Source: Pontederia crassipes (Eukaryota; Streptophyta; Magnoliopsida; Commelinales; Pontederiaceae). Taken from it: a stretch of DNA of 64,000 nt. This document shows, in pieces, positions 1-64,000 of this stretch. The position numbers and the translations under genes were made by a program. The notes under the pieces are model-generated. The model saw only the letters and a program-made list of their open reading frames with translations. It was not told where the DNA came from and made no database searches. The stretch covers positions 14,882,171-14,946,170 of the forward strand of contig CM060194.1 of the NCBI GenBank assembly GCA_030549335.1. Reading direction: 5' to 3'. Each line of letters opens with the position of its first letter. The first letter of the stretch is position 1.

Positions 1-23
1 AGCATGTCGGAACACCTCTGCGG

Positions 24-1033
24 GTGGATGAGCTCTCGGATGAATGTGAGTATGCCCGTATCTGTGTTGACCTTGATCGTGCGTCGCCTGTGAAGCAGGG
101 CATCTGGGTTCGTCACCTTGATGGCCGGAGATATTTCCAGCGAGTCCAGTATGAAAGCCTGCCCATCCTCTGTTACCGGTGCGGTACCCCTGGTCACCGT
201 CTGCAGTCCTGCCCGTCGCTGCATTCGGTGTCGGCAGCGGAACTCACTAAGGGTGTATTGCTTTTCGGACCTTGGCTATAGGCGCCGGCGGCCAGGTTGC
301 CTCACTGGCAGGATGTCGCAGGGCCGCGTCCGCCGCCGCCAACTCGGGTGCGGATTCCCGACCTCAACGGTCCTGGTACGAAGATCCCAGTCGTTCGATC
401 GTCCATTAACAACTCCTTTGCCTCAATCGTGCCGCGGTCAGATCAGCCGGGTGGTACATCCAACGGTCTGGGCGTCTCTGGATCTAGGGCTGATGGGAGC
501 GGCTCAGATATCAATCTGGCTATATCGGACGGTCCGCATCACCCGCCAATATCCACCACCCAGTCTTTATCTTACCCTCGGACTGAGGGCCACGTGGATC
601 AAATCACCGAGGCATCATGTTCATTACCTCCCTCTGTGCCGAGTGGGAGCAAACCCTAGGATCTACCTCATCGTCGGATGCGCCGCCTCGTCTCGCTCTC
701 CCCGAGACTTGGCACTAGATCAGCACCAGGAACTGGTTCAACAAGTGTTGCCACGATTCACCCTGCCGGACCGTCAGGCGTCGACGCCCTCTCCTACCGT
801 CTCGGACGATGAGGGACTTGATGCCGAGCTCATGCCCTTGCGCGTTGGGCCCTCGGCTTCGCTTCGCAAGCGCCGAGCTACAACAGTCAAGCCACCGGCT
901 CCAGACGCAAAGGCGTACAACGGCCAAAAAACCCCCAAAAGGTAAGAAATTTACTGCCTCATCTACAACGGACTTATACCCTTCCGTATCTCTGCAGGTT
1001 GAACCTCCTTGCTCCTCGCCCGGGGCCAAATGA
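24..1033 (+). pseudogene. LINE ORF1 (nucleic-acid-binding protein), C-terminal part with CCHC knuckle
   Basis: The first 85 codons (24-281) match the DUF4283/zf-CCHC_4 type ORF1 of plant LINEs: a segment with RICVDLD, then YESLPILCYRCGTPGHRLQSC-like spacing giving a CX2CX4HX4C zinc knuckle. ORF1 proteins of this family bind the element RNA. The reading then shifts frame around 280-300, and a low-complexity, proline- and serine-rich tail follows. One frame ends with a TGA at 1031-1033 that overlaps the ATG at 1030 used by ORF2. The N-terminal part is outside the window. This is broken, not a host gene. Confidence 0.75.
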
Positions 1034-4000
1034 GGATCATTAGTTGGAATTGTCGCGGGGCGGGTCGTAGCAATGTCCGGGACCGTCTCGGGAAGATGAT
1101 CAAACAACACCGGCCTGATATCCTTGTTCTTCTGGAAACTCACACCAACCAATGCGATTCCGAGAGGGTCATTCGTCGCCTAGGCCGTGTGTGGTCTGGG
1201 CATTTCCTTGTTGGTAGCGGCGCTTCAGGTGGCATACTTGTAGCCTGGCAACATAGTATTACTCAGGTGACACCGCTCCTTACTTCACCTCAAATCTTGC
1301 ATGTTGTCGTTACTCATAACAACTCATCTTTTCTACTCTCTTGTATATACGCGAGTACTCTTCCTCTTATACGTCAAAATTTTTGGAATGATTTATCTAA
1401 TCTTGATATGGCAAATATTCCATGGGCCCTCATTGGCAATCTAAATTCTCTCACTACATCACATGACAAGAAGGGGAGTGCTGTTTTCAAACTTACCAAA
1501 TCAATCCAAGCCCTAAGAAGGCTTATTCATAATCAAGGACTCTGTGATCTCTGCCCGTAGGAATCTAGATTTACACGGTGCAATAATAGATCGGATAGTG
1601 CAAGAATTTTGTGTAGGCTAGACCGTTTGCTCATTAACAGCCTTTGGCTCATATCCTACCCCGATAATAGGTTACAAACCTTAACTCGTTCAGCTTCTGA
1701 CCATTCTCCCCTCCTCCTCAAAACAAATGATCATATCAGAAAGCCTAGATCTTTCAAATACGAATCTTTTTTGTTTGAGTACAATGAACCTAAGGAGATT
1801 ATACGAAGAGAATGGACCAGGACCTCCCTAATCACCAAGACATTGATGATACCTTAAATAACATCAAAGTAAAAACTATTTCTTGGAACAAGGAGGTATT
1901 GGGCAAATTAGAAGATAAGGCTCAGGAAGCCTAGGTGCTTATTGCCATGCTAGAACAGAAAGATGAGAGGATAGGCCTAACTGAACGTGAACTTGCCACA
2001 CTCAGAGCTACATACAATAAGCATCTTGCCCTTCTCAGACAAATAAGCATAAAATGGTGATCCAAATCTAGAGTAAATTGGCTCCAGCATGGGGACAAGA
2101 ACATTAAATTTTTCCATGTATCCACCATCATTAGATCAAAGCATAACCAGATCCAGTCTATCACCTCCTCTGAAGGGCACCTGATCACTAATGAGGAACA
2201 CATCATAGCTCAATTTGTAAATCACTATAAAACCTTATGGGGCCCCGACACCACCTCTCCTAGTATCATCAATTGGCCTCAATTACCAAAGCTCAACCCC
2301 ACCTAGGTGAACCACTTAACTGCCCCCATCTCAAATGATGAGATCAAGAATTCCCTTTGGAGCTTGAGCCTAGGCAAGGCTCTTGGCCCAGATGGGTTCA
2401 CTGTGAAATTTTATAGAAATTATTGGGACATAATTGGCACTGATATTTGTAACCACATTAGGAATGCTCTGAGTGCACATTCCCTTCCCCAGATCTGGTC
2501 TTACACATCACTGGTTTTCATTCCTAAGAATACACATCCCTCTAGAGTTATTGACTACAGACCTATTTCTCTCTGCAATGTTCTCTACAGAATCACCACC
2601 AAGATCCTCACCCAAAGATTAAAACCTACCCTTGCCATCTCATTGATCCTGCACAGTCTGCTTTTATCACATAAAGATCTATCCAAGATAATATTCTATT
2701 GACTCAAGAGCTTGCCCACTCCATCACCTTTAGGTAGGAAAAAATTTCTCCTTCTCAAAGTTGACATGGAGAAGGCTTTTGACAAAGTTTCTTGGACTGC
2801 TGTTGAGCAGATTCTAACTAGAATGAACTTCCCCCCATCTTCATTGTATGGGTGCTCACGTGTATCAAGTCCCCACTTTTCACTTGTAATATAAATGGGG
2901 TGCCTCCCAATCATTTTCTAGTAACAGGGGCATCAGGCAAGGGGATCCTCTCTCCCCTTACCTATTCATCCAAGTCTCACAAGTGTTTTCATCCCTGATG
3001 AATCATCACACCATTAGTGGATCTCTTATCCCTTTCTCTATAAATTCCTTTAGTTTAAGTCATTTGATGTATGCTGATGACCTTATAATTTGCATTGCTG
3101 CAACAAAACATAATTGCAAGGTTCTCAAAACTATTTTTACTGATTATAAGGAATTGACCAATAAGAAAGTAAACTATGACAAATATGAGATCTACTACCC
3201 ACCTAGAATGGCCATTTGCAGAAAGCACATAATTCAGAATATCCCTAATTTCAAATTAGGCTCTTACCCTTTCTCTTACCTAGGAGTTCAAATTTCATAT
3301 AAATATATACCTGCTAGAAACCAAAGACCACTTATGGATAAAATTACAAACAGAATTGCTGGTTAGAAACAATTACTCCTCAATCAGGCTGGGAAAGCCA
3401 CTTTCATTAATTCAGTCATCAACTCTATCCCTGTGCATACCCTGAGTTCCACCTATATGGCTAATGGCATTCTTGAGGCAATCAAAAAGCATAATAGATT
3501 TTTCTTTTGGGACCCAGGTGGGGGTAAGAGGGAAACTTATCTAATTAATTGAGAGACCATTCAATTATCTAAAGTCTGTGGTGGCTTGGGCATTAAGAAC
3601 TTAACCTATATCCATACCTCCTTATTAGCTAAGAGGGCTCTCGATTTGTTAAACAGCAGAAATAAATCTTGGGTCCAATTAGTCACACACAAGTATGGTC
3701 ATGTACATCCCTGACCCCCCTGCACCTCACTGGGTCAATGGCTTGGAGTTGGAGAGTTATCCTTCAGACTTTAGACAAATTTAAGTTAGGACTACAAGTA
3801 CAAATTGGCAATGGTAACAACACTTTTGTCTTCTTTGATCCATGGATCTTTCCCACCCCTCTTGCATGGATGCCTACTTATATAAATGTCAATATGATTT
3901 CTTACTCCATGAAGGTGAATGAGCTCATTCATGACAACTCTTGGAATGTTCAATTACTTACTGACATGTTTGGTCCTGACTTGCTAAATTGTGTTACTAC

Positions 4001-5113
4001 TATTTATTTGCCTATGATGACACTTGGCAGTGGGTTAAGGATACCCATGAGACTCCTAAAGCTAACTCAGTTTACAGATTCATAGTTGATACCTCTTTAC
4101 CACCTACCTTGCCTGGACGACCAACTTGGAATACACTGTGGCAGAACAAAGTTGTATCTAAAGTTCATATTTTCCTTTGGAAATTAATGCATAAGAGACT
4201 TCCTACCTCTGATGTTATCTTGCATTTCATTCCCTCATGTAATTCTGCTTATAAATTTTGCGACTATCACTTGGAGACTGTTGAACATCTATTTTTCTCT
4301 TGTCCTTTCTCTTTATCTCTCTGGTCCATTGTCCAATCTGAGCTAAATTTTAACTTTGAACTCTTTAATCAGTGGCATGATGGTGCCTGGCTTGTTGAGG
4401 GCTCCTCTCTGAATTCTAGTGCAAAGTTAAAATTGAGGTCTATTCTGACCTTTTCTTTTTGGGGTATTTGGTCTGTCCGGAATGAAGTCTTCTTATTTCG
4501 TTCCAAGTTGACAATCACTCGGTCGGTTTGGCAGAGAGCTCTATTTAACTATGATGATTGTATCAGAGGTCAGGTTCCTAAGGCACCACACCCCCAAGGC
4601 CCTATGTTGGCCCGGTGGGAGCCCCCTGCTATGGGGTGGAGGAAACTGAATATTGATGGCTCTTTCATTGATAATATGCATCCTAGTGGTCTTGGCTTCA
4701 TCATTCGAGCTCACGACTCTTCTTTCTATGCTGCAGGGGCCATTGCGTGGCGTTCCTACTCGCCTTTGGAGACTGAAGCTCGGGCTATCCTGGCGGGTAT
4801 TCAGCACAACATCCATCATCAGATTACAATGCTGCACATTGAAACAGATTCACAAACTCTTGTCCGCATCTTGAACGGCAGAATGAGACCTCCTAGGACT
4901 ATACATCACATTATTTTAGATATTACTTCATTGCTACTATCTTTTACTCATTGGAGAATTACGCATTGTAATCGCAGAGCTAATACAGTTGCTTGTTACT
5001 TTGCATATTTTGCACGACAATTTAACCGTGACGAATTTTGGAAGGATACCCCTCTTGTGGGGATCCTTCATCTTTTGTATCTCGACAGCACCGGGTGCTT
5101 TATCAATGGTTAA
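1030..5113 (+). pseudogene. LINE ORF2: endonuclease / reverse transcriptase / RNase H, inactivated
   Basis: Start ATG 1030 opens MRIISWNCRGAGR, the APE endonuclease N-terminus; LLETHT and ASDHSPL follow, but the usual GDFN is GNLN (codon 1438-1440), so a catalytic Asp is lost. Reverse transcriptase motifs are spread over three frames: ALGPDGF and YRPISLCN (frame 3, about 2370-2600), KVDMEKAFDKVSW (2759-2800), RQGDPLSPYLF (frame 1, 2935-2970) and YADDL (about 3070). A zf-RVT region lies at about 4120-4330. RNase H at about 4650-5010 keeps the three acidic positions DGS, ETEA and ETDS. In-frame stops that replace expected Trp codons occur at 1558, 2058, 3364 and 3550; frameshifts occur near 1830, 2630, 2890, 3700 and 4000. 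Confidence 0.88.
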
Positions 5114-5140
5114 TTATCTGCCTCTTTTTTTAAAAAAAAA

Positions 5141-5935
5141 GATAGGGTAGAGTCGAAGCCTTATGGAGAAAAAAGAGGTATATTCTATTTATTAACCGGA
5201 ATCAATTTAATTTTTTATTTTATGATAAGTTTTCTGATTTTATAGGGACTTTTGTAAACTCATATTTTGAGTTATTTTTTTATCAACATCAAAGGTACTG
5301 TATATATGAATTTCCTAAAGTTTAGGATTACGAGTTTTGAATTATTATGATCATGTTTTAATAATGTTCCGCCCAAGTTTAATCAGTTAATTTCATGTGA
5401 CTTTTTATGCAATCTTTCTCTCACCTTAATTTCATAACAGTACTATCGGATGAGAGAAAGATGTAACAACATATTTTAAAAGCAACAATATATAGGACAT
5501 AATTTGAATATAATGGAGTATAGTCTTAACCATGTATAGTTCTCAGAAAAAGTAAACAACACGCTCAATGTGGAATGTCATATAGTTTAAAATAAATTTG
5601 TTTATTAAAATATGATATTGACTTGTCAAGCCCAACTTAATGCTTAACATAGAAATTAACAAAAATATCATTTCAAATTGTAATATTACATCATGTATAA
5701 TTTTTAATGATTAAATAACCAACTTAAATTAAAAATAATTGAGCAAAAGAATAATATGCTATATCAATTCTTGTAAATTTAACAAATAGCATATATTTAG
5801 ACTTTCTTTTATGACCTTTAGGCAACAAAATTCATCACTTGATCTTCTTAAATGGTAAAATTTATATTTATGGGCTGTACAATTTGAGTCAATTGGGCTT
5901 GGATCTTATTGGTCCATCCAAACTAGAAAGATTTA
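5141..5935. other. A+T-rich intergenic DNA
   Basis: No coding potential, RNA gene or repeat structure was recognised between the LINE and the first MITE. Confidence 0.6.
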
Positions 5936-6150
5936 GGAGATGTTTGGTATGGAACTAACTCCTTATTCTTGTTCATGAGAATAAAAATTAATGAGTCAAA
6001 AGTAATCATTTATATTTTGTTCTTTTGTGTGTTGAAATCTGAAAAATAGTGTTTTGATGTTCCTGCTCCTGCTCATGCGTGGAACAGATTTGTTAAAAAA
6101 CAAAAATGTTCCTGATCTAGAGTTCCACTCATATCATACCAAATAGTCCC
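5936..6150. mobile_element. Tourist-like (PIF/Harbinger) MITE, 215 bp
   Basis: The ends are imperfect inverted repeats: ggagatgtttggtatg on the left and, as reverse complement of the right end, gggactatttggtatg. TTA sits immediately on both sides (5933-5935 and 6151-6153). A TTA target duplication plus a TIR containing GTTTGG is the signature of PIF/Harbinger-derived Tourist MITEs. No coding capacity. Confidence 0.75.
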
Positions 6151-6916
6151 TTAGTATTCTTTCTTGAAAAACTTAAAAGATTCCAATTGAATTTTAAAAT
6201 TTTTAATCTTTTTTATTTTTCTAGGATGTATCTTGTCTTTTATTTTTTTAGTTATTCTTTTCATGCATATGACATAAAGGTCTCTGTTTTAACCGTTAAA
6301 TTTATTATTATTTTGAAAGAAAAACAAAAAACTTTTTTGAATTATTTTCTCAAAACCTTATTTAAACTATAACAATTTTTCACATCTAACTTATTCCTAA
6401 ATTTTGTCATATTTTGTCTTTCCCTGTATTTTTGCTTTTTTATTTGTAAAAGACTAAAATACCCTTACCACATAATAATTAAAATATATTTGTTATTTTT
6501 TAGTGTTTAAATTAAATAATAATATAATAATAAATAATATAAAAATTAAGAAATAATTCTCTTCATCATCATCAATCTTTTTTAAATTATTATATTATTT
6601 TATTAAACACTAAAATATAGCGCATATATTTTAATTATTATATGACGATGACATTTTAATCTTTTTATAAATGAAAAAAAATAAAAAGTTAATATAATCT
6701 AACGAAAATATTAAAGTGAAAAATATGATAAAATTTAGCTATATTGTAAAATAAATTTATACTTTTGATATTAGGTACTAAAAATGATGATAGTTAGGGG
6801 AGGTTTAATCTTATTTTTTATTTTTGAAGGGAGGATGGTTTACTATTTTTTATATTTTTACGGATAATAAATATAATTTTATCTTTTTTTGTTTCAACCA
6901 ATAAATATATTATTAT
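6151..6916. other. A+T-rich intergenic DNA
   Basis: Very A+T-rich with poly(T)/poly(A) runs. No gene, RNA or clear repeat was recognised. Confidence 0.55.
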
Positions 6917-7126
6917 CGCCCGTCACTCGGCTCCATCGACCGGAAGCGGTGCTCTCTGCACTCAGGCGGTGGCTCGCCGTGGAGGCCCAGAGCCGCTACC
7001 GCCTCGCCAGATCTTCGGCCGGTACGATTCCGTCACCAATCTCGCCCTCAAGTGTGACCATCACTCCGACAGCATCGGCGACGAGGCGCTCGCGCTGGCC
7101 GCAATCTCCTCCTACTCGTGCTGAAA
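6917..7126 (+). pseudogene. F-box/LRR (VFB/SKP2-like) gene fragment
   Basis: A G+C-rich island in A+T-rich DNA encodes, in three successive frames, pieces of one protein: PSLGSIDRKRCSL, then RRWLAVEAQSRYRLA, then YDSVTNLALKC and SIGDEALAL. This is the F-box and first leucine-rich region of the VIER F-BOX/SKP2-like family, whose members recruit substrates to SCF ubiquitin ligases. Two frameshifts and a stop (TGA near 7122) after about 65 codons show it is dead. Neither the N-terminus nor the LRR repeats were found nearby. The family assignment is from remembered motif order and is fairly firm for F-box/LRR, less so for the exact member. Confidence 0.7.
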
Positions 7127-8739
7127 TCTCCTTTCATCTGCTGCCTACCCCTGCTGAACAAATCTACTCGTGCTTCTTGCGAACGATTCTCGTTTATTTC
7201 TTCTCTGGCAAACGAAGGTGCTCTTTGTTGCCCTTGGTTTATTTATCCATTGCACTCCTCTGAAATAGATTTTTTGCTTTATTATACAAGGTAGGGCAAA
7301 TATGTTCCGATTATAATCTTCAAATGTAGTCTTGTTTTTGGTTGATTCCTCATTTTATGTTCCGACTCTGCTTGTATTGCTTAAGATGGGCTGACTCAGA
7401 GATGCATCTGATGTTTAAAAGAGATACTCTGATTCTAGATTAGAAGCAGGAATGATAGATCATGAATATGACTTCATTGAAACATTTTTATGTTTGAATA
7501 AAAATGAATATGATTTTTGATTAATTACACTTCCTTGAATTCTTCTGGATGCATGAAACTTGGACTTAATTGAGGATGCGATTTGTTACCAAACAAGCAT
7601 TGAGAGAACACTTACACCTGAAAAAGAAGAAGAATAACAATAATCTGGGAGATCATGTGCCGTTGATTTGGTAACAACTCACATCAGATGCCTTTGTCAT
7701 GGTGCTTTGGCACAGCCTTGATGTGCACGCTAGTGGTTGTATTGCATGGCTTTCTCATTTTTTGCTTTAACCCTCCATGTAGCTCTAGTAGTTTATCTCG
7801 ATTCCCCAGCATAACACTTGATTTAGAGCTCAGTAATGAGATTTCAAATTTTCCAAGACTTAAGTTTTTGGTTCTGAGTATGTTCTGACTCTGCTTTTAT
7901 TGCTTAAGATAAGCTGACTCTGATTTTATACATAAGAAGTATTTCTTATGCACAAGAGTACATATGATATGACCAACTTACAATGAAAGATAAATGAAAC
8001 ATAAAATGCAGAAATTTTCATTAATGACAATTGAATTTTGAAATTTCTTGCGATAAAGAACTTATATGTGACTGTAAGAACACAGTTGTAAATGGCTAGT
8101 TGCTTGTGCAATGTTCAACTAGCAACAACTAGTTATAACAGATTACAATATCATGATATATATAAGGTATATAATTAAAATGTAACTACGTTACTTAGTT
8201 ACATACCAAACACTTTAAAAAAATCATAAAAAAACACTTAAAAACTAATTTTTTCATTGTAAAAACTTAAGACACTTTTCATTATAAAAATATTTTAAGT
8301 TGTAAAAAAAATTAAAATGCGTCTTAAGTATTTTAAAACGTCGAAAAAATACAAAGGACTCAAACAGGGCTTTAATGTAAAACACTCTCATTTCTTTTCA
8401 TAATCATAGAAATTTTAAGAGATGAACTATTACTAGATAAAGAATTGATTGGTCTCTTTGTCAATGTATTCAACAAAACCATTTTATTATATAAGTTAAA
8501 GAAAAATGAAACATTTGAAATGCACTACAAAGTTGTAAAATTAAATACTTTATTTATAGTCTTAAGATAAATTGAAAAGTATTTATGCATAACAAGCAAT
8601 TCCAAACAATTTGGAAGAAGAATCCATTGGATATCTGGATCAATGATGTAACTAATCAATCTTGGTCCGTACTTTTTCTAGCTAGACTGCCCCAACACTA
8701 GCGGCTTTGTTAAATGAATAAATATAGCTTAAGAGTGAT
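7127..8739. other. Intergenic DNA with one short direct repeat
   Basis: No gene was recognised. A segment of about 45 bp containing gactctgcttg/ttattgc and gctgactc occurs at 7357-7401 and again, diverged, at 7878-7923. The rest is A+T-rich. Confidence 0.5.
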
Positions 8740-8837
8740 GTGATATCCAATTCTGTTTTTCCGTCGGATATGATCTACAATTTTTAATTTGCACAATTTG
8801 CTAGTTCTCTCTACAATTGGAATGGAAAGAAAATTTA

Positions 8838-9415
8838 GGGGCCGTTTGGTATGAGGTAATTTAAATAAATTACCGATTATTTTATTTAAAATTCTCAGGG
8901 TCCATCACATTATTTCGTTTGGCTACGATTGATTGCCGGTAATTTTAATTGCTCTGGTAATTTTAATTACCACCTCATTGGTGATCTAGATAGCAGGCAG
9001 GGGAGGTGTCTTTTCAGATTATCAGCGGATGAGAATACATTTTGACGAAAAATCCCTTCAATTAAAATTTTTATTCCAAATATTTTATTAATAAATAAAT
9101 ATCATTTAACTTCATCTTTTTTTGTTATTTGAAATATTGTACAAATAACTCTTAATTTTGTCTCATCTTTTTTTTTATACATTCACTTTTCTATTTTTTT
9201 CTTTGTTTATTTATAATCATATGTTATTAAAATTTTAAATAATTTTTAAGGATATTTTGATAATTTTGACACTATCCATTTTAACTATTATTTATATTAC
9301 CAGTACTTACCAAACATTGTAATGTAATATTATCGGTAATTTAAATAGTGATAATCTATCTAAGTGGTGATTCAAATTACCGATTACTTAAATCGGTAAT
9401 GCGCCAAACGGCCCC
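8838..9415. mobile_element. Tourist-like (PIF/Harbinger) MITE, 578 bp
   Basis: The terminal 12 bp ggggccgtttgg is identical in inverted orientation at both ends, and the inversion continues imperfectly into gtaat/attacc repeats. TTA flanks both sides (8835-8837 and 9416-9418), the target duplication of PIF/Harbinger elements. The second copy of the host repeat (about 28230) lacks this insert. No transposase is encoded. Confidence 0.82.
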
Positions 9416-9873
9416 TTAGGTCTTTGTTGTTATGCAGTAAAAACACTCAATCCTTCCTGCTCTCCACATGGCATAACACAGAGTATAGTTGTAATCATAA
9501 CATAATTCGGGAGGAAGGGTGGGAGAGAGATATCACATCCTTCTTGTTGGCATTTCATGTTTGTTGTGCAGTAAAAAGACACTCAATCGTTCCTGCCCCC
9601 ACACGGCATGACAACGAAGTGTGTTCTTTTTAGTTGTAATCAAAACCTAATTTGGTTATCCCAATTTGTATTACCTGCACATCATATACTTTTTACTTAT
9701 ATCATGCATGACAAGCCATATAATCTTTCCTTTGGTACTTTAAAAGTGCACATTATCTGTATATATCTATGAAAGCCAAACATATATGACAGGAAACTTA
9801 AGGTGACACCTTGGGCATAGATACAATGGGTGGGGTGGTGGAGGATCTCTTGTTGTTTCATATAAACGATTAT

Positions 9874-10581
9874 GTTGGAGTTAGTTAGGTGAAGTTTGAT
9901 TCTGAGCTTAAGGAGAATTTGAGAGATTGTAACTTCCTTGTAACTATAATATGAGGAGATTGAGTGATTATCATAACTATCTTATTTGCTACATATGAAG
10001 TTATGGGGATGTCAGGATATTCAATTATCCTGGATTGTTGCTCAAGGCTCATTTCTGATGGCAGTTATGCATCATATATTGAGGGAAAGGTGAATAATGT
10101 TTGTAACAGAAAAAGTTTAGTGAAAACACTGTGAGATGGCCGTGGTGGATGTAGGAGACAATCTCCGAACTACATAAAATTTGTGTGTCTTTCTTTATGT
10201 GTGATTTCTTATTAGTTCATTGGTCGTGTTCGACCCGACCCGACCCCAGACCTTACTTGACCGATTGATCGGGTCGGGTCGGGTCAACCCTCTTTTGGGG
10301 GGTGGACGGATCGGGTTGGGTGGTTAGGTTATTTGACCATCATTTTTTCTTTTTTTCTATTATTTAATATAAAAATATTATATCATATTTATTTAAAAAG
10401 CATAAAATAATTTATTAAGCATTTAAATATTATTTTACACATTTAAAAATATTTTATTTTTTTTATATAAAATATAAGCTGAAAACTAAAGAAAATCGAA
10501 TCTTTGGATCGGATCGGAATCTTTAGATCGGATTGCATCGTTGGGTTCGCGGGTCGACCCGACCCGCCGAACGCCCTGACT
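9874..10581. mobile_element. Insertion of about 700 bp with gggtcgggtc-rich part, unclassified
   Basis: This block is absent from the related copy at 28.7 kb, and GATTAT occurs on both sides (9868-9873 and 10582-10587). Its right part (10220-10580) holds G+C-rich repeats of gacccgacccg and its complement around an A+T-rich core, a layout seen at ends of hAT elements. Terminal inverted repeats are not clear, so the class is open; it may be more than one insertion. Confidence 0.45.
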
Positions 10582-10655
10582 GATTATTACTATAACAGTG
10601 CAAAGTGAAGTGAAGAGTGTGAACGGAAGATGGTCATGTAATTCACAAGTGACAT

Positions 10656-11173
10656 TATTAACTTTCTACCCCCTTTTTGTCCTTCTTGCTTCGGCAGTTC
10701 TCTTTCTGATTCGGTTCTCTTTTGAAGATCCTAACCTGATGTTCTTGTAGTTACAGGTTTCCCTTAGGTGCTAGTTCAGCCTCTAGCAACTTACTGATGC
10801 ATTGATCTGCCTCTGATGAAGCCCCGTGATCATGTTCTGCCTTCAAGGTTAAAATCCAGCCAGATTCAGCCTTCCAGCTGAAAGGTTCTTCTACCATCTG
10901 CCTTCTAGATGATGTTCTGATCTTGATCCTTTGCATTCTTCACTGCTGTCCTTTCCTCTATTCTCTGTTGTGTAGGTGATCTCCAGGTTGCAAGTTCCAG
11001 ATTTTACCTTCCTCTGAGGCCTGCTCCACGTAAGATTCTTTGCTCCTTGTTGTTCTCGGTTCATTACTTGACTTCATCAAGTGAGATCTACTTTGTCAAG
11101 CTCCTGATCTCTGGGAATAAAAGTTCCTGACTTGGGTCTTTGAACAGGTTTACCACCCACCCAACCAATTGTA
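10656..11173. promoter_or_regulatory. Upstream region of the PPR gene
   Basis: Pyrimidine-rich, moderately G+C-rich DNA with several short upstream ATGs, as expected for promoter plus 5' leader. No TATA box in a convincing place and no protein-coding exon were identified. Transcription start is not determinable by eye. Confidence 0.35.
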
Positions 11174-13099
11174 ATGGTTCCCTCCATAGTCCTCTCATCG
11201 GCAAGCCCCCTCCTGCCAAGTTTAAATCCAGACGTCCAACCACTGCGGAGAAAGAACAGAGCCATCTCCTCCTCCTCCCCCAATGGACCAAACCAACTCA
11301 TCCATTTTCTGCAGGGATGCAAGTCCATCCGACAGTTTCCCCAAATCCACGCAGCCATCCTCAAGTCTGGTCATGACCAGCACCCTCGCCTCCTCTTCAA
11401 GGTACTCCGTCTCTGCGCCGCCTTCCAGTCCATGGATTATGCTGCTCAGATCTTTGCCACCATCCACAACCCAGACATCTATCATCTTACCGCGCTCGTA
11501 GGGGGACACATCTCCACTGCTGCCCACAGAGAAGCCATCCGGCTCTACTTCCAGATGATCGGCGAGGTTATTGAGCCTGACCTGATATTGTTGTCTTATG
11601 TTCTGAAAGCCTGTGCTTCTGAATTGGCCCTTGAGGAAGGCAGACAGGTTCACGCTCAAGCACTTAAACTTGGAATCGCTTCTGAGAGGCCCGTCAAGAT
11701 GAGACTAATGGAACAATATGGGAAGTGTGCAGAGTTCGATAATGCGAAGTTGGTATTTGGTGAAATGCCTGAGACAGATGCAGTTGCTGCGACCATTTTG
11801 ATTTCTTGTTATTCTGACCTCGGTTTAGTTGACGAGGCCCAGAGTCTCTTTGTGAGGGTGAAACACAAGGATACTGTGTGTTGGACTGCGATTATTGATG
11901 GATGCGTCAAAAATGGACATGCAAATGTAGCATTGGACCTATTCAGAAGGATGCAGAGAGAAAATGTGCAACCAAACGAGCTTACAATAGTTTGCCTCTT
12001 ATCGGCTTGTTCTCAGTTAGGGGCATTGGAACTTGGAAGATGGGTCCATTCTTATGTGGGCAAGTACAGCATAAGGCTTAATACTTTTGTGGGTTCTGCA
12101 CTCATAGATATGTACTTCAAATGTGGAAGTGAGGAAGAAGCACTCGACGTGTTCAGAAATATGAAAGAGAAGGATGTTGTTTCTTATAATTCAATGATAG
12201 TTGGTCTGGCTATGCATGGAAGAAGCAGTGAGGCAATAAAGTTGTACACAGAAATGATTGACTGTGGTTTTAAGCCAACAAAAATAACTTTTGTTGGTGT
12301 TCTGAATGCTTGCAGTCACAGTGGTCTTGTGGATGTAGGATTCAAGATCTTTAATTCAATGGCTAAAGACTATGATATAAAACCAAGTATCGAACACTAT
12401 GGTTGTATGGTCGATCTTCTTGGGCGTGTTGGGCTTGTGGAGGAGGCATACGATTTTATCAAAGGGATGAAAATTGAACCAGACCATGTCATATGGGCTG
12501 CTTTGCTCAGCGCTTGTAAAATCCATCGCAACCTGATTTTAGGGGAAAAGGTTGCAAAATTTCTGATTGACAGTGAAGTTGCTGACTCTGGAGTCTATGT
12601 TCTTCTGTCAAATGTCTATGCCTCATTTGGAAAATGGGATGCCTCTGTACAAACTAGAGCAAAGATGAGACAGAAAGGATTTCAGAAAGAACCAGGATGT
12701 AGCTCCATTGAGGTGGATAACCAGGTGCATGAGTTTCTGCTAGGGGATATTAGGCATCCTCGAAGAGAAGCAATCTATAAGAAGCTAGAAGAGTTGAATG
12801 ATATCGTGAAGTTGCATGGATATATCCCATCCATGGATGTCGTGTTGCATGATATTGAAGAAGGGGAGAAGGAGTGGGCACTGTCTATCCATAGTGAAAG
12901 GCTGGCCATCTGCTATGGGCTTATTTCAACTAAACCAGGGACTACTATAAGAATAACAAAGAATCTCAGAGTGTGCATTGATTGCCATTCAATGATTAAG
13001 ATAATATCGAAGGTAACCATGAGAAAGATAATAGTGAGGGACAGGAACAGGTTCCACCATTTCCAGGATGGATCATGTTCTTGCGGAGATTACTGGTGA
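11174..13099 (+). CDS. OTP80: Pentatricopeptide repeat protein, E/DYW class, OTP80-like organelle RNA editing factor
   Basis: Intronless, 641 aa, TGA at 13097. The N-terminus is Ser/Arg/Pro-rich with almost no acidic residues, like a plastid transit peptide. PPR repeats run from about residue 50 to 480, for example VCWTAIIDGCVKNG and VVSYNSMIVGLAMHG. The PG box EPGCSSIEVDNQVHEF starts at residue 506. The DYW deaminase domain (about 507-641) has the HSE zinc/catalytic motif (H573, E575), CIDCH (C601, C604), a second zinc site HHF...CSC and the terminal DYW. Proteins of this class bind one or a few cis elements and convert C to U. Motif order and phrases such as VAAT..I.CYS, KDTVCWTA and IEHYGC.VDLLGRVG recall Arabidopsis At5g59200/OTP80, a chloroplast editing factor. 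Family is certain; orthology is probable only. Confidence 0.93.
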   Translation: MVPSIVLSSASPLLPSLNPDVQPLRRKNRAISSSSPNGPNQLIHFLQGCKSIRQFPQIHAAILKSGHDQHPRLLFKVLRLCAAFQSMDYAAQIFATIHNPDIYHLTALVGGHISTAAHREAIRLYFQMIGEVIEPDLILLSYVLKACASELALEEGRQVHAQALKLGIASERPVKMRLMEQYGKCAEFDNAKLVFGEMPETDAVAATILISCYSDLGLVDEAQSLFVRVKHKDTVCWTAIIDGCVKNGHANVALDLFRRMQRENVQPNELTIVCLLSACSQLGALELGRWVHSYVGKYSIRLNTFVGSALIDMYFKCGSEEEALDVFRNMKEKDVVSYNSMIVGLAMHGRSSEAIKLYTEMIDCGFKPTKITFVGVLNACSHSGLVDVGFKIFNSMAKDYDIKPSIEHYGCMVDLLGRVGLVEEAYDFIKGMKIEPDHVIWAALLSACKIHRNLILGEKVAKFLIDSEVADSGVYVLLSNVYASFGKWDASVQTRAKMRQKGFQKEPGCSSIEVDNQVHEFLLGDIRHPRREAIYKKLEELNDIVKLHGYIPSMDVVLHDIEEGEKEWALSIHSERLAICYGLISTKPGTTIRITKNLRVCIDCHSMIKIISKVTMRKIIVRDRNRFHHFQDGSCSCGDYW

Positions 13100-14254
13100 A
13101 TTAAATGATGCCCGATACATGTGAGGTATTCTAGCTTAAACTATATATCAATTTATTTGCGTTTAAACTTGAATAGATTGAGTGCTAGATGTTTGAGAGT
13201 ATTTGATAGCTTCCAAGAGAACTTCAAAATTCTCTACAGAAACTCTCTAATTACAATATAATTTTCAAACTTCTGTAGATGTTATGGTAGTCAATTTCTT
13301 TATTTTTTCTTTCTGATTTGGGTTTGAAACCTTAAGACCAACATGTAGAAAGCAAAGAAAGATATTGGTAGAACTACACAAATTTTCCACAGAAAATAAT
13401 ACCAGAATGTGTTATGATGCAGAATATATATTTTAAGAACCTTTCAAGGCTTCATTGCTAGAAAATTTTCATGGGAACATAGATGGACAAACAATTTAAC
13501 GTGGTAAAACCCTTTTCATATCTTGTCCTTCTCTTGTCAGACGGCAGAATACTCTATAGGGATTGGAATTTGGTGATTGAATATGTTGAGTAACAGACTT
13601 GAGGGATGAAGTTCTCAACTGCTCCCTCAAAGTGGAAGATTGGCCCTTCTTCGTGTAGTACTCTCCGCAATGTCAGGAAGAAGCCCTCTTTGGAAGCTGC
13701 GAATGCTATATGTGAGTGTTTTGGATGCCACAAGGGGTTGCTCAACGCATTGATTCTGTGTTGGAACTTCGTTTGGTGACACTGGCAATATTGGTCGGAT
13801 TATTCCACTGGTAGCATGGATGGACTCATGCCGGCCCATAGCAAGAGACCTGGAAATTAGGGACATTAAGACTATGAGAAGGCACTGCTTTCGCGACTTA
13901 TGGATGACAAAACTATTTTTGGTTTTCAATTATCATCGCCTTCTATGGCTGTATTTCATTATGGAAAAGACGGCAATCATCTGTCCAAGGATCTTCTCAT
14001 ATTAGAAAGGTATTGCCCCGGTTAATTGATGTCGTTTCATTGATTCCTCCTAAAGATTTTATTTCAATTGGAATTTGGTTATTTACGATGTACGATGATC
14101 TTGATCCTACACGTATTTCGTGTATACCTTACCGGTGGATTTAAAAAACCCCGCGGTTATGCCCATTTGAATGTTGTAAAAAACGCATTATGTTGGTTGG
14201 CATTTGTGGTCCCTCTATCAAATGACTGGTTGGAGGATTTTCTTTTGCTAGTGG
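13100..14254. other. 3' flank of the PPR gene and unassigned DNA
   Basis: A+T-rich 3' flank to about 13500, then moderately G+C-rich DNA with broken frames. Some of 13700-14254 may belong to the LINE scrap that follows, but no motif supports this. Confidence 0.4.
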
Positions 14255-14645
14255 AGCATCTTGGGGGTTCTCACATTGATGTTCAAGACAAAACTCCTGG
14301 ACGTGGTTGGGCTGACAGTCTTCCATCAATGGGGTGTATAATCTATTGAACAACAACGACCACACATAGGATACTGATATGTGTTTCGATTGCAAACTGT
14401 TATGACAGTTCAAGATCCCGTTAAGGATTAAAATTTTCTCATGGCTCTTGAGACGACAATGATTGCCCACACAACAATTCAGATTGAGGTGGACTAATGG
14501 AATATATCCCTCGTGTATTTTCTGTGCAGATCCAGTGAAGACATTGCGCATTTGTTCTGTGGGTGCCACATTGCAAGACAGGTTTGGAGGGAATCTAGAA
14601 GCTCTAGGTTAACTATGTGGTCAATCACTGATTTCTGGAGCTTGT
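14255..14645 (+). pseudogene. LINE fragment, zf-RVT region
   Basis: After a WADSLPSMG-like stretch, frames jump several times to LRIKIF.WLLRR and then CRSSEDIAHLFCGCHIARQVW (about 14520-14590). That is the zinc-binding zf-RVT segment found after the reverse transcriptase of plant LINEs. Frameshifts and stops throughout; no RT core or RNase H is adjacent. The LTR element at 14668 begins directly after it, so it was probably cut by that insertion. Confidence 0.65.
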
Positions 14646-14667
14646 TTTGATCTTGTGGTAGGGGGAG

Positions 14668-15041
14668 TAATAGAAACTGAAAATATAAATGAATATAAAA
14701 TTATGAAACTAAAAATAAGATAAATTTTATTAGCAATAAAAGTGCAAGAATTTTAAACACACGAGATGATAAATCTCAATAATAAAATGTCTTTATGGGG
14801 TGGAGCAAACTCCAATTATAATACTCAGCTTCTTAGAGACCGCCCCAAAATCTAGAACCCATCACGCTCTCAAAAAAAATCTAGAACCCATCAATGTATT
14901 TATAACAACGAAGAGTTATTTACTACAACCATATAACACAACTAGCAATGGAGAACATGGAGATGAAAATTACAACTACCCATTACACTTAATCAGCCCA
15001 CTATCCCTTTAAATAATACAAAGTGTTATCCTATCAATACA
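14668..15041 (-). repeat. 3' LTR of the minus-strand LTR element
   Basis: It begins tgtattgatagg on the minus strand after the polypurine tract, and carries tataaatacattgatggg as a likely TATA region. It contains a short internal duplication of the phrase ctagaacccatca. Diverged from its partner by indels, implying an old insertion. Confidence 0.6.
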
Positions 15042-15503
15042 CCCCCTTTAAATTCCACCTTGCCCTCAAGGCGAGGAAAGAGAAATTGATTGATAATTTT
15101 TTGCAAGCACAATGTTGTTGTTTCCAAACATAAGAAAGTCCATCTTGGTGTGGTGATTTGAAAAGGGTGTTTTGACGACCATGAATTTTTATTTGCGATG
15201 TGCATTAAAACTGGAGTACAATTTCCTCAACATCGTCATGTTGTTACACCTGAAGTACCTGATCCAAGGGTCCAAATGGAAAGTATGCTCACTGACAAAA
15301 CCCACCTCCAGAAATATGAAAATGGTGGATATGAAGCAACCGGCCAGCTCATAGTTAACTCAAGGTACGAGATTCTGTGGTCATTTTCCTTATTCCCAAT
15401 TATAGTTCTTAATGTTAGAAGGAACATTTTGTGATCTGAAACTTGAAAATGTCAAGTCGACAATGCAATAATCTTTATTGTCTAAGATTGGAATACCAAT
15501 CCA

Positions 15504-15685
15504 AACTCCGCCTATGTTTTATAGTCGGTCCCAAGTCCGGATAAAGGAGGAGGGTTGTGTTAGGCCCCGACAGCCAGCGTAAAACCCTGTCGAATCTCAT
15601 GAACATGGATCAACGAAGCGTCGTATGATCCATGTAGCCGACCCGACCTAGTGGGATAAGGCTTTGTTGTTGTTGTTGTTGTTGT
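15504..15685 (+). mobile_element. TTG-tailed SINE (Au/TS-like), copy 1
   Basis: The sequence runs from aactccgcctatgtt to a (TTG)n tail, with the internal block cggtcccaagtccggataaa and agtgggataaggctttg just before the tail. It is about 90 percent like copy 2 at 19474-19683. Plant SINEs ending in TTG repeats are transcribed by RNA polymerase III and moved by LINE machinery. It sits inside the LTR element. No target duplication is visible here; its right flank is itself repeated nearby (gtgcattaaaactgaattctc at about 15685 and 15755). Confidence 0.75.
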
Positions 15686-15817
15686 GCATTAAAACTGAAT
15701 TCTCATGAATGAGTGTGACTTCTTTTTGACAACCATGGACTTTTATTTATGATGTGCATTAAAACTGAATTCTCATGAGTGCTACTTCTTTGTGCTTCAA
15801 GGTGTTGGAATCTTTGT

Positions 15818-15830
15818 GGCTCTGATAACA
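15818..15830 (-). other. tRNA primer-binding site
   Basis: The reverse complement reads tgttatcagagcc, one or two bases from the standard TGGTATCAGAGC motif complementary to the 3' end of initiator methionine tRNA, and lies next to the LTR end. Confidence 0.55.
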
Positions 15831-15832
15831 AT

Positions 15833-16203
15833 TGGCAGAAATTGAAAATACAACTAAATATATGACTTAAAATAAAAAAATAAGATAATTATTCTTAGTA
15901 GTAAAAGTGCAAGAATCTTGAACACAATCACTGTTGATAACTTCATCTATTTGAGATGATAGATCTCGATAATAAAATAGTCAGTATGGAGTGGTCTGAA
16001 CTCCAATTATAATGCCATAACTTTTTGGTGGTTGCTTGGTTTTCCCTACATCTAGAATCCATTGATGTATTTGTAACATAGAAGAGTTAGTTATTACAGC
16101 CATATAACACAATTAGCAATGGAGAACGTGGACATGAAAGTTATAACTACTCATTACACTTGCTATCTTTCTAACTAATACAAAGTGGTATCCCATTAGG
16201 GGG
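15833..16203 (-). repeat. 5' LTR of the minus-strand LTR element
   Basis: Partner of 14668-15041. Its outer end (near 16203) is eroded, so the boundary is approximate. Confidence 0.58.
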
Positions 16204-16633
16204 GTCCTTCCAATGCTTTGTATCACGAAGCCGTGCCTTTGGTCTTAATGTGGTCTATATTGTGTCAATGCTATGGCTGTATTTTCAGAGGTCAATGTTG
16301 TTATGTTGAAAAACATCACAGTAAAGTCAGTTGTCGAGGGATTATGATTGTAACCTGCTGATGTAATACATGCTTTAATAAATAAATATGGATGAATGCA
16401 TCTGGTCCTCATCCTTTGTTCTCTAAATAAATAATGTAGCTTCTAGGTCTAATGATTATTCCATGTTCTCTTGTCAGATGTTATACATGGGTTAAAAACC
16501 AAAGCATATGATCTTAACCTGTACTTTGTTCCAATCATTTCATGTCTTATTTTAAAGCTCTATAGAGAATGAATCATCTTGTCACCCAAACAGATATATG
16601 TCTGTATGTATGTGAGGAATATTAGCGTGCTTA
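16204..16633. other. Intergenic DNA
   Basis: No gene, RNA or repeat structure recognised between the two LTR elements. Confidence 0.5.
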
Positions 16634-16638
16634 CACGC

Positions 16639-16866
16639 TGTTGAGATATGATTTGCATATCTTTCCATATATTTGCATATCTTTGTAATATTATTCAGGA
16701 TTAGTATCCCAGATTTTCTGGAATAATATCCTAGATATTTTGGGATAATATCCTGATATTTTGGAGTAATATTCTAGCATATTCTTCTTTCTTGTATTGC
16801 CTACCTTTATTATAAATAAGGAGGCACTAGTGTTTGATGAATAATAAGAGAACATATTTTTGAACA
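16639..16866 (+). repeat. 5' LTR, copia-like element
   Basis: TG...CA ends; contains repeated ggaataatatcctagatatt-type units and a promoter-like tataaata at about 16811, followed by aggaggcactagtg. Confidence 0.85.
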
Positions 16867-16880
16867 TGGTATCAGAGCGG
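16867..16880 (+). other. Primer-binding site (initiator Met-tRNA)
   Basis: tggtatcagagcgg lies immediately after the LTR CA end, the standard plant LTR element primer site. Confidence 0.85.
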
Positions 16881-18106
16881 GTTGATTAGAGATCCGTGTG
16901 AGCTCCTCTCGCCGAGTGATTCGTTGGCTTCCATGGCTCCCGTAAGTCTAGGAAGTACGAAGTTCTTTATCTTCGTATTTATGGTTCGATGATCCACATT
17001 TCTGGTTTTCCCTTTTCTCTCTTTGTTTTTTGTTCACATTCTTCTTTCTGTCTTTGCGTGTCTTTGTGTTTTCTTTTATATTTCTCTCTTCCACTATTTT
17101 CGCATCTCCTTCTTGCAAGATCAATCTTAGCAGTGCACAAGAGCTCGGAAATTATTGCAGAACGAAACTTCATTTTTGCCTTTTCCATGTTAACTTCGTT
17201 TTCATTTGTTTGCCATTGTCGCTAGACTTGCCTTCGGGCCTCTATTGATCAAAGCAGCGATCCTAAATTGAGGTTTTGTACCTTTGTGCTTTCTTTCCTT
17301 TGTTCCCTTCTCCACCTTTTGCTTTCCAACGACTCTCTGCCCCACAAGGGCATCTCTGCAGCTTTGCTAACACGTTTATATGATACCCTAAGTCATTGAG
17401 GACTTGCTATGCCTTTGAGGCGTCCTGCACTCCATAAAGAGTGTCCTACTGAATCTCTATTGATTGGAGCTTAACCTCCGAAATTATACTAGTGTCGTTG
17501 TGGACGATTGGACTTGGTTGTTGTTGTTATCGACGATTGGAATCTTACTTCCTTTCTGGCGATGGATCGCGGTTGGCGTTCCTCAAGTCGTCGTTTTGGA
17601 GTTTCCTCTCCATTTGCCATTATCGGCGTTCTATTGACGTTGTTGCCGGATTTGGGAGTTGTGTTTTCCGGTGGTTCTCTACATCCATCGAAGAATCTCT
17701 ACTTGCCTCATTGGATGTTCTGCTACTGCTGCTCAAGCTCTTCAAGTTGGGGCATGTCGGCAAAATCATTGTTGACATCTTCCTTTCCAATGTTCTTTCA
17801 GCAATAGATGTCCTCTAGGTGTTTGTCAAATTGTCTCTACTATTTGAAGCCTGGTCTTGGTCATCGTCTTCAGCACAAGTCACCCAGCAGGTGTTCGACA
17901 AGTGGTTCCACTGCCGCTGTTGTGTGATTTCGCTGAGGTGTGCCCTTCAAGTCGCCGCCGTTCAGTCTCTTCCCAACATTGACTTGCGGGGGCATGTTGG
18001 AATATAGAATCGTCGGCGTCGTCAACTTTCTGACTGCCAAGTTAGGCATGATTGATATGCGACAAACTAGGCATGATTGATATCTATGCTCCAGCTTGAG
18101 GGGGAG

Positions 18107-18349
18107 TGTTGAGATATGATTTGCATATCTTTCCATATCTTTGTAATATTATTCAAGAGAAGTATCCTAGATATTTTGGAATAATATCCTAGATATTTTG
18201 GAATAATATCCTAGATATTTTGGGATAATATCCTTGATATTCTGGAGTAATATTCTAGCATATTCTTCTTTCTTGTATTGCCTACTTTTATTATAAATAA
18301 GGAGGCACTAGTGTTTGATGAATAAGAAGTGAAAACATATTTTTCAACA
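18107..18349 (+). repeat. 3' LTR, copia-like element
   Basis: Same sequence as the 5' LTR except for differing copy number of a 22-bp unit containing agatattttggaataatatc, and a few substitutions. Preceded by the purine tract. Confidence 0.85.
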
Positions 18350-18360
18350 CACATTTGTGA

Positions 18361-19359
18361 ATGCACCCTACAATCACTTCATCTCGGCCATTAGATTAAA
18401 ACTACTTTAGTTATAATTGCTGAGATTTAATCGTCTATGAAGATGTGGTCGAAATATTGGTTTAACATGTAAAATCTGGTTCAAAAAAAAAAATTAAAGA
18501 ACAGTCGAGACATCCTCCTCCCTCCTCTCGTTCTTCGCCGTGGGACGACGTCGCCGAGAACTTATCTGGAAACATCTCTTCTTCCTTCGACAGTCCTCTC
18601 TCCTTTGCCTGGAACGTCATCGACCTCTCTTCTTTGCCTGGAATGTCATCGACCTCTCTTCTTTGCCCTGGACGTTATCGACCCCCTCCTTGTGCAAGAC
18701 GCTGCTCCAGTGGCATCCTTCGCTTGCAGGAGGAGTTGAGATCGTTTGGCGAATGTGAGAGGGATAGGCGCAGATACGGTAGCATCCTTCATGGGCAGGA
18801 GGAGTTAGGATTGGCCGGCGAACGTGAGGGAGAGGCATATCTCCGGCGGTATCCTTCACGGGCAGCAGAAGTTGAGATTGGCCGGCGAACGTGATAGGGA
18901 GAGGCGCTGCTCTGGCGACCTTGTTTGCGGGCAGGAGGAGAGATCAGTTGGCAAGAGGGAGAGGCGCAGCTGAGATCAGCGGCGTCCTTCATGGGAAGAG
19001 CAGTTGAGATTGGCCGGCGAACGTGATGGGGTGGCGCTGCGTTGTCCACGTCCTTGCAGGCAGCTAGAGAAACTCCGGTGACATCATTCGCGGGCAGGAG
19101 GAGAGATCGGCTGGCTAGAGAGGCACAATCCGGCGGCGTCCTTCACGGGCAGGAGCAGTTGTGATTGCCGACGAATGTGACAGGGAGTGGCGTTGCATTA
19201 TCAGCGTCCTTCGCAGGCAATCAGAGAGATCGAGAGAGAACCACAAGTGAATCACTCATTTCAGTAGTGAACCGGATGGCCTAGCAGGATGTAATCCCAA
19301 TCGTTGAACCAAACAACAGCCTGATCGGACGGCTGTAGGGAAATGATCGCAGGGTGCAT
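18361..19359. mobile_element. Mutator-like TIR element carrying a G+C-rich minisatellite
   Basis: Ends are inverted: atgcaccctacaatcacttc at 18361-18380 and, reverse-complemented, atgcaccctgcgatcatttc at 19340-19359. The interior is G+C-rich (from about 18500) in contrast with its surroundings and is built of short tandem repeats. The nine bases on each side are not convincing duplicates. It abuts the copia LTR. No transposase; class assignment is by analogy with the elements at 31.5 and 38.1 kb. Confidence 0.55.
18700..19215 (+). repeat. Minisatellite of about 60-130 bp units
   Basis: Repeats of the core tccttcaYgggcaggagSag, then gattggccggcgaacgtga, then gggagaggcg, occur at least six times with indels. 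It gives several long but meaningless frames on both strands. Confidence 0.7.
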
Positions 19360-19374
19360 AATTTTTTTCTATGC

Positions 19375-19460
19375 ACCCTACTATTCCTCTCTCTCTCTTT
19401 CACTCTCTCTCTCTCTCTATTATATAATGTATCTGTGTGTATATATATATATATATATAT
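19375..19460. repeat. CT and TA microsatellites
   Basis: Pyrimidine runs of CT (19383-19418) followed by (TA)n at about 19440-19460. The SINE copy 2 inserted at the edge of the TA run. Confidence 0.85.
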
Positions 19461-19473
19461 ATTGTGGCCAACT

Positions 19474-19683
19474 AACTCCGCCTATATTTTATAACTCCGC
19501 CTATATTTTATAGTCGGTCCCAAGCCCGGATAAAGGAGGAGGGTTGTGTTAGGCCCCGACAGCCAGCATAAAATCCTGTTGAATCTTATGAACATGGATC
19601 AACGAATATAGCGGAATGGCGTCGTATGATCCATGTAGCCGACCCCACCTAGTGGGATAAGGCTTTGTTGTTGTTTGTTGTTG
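19474..19683 (+). mobile_element. TTG-tailed SINE (Au/TS-like), copy 2, with target duplication
   Basis: Same family as 15504-15685. The 14-bp tattgtggccaact is found perfectly on both sides (19460-19473 and 19684-19697), the mark of LINE-mediated insertion. The 5' end carries a tandem duplication of 19 bp starting aactccgcctatatt. The tail is (TTG)n. The perfect duplication suggests a younger insertion than copy 1. Confidence 0.88.
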
Positions 19684-19697
19684 TATTGTGGCCAACT

Positions 19698-20280
19698 GTT
19701 TTATGGTATTTTAAGATATTTTGGCTTTACACAATGGGCAGCAGTTGTTTTGGTACATTGTAATTCTGGTTAAAAAAAATTGCTCACGTTGTACTTTGCT
19801 CATATCTCTTTGTTATTGAAGATCTGCAACTTCTTTGTTATTGAAGATCTGCAACTTCTAACTTTACATGATGCTAGTTGTCCTTAGTTCTCTGATATGC
19901 TTACAAGTAAGGTCTACAACTCCTGTAAAAGAAAAAGAAAAGACAGTTCCAGTAATCCTGAGGATAATATTAAGTTATTTTTTTTACAGCTAAGGAAATT
20001 CTTACATGGCTTTGTCTCGGAAGAGAAGAAAACGATGCCAAATGCTCCATCTATGAACATCTTGGATTTCATTGTGAGTAGTATTTTTTTTTTCAGGAAA
20101 AAAAATCATATGATTTGGTTCTTTAAATTTTGATTTTGATTCAGTCATGATTTGCGTATTCAAATTCTTAATGCATATCCAAATACATGTGTTATAATTT
20201 CATACTCCATGCATACATGCTGAGACTCATGTATCAGTTGATGCAAGTTTGTATTAGTTTATGAGCTAATGGATATACTC
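19698..20280. other. Intergenic DNA with one exon-like stretch
   Basis: A 26-bp tandem duplication (ttgttattgaagatctgcaa) lies at about 19808-19858. At 19998-20073 an open stretch (FLHGFVSEEKKTMPNAPSMN) is bounded by ttttttttacag and gtgagtag, good acceptor and donor sites, but no partner exons or family were recognised. The rest shows nothing. Confidence 0.35.
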
Positions 20281-21110
20281 AATATAGTTTACAATTTTTT
20301 ACTATAGATTTTATAAACGTACACTGTAATGAAAGTTTATATATATTTTCTTTGTGTAGAGTATACGTACACTATAGTTAGAACATATAATTTATATATT
20401 TGTTTTCTTTTAGTTTATGTATTGAAGATTGGTTGTGCCAACACATAATCTTACATTTGAGGCCGTCCTTAATATATCACCATTTACCAAATAATATGAA
20501 ATTTATGGTTGAATGATATGCTTTATTTGGATCAAATCGGTATGAATACTAAAACAAAAACCAAGAGATATGGCCATGTAGCAAAACTTAAAAAATAAAT
20601 AAACTTCACTTTTATCATTATTCACTATCGAAATATTTGGATGAATGCTGGATCTCCTTAATTACTTTTGTGGAGAACTCATAGTAGTTATATAATTACT
20701 TTTTTTCCAGATCTTGAAAGGCCTGAAGTTGGAGATGTATGAAAGAAAACTGGAATATTTGAAATGGTCAGTTTAGAACCAAAGAACACTTACTGCTTCT
20801 AATAGCATTTCACATTCCGGATCCGGCACATAGTTTCCTATAATACGCAATCCCTCTTTAAGTTCTTCCAGGGTTAGATTTCAATTCTTGTCCATCAGAT
20901 CGAACATTTTCTTTGTGTCAGCTACTTCCACAGGCAATTGCTCGGCCACCACCTGCATGGATTTTCGAAGGGAAACCGACCAGATCTGAAAGACCAAGTC
21001 AATTTGTTTCTACCATAAATTAAGGATTCAAATAGTCATACACTCATACTCAATGCTTTCTTGAACTTGTTCATGGTTGTGAATTGTTGAAGTTTTGGCT
21101 CTGACTCTGA
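20280..21110. repeat. Segmental duplication, copy A
   Basis: Aligns in order with 22845-23700: shared runs include actatagattttata, caccatttaccaaataatat, atttatggttRaatgatatgctt and gcaatccctc.ttaagttc. The duplication includes introns and exons of a CDPK gene, so it was copied as DNA. The copies are strongly diverged. Confidence 0.72.
20789..21095 (-). pseudogene. Calcium-dependent protein kinase fragment, copy A (EF-hand 1 region)
   Basis: Minus strand. 21040-21095 reads LQQFTTMNKFKKALS, the autoinhibitory junction of CDPKs. After an intron, 20789-20970 reads MQVVAEQLP.EVADTKKMFDL and then LTLEELKEGLRIIGNYVPDPE, the first calcium-binding lobe. A TGA replaces the expected Gly of the EF-hand loop and one residue is missing after LPVE. 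CDPKs couple calcium binding to Ser/Thr phosphorylation; this piece lacks any kinase domain and the remaining EF-hands, so it is dead. The LINE at 21115 separates it from upstream sequence. Confidence 0.78.
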
Positions 21111-21114
21111 ATTG

Positions 21115-22188
21115 TTGAACTACCATGATAGACTATGCACTGCCCTACCTCTCAGGGTGGTCTTGGAGTCCCCAACCTTCGTTGTAATCGGGCCCTCTCG
21201 GTACGATGGGTTGGGCGGATCATGGAAAATGGTGGAGATCTCTGAGCACAGTTTGCTTCGCATGGCATGGGAAGGACCTCTCTTGGGATTCATGATTGAC
21301 ACTTCTCCGGGGCGGCTCGCTTATTCGCGAGGAGTCTCATCACTTGTACCACTCATCCGCTCTTTCATGATTGCTTCACTCGGTTCTGGGATGGACTTCT
21401 TCTAGCACCACAATTGATACCCGAGGCATTCTTGCAGCAGCCTTCCCTAGGCCCAGGGAAAAAATATCACTGGATCCCTCAACATTCGTCTCTAATGTTT
21501 GGACCTTCTCGAATGGACAGGGTGGTGGATCATAGACCCCCTTGTTCAGATCGCACCTCTCTGACGGTCGTATCACCGAGCTCCTAGCTATGTATGCGCG
21601 GATTGCACCTTTGCGCCTAGACGCCTACAGCATGGATGGATGGATCTGGCTCTTGGACCATTTCTCAACCTGTAGCATTTACCACCTTCTCATGGAGAGC
21701 ATGATCCACAGAGTTTCAATATTGATTGTCGAATCATCTGGAGGTCATGCACGTCGCTGAAAGCCAGGACCCACCTTTTCTTTCACTCTAATATTACCTC
21801 AGATATATGGAGACAAGTGGACATCATTGAGGTGGACTTATGTCACCAGCTTTTGGAGTTCATTGAGAGCATTGGGCAGACATGGTAACCAGGGTTAACA
21901 GCATGGTTTCCGGCAGTCACTTGGGCCACTTGGCTATAACGGAACTGCACCATCAGGGGAGGGGGGATGCTATATAGAAAACATTGTACATCATAACTCT
22001 TTTTTACTTCATGAGTGGGGGGATTCTGATAGCCCATGGTGGCACCTATTAGTGTGGGCGCCTTCATGGCCTTTCTTGGATGCTACGTTTGACCACACAT
22101 GTAAATACTTTTGCAAGCTAATATATAATATATGACGGATGAGATCCATAATCGGCAGTTATCCTCTTCCTCAAAAAAAAAAAAAAAT
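21115..22188 (+). pseudogene. 5'-truncated LINE with poly(A) tail
   Basis: The plus strand contains GGLGVPNLRCNRALSVRWVGR (about 21145-21210), the conserved stretch after LINE reverse transcriptase. Further on, THLFFHSNITSDIWRQV (about 21770-21820) is the zf-RVT tail; many stops and shifts lie between. It ends in 14 A residues (about 22175-22188). 5' truncation and poly(A) are normal outcomes of LINE insertion. It interrupts the CDPK copy A locus. A target duplication was not found. Confidence 0.7.
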
Positions 22189-22844
22189 GTACTGACTGCA
22201 CCTCTTCACAATAATAATTCTGAATATGCTAATGTTAATACATTATTTTCTATTGGCTTGCACGTGGAATCAATGATGTCAAACACGTAAAATGGACTGC
22301 GCACTGCCACTGGATGTCGGAGAAAACAGGTAATTGCATACATGTAACATGATACAGTCAATCCTACCTGATTTTATAATTAATATATTTATATATTAAT
22401 TTGCATAGGAAGAAAATATAACACTTTAATTTCTTTAGAATGAAGCATGAATTCAACTTTCATCCATACCAAAATATTCTAATACATATAACGCATGACA
22501 ATATCTAATCTGAATTCTACAACACATGCAACATGTATAAACTAATTAAAACCTAAACATAAATTATAGAAAAAAGAATAGAGGTAGAAAGAGGCACCAT
22601 ACCTCTGCTCCCTATTTGTGATGGGCTCCTATTCCTGAGCAGAGAGCTCGATGCACCGATGGCTCCTTGCTCGTGAGTAGGGAAAACCTAAGTCTTTCAT
22701 TTCTTCTCTCTCTCTAAAAAGAAAAAGATTCCCTTTCGTGAATAGGATTTGCAAGTGTTACAGACATTCTACATTGCGTCCGTCAATCATGGGCATTACC
22801 CAAGTTATCTTATTTTTCTATGTAATTTTTTTTTTTTGAGAGGG
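22189..22844. other. Intergenic DNA
   Basis: A+T-rich, no gene or structured repeat recognised. Confidence 0.5.
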
Positions 22845-23700
22845 ATAAATTATAATCTTTTTACTATAGATTTTATATATCTTCTAAACATACACTATAG
22901 AAGAGGTTTATGTATAGTTTTCTTTGTGTGTGTAGTATTCTTACACTCTAGTTATGAAAAGAATATAAGTTTATGATTTACTCGGTTTTCTGTTGATTTA
23001 TGTATTGAATATTGATTGTGGCAACACATAATGTTACATTTGAAATTACGTGTAGTTTTTCGTTCTTAATATATCGCCATTTACCAAATAATATAAAATT
23101 TATGGTTCAATGATATGCTTTGTTTGGATCAAATGTGTATGAACAGATAAGACCAACATTCGATCATGGATCCTAACTGCAAAAATATATAAACTTCACT
23201 TTGATGATATCATGATGTCACTATAAAAAAATACTTGGATGAACAGAGGGTTTCCTTAATTATGTTCTTGAAAGGCTCAGCTTGGAGACGAATGAATAAC
23301 TGGAGGATTTGAAATGTCCAGTTTAGAATAAAAAACTCTGTGCTTGTAGTAGCATTTCCTATAATATGCAATCCCTCCTTAAGTTCGTCCAGGGTTATAT
23401 TTCCAATCTTATGTCTTCAGGAGTAACTTCGTAATAGTAATTTTCATTTTCATAAAAAAGAAAGGGATTTCCATTCTTGTCCTTGTCATGTCAGATCATT
23501 TTCTTCATGTCAGCTACTTCTTCGAAAGGCAATTGCTCAGCCGCCACCACCAACAAATGATTTTGAAGGGTAAACTACTATTACCAGATCTGAAACACAG
23601 TTAATTTTGTTGCTACTAAAAATCAAGGCCTCAGCTAGCCGCTCTCAGAACTTTTTTTCATGGTTGTGAATTGTTGAAGTGTAACGCTGATTGTTTCTCC
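22845..23700. repeat. Segmental duplication, copy B
   Basis: Counterpart of 20280-21110, about 2.56 kb apart and in the same orientation. See copy A for the shared runs. Confidence 0.72.
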
Positions 23701-25087
23701 GTTCGATGCCATGTTAGCATTATGAAGCCAAGGATCTTCTTGGTGGAGCAAAAAAGAAAAAAAAAAAACAAGAAGAAAGAAATTAGCCAAGGATTCACCA
23801 TTTTGGTAGACTCCTTGGGGAAGAGACAATCATAACAAATTCTTGTCATACGAAATATGTGTGCTGTTAGAGTAACCAGACACATTCTAGTTTCGCAAAA
23901 TGTTAATTAGAAACATTGTAGTGTGGCAAAATTGCCACTATACAATTGTAAGAAATCTTAGTCTTTTGCCTTTGATTAGTTAACCTAAAATTTGTTTTTC
24001 TTCTTGACTATGTGATTCTGTTCAATATTCATATTGTATTAATTATGGTTGCTTAATTATCTTTGATAAATTGAACCAAAGATATTTTATAAAGTAAATA
24101 AGATAAAAATTGAAAATTGTTAAATGAAGAGCTTTTCTATTATTGGTTGACGATAGTCAAGTAAGGAGACACAAGACACTCTATTGAACAGGGGGAATTG
24201 AAAGACTCTCTACCGGTCTTTGAGGGAGTTGAAAAGTAATTCACTCATAAGTGTAACATAATTAAAAGAATGATGTACTAATGATGTTCTATCGATAACG
24301 ACGAACAATGTTCTCATTGATTCTTTAATAATTTTCTATTTACATGATTGGTTGTCTTATTGATCTTTGTTGATCCATATGATTATGATAATTTTCGTTG
24401 TTACAATTATTGATAATGAATTGTTTTCAAGTTTCCACAATATTGTTACATGTTAGACGTCAAAACTTACGAGAGGTTCGACTGTCATAGAATTCATTAC
24501 TACAAGTAGTAACTCAACACAACATGAATAATGATGATAATTGGTAGTCTCAGCTAGTGTTGACATATGGCAATCAAACTTTTTGAGTCTCTTTTATTTT
24601 CTTTTGTTTCCTTGAGTTGTAATTATTTTGCTACGATCTGAATGGTGCAATAATGTTTATCATCTGAATGATATAATAATGTAGAGCTACTTGAGACAGT
24701 TTGTATTTATTTTCCTTAAAGACTTTGTTACTAATTTTCTTTATCGTACTATAACATTTTCATTATTATTTCATAAATTTTTTCCTTCCATCTTATGCAC
24801 TCTTCTTATCATAGTGCACTATGTCATGTGATGAATTGTGTTCTGGGGATGCTACAAATTCTAGGAGAAACAAGCATATTGTGTTAATCTATATCTCCTT
24901 CCTAAAGCCATCCTACTTAATTTACAAGGAGAACACAAGTGAGGCATACCAATTATTTGTTGAACAGGCAGCCTAGTAGATGGATTAGGATTCAACATAT
25001 GCTTGATCAGATCCTTCACATTGTCGGATACCCTTGGCCAATAATCCCTTTTGAGAATGATGATGGAGCAAAGAATTGTCTCAGCAT
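23340..25087 (-). pseudogene. Calcium-dependent protein kinase pseudogene, copy B (kinase C-lobe to EF-hand 1)
   Basis: Three to four exons in correct order on the minus strand. 24948-25087: LKRDYWPRVSDNVKDLIKHM and NPSTRLPVQQIIG, the end of the kinase domain, followed by a donor-like gtatgc. 23638-23745: HQEDPWLHNANMASNG and LQQFTTMKK, the junction helix. About 23490-23590: AEQLPFEEVADMKKM. About 23340-23420: remnants of EF-hand 1. The exon borders fit those of plant CDPK genes, so this is a DNA-level copy, not a retrocopy. A stop before AEQLP, a frameshift in the EF-hand and an inserted stretch break it. The N-lobe of the kinase and EF-hands 2-4 are absent. Confidence 0.8.
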
Positions 25088-25130
25088 CTCTTCGATCTTT
25101 TTTTTTTTGCGTGGACATGTAACAATAGTT

Positions 25131-25274
25131 CAATATGAAACTTCTTAAATTTACTCATTCCATAACCCTTGTTTGGGATCATTCAATTCCTTTTGCAATT
25201 ATCAATATGAAAGTTCTTAAATTTACTCATTCCATAACCCTTGTTTGGGATCATTCAATTCCTTTTGCAATTAT
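25131..25274. repeat. 72-bp tandem duplication
   Basis: Two almost identical units starting caatatgaaa at 25131 and 25203, each containing ccataacccttgtttgggat. A second looser pair follows at about 25327 and 25391 (cacataa..atgtagttttgca). Confidence 0.9.
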
Positions 25275-25449
25275 ATAGATTAACCAGGTTCTTATGTGTA
25301 GATAACTGCCCAAAATGGAGACACTCCACATAAGATGTAGTTTTGCATTCCCTGCATCTACCTTGGGTCCATAGGTTCTCTTTGGCACTTCACATAAAAA
25401 CATGTAGTTTTGCACTCCATCCATCTACCTTGCGTCCATAGGGTTTATG

Positions 25450-28053
25450 ATTGCCTCAAAGTAAGCTTAACAAATATGAAGATATGCAAATTATAATCCT
25501 CAGGTGTACATAATTTAAGCAATTAGTGTCACCATCTCATGATGCAGAAGATGAAGATATGATGGGAGAAATCAAGAATTTGTCTTCCGGTATAAGAGTT
25601 GCTCCCATATAAGCAATTCTTCCCCTAGATAAATAATTGTTCTTGAAAGTTTTAAAATGTAAAAATTTAAATACACAACTATGACTGTATGCAAACAACT
25701 ACATTGAAACGGCTTTAAAATGTCTAGATTGATTAGGGTAGAACTACGCTACAGAAATATGACTTATACTAACTTTTAAGGTTTCCCAAATATTGTAAAA
25801 ATTAAATCTAGACTAAAAAAGGGTAAATGACTATGTATGTAAGAGAGATAAGACATATTCTATTAATTATTATTATTATTATTATTGTTATCTTTATCTT
25901 TATATATTATTTAGATTATGTCAATTAGCATTCTTATTTATTGTTATTTTATATTTTTATATTTTAAATTAGTTTAGATTTAATTGTAAAATGTTTATAA
26001 ATATAAATAGGCATGAATTTTTTCTTAATGGTAATTTAATTATTATCCAATTATTTCATTAAACTTGTGTAGTTTTTTTTCGGTGGATTCTGAGCCTCGA
26101 TGGATTTTGAGTTTATCGAGCCATTGATAATGCATTGAACCATCAACCTTTTTTAGGATTTGTCCGAAGGTTGTAATCTCCTCTAGTTTTCCGTTGTGTC
26201 ACTAAGGCTATTCAACGGTGGAGAAAAATGTTGGAACATTAGGAATGTTTTGTGATAGTTAACCTTCATCCTCAATTTTAAAATTAAAACATTGGCTTGG
26301 AATCAAATTTACTAGAGATAATTTTACACTCATAACAACTACCCCATTGATTCTTCACTCACTCTTGTGACATTATCTTCGGGTATTTAACAAGATTGAA
26401 GATTGCTAAATGGAAAATGGAGTCATCCTTGTGAACCATAGCATTGTCTGGTCATATGTAAATAAAATAGTGAGAACCTTTCCTTTGTCCCTAAATGACA
26501 ATAAATGTCAAAGGCAAGTGAGAAGGATCAATCAATGTGCGATCAGACAAGAGAAACAAATAGAGGTAAGTCAAAAGGATCAATTAACATGTGATCAAGA
26601 GGGCTGATAGGATCCATCGATGGGGCAAGAGGGGAAGGAAAGTAGGGCAGTGGGATCGCGAGCAATATGAATTGAATCGCATATATATTTTTTCCTTTCT
26701 TGCGATCACAATGGATAGGCATTTAAACCCTTGATCCGTCAAGGGCTTAGATTGACACATTCTACCTTGAAATGCCTAAAAGGTATGATGCGATCAAAAT
26801 GATAGCAAACATTAACAAGTGCAATAGTAATAAATATATTTATCATTCCCACGAGGACACTTAATAATTAAGATTCTATTTTAACCTTATTAATTAAGAA
26901 ATTACAAAAATGATTTATTTCAACTGTGAATAAAAGAAAAAATTAATCATTTGAATGAGTGATGATTTGATGATTAGATCACCTAAAATTACCACTAGAA
27001 TACAATGAATATTCTCAAATTAGGATTAATTGAATCAATAATAAAATTCAATTCTCAAGATTCAATATTACAAGTTTTAACTACTATCCTAAGAACAATT
27101 AGAATAAATTAATTCTTAAGTTTTTACTTTATTATCTAATTAATTAAAAGACAATCAATTGAAATTATAATTAAGGACTTTCTCAAGTCACCTTAATAAC
27201 TACATAAATTAGATCTTTTTCGATTTTCCTAATTGTGGTATGTATGAAATAAAATCAATTCTAAAAACTATTATAAAACTAATTACTTCTTCTCATATAG
27301 CAATCAACTCATCACTCATGTAATTAAAGGAAAGCATTAAACACAAACATTTATACTATTAAAACTTCCAATTGAACTAATATTAAGAAAAACTCCAATA
27401 CACAAATAGGGTTCAATTATGATGACCCTAATTGAGAAATAAATATAATGAAAACAACATCAAATTTAATATAAAAGTTTAGAAAAAAAAACCAAGAACT
27501 AGTGCACAATCCGAGCACCTCCACTTTCGAGTTTCTGACTAGAACTTCATGATCGTTCCCGACTTGTTCTTGTTGGCCTTCATTTTTGGCGAGAATGATT
27601 TTCCATGTCCCTTTGATCGTCATTTTATAGTTTTTTTATTCCCCAATGAAAGAAATCAAATCTCCAACCAAAAAGGGACAAAATTCGCTGCATATATAAT
27701 CGCCTACCAGACCACCATAATGGTCATTAATGGATCCATCATGGTCGTGATAGTTTCACTGATCACTTCTGGCACGGTCATGATCGTTCATATATGACTT
27801 CCCGATTCAAGTTCAATCTTTCGACCATGGACATGATATGATTGAGGTAGGATCGTGATTGAACTTGATCATTCCCAAACTTCTCTATTCCTCCTATCAT
27901 GGCCATTCCCAAAAAATGTCATGGTCAGTTTTCTTGCTCTAATTCTTAGCATTTTGTTTCCTGACAAATAATTTCCAAACCTAAGTAGGAATCACATCTA
28001 AAATAATTTTTCTAAAAAAATCAAATCATCCTTTCATAAATACAAAAAGCTTC

Positions 28054-28055
<2 letters not shown>
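25450..28055. other. A+T-rich intergenic DNA
   Basis: Contains (TTA)n at about 25870-25886 and a stretch near 26780-26870 with tatcattcccacgaggaca, a phrase I associate with plant dispersed repeats but cannot classify. No coding or RNA gene was recognised. Confidence 0.45.

Positions 28056-28110
<55 letters not shown>
28056..28110. repeat. (AT)n microsatellite
   Basis: Uninterrupted AT dinucleotides for about 55 bp. Confidence 0.98.
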
Positions 28111-28113
<3 letters not shown>

Positions 28114-28139
28114 TCAAGGTGTTTCACCTCCCTATTATC

Positions 28140-28790
28140 CATAGATATAGTTTGATGGGAATTTCCAATTTTGTTTTCCATGGGATGTGATCTGCAATTT
28201 TTAATTTGCACAGTGAACTCTTCTCTCTAGGGTTTGAATGCAAAGAAAACTGCAATACGCCTTTGTGAGAGATTTGAGAATTGTCCACTAAGTTGATTTT
28301 AGAAATATAGTAAGAATAGGCTGAATATTAGTTGTGCGTCATCCTTAATTACCCGTGTTGAGTAAAGCAATAACACACGCACAGAGCATCTTCTTCCTGC
28401 TGGTATATGCAGTCAAAAAACGCTCAATCCTTCCTGCCCCACCCGGGCACGGCACGGAGTGTTTTCTTTTTAGATGTAATGTAATCAAAAGTTAATCCGT
28501 TCACACCAATTTGTATTACCTCCTGCACGTTATACACTTTGCAAATATCATGCATGACCAGCCATCTAGTCTTTAGTACGACAGATTAAGGTGCACATTA
28601 TCTGTATATATCTAACTATGAAAGCCAAACATATATGACAGAAACTTAAGTTGACATTTTTGGCATAGATACAGTGGGCGGGGTGGGAGTGGGGGCTCTC
28701 TCGTCGTTTCAGATAAACCATTATTACTCTCACAGTGCAAAGTAAAAGTAAGGTTGTGGATGGAAGATGGCCATGGAGTCCACAAGCGAC
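28140..28790. repeat. Dispersed duplication, copy 2
   Basis: Contiguous counterpart of the interrupted block at 8740-10655, same orientation. It lacks both insertions seen in copy 1, and so marks the ancestral state. Confidence 0.7.
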
Positions 28791-29517
28791 ATGCATAGAC
28801 GCATGATGCAGTTAGACCTGATCCTCCCTCCCTCCCTCCAACTCCACAAGTGGCCAAGAACAGGAAGGAAGCAGTGCTAAGCATGCACGCGAGTCATTAT
28901 TAATTGAAGTTTCGGTAAACAAAAGAATTAATCATAATCCGCTCTTTGGACACCTAATTTTCCTCTCCACTCTCCCTCTCTCTCCCTCTCCTCGGCTAGA
29001 CTTCATGGCCATAACTTTTTGGCAGTTGGGAACTAATGATCAAGACGAGGTGCCTGACGATTTGTTAAGAATGAATAAGCTTTTAATTAGGGTTTCCAAG
29101 TGCATGCATTAATCTTTCAACAGAAACACTGTAAGTGTGTGAGGGATACTTGTTTGTGTGGGGAAGGCATTATTCGTGAATGATATATACGTGAATGGTT
29201 CGATAGATCCAAATAGAAAGCCAAGCCATTGATGAAGACCTCAACCACTTTCGCAGGCGTGACCATTCGAGAACTTAAAAGGGGTCACGAGGAGGAAATT
29301 TGGAGGTGCAAGTGGCCACGGCATATGTCATTCGTCCTTGGCGTTGGTCCACGGTACGTACCCCTCTCGTGGGGGCCTCGCCCTCTAGCCTACCAAATGC
29401 TCGGACCGGCCATGTGTGTGCATGCTTGACGAAGCCCCCTTTGCCTTTCATGAGTTGAAAGAGACACGCATGCAATATGCTGTATAATCTGTACGCATGC
29501 GCCAGACTAGACTGATA

Positions 29518-29520
<3 letters not shown>
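28791..29520. other. Intergenic DNA
   Basis: No gene was recognised. Several short frames overlap on both strands but have no motif support. Confidence 0.45.

Positions 29521-29606
<86 letters not shown>
29521..29606. repeat. (GA)n microsatellite
   Basis: Uninterrupted GA dinucleotides for 86 bp. Confidence 0.98.
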
Positions 29607-29608
<2 letters not shown>

Positions 29609-30558
29609 TGAAAATATAGTAGTACCGGGAGAGTGGAATGTTTGATACATATATACAGGGATTGATCTAATTATTAGCAACCGTCCATGGCACGGGATAA
29701 ATGAGAACGTAATGAAGTTGAGGGTCCTACAAGTCTATTGGCATTTGCAATAAAATTAATAATGCCAACTTTTATAGTGCAATATTATCTAATAGAAAAA
29801 TATTAAGATATATACATATGTATTATGTATATATGTATTATTATATATTATTATAAAGCTGATCCCATTGGCGGTGGTGGTGGGAATATATCTCACATCA
29901 TCCAACCACTGTTTTTTGTTGCTGCCTTTCTTAGACAGGCGACGAATAAAGCTTTCTTCTTTCTATCATCAAAAACAGTTTTCTTCACTATCATCGATCT
30001 TTACCAAAAAGAAGGTATATGTTTTTTTTACATTATTATAATGTAATGTCATAGTATGAAGAACAAAAAAATAAGTGAAGAAAAGAATCGACCATGTGTA
30101 TTATATTTTTATTAAAAAAATAATACAAAAAAGAGATAATGAATTTGGAATTCTAAACTTTTCTTTTGAGAATTTAATATATACGCCGGTGGTTCCACGT
30201 AGCCTTTTTTTTTTTGGTAAGTCCACGTAGCGTTTTTTTGTCGACCATGTTTAGCCCCGCCAACCTTTTTGCCTTTCCCTGTTTTTTTGTTAAACTTTTT
30301 TTGAGAATTTAAAGTTATATGGCACCTTTCGAATCCAATTCCCCTCCTTGGTGCAATCATGCTGGACTTGTGATGCGATAAGAAGAGCAATCACGATAAG
30401 GATCACTTTATCGCGATGAGATCAAGTAGCATGAAATTAATTTAATTTCTGTTGATTTTAATATCTTTTTGTTAAATTTATTTTCAACCATATAATTATC
30501 ATTCAACGATTCAAATTTATTAGATGCATAAATAATTTTTAATTACATGTTACTTAAA

Positions 30559-30598
<40 letters not shown>

Positions 30599-30678
30599 CT
30601 CGATGAATTTTTATTAGCGTATATGAATCTTCATGGTGCATTGGTGTGATTTCAATGCTGCGGTCTTAATTAATTGGA
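29607..30678. other. A+T-rich intergenic DNA
   Basis: Includes a (TA)n run at 30562-30592. Nothing else recognised up to the hAT element. Confidence 0.5.
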
Positions 30679-31485
30679 TCAGGTGCAAAGATTGAAAAAC
30701 GAACCGTGTCGTATCGTGTCGTGCTAAACAGATCATTTTTATCCTGACACGGTTTGGGCTCGGCTTGATCGGGCTGGTCGGGCCAGATCGTACTTGGTCG
30801 GGTGACTCATTTTTTCATTTAATTTACTTATTAAATTTTTATATAATATACTTAATATTATTAATTATTCTATAATATTAATATATGACTTATAATAATG
30901 ATATAGTTAAAATTTCAAATAAATTAAGTCATTAATTCACAATTATTAAGTAAATAAATGTATAAAATGAATGATTGAGTAATAACTAAGAAGATATAAG
31001 TTAAACCTTATACATAAAATTAATTGGTAAGCATTTAATAAATATATATTAGTAGTATACTAGTATAGATAGTTAAGTACTGATTTACGATATACTAAGT
31101 TATAACTAATTATATGATTTTAGTAACTACTTTAATTATTTATAGTTAAAATTTCAAATACATTAAATCATTAATTCATAATTATTAAGAGTTAAGAAAT
31201 TTACTACATGTATATACTAAGTTATAAGATGAATTATTGACTTTGTGTTGGAGACTTTGAGTATCTGCTTCAAACCAAATTATAAGATTCTATAATAAAA
31301 TGCATGAACTATGGTTTCCAAACACGCATTCGTCCAAAACCACAAGTTCGTACATTTCATGATAGTATTCTCATAATAGCCACCGCTTAGATCCATTTCG
31401 AGTGAAAAGATTGCATTTTTGACATTGTGCAATTATATATAAGAATGAAATTACGAGAGAAGAGATGAAAAGAGAGTGAGAGATT

Positions 31486-32219
31486 GGGGTAAATTAGACG
31501 AATCATCTCTCAACTTTAAGTCATTTTCAAATTGGTCCCCTAACTTCAATTTATAACTAGAACATTCCTCAACTTTTATTTTTTGTGCGGCGTGGTCAAC
31601 CACCACTCCCCCCGTGCAAGAACTCGCCCCACTCGCAAGAGATTGGGGTATATTAGACGAATCATCTCCTAACTTTAAGTCATTTTCAAATTGGTCCCCT
31701 AACTCCAATTTGTAACTAGAGCATTCCTCAACTTTTATTTTCTATGCGGCATGGTCACCCCCCATCCCCCCCCCCTCGTGTGAGAACTCGCCTCCTACGA
31801 GCGGGGCGAGCTCACCGATGGGTCGGCGCCCCCCGTGCGAGCTTGCCCCGCCGGAGAAGAAGGGGGGCCGGCACCCCCCCTCCCTCTTCTTCCTCACGCG
31901 TGGTGAGGAAGAAGAGGGGGGTCGGCGAGCTCGCAAAAGGGGGGGGGGCTCTTTTCCGACAAGCTCATAGGGGGCCGGCGGCCCTCCTCTTCTTCCTCGT
32001 TTTTCGTGCATCGAGGACGTGGATAATTTTTTTTCTTAGTGACGTGGATAAGCGTATGTGGCGGCCACGTATGCAAGCTAACCAAGAAACCCACTATCAC
32101 TGGTCAAGGGGACTAATTGTGTAAGAAAAAAAACTGAGGAATATTCTAGTTACAAATTGAAGTTATGAGACCCATTTGAACATGACTTAAAGTTGGGGGA
32201 CGATTCGTGTAATTTACCC
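31486..32219. mobile_element. Mutator-like TIR element nested in the hAT, 734 bp
   Basis: The left end ggggtaaattagacgaatc and the right end, reverse-complemented, gggtaaattacacgaatc start long inverted repeats of about 190 bp. The flanking 9-mers are tgagagatt (31477-31485) and tgaaagatt (32220-32228), one mismatch, the length expected of Mutator elements. The left repeat is duplicated in tandem with a 159-bp period (31486 and 31645). The core (31750-32010) is extremely G+C-rich with C and G homopolymers. No transposase. Same family as 61516-62640. Confidence 0.8.
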
Positions 32220-32506
32220 TGAAAGATTGAGAGAAAGAAAGAAAGAGAGAATATAATATATAGTACTACATTATATATAATTTATTGTATAATGCATAAG
32301 TAGTATAGGTAATTAGGTACTTAGGTAGTATAGATAGTTAAGTACTAATTTATTATATAGTAAAAATAGAAATGAACACCGAGATTAGCGTTATTTGGTT
32401 ATTTTAGCCTACGTCCACAGTAGTTTTAATATTTTATTATTATGAAATAATCAATAAATGCAAATTTACAAGAAAATTAAAAATTACATCTTCTACAATA
32501 ATTATT

Positions 32507-34613
32507 TTATGAAGAATTATAGGCATAGGAGACATCCGTTTCATCGTCATCTTTCATATATGGTAATATGGATTTCTTACCTCGTGTTCGAGTATCTGCA
32601 TCAAACCAATCTTTTAGTAATATACAAATCTCCATTGACTTAGAGCTCATTGTATTTCTTCTCTCGTTCAAAATCCTAGAATCTACAGAAAAACATTGTT
32701 CTGAAGTCATTGTAGACATCATAACAATTAAAAGATCTCGAGCTAAGACGGAGAGAATTGGATACGTACGACCATTTAATCTCCACCAAGTCAAGACATC
32801 AATTTCACTATCACATTCATTTGGACGTAATAAGTAATCTTGCAGTTCATTATACAAAAAGGCAGCTGAATTGGATAAACCTTCATCCGAGCCTCTTGAT
32901 GTGCCCCTTCTAATAGAAGACGTGAATCTAAAAAATGATCTATTATTGAAAGGTCTGGGTGCTACTGATGGACGTGATGAAGATGCTTGCTCTCTACGTA
33001 CACCAAATTTTGCTTCATATAAATATTATATAAATTATTTATTATTATTTCATAATTATAATATGGATTAATAAAATTGTCAGTTTACAATTCTGGATGA
33101 CTTCTTATATATTGTTCGAGAAAATAATTCTCAATTTCTCCCGTGTACCATTTAGGATCGGATCCCTTAAATCTAGGATCCATCATCATTGTTAAAATTT
33201 CTATGAGAGGTAAATTATTCTAATATTCTAAAAATTTTGATTCCACCAAATAAATTATTTCAAAAAATTAATTTTATAATTCATGTTTTTCATTAAATGA
33301 ACTTGTCATTTCATGAAGTTGATTAATTATTAAATTTGAGGTAGGGGAATAAATGGCAGATAACTCTAAAGTAACATTATAAAAAACTTGTAACAATTTC
33401 ATAACTGCGTTAGCAACATCCCACTTTGAATCACTAATTCGAGCTGTTGGACATTGCATCACAGCTAAAATATAATTATCGAGTGCATGTCAAAATAGAA
33501 TACATAATTTAATCATGTCATAAGTACTATTCCATATTGTAGACACATCAATGTTTAATTTTTTATAAGGAATATTATAACGATGATAAATTTCTTTAAA
33601 TATTTGTCTCCTAAGTATCACGTTGGCAATTTGCAAATCATTATGAGGATGTTCAATTTTTTTAAATGCAATAATTCTTTTTTGCATTACCCAATTTGTA
33701 TCAATCTAATGCACTGTAACAAATAAGAAACCATCACCATTTACAAAAGTCCATATATCACTAGTCAAACTATACATGAATTTAGAATCTAAAAAATAAT
33801 TATTTTTTTATTTTTCTTCTTGATATAATTTAATCGAAATTTTTTTGACAGTTTCTCTACTAACATTTCTAAAGACACCTTGTACATAATTTTGTTGATA
33901 ATATAAAAAAATTTCATCTTTAACAAATATGTAAGGTATTTCTACATGTATAACATATCTTGTTAAACCTGCACGCATATTTTCTTCATAAGCAAATAAA
34001 GAACTCTCGACGGTACCATGATCGGGTACAACTAGTTGAGTTTGTTGCAATAATTTACCCACTAAAAACTATTCCCTAATCATTATAGGATGCGATTCTA
34101 AATGCTATTTTAAACTACCTGTGCTCGAAGAAGAGGCGACAACATAACTAGCCTTGCAAATTTTACAAATAGCTTTATCTTTTTTGGATTATTTTTATCT
34201 ATATTTTTTTTTTCAAAATAATTATAAACTTCACTAGTTAACTTTGGTGTTCTTCTTTTTTTAACTATTATCTCACCTTGCGTGGGAGCATCTGAGCTTG
34301 ACGAACCTGTGGCTGTGGGTGTCGCAATTGCAGTTGCACAATTTCCTTCGGAACCTGTAGAACTTGAAGCAATATTAAGATTAGGAATGACATGAAGATT
34401 AACATATGTAATTGGAGTAATTATACAGTTAGTTGATGGCACCATAGTTTCCATATAACTCGACGAAACTCCACTTAGTTGTGCTGATAAAAAATTAGAA
34501 TCACCACTACTATTAGTATTATATGGTGTACCATATGGATATGTAGGTAGAGGTCCATAAGGTGAATAAGCAGCAAAATCACCATATAGACGAAAGGGAT
34601 CTCGCGAGTCCAT
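32507..34613 (-). pseudogene. hAT transposase (BED finger, RICESLEEPER-like), broken
   Basis: Start ATG 34613. Residues about 130-165 are the BED-type zinc finger: RRTPKLTSEVYNYFEKKNID, then CKICKAS and HLESH after a frameshift near 34190 and a stop. Further segments in order are EENMRAGLTRYV (about 33960), LYSLTSD.W and QKRIIAF (33680-33780), CPTARISDSKWDVANAVMKLL (about 33400-33460), and the C-terminal dimerisation domain with DVLTWWRLNGRTYPILSVLA and SEQCFSVDSRILNERRN (about 32620-32800). Many stops and shifts. It would have catalysed cut-and-paste transposition of this element and its deletion relative. Confidence 0.85.
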
Positions 34614-34833
34614 TATGCAATTTTATATAAGAAATTAAGAATGAGTTAACTTAAATATAATAATATATAAATACTACCGAATAAATATCACAATGTAAAT
34701 ATAAATTAAGAGTGAGAGAGTTTGATAGCAGAGCACGAATGGAGAGAAGAGAAATTCAGAGAGACTGAGTGTGAGAGAGAGCACTTTGAGAGCTTGTTGA
34801 ATGAATTGAAGATTGAAGAACGGTCGGCTATGC

Positions 34834-34841
34834 TTTTATAG
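34834..34841 (-). promoter_or_regulatory. TATA box of the hAT transposase
   Basis: CTATAAAA on the minus strand, about 220 bp upstream of the transposase ATG. The corresponding place in the deletion relative (about 58668) still has ttataaaatg on the minus strand. Confidence 0.55.
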
Positions 34842-35733
34842 GTGGAGGAATGCCTTGGACACGGCCCCCGTTAGTTTAACACGGTCCGTGTTGCACCATT
34901 CGATCGCATCCGTGACTTTGCGGCTCGTATTGTCAAATCATGAATCTCGTTTTAAAATGGGAAAAATGGGTTGTGCTTGATCAGTGCGATCATGTTGAAG
35001 TTTCAAATGACCACGCAGGCCGTTGTCATCTTCTAAATGCGGACCGTGTTAGAGTCCACTCGATCCATGTTAATTTCAGATACATCATCTGACGCGTCTT
35101 GTCATTGGTGCACGGACTATGCTAGTATTGCATGGTCCGTGTTTGTGCGTTGAAAAAATAACTCGTGCCAAAATGAATCGTGTCGTGCTGGGTCCGTGTT
35201 CACCGTCCCGGACTGTGTCGTGCCAATAGTGTGAATGGCCGACCTGGCACGGAATGGCACGACACGACTCATTTTTTCGTGCGTGGGCCGTGTCCGTGTC
35301 GGCACGACTTTTGGGCGGGCCGTGCAACCTGTCCAAAACTTCATCTCTAGTCAGGTGTATATCGGAGGCAGAAAGTTTTGGTTCACTAGAATCTTATGTA
35401 GTGTGATGATGATGATGATGATGGTAAAATTATTATTATTTGTTTAAATATTAATTGTAGAATAATCAATTTTCTAGATGATTGCCAATGAAAATCTTCA
35501 TTTAGATTATTGACTTCTAGAAGATTTTATTTAGGCAATATACAGTGATGGCAAGATCATGATATATTTTTATAGTAATTTTTAGTTCCACTTTTTGTAG
35601 ATAAAACAAGTATTTAATGGGGGTCATACGCCATATAAAGCGTATGACCCCCCATACGTATGGTGCCCGCCATCCGATCTAATCGGACGATGGGCAATAG
35701 AGACTGAATGGAGAAGGTCGACGACGAAAGGAG

Positions 35734-36006
35734 CTCATAGTGGAGGAGCGCAACCTCCTCTCCGTCGCCTACAAGAACGTGATCAGCGCCCACCGTGCCT
35801 CCTGATGCATCATCTCCTCCATCAAGCAGAAGGAAGAGGCTCGCGGCAACGCAGACCACGTCATCACTATCCGTACCTACCGATCCCGGATCGAGTCCGA
35901 GCTCACCTCCATCTGCAAGGGAATCCTCCGCCTTGTCCCGACCGTAGTTACTCCAGATTCCAAGGTCTTCTACCTCAAGATGAAGTGCGACTACCACTGG
36001 CACCTC
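35734..36006 (+). pseudogene. 14-3-3 protein gene fragment
   Basis: The open frame reads VEERNLLSVAYKNVISAHRAS, stop, [19 protein letters not shown], then [19 protein letters not shown] and [17 protein letters not shown]. These are the most conserved helices 2-5 of 14-3-3 proteins, phosphopeptide-binding dimers. The stop (TGA 35803-35805) replaces the invariant Trp of RASWR, and the next Arg is Cys. Several residues expected between GIL.L and the [12 protein letters not shown] motif are missing. The N-terminus and the C-terminal half are absent. Captured inside a transposon-like element. Confidence 0.87.
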
Positions 36007-36140
36007 ATAGAGGTAGATGTTGACGTTCGCCATGCCGTAGGCGGTGGCGCGGTAGAGCCATCTCTTGAGCTTGTCGTTGTACCGGCGATCGAGGGTGATT
36101 GTGAGAGCGTCGAGGCGGCGGCCTCCGGACGATCCCGATC
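36005..36140 (-). pseudogene. Unidentified gene fragment, antisense to the 14-3-3 piece
   Basis: The minus strand reads [20 protein letters not shown] and then [17 protein letters not shown] in one G+C-rich frame. The composition looks like real protein but I do not recognise the family. The junction with the 14-3-3 piece is at about 36006. DNA further right (36140-36300) is also G+C-rich and open on the minus strand in a different frame and may belong to the same or another captured gene. Confidence 0.4.
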
Positions 36141-36416
36141 TCCTTCCACGAGGCGAAGAAGGCGACCATTCCAGTGAGTTTTCTTCCTCGATCCAGCGAT
36201 GTGATGATGGGTAGGTTGGTGGCGCCGAAGAAGGTGCGGGTGGAGTACATCAGCGCTGATGGCGGAGGAGGAGAGGGGGACGGAGCATGGTTCATATGGT
36301 TTTCATCGAATATGGCTTTTCACAAAATTCTATATGTATCTATGAGATCGAGCGCGGGAGCTTGCACTTCTCCAGTGGCTCGACCACATGACTGAAAGGG
36401 GGTCGCAGTGCCATAG

Positions 36417-36488
36417 TCGACCTCCATCTACCTTGTCTTCGAGTACATGCATCACGACCTCGCTGAACTCCTTGCTGCCAACCCCCAG
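36417..36488 (+). pseudogene. CDK-like protein kinase fragment (hinge region)
   Basis: The plus strand reads SIYLVFEYMHHDLAELLAANP, which matches kinase subdomain V of plant CDKC-like Ser/Thr kinases (consensus YLVFEYM.HDLAGL). Only about 24 codons are recognisable; flanking sequence is open in places but without motifs. Third host-gene scrap in the element at 35614-36594. Confidence 0.65.
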
Positions 36489-36594
36489 CGTTGTCTTCAA
36501 GCGCGCACAAATGACATCCATCTGACTAGATTGGACGACCCAAATGCACGCGTATGATGGTTATATGCATTCCATGCGTATGATACTCATTAAT

Positions 36595-36999
36595 CCCATT
36601 AACTAATATAAAATAGTAAAATTTGCACGCATGGATCAAAGGAAGCTTGTAATAATAAAAGTGTGGAAATATATATACTCTTATTTCCAGAAACACACAC
36701 TTAAATTCAATACATAGTTTTCAATATAAAAGTAAAACGCGTACCATAATGGAATTTTGATCCATCATGCATGATTTCAAATGCTAATCAATTTGATAGA
36801 TGTCAAATTAATGTTTACAACATCAGATAATGCAATGGTGTTTATGTTGGGATTTTAATAAAAAAATTGAAAGCTTTATTTATGCTGAACTCGAATATTA
36901 GCAATGTCCTAATTCTATTTTAATGATGTTTCTGGAGTTATCGTTCAAAAATAATTGAGAGGTCCAAGAAATTATTGCTTTAGCTAACATGTCAAGTTG

Positions 37000-37067
<68 letters not shown>

Positions 37068-37907
37068 GGATCCTTTAGAAAGCATGTGTGATGTTTTGTG
37101 AAAAGCCTAATTGTTTACAACTAATAAACTATTACTCATTATTTGGCTGTCCAATTTATTTTGCAATGTTCTGACTACACACACATATAAGATTTAATTA
37201 ATGCATATATATGTATAAGTAAATGGGATCGTAATATATTTCGAAGATGATGAGTTTAGATCGATGATCTTGTGAGCAAAAAAAAATATTTCGTAATATA
37301 AATATTTAAATTAATGTATCTATTCATGTGCGCGAGTTAGTTTATTTACTATAAAAATATTGAAATATTGAAATTTCATTATAATATGATTAATTTTACA
37401 TACGAAAGAAAATAACTTAATTTTAACAAAAAAAACACGAACTTATAAAGGAACAAAGAATTATTGAATGACAGTAACGTAAACAAAAGTGAGAATAACA
37501 TATAAAAGCAAAAAATATTATAATTAAAAAAAATTAATCAATGTCTTAATTAGTTTTATATCGTTTTTTTCTACTATAGAGATTTATATCATTATCATAG
37601 AACCAATAAGATCAATACCGATTTTAAGACCCGGATTTAGATGTGACATAAACCAGTAATTTGACCATAAGTATCAATAACATGAAATAGAGAGATAATT
37701 AACCAAACTCTTCAAATTAGGTGCCTTGTCTTGAAGCTTTATTTGGTCAATATATATGTGGGCATAGTTAAAGTTTGGGTTACCGATAAGACATTTGAAC
37801 CTTATTAGGCCGAGGGTCTCTCTCACATATATTATAGCTTAACTTAAGCATTGTCTTAATTCATGTGTCGACCAATCCTTAACATATTAATTTGTATTTA
37901 TATATTA

Positions 37908-37956
<49 letters not shown>

Positions 37957-38094
37957 CGGATTCAAAACCTATATAATTAAGCTTGGCAGTTAAGAAAAGA
38001 AATCAGCTGACAAAAAGGCTAGGAAGTCATCATCATCACCATCACATTAAACTAACATGAAGGAAGGATTTGAACATTAATTTGGAAAGAGGGC
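36595..38094. other. A+T-rich intergenic DNA with two TA microsatellites
   Basis: (TA)n at 37001-37065 and 37911-37949. No gene, RNA or mobile element recognised otherwise. Confidence 0.55.
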
Positions 38095-38103
38095 TCAATA
38101 TAT

Positions 38104-39011
38104 GGGTAAAATGGGTGTGCTGAGCGCTTTATGCTTCACACCGTATGAAGCACGATCCAAGCCGTCCAATCGAGATCCGACGGTTTAGACAATTATCTCA
38201 CACCCTTCTCTCACTCATGATGGCGCTCTTCCACGATCCAAACCTTCTCGCCAATCGACGGCAATGGCGACGAGGGAGGCCGCATCGTCGACGAGGGTGG
38301 CGAACCTAGAGGCCACAGCGCCGGTGATCGACAGCAAGGGCATTGATCTGGAGGTTACGGTGCCGGCAATCGAGGGATCCGGTGGCCATTGCGAGGGATT
38401 CATCCAGCGCTCTCGATCTCCCCCTCTCTCCTCCCTCGATTCGAACCTTTTTTCTTCGATTGACCCGCAGTGACGGTGAGGGCCGGAGGCCATGGTGCCA
38501 ACTGTCGACGGCAAGGGCGGCACCGACAATCAAGAGATCCGGTGGTCATTGCAAGAGATTCATTAGCCGATATTCTGGATCTCCCCCTCTCTCTCCTCCT
38601 CCTTCCTTCCCTCCCTCTTTTGATCTCCTCCTCGACCTCTGGCCGCTCGTCGAAACCTCATGACCCCCTCTCCGGCTGCCTCTGCGAATCTCCCCCCTTC
38701 TATTACTCTCTCCCTGCCTTGATCATCGGCGCGAGTGAGTTGCAGCTCCGGCGTTGTTGGTTCCGACACCGTGCTCTGGCGATGACCTGCGGGTTCGAAT
38801 CAAGGTCGCCGACGATGAATTGTGGGTTCGGATCAAGGTCGGCGGTCGAGTGACAGAGAGGGAAAGTTGGGAGAGTTCATCTCACGAGATGAATGTCGAT
38901 GGTCGGATAAGTCCTGTATGACATCCGATGAGATCTGATCAGATCAGATCTGAGCCATTCGATGTGATCTGAACGGTTGAGGATCTGCACATCAGCACAC
39001 CCATTTTACCC
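38104..39011. mobile_element. Mutator-like TIR element, 908 bp, perfect 9-bp target duplication
   Basis: The terminal gggtaaaatgggtgtgctga is identical in inverted orientation at both ends, with weaker inversion to about 85 bp (gccgtccaatcgagatcc and its partner). tcaatatat flanks both sides exactly (38095-38103 and 39012-39020). The interior 38220-38870 is G+C-rich and has a roughly 160-bp direct repeat (38368-38437 and 38528-38600, core gatccggtgg.cattgc) plus a shorter one at about 38783 and 38822 (gggttcgRatcaaggtcg). It may hold captured gene sequence, but no protein was recognised. Confidence 0.85.
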
Positions 39012-39012
39012 T

Positions 39013-39054
<42 letters not shown>
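39012..39054. repeat. (AT)n microsatellite
   Basis: TA dinucleotides between two mobile elements; one end supplies the target duplication of each. Confidence 0.95.
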
Positions 39055-39058
<4 letters not shown>

Positions 39059-39245
39059 TTAATGTATCTCAAGAGCACCTTTCGCTCTAGAGAAATACAC
39101 ATCACAACCGTTGATCTCAATGAATTTGATCAGAAGTGATTAAATTCCATCATTGGATGCACTCAATCATAATAAGTGGATCAACGGTTGTGATACGTTC
39201 AGTAATTCTTCAGAGCGAAAGATATTATGAAGGTACATTAATCCC
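39055..39245. mobile_element. Hairpin MITE, 191 bp
   Basis: Almost the whole length is an inverted repeat: gagattaatgtatctc at left against gggattaatgtaccttc (right, reverse-complemented), then ctttcgctct and cacaaccgttgatc with inverted partners. tatatatat flanks both sides, consistent with a 9-bp duplication but inside TA repeats, so weak. Confidence 0.68.
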
Positions 39246-39254
39246 TATATATAT

Positions 39255-41682
39255 GAGTACAAAGTGGGGGACAATGTCATGTTGGTTGGTATTAGTCCAT
39301 GTCATGTTCACCAAAGGAGAATATTAATGTGGATCAGCTGCATGCACTGATAATTGATATCTTTTCAAATTTTGGCTTTGCGTCTTCTTTGTTCTCTCGC
39401 GGACGACCACCACCATGTTGCTCTAGCTAGCTAGTAGTCGTATTAAGGACCACAAGCGAAACATGAGGTTTTAGTGTGTGAGAGAGAGAGAGAGAGAGTT
39501 CAATGACCCAAGAGTTGAATATATTTTAAAAGAATTTTTCACAAAGCGAAATCGACTCATTAAAACTAAAGAAAATCGTAGCGGCCAGGAACTATTTTCA
39601 TTCATAATTTGTTTTATTTTATAAGTAATCTAATTTTTATTACTAATATAAACTTTTTTTTTGTGATTTACATTATATCATCCGTGTTTGCCTTATTTAA
39701 AATTTTGCATTCTTCTCTAATTTAGTTGTAATATTAACTACATTTATTTTAATATCCATTTTATTATTTGATCCTTAAAATATTATCCTACTAAAAGGGG
39801 CTTGAAAAATAAACAAAAACGTGGTATGCATCGTGAATTTTTAATTAATTTTTTTCCACTTGCGCCCCCCAACCCCCAAAGTGAAGTTGATTGTTATATA
39901 CGATTTTATTTATTTTTTTATTATTAAATATTTATTTTTTATATTATTTATTCCCCCCTCCTCTCTTAAAAAAAAATCCTCGTTCCATCCCCTCCACTGT
40001 GTATGTGTAGGTCATATCATAGATATATGTATAAAGTAATAATGCAATATATATATATATAGTAATATAAGATAAGGTAGGAGACGAAAATAAATTAATC
40101 CATCCAGATTGTGCTATCTAGTCAATTCAAACTTTTGTTTATTCATGATGAAAATAAGATTCCCATGAGTCACGCAAAAGACATTAGAATTAGAAGGTCA
40201 AAGGTGGTTTTCGTTGAGCATTCAAATTAATTAATTATCTATATATATTATATGAGTACAAATGAGTTAATTAGTTGGTGAAACACCTCAATTTAATATG
40301 ATTTTGAATCATACTTAAATTGCTTGCTAAGATACAGGCATCAAGTGTTTTGACATCTCTACTTGCATACTTTTCTCATGAAATAGTAAAGCAAGTTTTT
40401 TTTTTCATTTATTTGGTCATATGAAGTCTACTTCTATAAAACAAATTTGAATTTGACTGTGTGAATAGGATCATCTATGCAGAAGCAATTGGTGTTGGAC
40501 TTGGAATTAATTTCCAAGTCTTTTACGTGGAGAATGTTCCAACTTCTAATCCTCCTTCCTCCTCAATTTCCTTGTCCCTTCTTGAGTTTTGGATGTGATT
40601 TGAATTCTACAAAGTGCACACATTTCAGTTTGGAGATATTTTGGTTACATGAATTATCCCTTTTATTTTCCTTTTTCATATGCTTAATTAAGCAAATTTA
40701 GTGTATTTATATTTTTTTAAGATACATATGAAAAGGACTGGAGTTTGAAGAGTAAGATAGGCTTAGAGACTGACTTTCGGACCATGCCCGGACCAGACAA
40801 ATTGGATTTCACCATGCTCGGGGTCGTGTTGGGTCGGCACAGCTCAAAATCGTGCCATGCCAGGTCATGCGTGCAAGACTTCAGATGATTCGGCCTTGTT
40901 TCGGGCCGACCCGACTAGGACGGGTCGGGATACTCTTTTTTTTGTGCATATTTTTAAAATGATAAAATATAATATTTTTAAAATATAAAAATGGGTCACA
41001 TAATTTTTGTCCTAAAATTATTCTTAATAGGATTTGATGAATTATTGTTTTATAAAATTTTGTGTTCTATATTTATTAATGAGTTTATTTCCTACTTTAT
41101 GTTTTGTTAAAAAGATGGGTTATTTTATTGGATAAGTTAAAAAATTAGTGGAAAAAACAACTAAATTGCTATTTATATTTTTACAAACTTCTGTACGTTG
41201 TTATTATCCTTCGTAATAGATATAATCATTTAATGTAACTTATCTTATAAACTACTTTTGTTATGATGAATGATCCTCCAAATTATTAATAAAGAACTCT
41301 AAGTTATTAGCAAAGAAAGGTATTAAAAAATAAAGAAAAATAATATGCAACAAATTTATATTCCTAACTTAGATGTAACAAAGAAAAATAATTAGGCGTT
41401 TCTTAATTAAGTTTTTCTTTATTTAATTAAGTGTTTCTTTATATATATATAATTAAGAAGTAAATTGGTGTTTCTTAATTATGTGTTTCTTAATTTAATT
41501 AAATTTAATTATTTTCTTTTTTTAAGGAAAAGAATTATCTATTAAAAACTTCATATCGGTCCTGGTACAAAATTTGAGCCAGCCCCGGAATTTTTTTCTT
41601 TATTTAATATATATATTCTTAATTAGTTGGTGAACACCTCAATCTAATATGTTTTTGTTAAGTAATAAAGTGTTTCACATGT
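39255..41682. other. A+T-rich intergenic DNA with a gggtcggg-rich patch
   Basis: No gene recognised. At 40785-40935 there is a G+C-rich patch with gtgttgggtcggcac and gacgggtcgggata, resembling hAT ends elsewhere in the window, but no partner end or target duplication was found. Confidence 0.45.
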
Positions 41683-42231
41683 AGGGGTGAGCACGGTTAA
41701 CCGTTTCACCGTATCCGACGGTTAACCGACCGAATTTTTTACCGATTAATCGAACTGAATTATCCAATTCAAATTCGGTTCAGTTAATGGATAAAAAATT
41801 TACTAACCGAAATGATTTAGACGGTTACAGATAATTAACCGAAATTTCGGTTAAAAATGGAATTAACTGAAAATTAACATTTTTATATCATTATATTAGT
41901 TTTTGGCAAAAACTTATTATAGTTTTATAATTTTTTTGTTTAACTGAATTTGGTATTCTAATTATTTAATATTTTTTTATCTTATTACCAAGTTCAAATT
42001 TAATATTTACCTTTTATTTTGAATACATATTTAATTTTTACTTTAATATATTTTCAAAATTTATGAATTTAATAAAAGAAATTATAATATATTTAATTTT
42101 GGTTAAACGGTTAATTCACCGAACCGAACCAAAATTTTTAGTTAACCAAAATTAGTTAATCGATTTTTTCGATCCGAATAATAGTTAATTTTTTTTTATC
42201 GATTCGATCAATTAGTTAACCGACACATGCT
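41683..42231. mobile_element. hAT-like MITE with AACCG subterminal repeats
   Basis: The left end reads taggggtgagcacggttaacc and the right end, reverse-complemented, taacgagcatgtgtcggttaac. Many copies of ggttaaccg and cggttaa fill both ends around an A+T-rich core. The start aggggtgagcac is a known plant hAT MITE type. No certain 8-bp target duplication. Confidence 0.5.
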
Positions 42232-45200
42232 CGTTAAATTATACACATAATATAGAATTAGTGGGCCCATAACTATTGGGCCCCACCGAATCATCATACG
42301 CGAAGGTGGCGGTACCTTTTCAGTCTTTTGCGCCCCCTGAGCTTCTTTCTTTTATGTCAAAGGACGTAACAAGTGGGCCCTCGCTACACATTTGGCCCAC
42401 TAGTTATATTTTTCTTCTCCTTTTTGTAATTGTTTTTTTCTCATCTTGTTTCCTTATTGCACTAAATCTATTTCTTTTCTATCTTAATGCCATAAAATTT
42501 TTTTGATCAGTAGATGTTCTAAAAAAAATAAATGAGTTCCTATCATATTCACGTCACACAACACGTTTAGGGCCCATCAACAGGAGACAAGTAGGTTGCC
42601 CTTCTTTAAATAATTCTTGTGATGTATAGATAATAATAATAATATTATTATTAATATAAATGTACGTGTGTGCCGTGTGTGAAAGGTGTGAAATTGGGGA
42701 AAATTTTACCGTGGAAAAAGTTTGCGTGACGCCAAATGCTACATGTGATGTAAATGTAGCTTTGGAAATTGGGGGACTCGGATGAACAGTAGAGAGATGT
42801 TTTTAAAAAAAAAAATTGTGAAAAGAGTTGCTTGTTGTGTTGCTTTCAGTTGGTCAATTATTTTATTGTGCAATCTGTCTGTTCCTTCGAGATCTTGCCG
42901 CATTAATGAATAAAATAAAAAGAAATTTGACTATTAAAAAGAGAGAGAGAGAAGGAACGAATCGTCAAGATAGGAACTGCCGGAGGGCGTGGACCAATGG
43001 GAATTTGATTCTTGAGGTGATGAGAAAGTAACCAACGGTAAGGAGGGATGTTTAGTAGTTTCATATTTAGATTTATTTTTTTTATTCTAGATTAGTCCGG
43101 CATAATATCTCCGAATATTAGGGCCGCGAGTTTGATTGTCGTATAATTAATCCAGGACAAAGATTAAGTAACTTTCGAGGTCTGGTGAATTACGATCGAT
43201 TATTTTTATTCCATCAAAATTGAATAATACAATAACTTACAAAATAATGACCCGACAAGATTAAACATTCATCATGAATTGTGCGTCGTTTGTCTCATCT
43301 TAATCTTAATTCACTTCACGTTTAATTGTATTTCGGTGATTAAATTCTTATTCCAACGGTTAACTTATAACAAAACAGCACCAGAGGTCTTTCATGATTT
43401 GGGCTGCTCAAGAAAAGCAGGTTTGTAAATTAATTTAATGATGAAGAAAGAATAAAATTAAAGCTGTGATGCAAGAACTTATTCTTATAAATTTTTTAGA
43501 ACTAATTGATTAGATAGAAAAAATTTAACTTGATGTTTGATGAAAACGTAATGATGAAAAATTAAAAATTGATTAGATGGATAAATCTTAGTGAGTGTTT
43601 GAATAAAAATATAAGAATAAATTTATTTTTATAATATATAAAATATTATATTAAAAATATTATAATTATTTATTATTTAAAATAATGTAAAATAGTGGTT
43701 TAATGAATAATAATAACAATGAATATTCATTAATAATAATTTACTATACTATATACTAATTAAAGTATAACAAATAATTAAGAAAATAATTATTTAATAT
43801 AGGATTAAAATATTTATTTTATGAGCTGAATAATTATTTATTAATAAATAATAAATAAATAAATAATTGTATAAATTTATTGTACTATAATACTAAGTAT
43901 ACTATTATAAATAAATTTTTTAATAAAATATTTATTTATTATAAGATATAAATAATAGTTTTCTAATAATCTACTGATAATAAATAGATAATTATATATA
44001 TATATACATGTATCATAACTATATATATTATTAGATAAATTAAAAATTGAAAACAATGGAAAAATTCACAACTAGACCAAGGGATTAAAGTGAAAAATAG
44101 GATGCAAAGTTCATATATTATGAACAAATGCGAAAAAATTACTATAGTTTACGAGAGATTTAAAAAAAATAATTATGACATTCTTTTGCCCATATAATAT
44201 ATATATATATATATATATTATGGATCCTGTCTTCAATTTTTATCAAAATTACTTAAAGTTATTACATGAAATTGAATCCCCTTTCGGTTACAATAATTTT
44301 ATAAAATCGGCTCAATCATCTTGATTTACTCACGTTCGATTTCTTCAAGGTTTGACATAAATTGACGATGAAGCGGATAACAACTCATCACCGTTTAGTT
44401 AAGAATTTTGAATTGGTACATTTATGAACGAAAAATTTCTCATAAATTTTATTCATCATAATTAGACGTGTTATCCGAGATAATATTAAATTAGTCAAAA
44501 TTAATAATAAATCATCATTTCACAACTTATGATCAATGCGTACAATACTTAGGTGCTATGCTGCACGAATTAAACTACGGACATCGCTTCACTTACACAA
44601 TAGGTCCAATTTTGCATTAAGAAAAAGTATTTGGTCTTGATAACTCTCAGTCTCTCTCACGTCGACTGTACTGAGCTCGTCTGCTGGGAGTAGCTTAAAA
44701 TATTATCTCGCTGTCCTTTGCATAATATTTGTTTGATGTTAGTACGGATGCATGCCATGCCATTATCTATGTCCAATGCACGGATCAATTAATTAATTTA
44801 ATTAATGGCTGCTTTACTACTTCCAATCCAAAATTTTATTTAGTTAATTCCACCAATTTGTTTTTTGTTTTCTTTTATATATAAAAAAATAAAAGAAAAG
44901 TCAAGACAATGTTGATGACGAACAATGCCACATATCATTGTTGAATTGTATATTTTGAACGAATAACTCGAGAAGATGTGCTCGAGAAACGAAGAATATG
45001 GTCAAGTTGAACGCACGGGGCTTAAGATCTGGATATATGAAAAAAAGTTATTAATTAAATAATATTAATTAAATAATATTAATTAATTAAGAGGGTTTGA
45101 GACTTGGATTGCAGGGATTGGTTTAATGTTGGAATTTGTTTTTTTTTTGGTTTTGGTATGTGCAGCAGCTTGTGGGGCATATCTTATAATTAACTAATTA

Positions 45201-45327
45201 ATTGATGATTAAGATTCACTCTTTATTACTTTTATAATTCCAATGCCTTTTCTTTACACCTGACCCTATCATTAATTAATTTAATTGATAAATTTGGCTA
45301 TGTAGTTGGACCGACAACTAGCACATT

Positions 45328-45360
<33 letters not shown>

Positions 45361-46129
45361 TTTTTGTGTGCGTCGTTACTGGCAAATCAAAATTGACTCA
45401 ACTTATTGCACAAATAATAGTGATGACCTAACTTTTTTTTAATATGTTAATTATGCAAGGATAAACCTAACATTGAAACTAAGCAATAATCTACCGTGTT
45501 TAACTTTTTGTGAATGTGGAAGCATGTGCTTGCTTAGTTGCTTGGGTCCGGTCTTAAATGTGACACACCAAGCATTATCTTACAAACAAAGCCAATCCCA
45601 ATGGCATTACATAAGCTGCCATGCTGCAACTATGCATAAGAGATATTTTTTATGAAATAAAATAAATCAGTAGGACCCTTTCTTTGTTGTCAATTAACTA
45701 TTATCTGTTTGTCCATTTGCATTAGAAATTCCTGTGGTCGAACTATTTTAAGTCCCTAATTCAAAACTCTTATTAACATCATACATGGTGTTGTGCCTTT
45801 GTGGAATGTGTATGGAGTGCTGAAAGAGAAAGAATGAATAATAAAAGTATGGTGAGAGGGATCTCTGAGTAGTTGGCATTTCTGGATCTATAGGCATGCT
45901 TTGACAAATAACATCAATAATGTTCCACATGCAACCATTGTGCAAAGTTCCCTCATCAACAAAACATGTCATCAGTGCATCTCTTACTTTTCTTTTTTCC
46001 TTTTCTTTTTTGGCTGAGGTACATGTCATAATTCCAGATGCAACCTCTGGTTGATCCAACAAACTATGTTGATGTTGCCATCCATGATGAGAACTGTAGC
46101 TAGTTTTTTTTTTCCTTTGTTGGACTCAA
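42232..46129. other. A+T-rich intergenic DNA
   Basis: Includes a small palindrome gggcccataactattgggccc (42263-42283), stretches of nearly pure A+T at 43620-44220, a tandem ttaattaaataatat at about 45050-45085 and a CT run at about 45330-45360. No coding or RNA gene recognised. Confidence 0.5.
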
Positions 46130-46745
46130 ACTTTTTTTTTTTTGAAAAAGTTGATTGTATTAATATTAAGTAACTGCTCCAATGGAGTTGGAGTACAAAA
46201 ATTGAGCAAGGCCAGGAGGAGGCCTGCCCATCCAAAAATTATCATTAAGTTGTTGTCGACCCAAATTTGCTAGGTAATCAGTCGTGCGATTGTCGTCATG
46301 GAAACGATGCAACACAATAGTGGGGTTAAGTTCAACAAGAAGCCTCCATATGTCAGCAACTAAGCCTCTGAGTCGCCACATATAACATTGAGTACGGTTA
46401 ATAATTCGTATAAGGATCTCTGAGTTAGAATAGATTTGGATGTGGGATAGCCCAGCGTACAACACGCGCGAATGCCAGTGAGCATGGCACGAGCCTCAAT
46501 CTCCAGGACCGAACCGGCGCAAATGATGAGCCTGCGAAAATAAAAGAGTTGTCATGAGATAGTGCTAAATATCTGATACCCCAGCAAAAAAGCCATCAGA
46601 GCAAAGGATGGTCCAATGCTGGGGTCGGGGCTCCCGCCGAACCCACCTATGTGGACCGTAGGGGCAGATGTCTCAGGTGCGTGGACACCAGCATAGTCAT
46701 GAAAGTCGGCCATAGCCCTTACCTAGGCCGAGTCCACGCTTGCGC
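46130..46745 (-). pseudogene. LINE fragment, RNase H domain and poly(A)
   Basis: Minus-strand frame 46166-46465 reads IQIYSNSEILIRIINRT, then WRLRGLVADIWRLL and ANLGRQQLNDNFW, the C-terminal RNase H part of plant LINEs. The catalytic Asp of the usual ETDS is Asn in NSE. A stop interrupts upstream, where CSDGFFAG (about 46595) matches the start of the domain. A run of T at 46130-46142 is the poly(A) tail of this 5'-truncated copy. Right limit is approximate. Confidence 0.65.
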
Positions 46746-49700
46746 GTCGTGATTTCAAAATGGTTAATGGAAAGTGGAGAGAGAAAGGAAAGAAGTTTCT
46801 TTTCAGCAAAGTTTTAGTTGTCCACAATGTTAACAGTGACTTAGCCCATTAACATCTATTACTTGTTGACTTGCTTTTTTTTTTCCTTCTTCAAATCAGC
46901 TCATCACCATCAAAGTATTTAAGGTGTTCCATTCAAATTTGTAATGCACCACTTGAGTCTCAATTTTAGTAACAACTAAATAACATATGTTTTTATTCTA
47001 TGATTAAGATGTTTTCATCACAAAAAGATTTAACCATTTAATATGGAAAATGGCGAGGGAAGCAAAGCTTGGACAGGCTAACCATGCAGCTTCCATCAAG
47101 TCCATATCACCACCCTGGCATATATACTTAAACATAAATATCTCATTCATTATATGTAACAGCCATTTTTAACAGGTCCACTCAAAGATGGCATGATGCT
47201 GAAGAAATTTAACACAATTGGTGATGTTTGGCCTCCAACTTTATTAAGGGGATTTGACTCATGGAATTGAGGGTCTCAATCAGGAAGGAGATGGTGGCAA
47301 GTGGAGCTTTTGTTTTGCATACAAAATTTGATGAGCTCCACTGGATTAAATTGATCACTCCAAACCATATATATGTGTGTCATGATAGCTTGGCAAATTG
47401 CTTCAAAGATTTCCAACCACCCAACTTTAATAATGTTTCACCAGTATTTCCAGCAAAAATGTCATCATTATTGTAATTTTTATAGGCCTTCACAAAGTTA
47501 TCAACCGATAGGTCCTAAAAGGAAAATGACCTAATTGGATTCAAATGCATATGGTTGTGCTTTCTCACTCCATCAGTATCATTCACATTATATATGTTTA
47601 TGTTAGTTCCCAATCCATGGCCTCTTTCTAGCAGCCCCTTTACTTATTCATTATTTTCTTTGTAGTTAATTGATCAATTGACCTTGATTTGAAGTGGAGT
47701 AGCTTTCACAATTTGATATTTTACATGCCACTTCAAAAACTTGTAGCAATTACCAGCATAACAAATATGGTCACCTAATTATATGGACAGTGGATGACCC
47801 AGAAAGAAACTCTTATCCAGGGGCCAATCATGCATGGAGTTTGTAGGTCAATTTATTGGAGCAACAATTGAATTGTTCAACTTAATTGCAACTCCTAGCA
47901 AACTCCCCCTTAAAATTTGTGTATTTTCCACCACCTTTTGCTTGCCACAAGGCCACAAGCAATTCGAGCAAAAAGAAACAAAAAGAAGGAAACCAATTTT
48001 TTGTTGCATTGTGATGCATTCTTCCATTACACATTAAATGCATTGGTAACTGTTGCCGGCATCTGTATACATTCAACATCAGCATGGAAGGTGACATGTG
48101 CAATTGGGGGATTAAAAGCCACACAACACGAGGAAACAACTGATGAAGAAAAAGAAAAGTTTGTTCACAAAATTTCTTTGGATAACTGAGAGGAGAAATA
48201 GTAGTCGTGCTCCATCTGAATCAATCAATCAATCAATCTGATTTTATTTTATTTTATTTTTGTCTGATCAACAGCTTGAAACAACCAAGAAGACACAGAG
48301 AATTGCCCGCCCTATGAATTGACCACTTCTTTAAGAATCAAATCAGAGAGCACCACCTTTTGGAATAAAACCCAATGGGCAATGGCAACAGTAACTGGCA
48401 AGCAACAGTGTTATTATTTCCATGCTGAAGGAAGGAAAAAAAAAACAAAAACAAAAGGAGACTATGAAGTTGCAACAGCACTGCAGCCTGCATTCATGCA
48501 CCATCAGCAATATAATAAAAGCTGATGAGCACATTCCGGATCCGTCCGCGGACGCATCTGTACACATTTGGGAGACATGGGGCCCTGGAAAGCTTTGGGT
48601 GGCCTCCTGTGTGCATCAATCCATGTGATGTGGAGGAGGCACATGATGATATGGAAGGAAAGGAAATTAAAGAGTGGTGGTCAGGTTTGATTCTAAGATT
48701 GGTACTGTGGGGACTTTGTTTAGTTTCTCTCTCACTCACCCCATAATCCATCCATCATGAACCAAAGGAAACATCGAGGCAGAGGCTTCTTTCTTTCTTT
48801 CTCTCTCTCTCTATGTCCTTATACACCTTTCTCTCTCACTGGCATGCAGCTACAGCATCCTCCATCTTTGATGATTCCAACTGAGACAACTAATGTTTGA
48901 CATGATGTGTGGGAAAAGCCTCCCACACTTGGTGTCCTTTTGCACCTCCAATGTGACAGGTTATCATGTGTTTGGGTGCACCTTCTCTCCGCACCACAGT
49001 ACACATGCATGATGGGGACTAGATGAAAGTGGATTCATATTTGTTTGGCTTTGTTTTTTTTTGAAGGTATCAAACTGAGGAGGGAAAAAGAAAATTAAGA
49101 AGAAAGAAGAAAAGGTTAGGGCCCTCTCATGACAGATAAAAGATCTTGACTAACTTAATTATTTGAGCTCATGTGATTTGGTTCTTTGTTTATGTGGTGC
49201 TGGGATTCCCATTTGCACCCATAAAAGCAAAGAAAAGGACCCCCCTTCACTATGCTTTTTAGAAGACTCAAAACTTTTCTTTTTCCAATTATATGTGCCT
49301 GATTAATTATTCTCTTCTGATCTAGATTTGTACCATGCAAATGTGTGTTGATTGCTACAAACTTGTCATCATGGCCAACTATCTTAATGCATGCAGCCTA
49401 CCAACTTTAAATCTACCTCCCACCCATATCATGTGTCCAAGTGGTGGAGCAAAATAAGTACACATATACTGTTTATCATGGCATAATATTATTCCAGCAC
49501 CTGATGTTGTCAACAAAACAATAAGGTCGTCCCTGAAAATAACATCCAAGCAATTTTTGGCTGTAATTGAAAGCATATGAAGATGTGGTCCAGCTGAGGG
49601 GACGTATTAATTAGCAGTGAAGCTGTAAAATTCAACTAGCTCTCTTCCTCTCTCTCTCTCCTCTGGTTTTAAGATCACTTATCAGAAGGTGGACCAGTTG

Positions 49701-52700
49701 AGTGCATACATATACATATATATACATAGAGAGAGAGAGAGTTAGATGGACTTTGCACAATAATGATTAATTAACTAGAATTAGATGCTTTAGAGGCAAG
49801 GTGGTGGCATGTAGACATGCATAAAAGAAGGAACCATTCAGCAATGTATCTTGAGAACATCAAACCTATAAAGGCTAGAAAAATCATACAAACGTGACAT
49901 CAATTTCTTACCTACGGCTCTTTTCCCAGCTGGATCAATTTTTATACTGTTAGTTCCGGGTCAGCAAATTCATCCACACCAAACATGTCGAGACTAAACT
50001 AATACATGGTCTAATTGACCTGAGTATACAATGATGCCAATGAATCATGGAATATGGTAATGCATATCATACATATAGGAATGTAGTCTATGTCTGCAAA
50101 GTCTAATTACTGTTCTAATCTGAAGAAGAAGTCTAATACATATAATATATTACAGTATGGAAGCACTTGCAAACTCTGGGTATAGTCAGATTAGGCATGC
50201 AACCAGCTGCTTGTTTGTGATCTCTATACAATTTATATGTTAATTAGTTCTAATTCACAGAAACTCATAGTTTAAAATCTCGATCCCTCGTTGATGCATC
50301 ACCTGCTGCTGTTCCATTCCTCTGTTCCATACTTGTATAATGAAAGGTGCCTTTAAATCAGTAGCATTTTTTTATTTAATCGTGTCATTTATGGTGGCCT
50401 CGATGTCATGAAAAGGCCATCACCATAAATAAGAAAGATTCAACTTCCAAAAGCATCACATTGAGGAGATTATATAAATGTATACATGGTAGCTTAGTAG
50501 AGTTGGCAAGCATAAACATGTCAGAGCTTAGATAAGATAAGGAGGGAGAGAGAGAGAGAGGGCGAGAGAGAAAGAAAGAGACAGGAGAGGAGGGGTTCAA
50601 ATGGAAAGTTAATGGGAATCCAATTCGGTTGGCTGGATCATATACACAAGTGGTACGCGGGAAAGGCCTTCTTAAAGGCGACCTTGTCTCACACATGCAT
50701 GCATGCACTTCCTCTTCTCTCTCCCACTGTCCTGCAGCTAACTGTGGCAGGCAGCAGCATCCGAGAAGATACACGACCCTTATGACTTATGTATGTACGC
50801 AGCAGGGGGGGTGGGGTTGGGGGGAGATTATTTTTCATCTTAGACATTAATAATGAATGCTTTTTAAAGAGAGAGAGATGGTGACAAAAGTTGTAAGGGG
50901 AGTGTCATGACATAATGTTCAAAACATGCAAAACACAACCTCCTCCTCCCTCCTCCTTTCCAAGACTGCTCTGTCATCCAAATTGGTTAAGGACAAGAGG
51001 AGAGAGATGCTGTGACCGAGCAAAGGATCTCTTCGAACGATCCGCACAAAACTGTTAGGTGCGCTGCAGCATGCATGCCAACGATATGGTGACCCCTCCT
51101 CGGCTCTGCGTGCGTAAGAAATCAAGTGATTGAAGAATGGATACAGTTGGATGGATGCATGTGGTCATATCCATGGCATGGACACAAGTGACACACACGG
51201 ACATCAGCAATGCAATCGAGGATTGTTTTGGCTCCTTGCTCAGGGTCAATAAAAGCACTTTGCTTAGTCCTGTTGCAAGGACAAATAATGAGATGGCATT
51301 ATGTTGTGCAGTAAGGAAAAACTCAAAGCAGACGAAGAGGAGGATCGTGAGGGGAAAGGGGGAAGAGAGAGAGAGATGGGGGGTAAAAAACAGTGAGAAA
51401 GAGATGGAAAAGGGTGGGAAATGACATGTGTTTTCCTAGTGGAAACGAGAGCAAGCACGTAGCCCGGCCTAGGATGGTGAAAGCAAGCCAACAGTGACAG
51501 GAATCTATCTCATTCGCCATCAGATAAAAAGGAAAGTGAGGCTTTTTTACTGTCAAGCAAAGCATCGAGACGAGGAAAGAAGCAGGCCGCGTAGAGTGGT
51601 AACATCGGCAGTAGCTGGCCGTGGTGCAATGTTCACGGTAAAGAGCAGGTGAAGCCGTGAAGGAAAGCTCCTCCTTTCAATGCATTTCAGGTGAAGAAAA
51701 GGAAGAGAACATTTTTACCGCGGTAGAAGCTGCAGCAGGAGAGATAAAGAAATATGATTAAACAAAACTAATCAAGATGGGGAGAGTGATTAAAGATTTA
51801 AAAGGTGGTTGGTTGGGGGAGAGAGAGAGACAGGGGGGACTCTCTGCATGACTTCCAAAGGAGTACAGTGGGTACTGGCAGCCCTACAACTGCAGCAGCA
51901 GCAACAGCTGCACTGCACAGTACCCTGAGAGTTACCTTTTTAAAGCAGTGGCATAAAGTACGGACATAAAGGAGGAAAAGAAGGGAACGGGGGTCGCAGG
52001 CAAACTGGTTCCGCTCATGGCAGATGCACCAGCACCACCTGCATGCCCCACCCCAACAGAGTACCAACCTTTCCTCTCCATTGGAGTAGGGAGGGGCACC
52101 AACAGGAGCTGCAGTAGTAACTAGTACTGATGCTAATACTTACTAGCTGCACCCACCCACACCACCACTGCTGCTGCAGCTGCAACTGCACCTGTCCCCC
52201 CACCAGGCCACCACTGCACTGAGCAATTTGATAATTATTATTTATTGTACAATTTGATCGGCGTGCCCCGGTAAAGAATTATCAGAAAAAAGAAATCTAG
52301 ATCGATTTTCATAAGGTAAAGGACTGTACCACCAAAGTTCTTTCTTTACTGTAAAATTATTATTACAGAAATGTGAGGAGAGAGAGAGTGTGTGTGTTAA
52401 AAGGAGGGATGGCGAGAGGCGACACAGTTGTCAGGGGCCGTTGGTCACAACAGGACACGACACTAACATCGCTGGAGGTTGTCCCCAGTAGTCCACTGCT
52501 ACTGCTGCCGCTCATATCTACATCTCTCTTTCTCACTGCCATATATATCTGTTCACAATAATAGTACTGGTGGCGCATGGTGGTAGCTACCAGTTTAATT
52601 CTGACCTATAAATCATCACCAATTCACCATCATTGCTCGTCTGAAAAGAACCACCGATGGATGAGGCGAAAAGAGAACAGAAAAAAAAGGAAGAAAAAAA

Positions 52701-54355
52701 CAGGAGAGAGAAAGCTACTCATGCTGCTGTGTGATAAAACACTGAATGCTGCTGCTGCAGCAGACGCCTGCCCGGCAGGAGCTCCACCACGTACAGTCAC
52801 CGCCATTGGCATTCAACACCAAACTTGCAGATAAATAAAATATTGCGATACAGAAAAAAAATTGTCTATTTATAATAAGAAAAAGAAATCATAAATAAAA
52901 ACCATGAATATTATTTTGAAAAATTAGGAAACAAGTAATAGAAAAAACACAGGCACATGAAAGCTTTTTTTTCTCTTTTAATCTTCGGGATAACATCGAT
53001 ATTTGTTTTTTTTTTAAAAAGAAAGCATGAAAGACTCCCGAGATGCTCGGGAATGGTGGGCCCCTGTCGAGCGGAGCCCACCAACTGGCGCGCGTTTGCG
53101 CGCGTGAGGAGGTTTTTTACCGTAGTGGCCAAGGGCACGAGCGCATCCGTTCCATCCGTCCGTCCATTTGTCATCACCACCCTGACATGGACTGCCGCAT
53201 CTGCCACCATGTAACCCTATTGTTCCATTTATTGTTCATCGTTCCGCACCATCAAACCCCCCACACCTGTTATTTACATTCCCAAGGTTGATGGGATGAT
53301 AAGATATTATGATGTGATGACCACTCTCTTTCTCTCTCCTCTCTCTCTCTCTCCCCCCTGTGTTGGACCAGTCCAATCCCACGGTCACACCCTCCTCAAT
53401 TAATGACATCTGCAACATCCATCTAACGACGACTGATCACTTTGATTTGCATAAGTTATAATTAAGTTAAACTGACATATATATAATATCCAGTTAATAT
53501 CCGTGGTTCACGAAACCATGAATCATGATGTCATTAATTACCGAGGTAATTTTTGGCCCTTGTTTGGTATCGTATAATTGGGGGGTCACGTTATTCTCGT
53601 CGATCGTGTCAGATGCCCCGTACCCCTCGCGTGTTACTGTGGTCCACCAGTACGCATCCCTAGTTGAAACTATACCGCCACATGCCAACATGTCCGAAAA
53701 AAATGAAATAATACGGGCGAGTCATATGACCATAGCGTAAACCCATCGTAAGTTTCGTTCGAGCTACTGCTTAGCCAAATCTAATCCGAGCACAGCAGCT
53801 AATTAATCACATGGGAGTCATTAAGTAGCACATAAACACCTCCATCCATCTCGAGATCCCAATTACGCCTCCCCTTAACAGTTAACACTAATTAATTTAA
53901 TCCGTCCAGTACGAATCTTCCAAGCAGCAAAAGAGGGAACGCATGGAATTAAGCAAAGGAAAGAAATTAATTAATCCCATCCGTTTCGGTCCACGGCCAA
54001 CGTTTTGAATGCTTATGTACATCTCGGGAGTCCGTAGCAGTACATCATGCACAACGCAAATTATTATATATATAATATATAATGTATCAGAAAGTCCTCT
54101 GCCGTTGGGCTCTTTTTTTTTTCCTTGTTTGTTTGCTCGTTCGTGTACATGATATCTACATACATTTAAATAATGATAACAACACTTTTCCCATATTTCT
54201 CTCACCTCTATCTTTTCTCTCTCCTAACATATTTTTTATATATATCTTTCTCGAACGCATCAATCTCTCTCTATAATCAGATATATTATTATTTTTATTA
54301 TTATAACATATAGATAAAAATAACAAAAAGCTGGAAACGCCACGCACGACATCTT
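46746..54355. other. Long intergenic region with no recognised gene
   Basis: Mixed-composition DNA with many pyrimidine runs (48795-48835, 49645-49662, 53327-53356), CAG/CTG-rich patches (51885-51925, 52155-52190, 52748-52763), purine runs (50540-50600, 51335-51420) and short frames on both strands without motifs. I checked for common plant microRNA sequences by eye and saw none. The last part includes the distal promoter of the RING gene. Confidence 0.5.
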
Positions 54356-54363
54356 TATAAATA
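54356..54363 (+). promoter_or_regulatory. TATA box of the RING ligase gene
   Basis: TATAAATA followed by a G+C-rich leader, 176 bp before the ATG, which puts the likely transcription start near 54390. Confidence 0.7.
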
Positions 54364-54538
54364 CTCCGCGCCCGTCCCTGCCTTGAGCCATTTGCCACAA
54401 TCTCGACGACTCGCCCAGCAGCAGCAGCGTCACGCCATCCGCACAGACGAGAGCGAACGCGGCGCGAAATTCGCCGGAATCTTCGACGCCGCCGACGGGA
54501 GAGGGAAAGGGTGTTGAGAAGGCAGTTTTGCGACGAAG

Positions 54539-56068
54539 ATGGCGATTCAAGCGCAGCATCCGTCCTACTATGACTTCTCACCGGATATCCGCAACCAGTA
54601 CGTCCCTCGCACTTCGTTGCCCATATCTCGCTCCTTCGCTTGAGCGCTTCTTTTGGGGGCGCGAACTGCTTTCCTGTTCCCGGGGATTCAGGGGGCTCGG
54701 GATCACAGCGGGAGCGTGTTGCGTCCTTCCGTGCATGTGTCTTATTGGTCTCGAGATGATGGAGGTGTTTATGTGCTCGGGATCACGGCGAGCGCGTGTT
54801 TCTTCTTTTGCGTTTGCCTTTGGCTAAAGCGTTGCTCTTCTTATTGGTCTTGTTCCAGGCCGCGTGCCATTGCCGGGGAAGACATGCATATGCTGAAGCT
54901 GCAGATGCTGCCAGAGCATCAGCGCAGTCTTCTCATTGGGGGGAACGCGTACGGGTTGGACTGCAACAAGAACGCCAATGGCGCCGTGCTGAGTGACCTC
55001 CAGAAGAGCGAGCTCACGTGCAATAAGTCCGGCTCCAGGAAACGCGCCCGGGAAGAGCCGTCCATGGCACTGCCGCGGCCGAACGACGACTGCATCAGCC
55101 GCAAGAACGTCGACAGCCAGTTCTTCCCCGTCGTCTCTTCGCAACCCTTATTGTACCATGCCGCGGTTGCTCCGATGGTGGCCCCATTCAAGCTCGCCGA
55201 TGGCTCCTTTGTTTCCGGCAACGACCCGGCCGTCTCCGTCGTGGGGCTTCAGAGCCGCATGCTTGAGTCCGCCTGCACCTCCACCAGCGGACGGCCGGCT
55301 GTGTCGTCCTCCACGTTGCATGTCGCCGCCGCTCTCCCTCAAGACCTCGTGTCCCATCTCTACCACCAGAACTTGGAAATCGACGCTCTCGTTCGCTTGC
55401 AGGTTAGCAATCGTAGCTCTGTTTCCTGATTCGTTGACACTATTTTTGTTCTGTTCGTGAAACTTAAAAGGCTCTCTCACGATCATGAACAGAGCGAGAG
55501 ACTCCGGTTCGGATTGGAAGAGGCGCGCAAGAGGCACTGCCGGGCGCTTCTGACGACCCTCGAGCAGCAGACGCTTAAGCGGCTCAAAGAGAAAGTAGCA
55601 GAGCTGGAAGCAGCCAACCGCCGTAACGCCGAGCTGGAGGAGAAGCTCCGGCAGCTGGCCACCGAGAACCAGGTCTGGTTTAACGTCGCCAAGAACAACG
55701 AAGCCATCGTGTCCAGCCTCCGATCAAGCCTCGAGCAGGTCCTCCTCCAGAACGCCGACGCCGTCGTCGCACTCTCTCCGGCGAAGGAAGGATTCGGAGA
55801 CAGCGACGGGACCCTCTTCCCGGCCGACGACGCGCAGTCGTGTTGCTTCGAAGGAGACAACGCTACCATCGCCGAGAGGAGGGCGGATGTGAACCCCGAG
55901 GCCGCCCGTCGACGGAAGGCGTGCAAGACGTGCGGCGACCGGGACGTCTGCGTGCTTCTGCTTCCCTGCAGGCACCTGTGTCTGTGCAAGGAGTGCGAAT
56001 CCAAGGTCGACACGTGCCCCATCTGCAAGGCGACGAGGAACGCCTCTCTCCAGGTGGACCTGTCGTGA
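54539..56068 (+). CDS. BOI-related RING E3 ubiquitin-protein ligase (SBP1 family), three exons
   Basis: Exons 54539-54597, 54859-55402 and 55493-56068; introns have GT...AG borders and joining keeps frame, giving 392 aa. The start MAIQAQHPSYYDF resembles BOI-family N-termini. A conserved block EIDALVRLQ/SERLRFGLEEARKRH spans exons 2 and 3, then a coiled coil (about 215-295) with ENQVWFNVAKNNEA and LRSSLEQVLLQ. The C-terminal C3HC4 RING has C345, C348, C360, H362, C366, C369, C376, C379 and ends ASLQVDLS. The family ubiquitinates regulators in stress, pathogen and gibberellin responses (Arabidopsis BOI/BRG proteins; Petunia SBP1). Codons are strongly G/C-ended, unlike the PPR gene. Which BRG member is the ortholog is open. 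Confidence 0.93.
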
Positions 56069-57347
56069 GGATCTGCGCCGGCGGAGTAACGGAAACATTT
56101 CCCGGTCCATTCCGTGGTTTGTTTCTGGTCCGGTTGGGTCCGATGAGTTCGGGGTTTTTTATTCTTTTAATCCGTTTTTTTAGTAGTTTTTTTTCTTAAT
56201 CTGTTGGATAATATCTCTTTTTTGGAGAGGCGAAAGCGTATAAATGCTGATTGCACTCTCGGATGCAAATGCTTTTTTTTATGAACATGGTAACAAAAAA
56301 AACCTTTTTATTGATGCTGAAAATTTTCGTTTTTGTTGTGTCATTAATTTTTATCTCTTCTACTTAAAGTCCAATCAACATGTTAGAAAATGTAACGCAT
56401 TGGGAAGATGTTATCATGTTACAATTTTAACTTTTAAGTTGATTTAAAGTGATTAGATTATATTTATTCTTTAAAATTTAACGCATCATGTTTGCTATGT
56501 TGCACGGTCTATTCATTAATATTTTTAAATTACCAAATCGCCAAATTATCGAAATTATTGTTGATAACATTCATTAACGTTTTTCTAATCTTATCAATTA
56601 GTCAATGTGAATAATTCTCACCATGCATACTTTTTTCCATTAATAAATTTAATCTTGAGAATTGGACTCTTTCAATCAATTTCATTTATTTCTTCTCATC
56701 CCGAATTATTTATGATGAATTGAAAAAAAATATCGGTAAATATAGTTGTATATTTTTAATAACTAGCCTTTAAATATCTGTGATTGTATTTTTTTCGTTT
56801 TAACCAAAAAAATGTCAATGTTAATTGTTATTCTAATAATGAATATAGTTTATATGATTTATTATCATCTTCAATATAAAAAAATATTTTTTTAAATCTT
56901 TTCGTTTGTCTGAAACTAATATGGTTAATTAACTTATTTTACGCATAAATAATGAACATAACTTATCTTATATATTTTTATCTATCATATCTAAAACTAT
57001 TCGAAATCATTTTATTATTATAGACGTTATTTTCCATGAAATTATATATAAAATTTATATTCTCATTCAAAATTTGGTTATTGAAATTTTAGTTTGTAAT
57101 TTGAAGACCATCCAACTTTAATCTTCTAGTCATATTCATCATACCCGACAAATAGTTCATTAATCAAAATGGTGGCGTGACGCTCATGTCAGTATTTTAA
57201 TTGACAAAAAATTTGAAATTACAAATATGTTCAAAATGGTGATGTGACGTCAATATTTTCTCTACACGATATATTTAAAATTATAAAATAATAAATGTAA
57301 AACAAAAAAAAAAGTTGGAAGCATTTGTTATAGCATTGTTAATGTGT
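56069..57347. other. 3' flank of the RING gene and A+T-rich DNA
   Basis: 3' UTR probably within the first 250 bp (several AATAA-poor T-rich stretches; no clear polyadenylation signal chosen). Nothing else recognised. Confidence 0.5.
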
Positions 57348-58494
57348 CAAGATGGAGCCGGAGGTGCTCGAGCCGGTAAGTCGGGTTTGGTCTATAATGC
57401 TCGAGCCGGTAAGTCGGGTTGGGTCTATAATATATGCTCGACCCATTTTGAAAACGGACCGTGTCGTACCACACGATCCATTTTAAAACTCGACACGATA
57501 TGGGCTCGACTTGACAACGGACAGCTCATGCCGAGTCTAATCGCCCGTTTTGTTTTGTCTTCCAATTTGAACTTTATAATTTTTAATTTACTTATTAAAT
57601 TATTATATAATATAATTAGTATTATTAGTTATTTTATAATATATGACTTAGTGAGTAGTGACTACTTTAATTATTATATAAATAATTGTATAGTTAAATT
57701 TTCAAATATATTAAGTCATTAATTTATAATTATTAAGTAAATAAATTTGCAAAATGAACAATTGAGTACTAAGTAATAACTAATAGGTTATAACTTATAA
57801 CTTATAACCTTATACATAAAAGTAATTGGTAAGTATTTAATAAATATATATTAGTATTATTAGACTATTAGTATGTTATCTAGATAGTTAAGTACCAATT
57901 TACTAATTACTATATACTAAGTTATAACTAGATTATACTAAGTAAATTAGTATTTAACTATCTTATAACCAAGATACTATATAGTATAATAGAATATACT
58001 ATATTACTATGTTATAACTAAACTAAATTATACTAAGTAAATTAGTACTTAACTATCTTATAAGTTATAGCTTATGTAGTAATTTACTATACACAACTTA
58101 GTACTAAAGTTAGAATTAAATCAAAAGTATCCTTTAAAGTTCAAACTTTAAATTCATACCAAAGTTAAAATCAAATGTGTCTTTTAAAGTTCAAACTTTC
58201 TAATTTTTAACTTTTTTATATAATATAATTAGTATTATTCTATAATCTATAATATATGATTTTAGTTTAGTGACATGACTACTTTAATTATTATATAATA
58301 ATTATATAGTTATAATTTTTAAACTATCATTGAGTAATCATGATATCACAGTCGCTATTTAGATCAATTTTAAGAGAAAAGATTGTATCACTCGAAATGA
58401 ATATAAGAACGAGTATTGTGAATATCTTAATTATTCAATAAGAGAATATGAGATTGAGAGACAAAGGGAGGGAGTGGATGTGGCCATTTTGGGA

Positions 58495-58589
<95 letters not shown>

Positions 58590-59002
58590 GATAAGTCACG
58601 AGAGTATGAGAGAGATGAGAGAAAAAGAATGAGAGTGATGAAAAAAGGGGAGGGAGTTCGGTCGCATTTTATAATTGATGAAAAGAGTTCAACACGGTCC
58701 GCGTTGCTTTAAACACGGTCCGGTTGTACTCATAATGCGTTCGTGATCGCGTTGTCAAATCGAAACAACACGGGCCATGTAATTTTAGCGTGGACCGTAT
58801 TATGCATCATGCGCGGATCGTGTCCGTATCAAAATAGGCCGTGTCGTGTTCATAGTGTGGAAGACGGACTCGGCACGGAATGGCATGACACGACTCGTGT
58901 TTTCGTACGCGGGCCGTGTCCGTGCTAGGCCGGGTGGGCATGACTTTTGGGCAGGCTAGCAGCGTGCCGGGCCGTGCGGCTCGCCTGAAATTCCATCTTT
59001 AG
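57348..59002 (-). mobile_element. hAT deletion derivative (related to 30687-35350), 1.65 kb
   Basis: Left end caagatgga and right end, reverse-complemented, ctaaagatgga. 57560-58110 aligns with 30820-31100 and 58345-58420 with 31390-31450; 58610-59002 aligns with 34720-35350, including cacggaatggca.gacacgactc and gcatgacttttgggc. The whole transposase (about 31450-34690 in the large element) is missing, as in Ds-type elements. No matching 8-bp target duplication was found. Confidence 0.78.
58496..58588. repeat. (GA)n microsatellite inside the hAT derivative
   Basis: 93 bp of pure GA. The equivalent place in the large hAT (34710-34790) has only scattered gagaga motifs. Confidence 0.97.
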
Positions 59003-61515
59003 TGCCATATCATATTAACAAAAATTTTGTTCTTTTAAGCTGTCTTTATTTCGAGAACAAAAAATAGAACTTTCTTTGTTCTATCGATCACATGTGATGA
59101 TCACATTATGGTTAATTCTTCATTTTGAATGATTACATCACAGCAAACACATCAAATTGGGCAACGACCATGGGTAATGTACCTCTAAGCTGATTACCCA
59201 TTACAAGTCAATTGTCCTCTTGGATTAGATCTAGAGGTCATTGTCCTCTCGAATTAGATCTAGAGGTCATTTTCCTCCTTGATTGGCTATAAACATAAGG
59301 TCGATCTCTCGACGCTCACCAATGTCATTAACTCTAAACACTAAAAGTTTCACATGTATAAGATTTGGGAGCCCAAACAACTCCCAAGTAAGGTGCTTGA
59401 ATAAATTCTCCATTCATCAACCTCTCGACCTTGAAGTGGATAAGCATTAAAAAACAATCTCTTGAACATAATGCTAATAAATAATATTGCTACAAAGTCC
59501 TTTCAGTCTCATGTAGCATAAGTTGATTTTGATATTCTTCCATTCTTAGGAAAATTATCATCACATAAATAAATTGTAACCTTACACTTTGATACGAAAA
59601 TTGTGACATACTCGCTCACACAAATATTCATCAAAGTTTATTCAAGAGACATAAATATATCATTCACATATTTTCTTCTCCATATACTAACATATAGCAT
59701 TTCATATGGTTAATTATCATATAACTTTACAAAAAGATCCTACTACACTCTATTTCAACACATATGTTTATCTATTATAATATGCATTCTTCTAAACATA
59801 AAAGCGAAGGAGAAATAAAAGTGTTTCAGTTGCTCAATATCTTCTATATGTAAAAGAAGTAAGCTTCTAGTCGACTCAACTTAAAAATTATAAATACATA
59901 AAAAATTCTAGAAAAAAGTAAAGTGAGCAACAATCAATTACTCACTGAGTGAAATAAAAGTATAACTTAAATCAACAACATGAGTGCATATAACATTTAC
60001 ATAATCATATCTTTCATTTGAGTAAACATTTAAAATGCATAACATATAACATAGGTTGTCAAAGGCATATGAGTTTTTATATAAATATAAATAGCTATAA
60101 ATATTATAATATTTATAATCAAACTCTTCATACGTGCCATTGCACATACTCAACATGGGTCAATATGACCATGTATAAAACTCAATCAATATTTGTCACA
60201 AAATTTTATGATCATGTGTCATACAATTAAGTAAAATTTTATAATCACGTGGCAATATCACTACACAGAGCATAACATTTGTTAATAAGTGTCGTAGATC
60301 ATGAATCAAAACATGAATGTAGAGCAGTCCTTAAAAGACAAAGACATTCGATATATGCCCCAAAGACATCATTAATATAGAAAGCAATGTGAAATACATA
60401 TTTCAACTAGCATGCCAAATTACATGAAGTTTCATAACATATTAAAACACACATGCCATATATCGTGTAAAACTTATTTTAACATTACAAACATTGTTCG
60501 TTAAAAATTGTCATGAAAGGTTTTCATAACTTAATCTCATATGAAAGTATTAAAACATATCATAATGACTCTTCATAATTCAAGCTTCCAAAAGTATAAA
60601 ACTTTTCATAATAATAAATAATATTTGCATGAAATATAATTATAAGTTTAAATTTACTATCTCATCATGTACTTTATATTTTCAATAAGGTTTGCTAAAT
60701 TATCTTCCTTTCAATTGTATCTTGATATTTCCTACAAACAATAGTGTCATTTTATTTTTTCATTTACTAATAAGAACAATATGCAATAAATTTTCATGAT
60801 GCATGAATGTTTATATATTTAGAATGAATGTTATTTTTTTGAAAAATATTAATATGTATGTTTTGATATTTATGTTCATAGTTTATTTACACTTGGAATA
60901 ATTCAACACCATTACAATATCTTAAAACTTGATTAGGTATTGGATCAGATTTTTAGATTGAATTAAAAGAATAATTCATAAATTATCAACCACAAGGTCA
61001 AATTCTATAATTCTAAATGAATTAAAAATTTATTAAGAATTGAGACTGATGTAAAAACACCATTATATACACTTTTTTATTATCTTCAGTATGATTCTAG
61101 TTATGTGTTACTATATTTTCATGCATCAACATGTGCTACATTATTGATTTTCAATTTTATAAATTTCTCCACACCTATTATATATTACAAAAATGAGAAT
61201 TTATTACTTTTGGAATAAAATATTATTATTTTCTCACTTTTTATGTCTTTGCAGTGCCCCTAAATCCTTATCATCCTTGAAGGTGTAGAGCTATTCAGAA
61301 GAGAAAGAAACAAGGGACAATTTGGAAAAAGAAAATGAGTAGGGCACATGGGCAGATGTCGTCACTTCCTCCCTTTAGAGAGAGCTGTCATTAGAGGACA
61401 AAACTATTGCAGTGTATTCCTTTTTCGTAGGCATAAGAAGTTTTCTCTAGTTGGAAATTCAGAGAAGAAGACAAAAGAATTGGTGGAGAGAAGTTATACA
61501 ATCTATAAAAAAAAT
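59003..61515. other. A+T-rich intergenic DNA
   Basis: A 30-bp tandem duplication (gaattagatctagaggtcat type) lies at about 59215-59275. Otherwise no gene, RNA or mobile element recognised. Confidence 0.5.
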
Positions 61516-62640
61516 GGGGTAAATTACACGAATGGTCCCCCAACTTTGAGTTGATTTTCAATTAATCTCCCAACTTCAATTTATAATCAGAACGTCCCTC
61601 ATCTTTTATTTTCTTGCACGATTAGTCCTCTTGACCGGTGGTAGTGGGTTTTCCGGTTGCCTTGCATACGTGGCCGACGCGTGAGCCATTTCTCTCTCTC
61701 TCTCATCCATGCATTTAAGTCATCCACGTCATTTAACGCTCCAAACCAGGTAAATTACACGGATCCTCCTCCAACTTTGAGTCGATTTCTAAACAGTCCC
61801 CCAACTTTAATATTATTGCATGATTCATCTATTTGACCGGTAAGAAATAGTCTTCCGATTATCTTGCGACGTGACATAATAAAATATAATAAAAAAATTT
61901 AACTAGCTGACATCACATAATAAAAAATATTATAAAAATTTTAGGGCACGGACGAGCTGGCAGAGGAGGGGTGTTGACCCCGCTCTCCAAGCTCGCCCTT
62001 TGGCGAGCTGACATAGGGATGTCGGCCCCCTCTCCAAGGGGCACTAACGCCCCCTCGCGAGTTCGTTGACGCTCCTATTATTTTTATTTTTTATAGTCTC
62101 TCAACTTTGAGTCGTTTAGGATCGCCGACGAGCTCGTGAGGGGGCATTGGCACCCCTTGTGCGGAGCTCGCTAGTGGACGAGCTTGGAGAGGGGGCCAAC
62201 ACCCCCCTCTGTCAGCTCGTCCGCATCCTTAATTTTTTATAATATTTTTTATTGTGTGATGTCAGCTAGTTAAAATTTTTTATTATGCCACGCCACAAGA
62301 TAATTGAGAGACTATTTCTTACCGGTCAAGTGGATGAATCGTGCAATAATATCAAAGTTGAGGGACTGTTTAGGAATAGACTCGAAGTTGGGGGACGATC
62401 TGTGTAATTTATTTAGTTTGGAGCGTTAAATGACGTGGATGACTTAAATGACGTGGATGAGAGAGAAATGACTCACGTGTCGACCACGTATGCAGGGCAA
62501 TCAGAAAACTCACTATCACCGGCCAAGAGGACTAATCGTGCAAGAAAATAAAAGATGAGTGACGTTCTGATTATAAATTGAAGTTTGGGGACCAGATGAA
62601 AATCGACTCAAAGTTGAGGGACCATTCGTGAAATTTACCC
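61516..62640. mobile_element. Compound fold-back Mutator-like element, arms about 550 bp
   Basis: The sequence from 61516 (ggggtaaattacacgaatgg) is the inverted complement of that ending at 62640 (rc gggtaaatttcacgaatgg), nearly base for base, to a loop at about 62072-62121. Each arm contains a second terminal-repeat start (left about 61750, ggtaaattacacgg; right about 62415), so one element of the family sits symmetrically inside another. The core is G+C-rich with gagctcgt motifs, as in the element at 31486. Target duplication unclear (aaaaaaatg against aatcctatg). No coding. Confidence 0.78.
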
Positions 62641-62999
62641 AATCCTATGGCTATAAAAGAGGAAAGGAGACTGCCAAAGAAGGAAATTGACACCTTGGAG
62701 AAGAAGCCATTGAGGGCGAGAATTTTGTAGCAACACCTTTTTCTTATTTTTTTCTTTCTTTTTTCTTTTCCTATTTTCCAGTTTTGGTAGTCGTTGATAT
62801 TGATGTTGCACCATTTTCTTGTGTGATGTGCAATTAATCAACCAGCTAGGTTGGGAATTTGTGGATGGAATTTATTTTGAACACTACTTTTTCTGATATT
62901 ATAATTATACAATAGTCATTTCATTCTATTGTGCCAAGAACTATGGTTCTATTTATGTATTATTTTGATGCACACATATTTTCTCCTTCAGTAGATCTC
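62641..62999. other. Intergenic DNA
   Basis: Contains ctataaaagagg at about 62651, promoter-like, perhaps part of an LTR, but no LTR ends were found. Confidence 0.35.
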
Positions 63000-63700
63000 A
63001 TGCCTCTTTACCCAAGAGGGTACTTATCTCCCACGACCTTGGTCCAAGAATCGAGAGTTTGAACCAATGCTAGGTTATGTCCAAAAATAACATTGAGATT
63101 AGGCATCAAACTTCTGCTTTTTTTTGCTGGTTTTGCACTATTTTCTTTCGCTCGAGTGTGAGTTTTTAGACATCGATCATCTTCACTCGAGAGAGTAATT
63201 TCATTCCCTAGTCACAACATCGGGGCCAAGAGGTCGGCTGACTAGGTTGCGTCAAAGGCGTGCTGAGGATCGATATCACAAAGATACAAACTTGGTTATT
63301 ATCGGATTTCATATTTCTCTTTTTGTTATTTGAGTGTTTTTTATTTTTGGAAATCAATCTCCCTCGTCCAAAAGGATAATCTTATTCCCCAGACGTAGCA
63401 TACATGCTGAGAGATCGGACTAAGACTAAGTCGTGTAAAAAGGGAGATTAACAAAATAAGACCGAGAGGTGAACTTGGGACATTATTGAATTCTGTTCTT
63501 ACTCTATTTTCGTTCTGTTCTGATCATTTGTTTTCGAAAGGGACAATCTATGCAAATGAGAATCAATATGGACCAAGAGGTTGGGTGTGTGCCAATTTAT
63601 GATAGAAAAGATACCCAAGTCCGATTGTGAGATCACATTGAGAGGTGACCCCGCATGGATACTTGACATCTGGAACATCGAAAAATCATGAGAACGTGAT
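63000..63700 (+). repeat. Degenerate tandem repeat, about 175-bp unit, about four units
   Basis: Related phrases recur at about 63051, 63228, 63408 and 63578: a variant of gaccaagaggttgg, then ctaggttgYgt, preceded 40-50 bp by a variant of ggaYaatctYattcccYaga and followed by cYRagaggtgaacttggg and ttttcgttctgttctg. No protein. It may be the untranslated interior of an LTR element continuing beyond the window. Confidence 0.5.
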
Positions 63701-64000
63701 GGATATGTTCAAGGTGATGCTTCTGGTCTTGCAAATTCTAAAGTCATTAGGCATAGAGTGAAATAACTCAATAAGGTGATTGCTATGATAGCGAAATCAC
63801 TCATGAGTGAAAATCATTTACTGTTATGCTTTCTAATTTTTGTTGTGTTAAGAAATAAATTCCTGAAACAATTCGTAAGTCATAGTGTTCATTTCTTCTG
63901 ATTTTTAATTCAAATCATTTTTCTCATTTTGCTTACTGTCGTGTTCCCCTAATCACATAAAGAACACTACAAATTAGTGGTTTCTTTGTTGTGATATCTA
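63701..64000. other. Intergenic DNA to window end
   Basis: A+T-rich, nothing recognised. Confidence 0.4.

Follow-up and report, generated by a model that had tools for sequence, protein, structure and literature searches.

Does a unit of about one kilobase on chromosome C12 of Pontederia crassipes hold pieces of several host genes as the cargo of a transposon, and to which kind of transposon does it belong? The unit lies in a 64,000-nucleotide stretch (C12:14882171-14946170; hereafter the window, in whose numbering all coordinates without a chromosome or locus are given), which was searched against the whole 1.13-Gb genome. A preliminary description had placed a transposon-like unit with fragments of at least three host genes at 35614 to 36594 and had suggested that it might belong to another gene-capturing superfamily than Mutator. 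Our analysis indicates that this mobile element, which occupies 35610-36597 (about 988 bp), is very probably a non-autonomous Mutator-like transposon (Pack-MULE) with pieces of three genes.

Layout of the element and parents of its captured pieces

A genome-wide search with 35614-36594 returned at least 71 matching pieces, several of which span most of the unit (40 of 284 candidates scored). As had been proposed, the unit is thus a repeat element rather than pieces brought together by chance, although its true ends lie slightly further out, at 35610 and about 36597. Its gene fragments are GC-rich (0.542, against 0.354 and 0.333 in the AT-rich surroundings). Local alignment of 11 copies with candidate parents was used to divide the unit into segments, and nearly all of the 988 bp were assigned to pieces other than a transposase.

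The left end (A; 35610..35707, plus strand) comprises GTATTTAATGGGGG (family form GGATTTAATGGGG) and a subterminal region, and was recognised by comparing the ends of the copies and from genomic matches to the left end of copy L015. At 35619-35652 it contains two perfectly inverted arms of 13 bp (GGGGGTCATACGC / GCGTATGACCCCC) around an 8-nt loop, which could form a hairpin, and similar letters are present in several copies. The captured 14-3-3 coding exon follows on the plus strand (35708..36006); its local alignment begins at 35729, and the start at 35708 was set by eye from the letters of the parent. The parent stretch is C3:6167870-6168196 (L049:2871-3197), with a homologue (L050) on C4, and the genome search matched the piece to the C3 and C4 genes with E values of 2.5e-88 and 1.3e-85. 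In the window the exon has lost 15 bp and acquired one in-frame stop.

The minus-strand fragment that had been left unnamed in the preliminary description is real and can now be recognised as part of an F-box/LRR gene (36006..36123, coding strand minus within the element). It matches C12:34064445 with an E value of 1.3e-23, the parent stretch being C12:34064445-34064598 (L051:2946-3099) in a minus-strand ORF at C12:34063885-34064991. When this piece was searched directly, the eight matches were C12:34064445, the window itself, five other copies of the element and a single weak one on C9. In the nine copies inspected, the 14-3-3 piece meets the F-box piece at the same position, to within one base. 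Next comes segment D (36131..36193, plus strand), whose sequence is common to the inner ends of other MULEs (L054, L055, L056 and L059).

The captured CDK-like kinase exon is also on the plus strand and is split in the window into a first half (36195..36295; parent from C7:32551585 onward, E 7.8e-16) and a second half (36352..36499) that ends at parent base L052:2859. The parent stretch is L052:2586-2860 on C7, with a homologue (L053) on C8. Between the two halves stand about 56 inserted bp (about 36296..36351), which have no match in the other copies compared and are missing from the paired copy L012 on C11. The right end (F; 36500..36597, plus strand), recognised from the copies' ends and from matches to the L010 right end, consists of a subterminal region closed by ...GCGTATGATACTCATTAATCCC.

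A Pfam search of the parent ORFs gave 14-3-3 (PF00244), F-box (PF00646) with LRR models, and Pkinase (PF00069), in agreement with the 14-3-3 and kinase assignments made at the outset. Counting substitutions only, the window copy is 88.8% identical to its 14-3-3 parent, 83.9% to its F-box parent and 85.8% to its kinase parent (148 bp of the kinase piece). Alignment of each fragment to its source, which had been recommended at the outset, led to three likely parents at unlinked loci, on C3 (homologue on C4), C12 and C7 (homologue on C8).

Two long frames in the unit, 35614-36249 (minus strand) and 35806-36177 (plus strand), were scanned with Pfam and gave no transposase match. The former, an open frame of 211 aa, was considered as a coding sequence and rejected: since it has no Pfam match and the 14-3-3 parent itself has a 168-aa antisense frame, its openness is taken to be mechanical.

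Copies, shared insertions and the order of capture

The 14-3-3 piece was found in 14 of the loci examined, on ten chromosomes, or ten sites once four pairs are merged. The F-box and kinase pieces accompany it in 13 of the 14, L021 having no detectable kinase piece; in L013 the F-box piece was seen through the junction and a 76-bp alignment, not by BLAST. Six further loci (L023-L028) have kinase and F sequence without the captured 14-3-3 stretch; short F-box bits are present in four of these, and no segment D was detected in L028. One of the 14-3-3 copies, L019 (C3:28169000-28178500), is interrupted within the kinase piece by about 5 kb of other sequence.

Flanking sequences align for five pairs of copies, namely the window copy (L009) with L012, L010 with L011, L015 with L016, L017 with L019, and L023 with L027, which lie on C12/C11, C7/C8, C13/C14, C4/C3 and C9/C10, respectively. 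The flanks of the window copy and of its C11 counterpart are 89.7% identical over 1264 bp. We read the paired chromosomes as homoeologous, and on that reading the five shared insertions predate the divergence of the pairs. The window copy is an old, decayed relic.

The end of the kinase piece bears on the order in which the cargo was assembled. It falls at parent base 2859/2860 in all 11 of the 14-3-3 copies that could be assessed (nine and L018 by alignment, L014 by eye; L015, L016 and L021 were not assessable), whereas the piece runs on to 2880/2886 in all five assessable copies without 14-3-3 (L023, L024, L025, L026 and L027; L028 was not assessable). The longer end is the parental state. 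A kinase-tail deletion common to the copies with 14-3-3 suggests stepwise capture, and the pattern fits a single lineage that gained 14-3-3 and was also deprived of the end of its kinase piece.

It could be argued instead that all three pieces were assembled first and that 14-3-3 was later lost from some copies, rather than being added to an older kinase/F-box element. A tree of the short kinase piece places L025 and L028, which have no 14-3-3, among the 14-3-3 copies; its support is weak, too weak for proof. Set against the consistent difference in kinase ends, with the parental form confined to assessable copies without 14-3-3, later loss appears somewhat unlikely.

On the reading that we favour, fragments of the F-box gene, the CDK-like kinase gene and, probably later, the 14-3-3 gene were copied from unlinked loci to a position between two MULE ends, presumably through template switching during gap repair, a route taken from the literature. 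The composite then moved as one unit, with transposase probably supplied in trans by FAR1-type MULEs that have one end type in common with it, as the shared sequence suggests. It came to occupy at least ten sites, in several cases earlier than the split of the paired chromosomes, and the 14-3-3 cargo in the window is now decaying without coding constraint under the kind of mutation bias that marks methylated DNA.

Decay of the 14-3-3 piece and possible effects on the parent genes

In-frame stops occur among the aligned codons in 8 of the 14 copies of the 14-3-3 piece. Uncorrected counts of singletons by codon position (31/26/45) lean towards position 3, as coding selection might produce. We therefore counted distinct derived bases per site within matched base classes, dropping columns in which under 8 copies were represented and sites with the parent base in 15% of copies or fewer. 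On this count, non-CpG G/C sites had 44 changes at 70 sites for position 3 versus 41 at 62 for positions 1-2, and CpG sites had 35 changes at 28 sites versus 58 at 52. The raw hint of position thus vanished once base class was matched, coding selection was rejected, and the piece looks to be decaying neutrally. Over all codon positions, changes numbered 93 at 80 CpG sites, 85 at 132 other G/C sites and 20 at 105 A/T sites; being commonest at CpG and rarest at A/T, they follow the distribution that would be expected for methylated, silent DNA.

A family of this kind might nevertheless act on its parents, with transcripts driven from the ends giving rise to antisense or small RNAs that lower the expression of 14-3-3 and perhaps of the kinase. 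The window copy has exact 21-mers in common with the 14-3-3 parents at 49 positions and exact 24-mers at 39, with a longest exact run of 45 nt, and in other copies exact identity to the kinase parent persists over as much as 34 nt (L022) and 29 nt (L011). In principle, small RNAs might thus act on 14-3-3 or, if they arose from other copies, on the kinase, and portions of two reviews describe Pack-MULEs as sources of siRNAs for their donor genes (PMC13317346, PMC12030055). However, the window copy matches neither the kinase nor the F-box parents in any exact 21-mer, exact F-box runs reach no more than 18 nt across the 14 copies, and the decay of the 14-3-3 piece looks neutral. On balance, we judge such regulation improbable.

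A broader account would join capture and regulation in an accreting element: an older F-box/kinase Pack-MULE would have gained 14-3-3 at the boundary of its left end, the 14-3-3-bearing form would have multiplied, and the exact stretches that remain (those of 14-3-3 in the window copy and of the kinase in some others) could feed small RNAs tuning the parents on both chromosome sets. Taken as a whole, this chain of steps is quite improbable.

Ends, superfamily and relatives

Comparison of the ends of the copies gave the inverted repeat as GGATTTAATGGGG at the left and CCCATTAATCC or a similar sequence at the right, in keeping with the 'catacgc' inverted ends noted previously. TTAA, which had been taken as the outer edge, is internal to this repeat; the conserved bases extend beyond it (GGATT... 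/ ...ATCC). No long, near-identical inverted repeat was found in the window copy. Over 82 bp, the left end of L012 shows 74% likeness to an F-type end, that of L055.

The GGATTTAATGGG-type ends are bordered on their outer side by direct repeats of about 9 bp. Nine bases at each boundary were compared, with two bases of slack, in the 19 elements for which both ends were located; L014, L015, L021, L022, L023, L024, L027, the main unit of L028, L061, L063 and L067, with an end missing or not located, were left out. Nine repeats were perfect, five matched at 8/9 and the others at 7, 6, 6, 5 and 4, such that 14 of 19 elements scored at least 8/9, against 12 of 334 mismatched left/right control pairs. 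Merging three chromosome pairs (L009/L012, L010/L011 and L017/L019) left 13 of 16 sites at this level. Scores of at least 8/9 were reached by half of the ten both-ended 14-3-3 copies (the remaining five giving the 7, 6, 6, 5 and 4), by both kinase copies without 14-3-3 and by all seven other elements with related ends; L025 and L060 sit in simple AT repeats, so their high scores mean less. In the window copy and in L012 only six of the nine flanking bases are equal. The probable left duplication in the window (35601..35609, plus strand; identical nine bases adjoin L012) matches the right one (36598..36606, plus strand; from flank comparison) at 6/9, and both are degraded.

A length of about 9 bp is in the Mutator-like range: MULE target duplications are given as 9-11 bp in an excerpt of PMC3310237 and as 8-11 bp in one of PMC6446971. 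TTAA does stand at both edges of the 35614-36594 unit in the window copy, as a piggyBac-like, PIF/Harbinger or Helitron element that captures genes might have it; with conserved bases continuing outside TTAA, direct repeats of 8-9/9 beyond them in 14 of 19 elements and MULE (PF10551) and FAR1 domains in related long elements, the suggestion of another superfamily is scarcely credible. Taken singly, piggyBac was rejected because its TTAA target duplication at the outer edge is absent, TTAA lying inside the conserved ends; PIF/Harbinger because the repeats are of about 9 bp and not a 3-bp TTA/TAA; hAT because perfect 9-base repeats flank 9 of 19 elements in place of an 8-bp duplication (scoring was at nine bases only); and Helitron because the family has both target duplications and inverted repeats.

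Four relatives, L054, L055, L056 and L059, combine segment D with an F-type end. L056 (C2) has an ORF with a MULE transposase domain (PF10551, E 3.6e-29) and FAR1 domains, and the ORFs of L059 (C16) are broken but show FAR1, MULE and SWIM domains; the FAR1 ORF of the latter has at least 151 matches genome-wide (150 of 3145 candidates scored). L056 and L059 share with the element both segment D and the right-end type. The end is only about 71-78% alike over about 90-115 bp, so the transposase found is that of a relative and not of a proven partner. L068 (C11:22626050-22631450) was considered as an autonomous partner: it spans 5.2 kb, with 100-bp inverted ends of the right-end type that are 89% identical and a perfect 9-base flanking repeat, yet no transposase was recognised by eye in its frames.

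The ends also enclose other contents, as the preliminary description had proposed to ask. The L015 left end has at least 40 matches (40 of 99 candidates scored), of which 12 are in 14-3-3 copies, one is in L023 and 27 lie elsewhere, outside the cargo-bearing copies examined. Eight of these 27 were sampled and hold other, GC-rich contents (0.56-0.63 between approximate ends). L060, L061 and L062 form a separate family among the loci with this left end. The L010 right end has at least 41 matches (40 of 42 candidates scored). L028 holds a second, short element (L028:3698-4436), each of whose ends is of the left-end type and which is flanked by a perfect 9-base repeat (TAGTTTTAA).

Rice Pack-MULEs, reportedly treated by Jiang et al. 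in 2004, invite comparison with this family. From what is set out in parts of PMC12030055 and PMC13317346, the two have in common non-autonomous MULE ends, a target duplication of about 9 bp, multiple copies, GC-rich gene fragments in AT-rich surroundings and the presence of several loci in one element; about one fifth of rice Pack-MULEs combine fragments of several loci, according to a passage in PMC12030055. The multi-locus Pack-MULE is thus already known as a kind. The present family differs from the rice elements in its cargo combination (14-3-3, F-box and CDK-like kinase), in its end sequence and in having insertions common to paired chromosomes, and its inverted repeats seem to fall short of the 100-500 bp stated as typical in a section of PMC3310237 and to resemble each other less. 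In literature searches on 14-3-3 and on Pack-MULEs of finger millet, the two ways in which this particular family was sought, none of the 14-3-3 papers listed used the word Pack-MULE, and the finger-millet papers, judged by title and the opening of the abstract, did not deal with an element of this sort.

The Hop/Jittery group of MULEs combines an N-terminal FAR1 with a C-terminal SWIM or CCHC domain. By domain content only, L059 (FAR1, MULE, SWIM) and L056 (FAR1, MULE), with which the element has its right-end type and segment D in common, resemble the plant Jittery subgroup as outlined in part of PMC6446971. Unlike that group, the element itself shows no transposase, and the same excerpt gives the subgroup's duplications as 'not indicated/8 bp', not 9. 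Pack-TYPE elements (Pack-CACTA, hAT and PIF) likewise hold captured coding DNA between inverted repeats, as an extract of PMC8903248 has it, with duplications of 5 nt (CACTA), 8 nt (hAT) and TTA/TAA (most PIF), in contrast to the duplication of about 9 bp and the different ends seen here.

The family represents a well-resolved multi-gene capture, with likely parents for all three pieces, mapped breakpoints and intermediate-like copies. Its insertions can be ordered relative to the divergence of the paired chromosomes, the suggestion of a new gene-capturing superfamily is corrected, and the family could serve as a test case for stepwise capture.

Elsewhere in the window, a hAT-family transposase C-terminal dimerisation domain (PF05699) at 32507-33025 (minus strand) apparently belongs to a hAT element or a hAT-derived gene. 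A LINE-like element lies in pieces at 1003-5113 (plus strand), with a reverse transcriptase (PF00078) in the 2890-3366 frame and neighbouring frames that are, by eye only, endonuclease- and RNase H-like. Two further plus-strand frames encode a PPR protein of the DYW class (11144-13099, open for 651 aa) and a RING-finger (C3HC4) protein (55430-56068).
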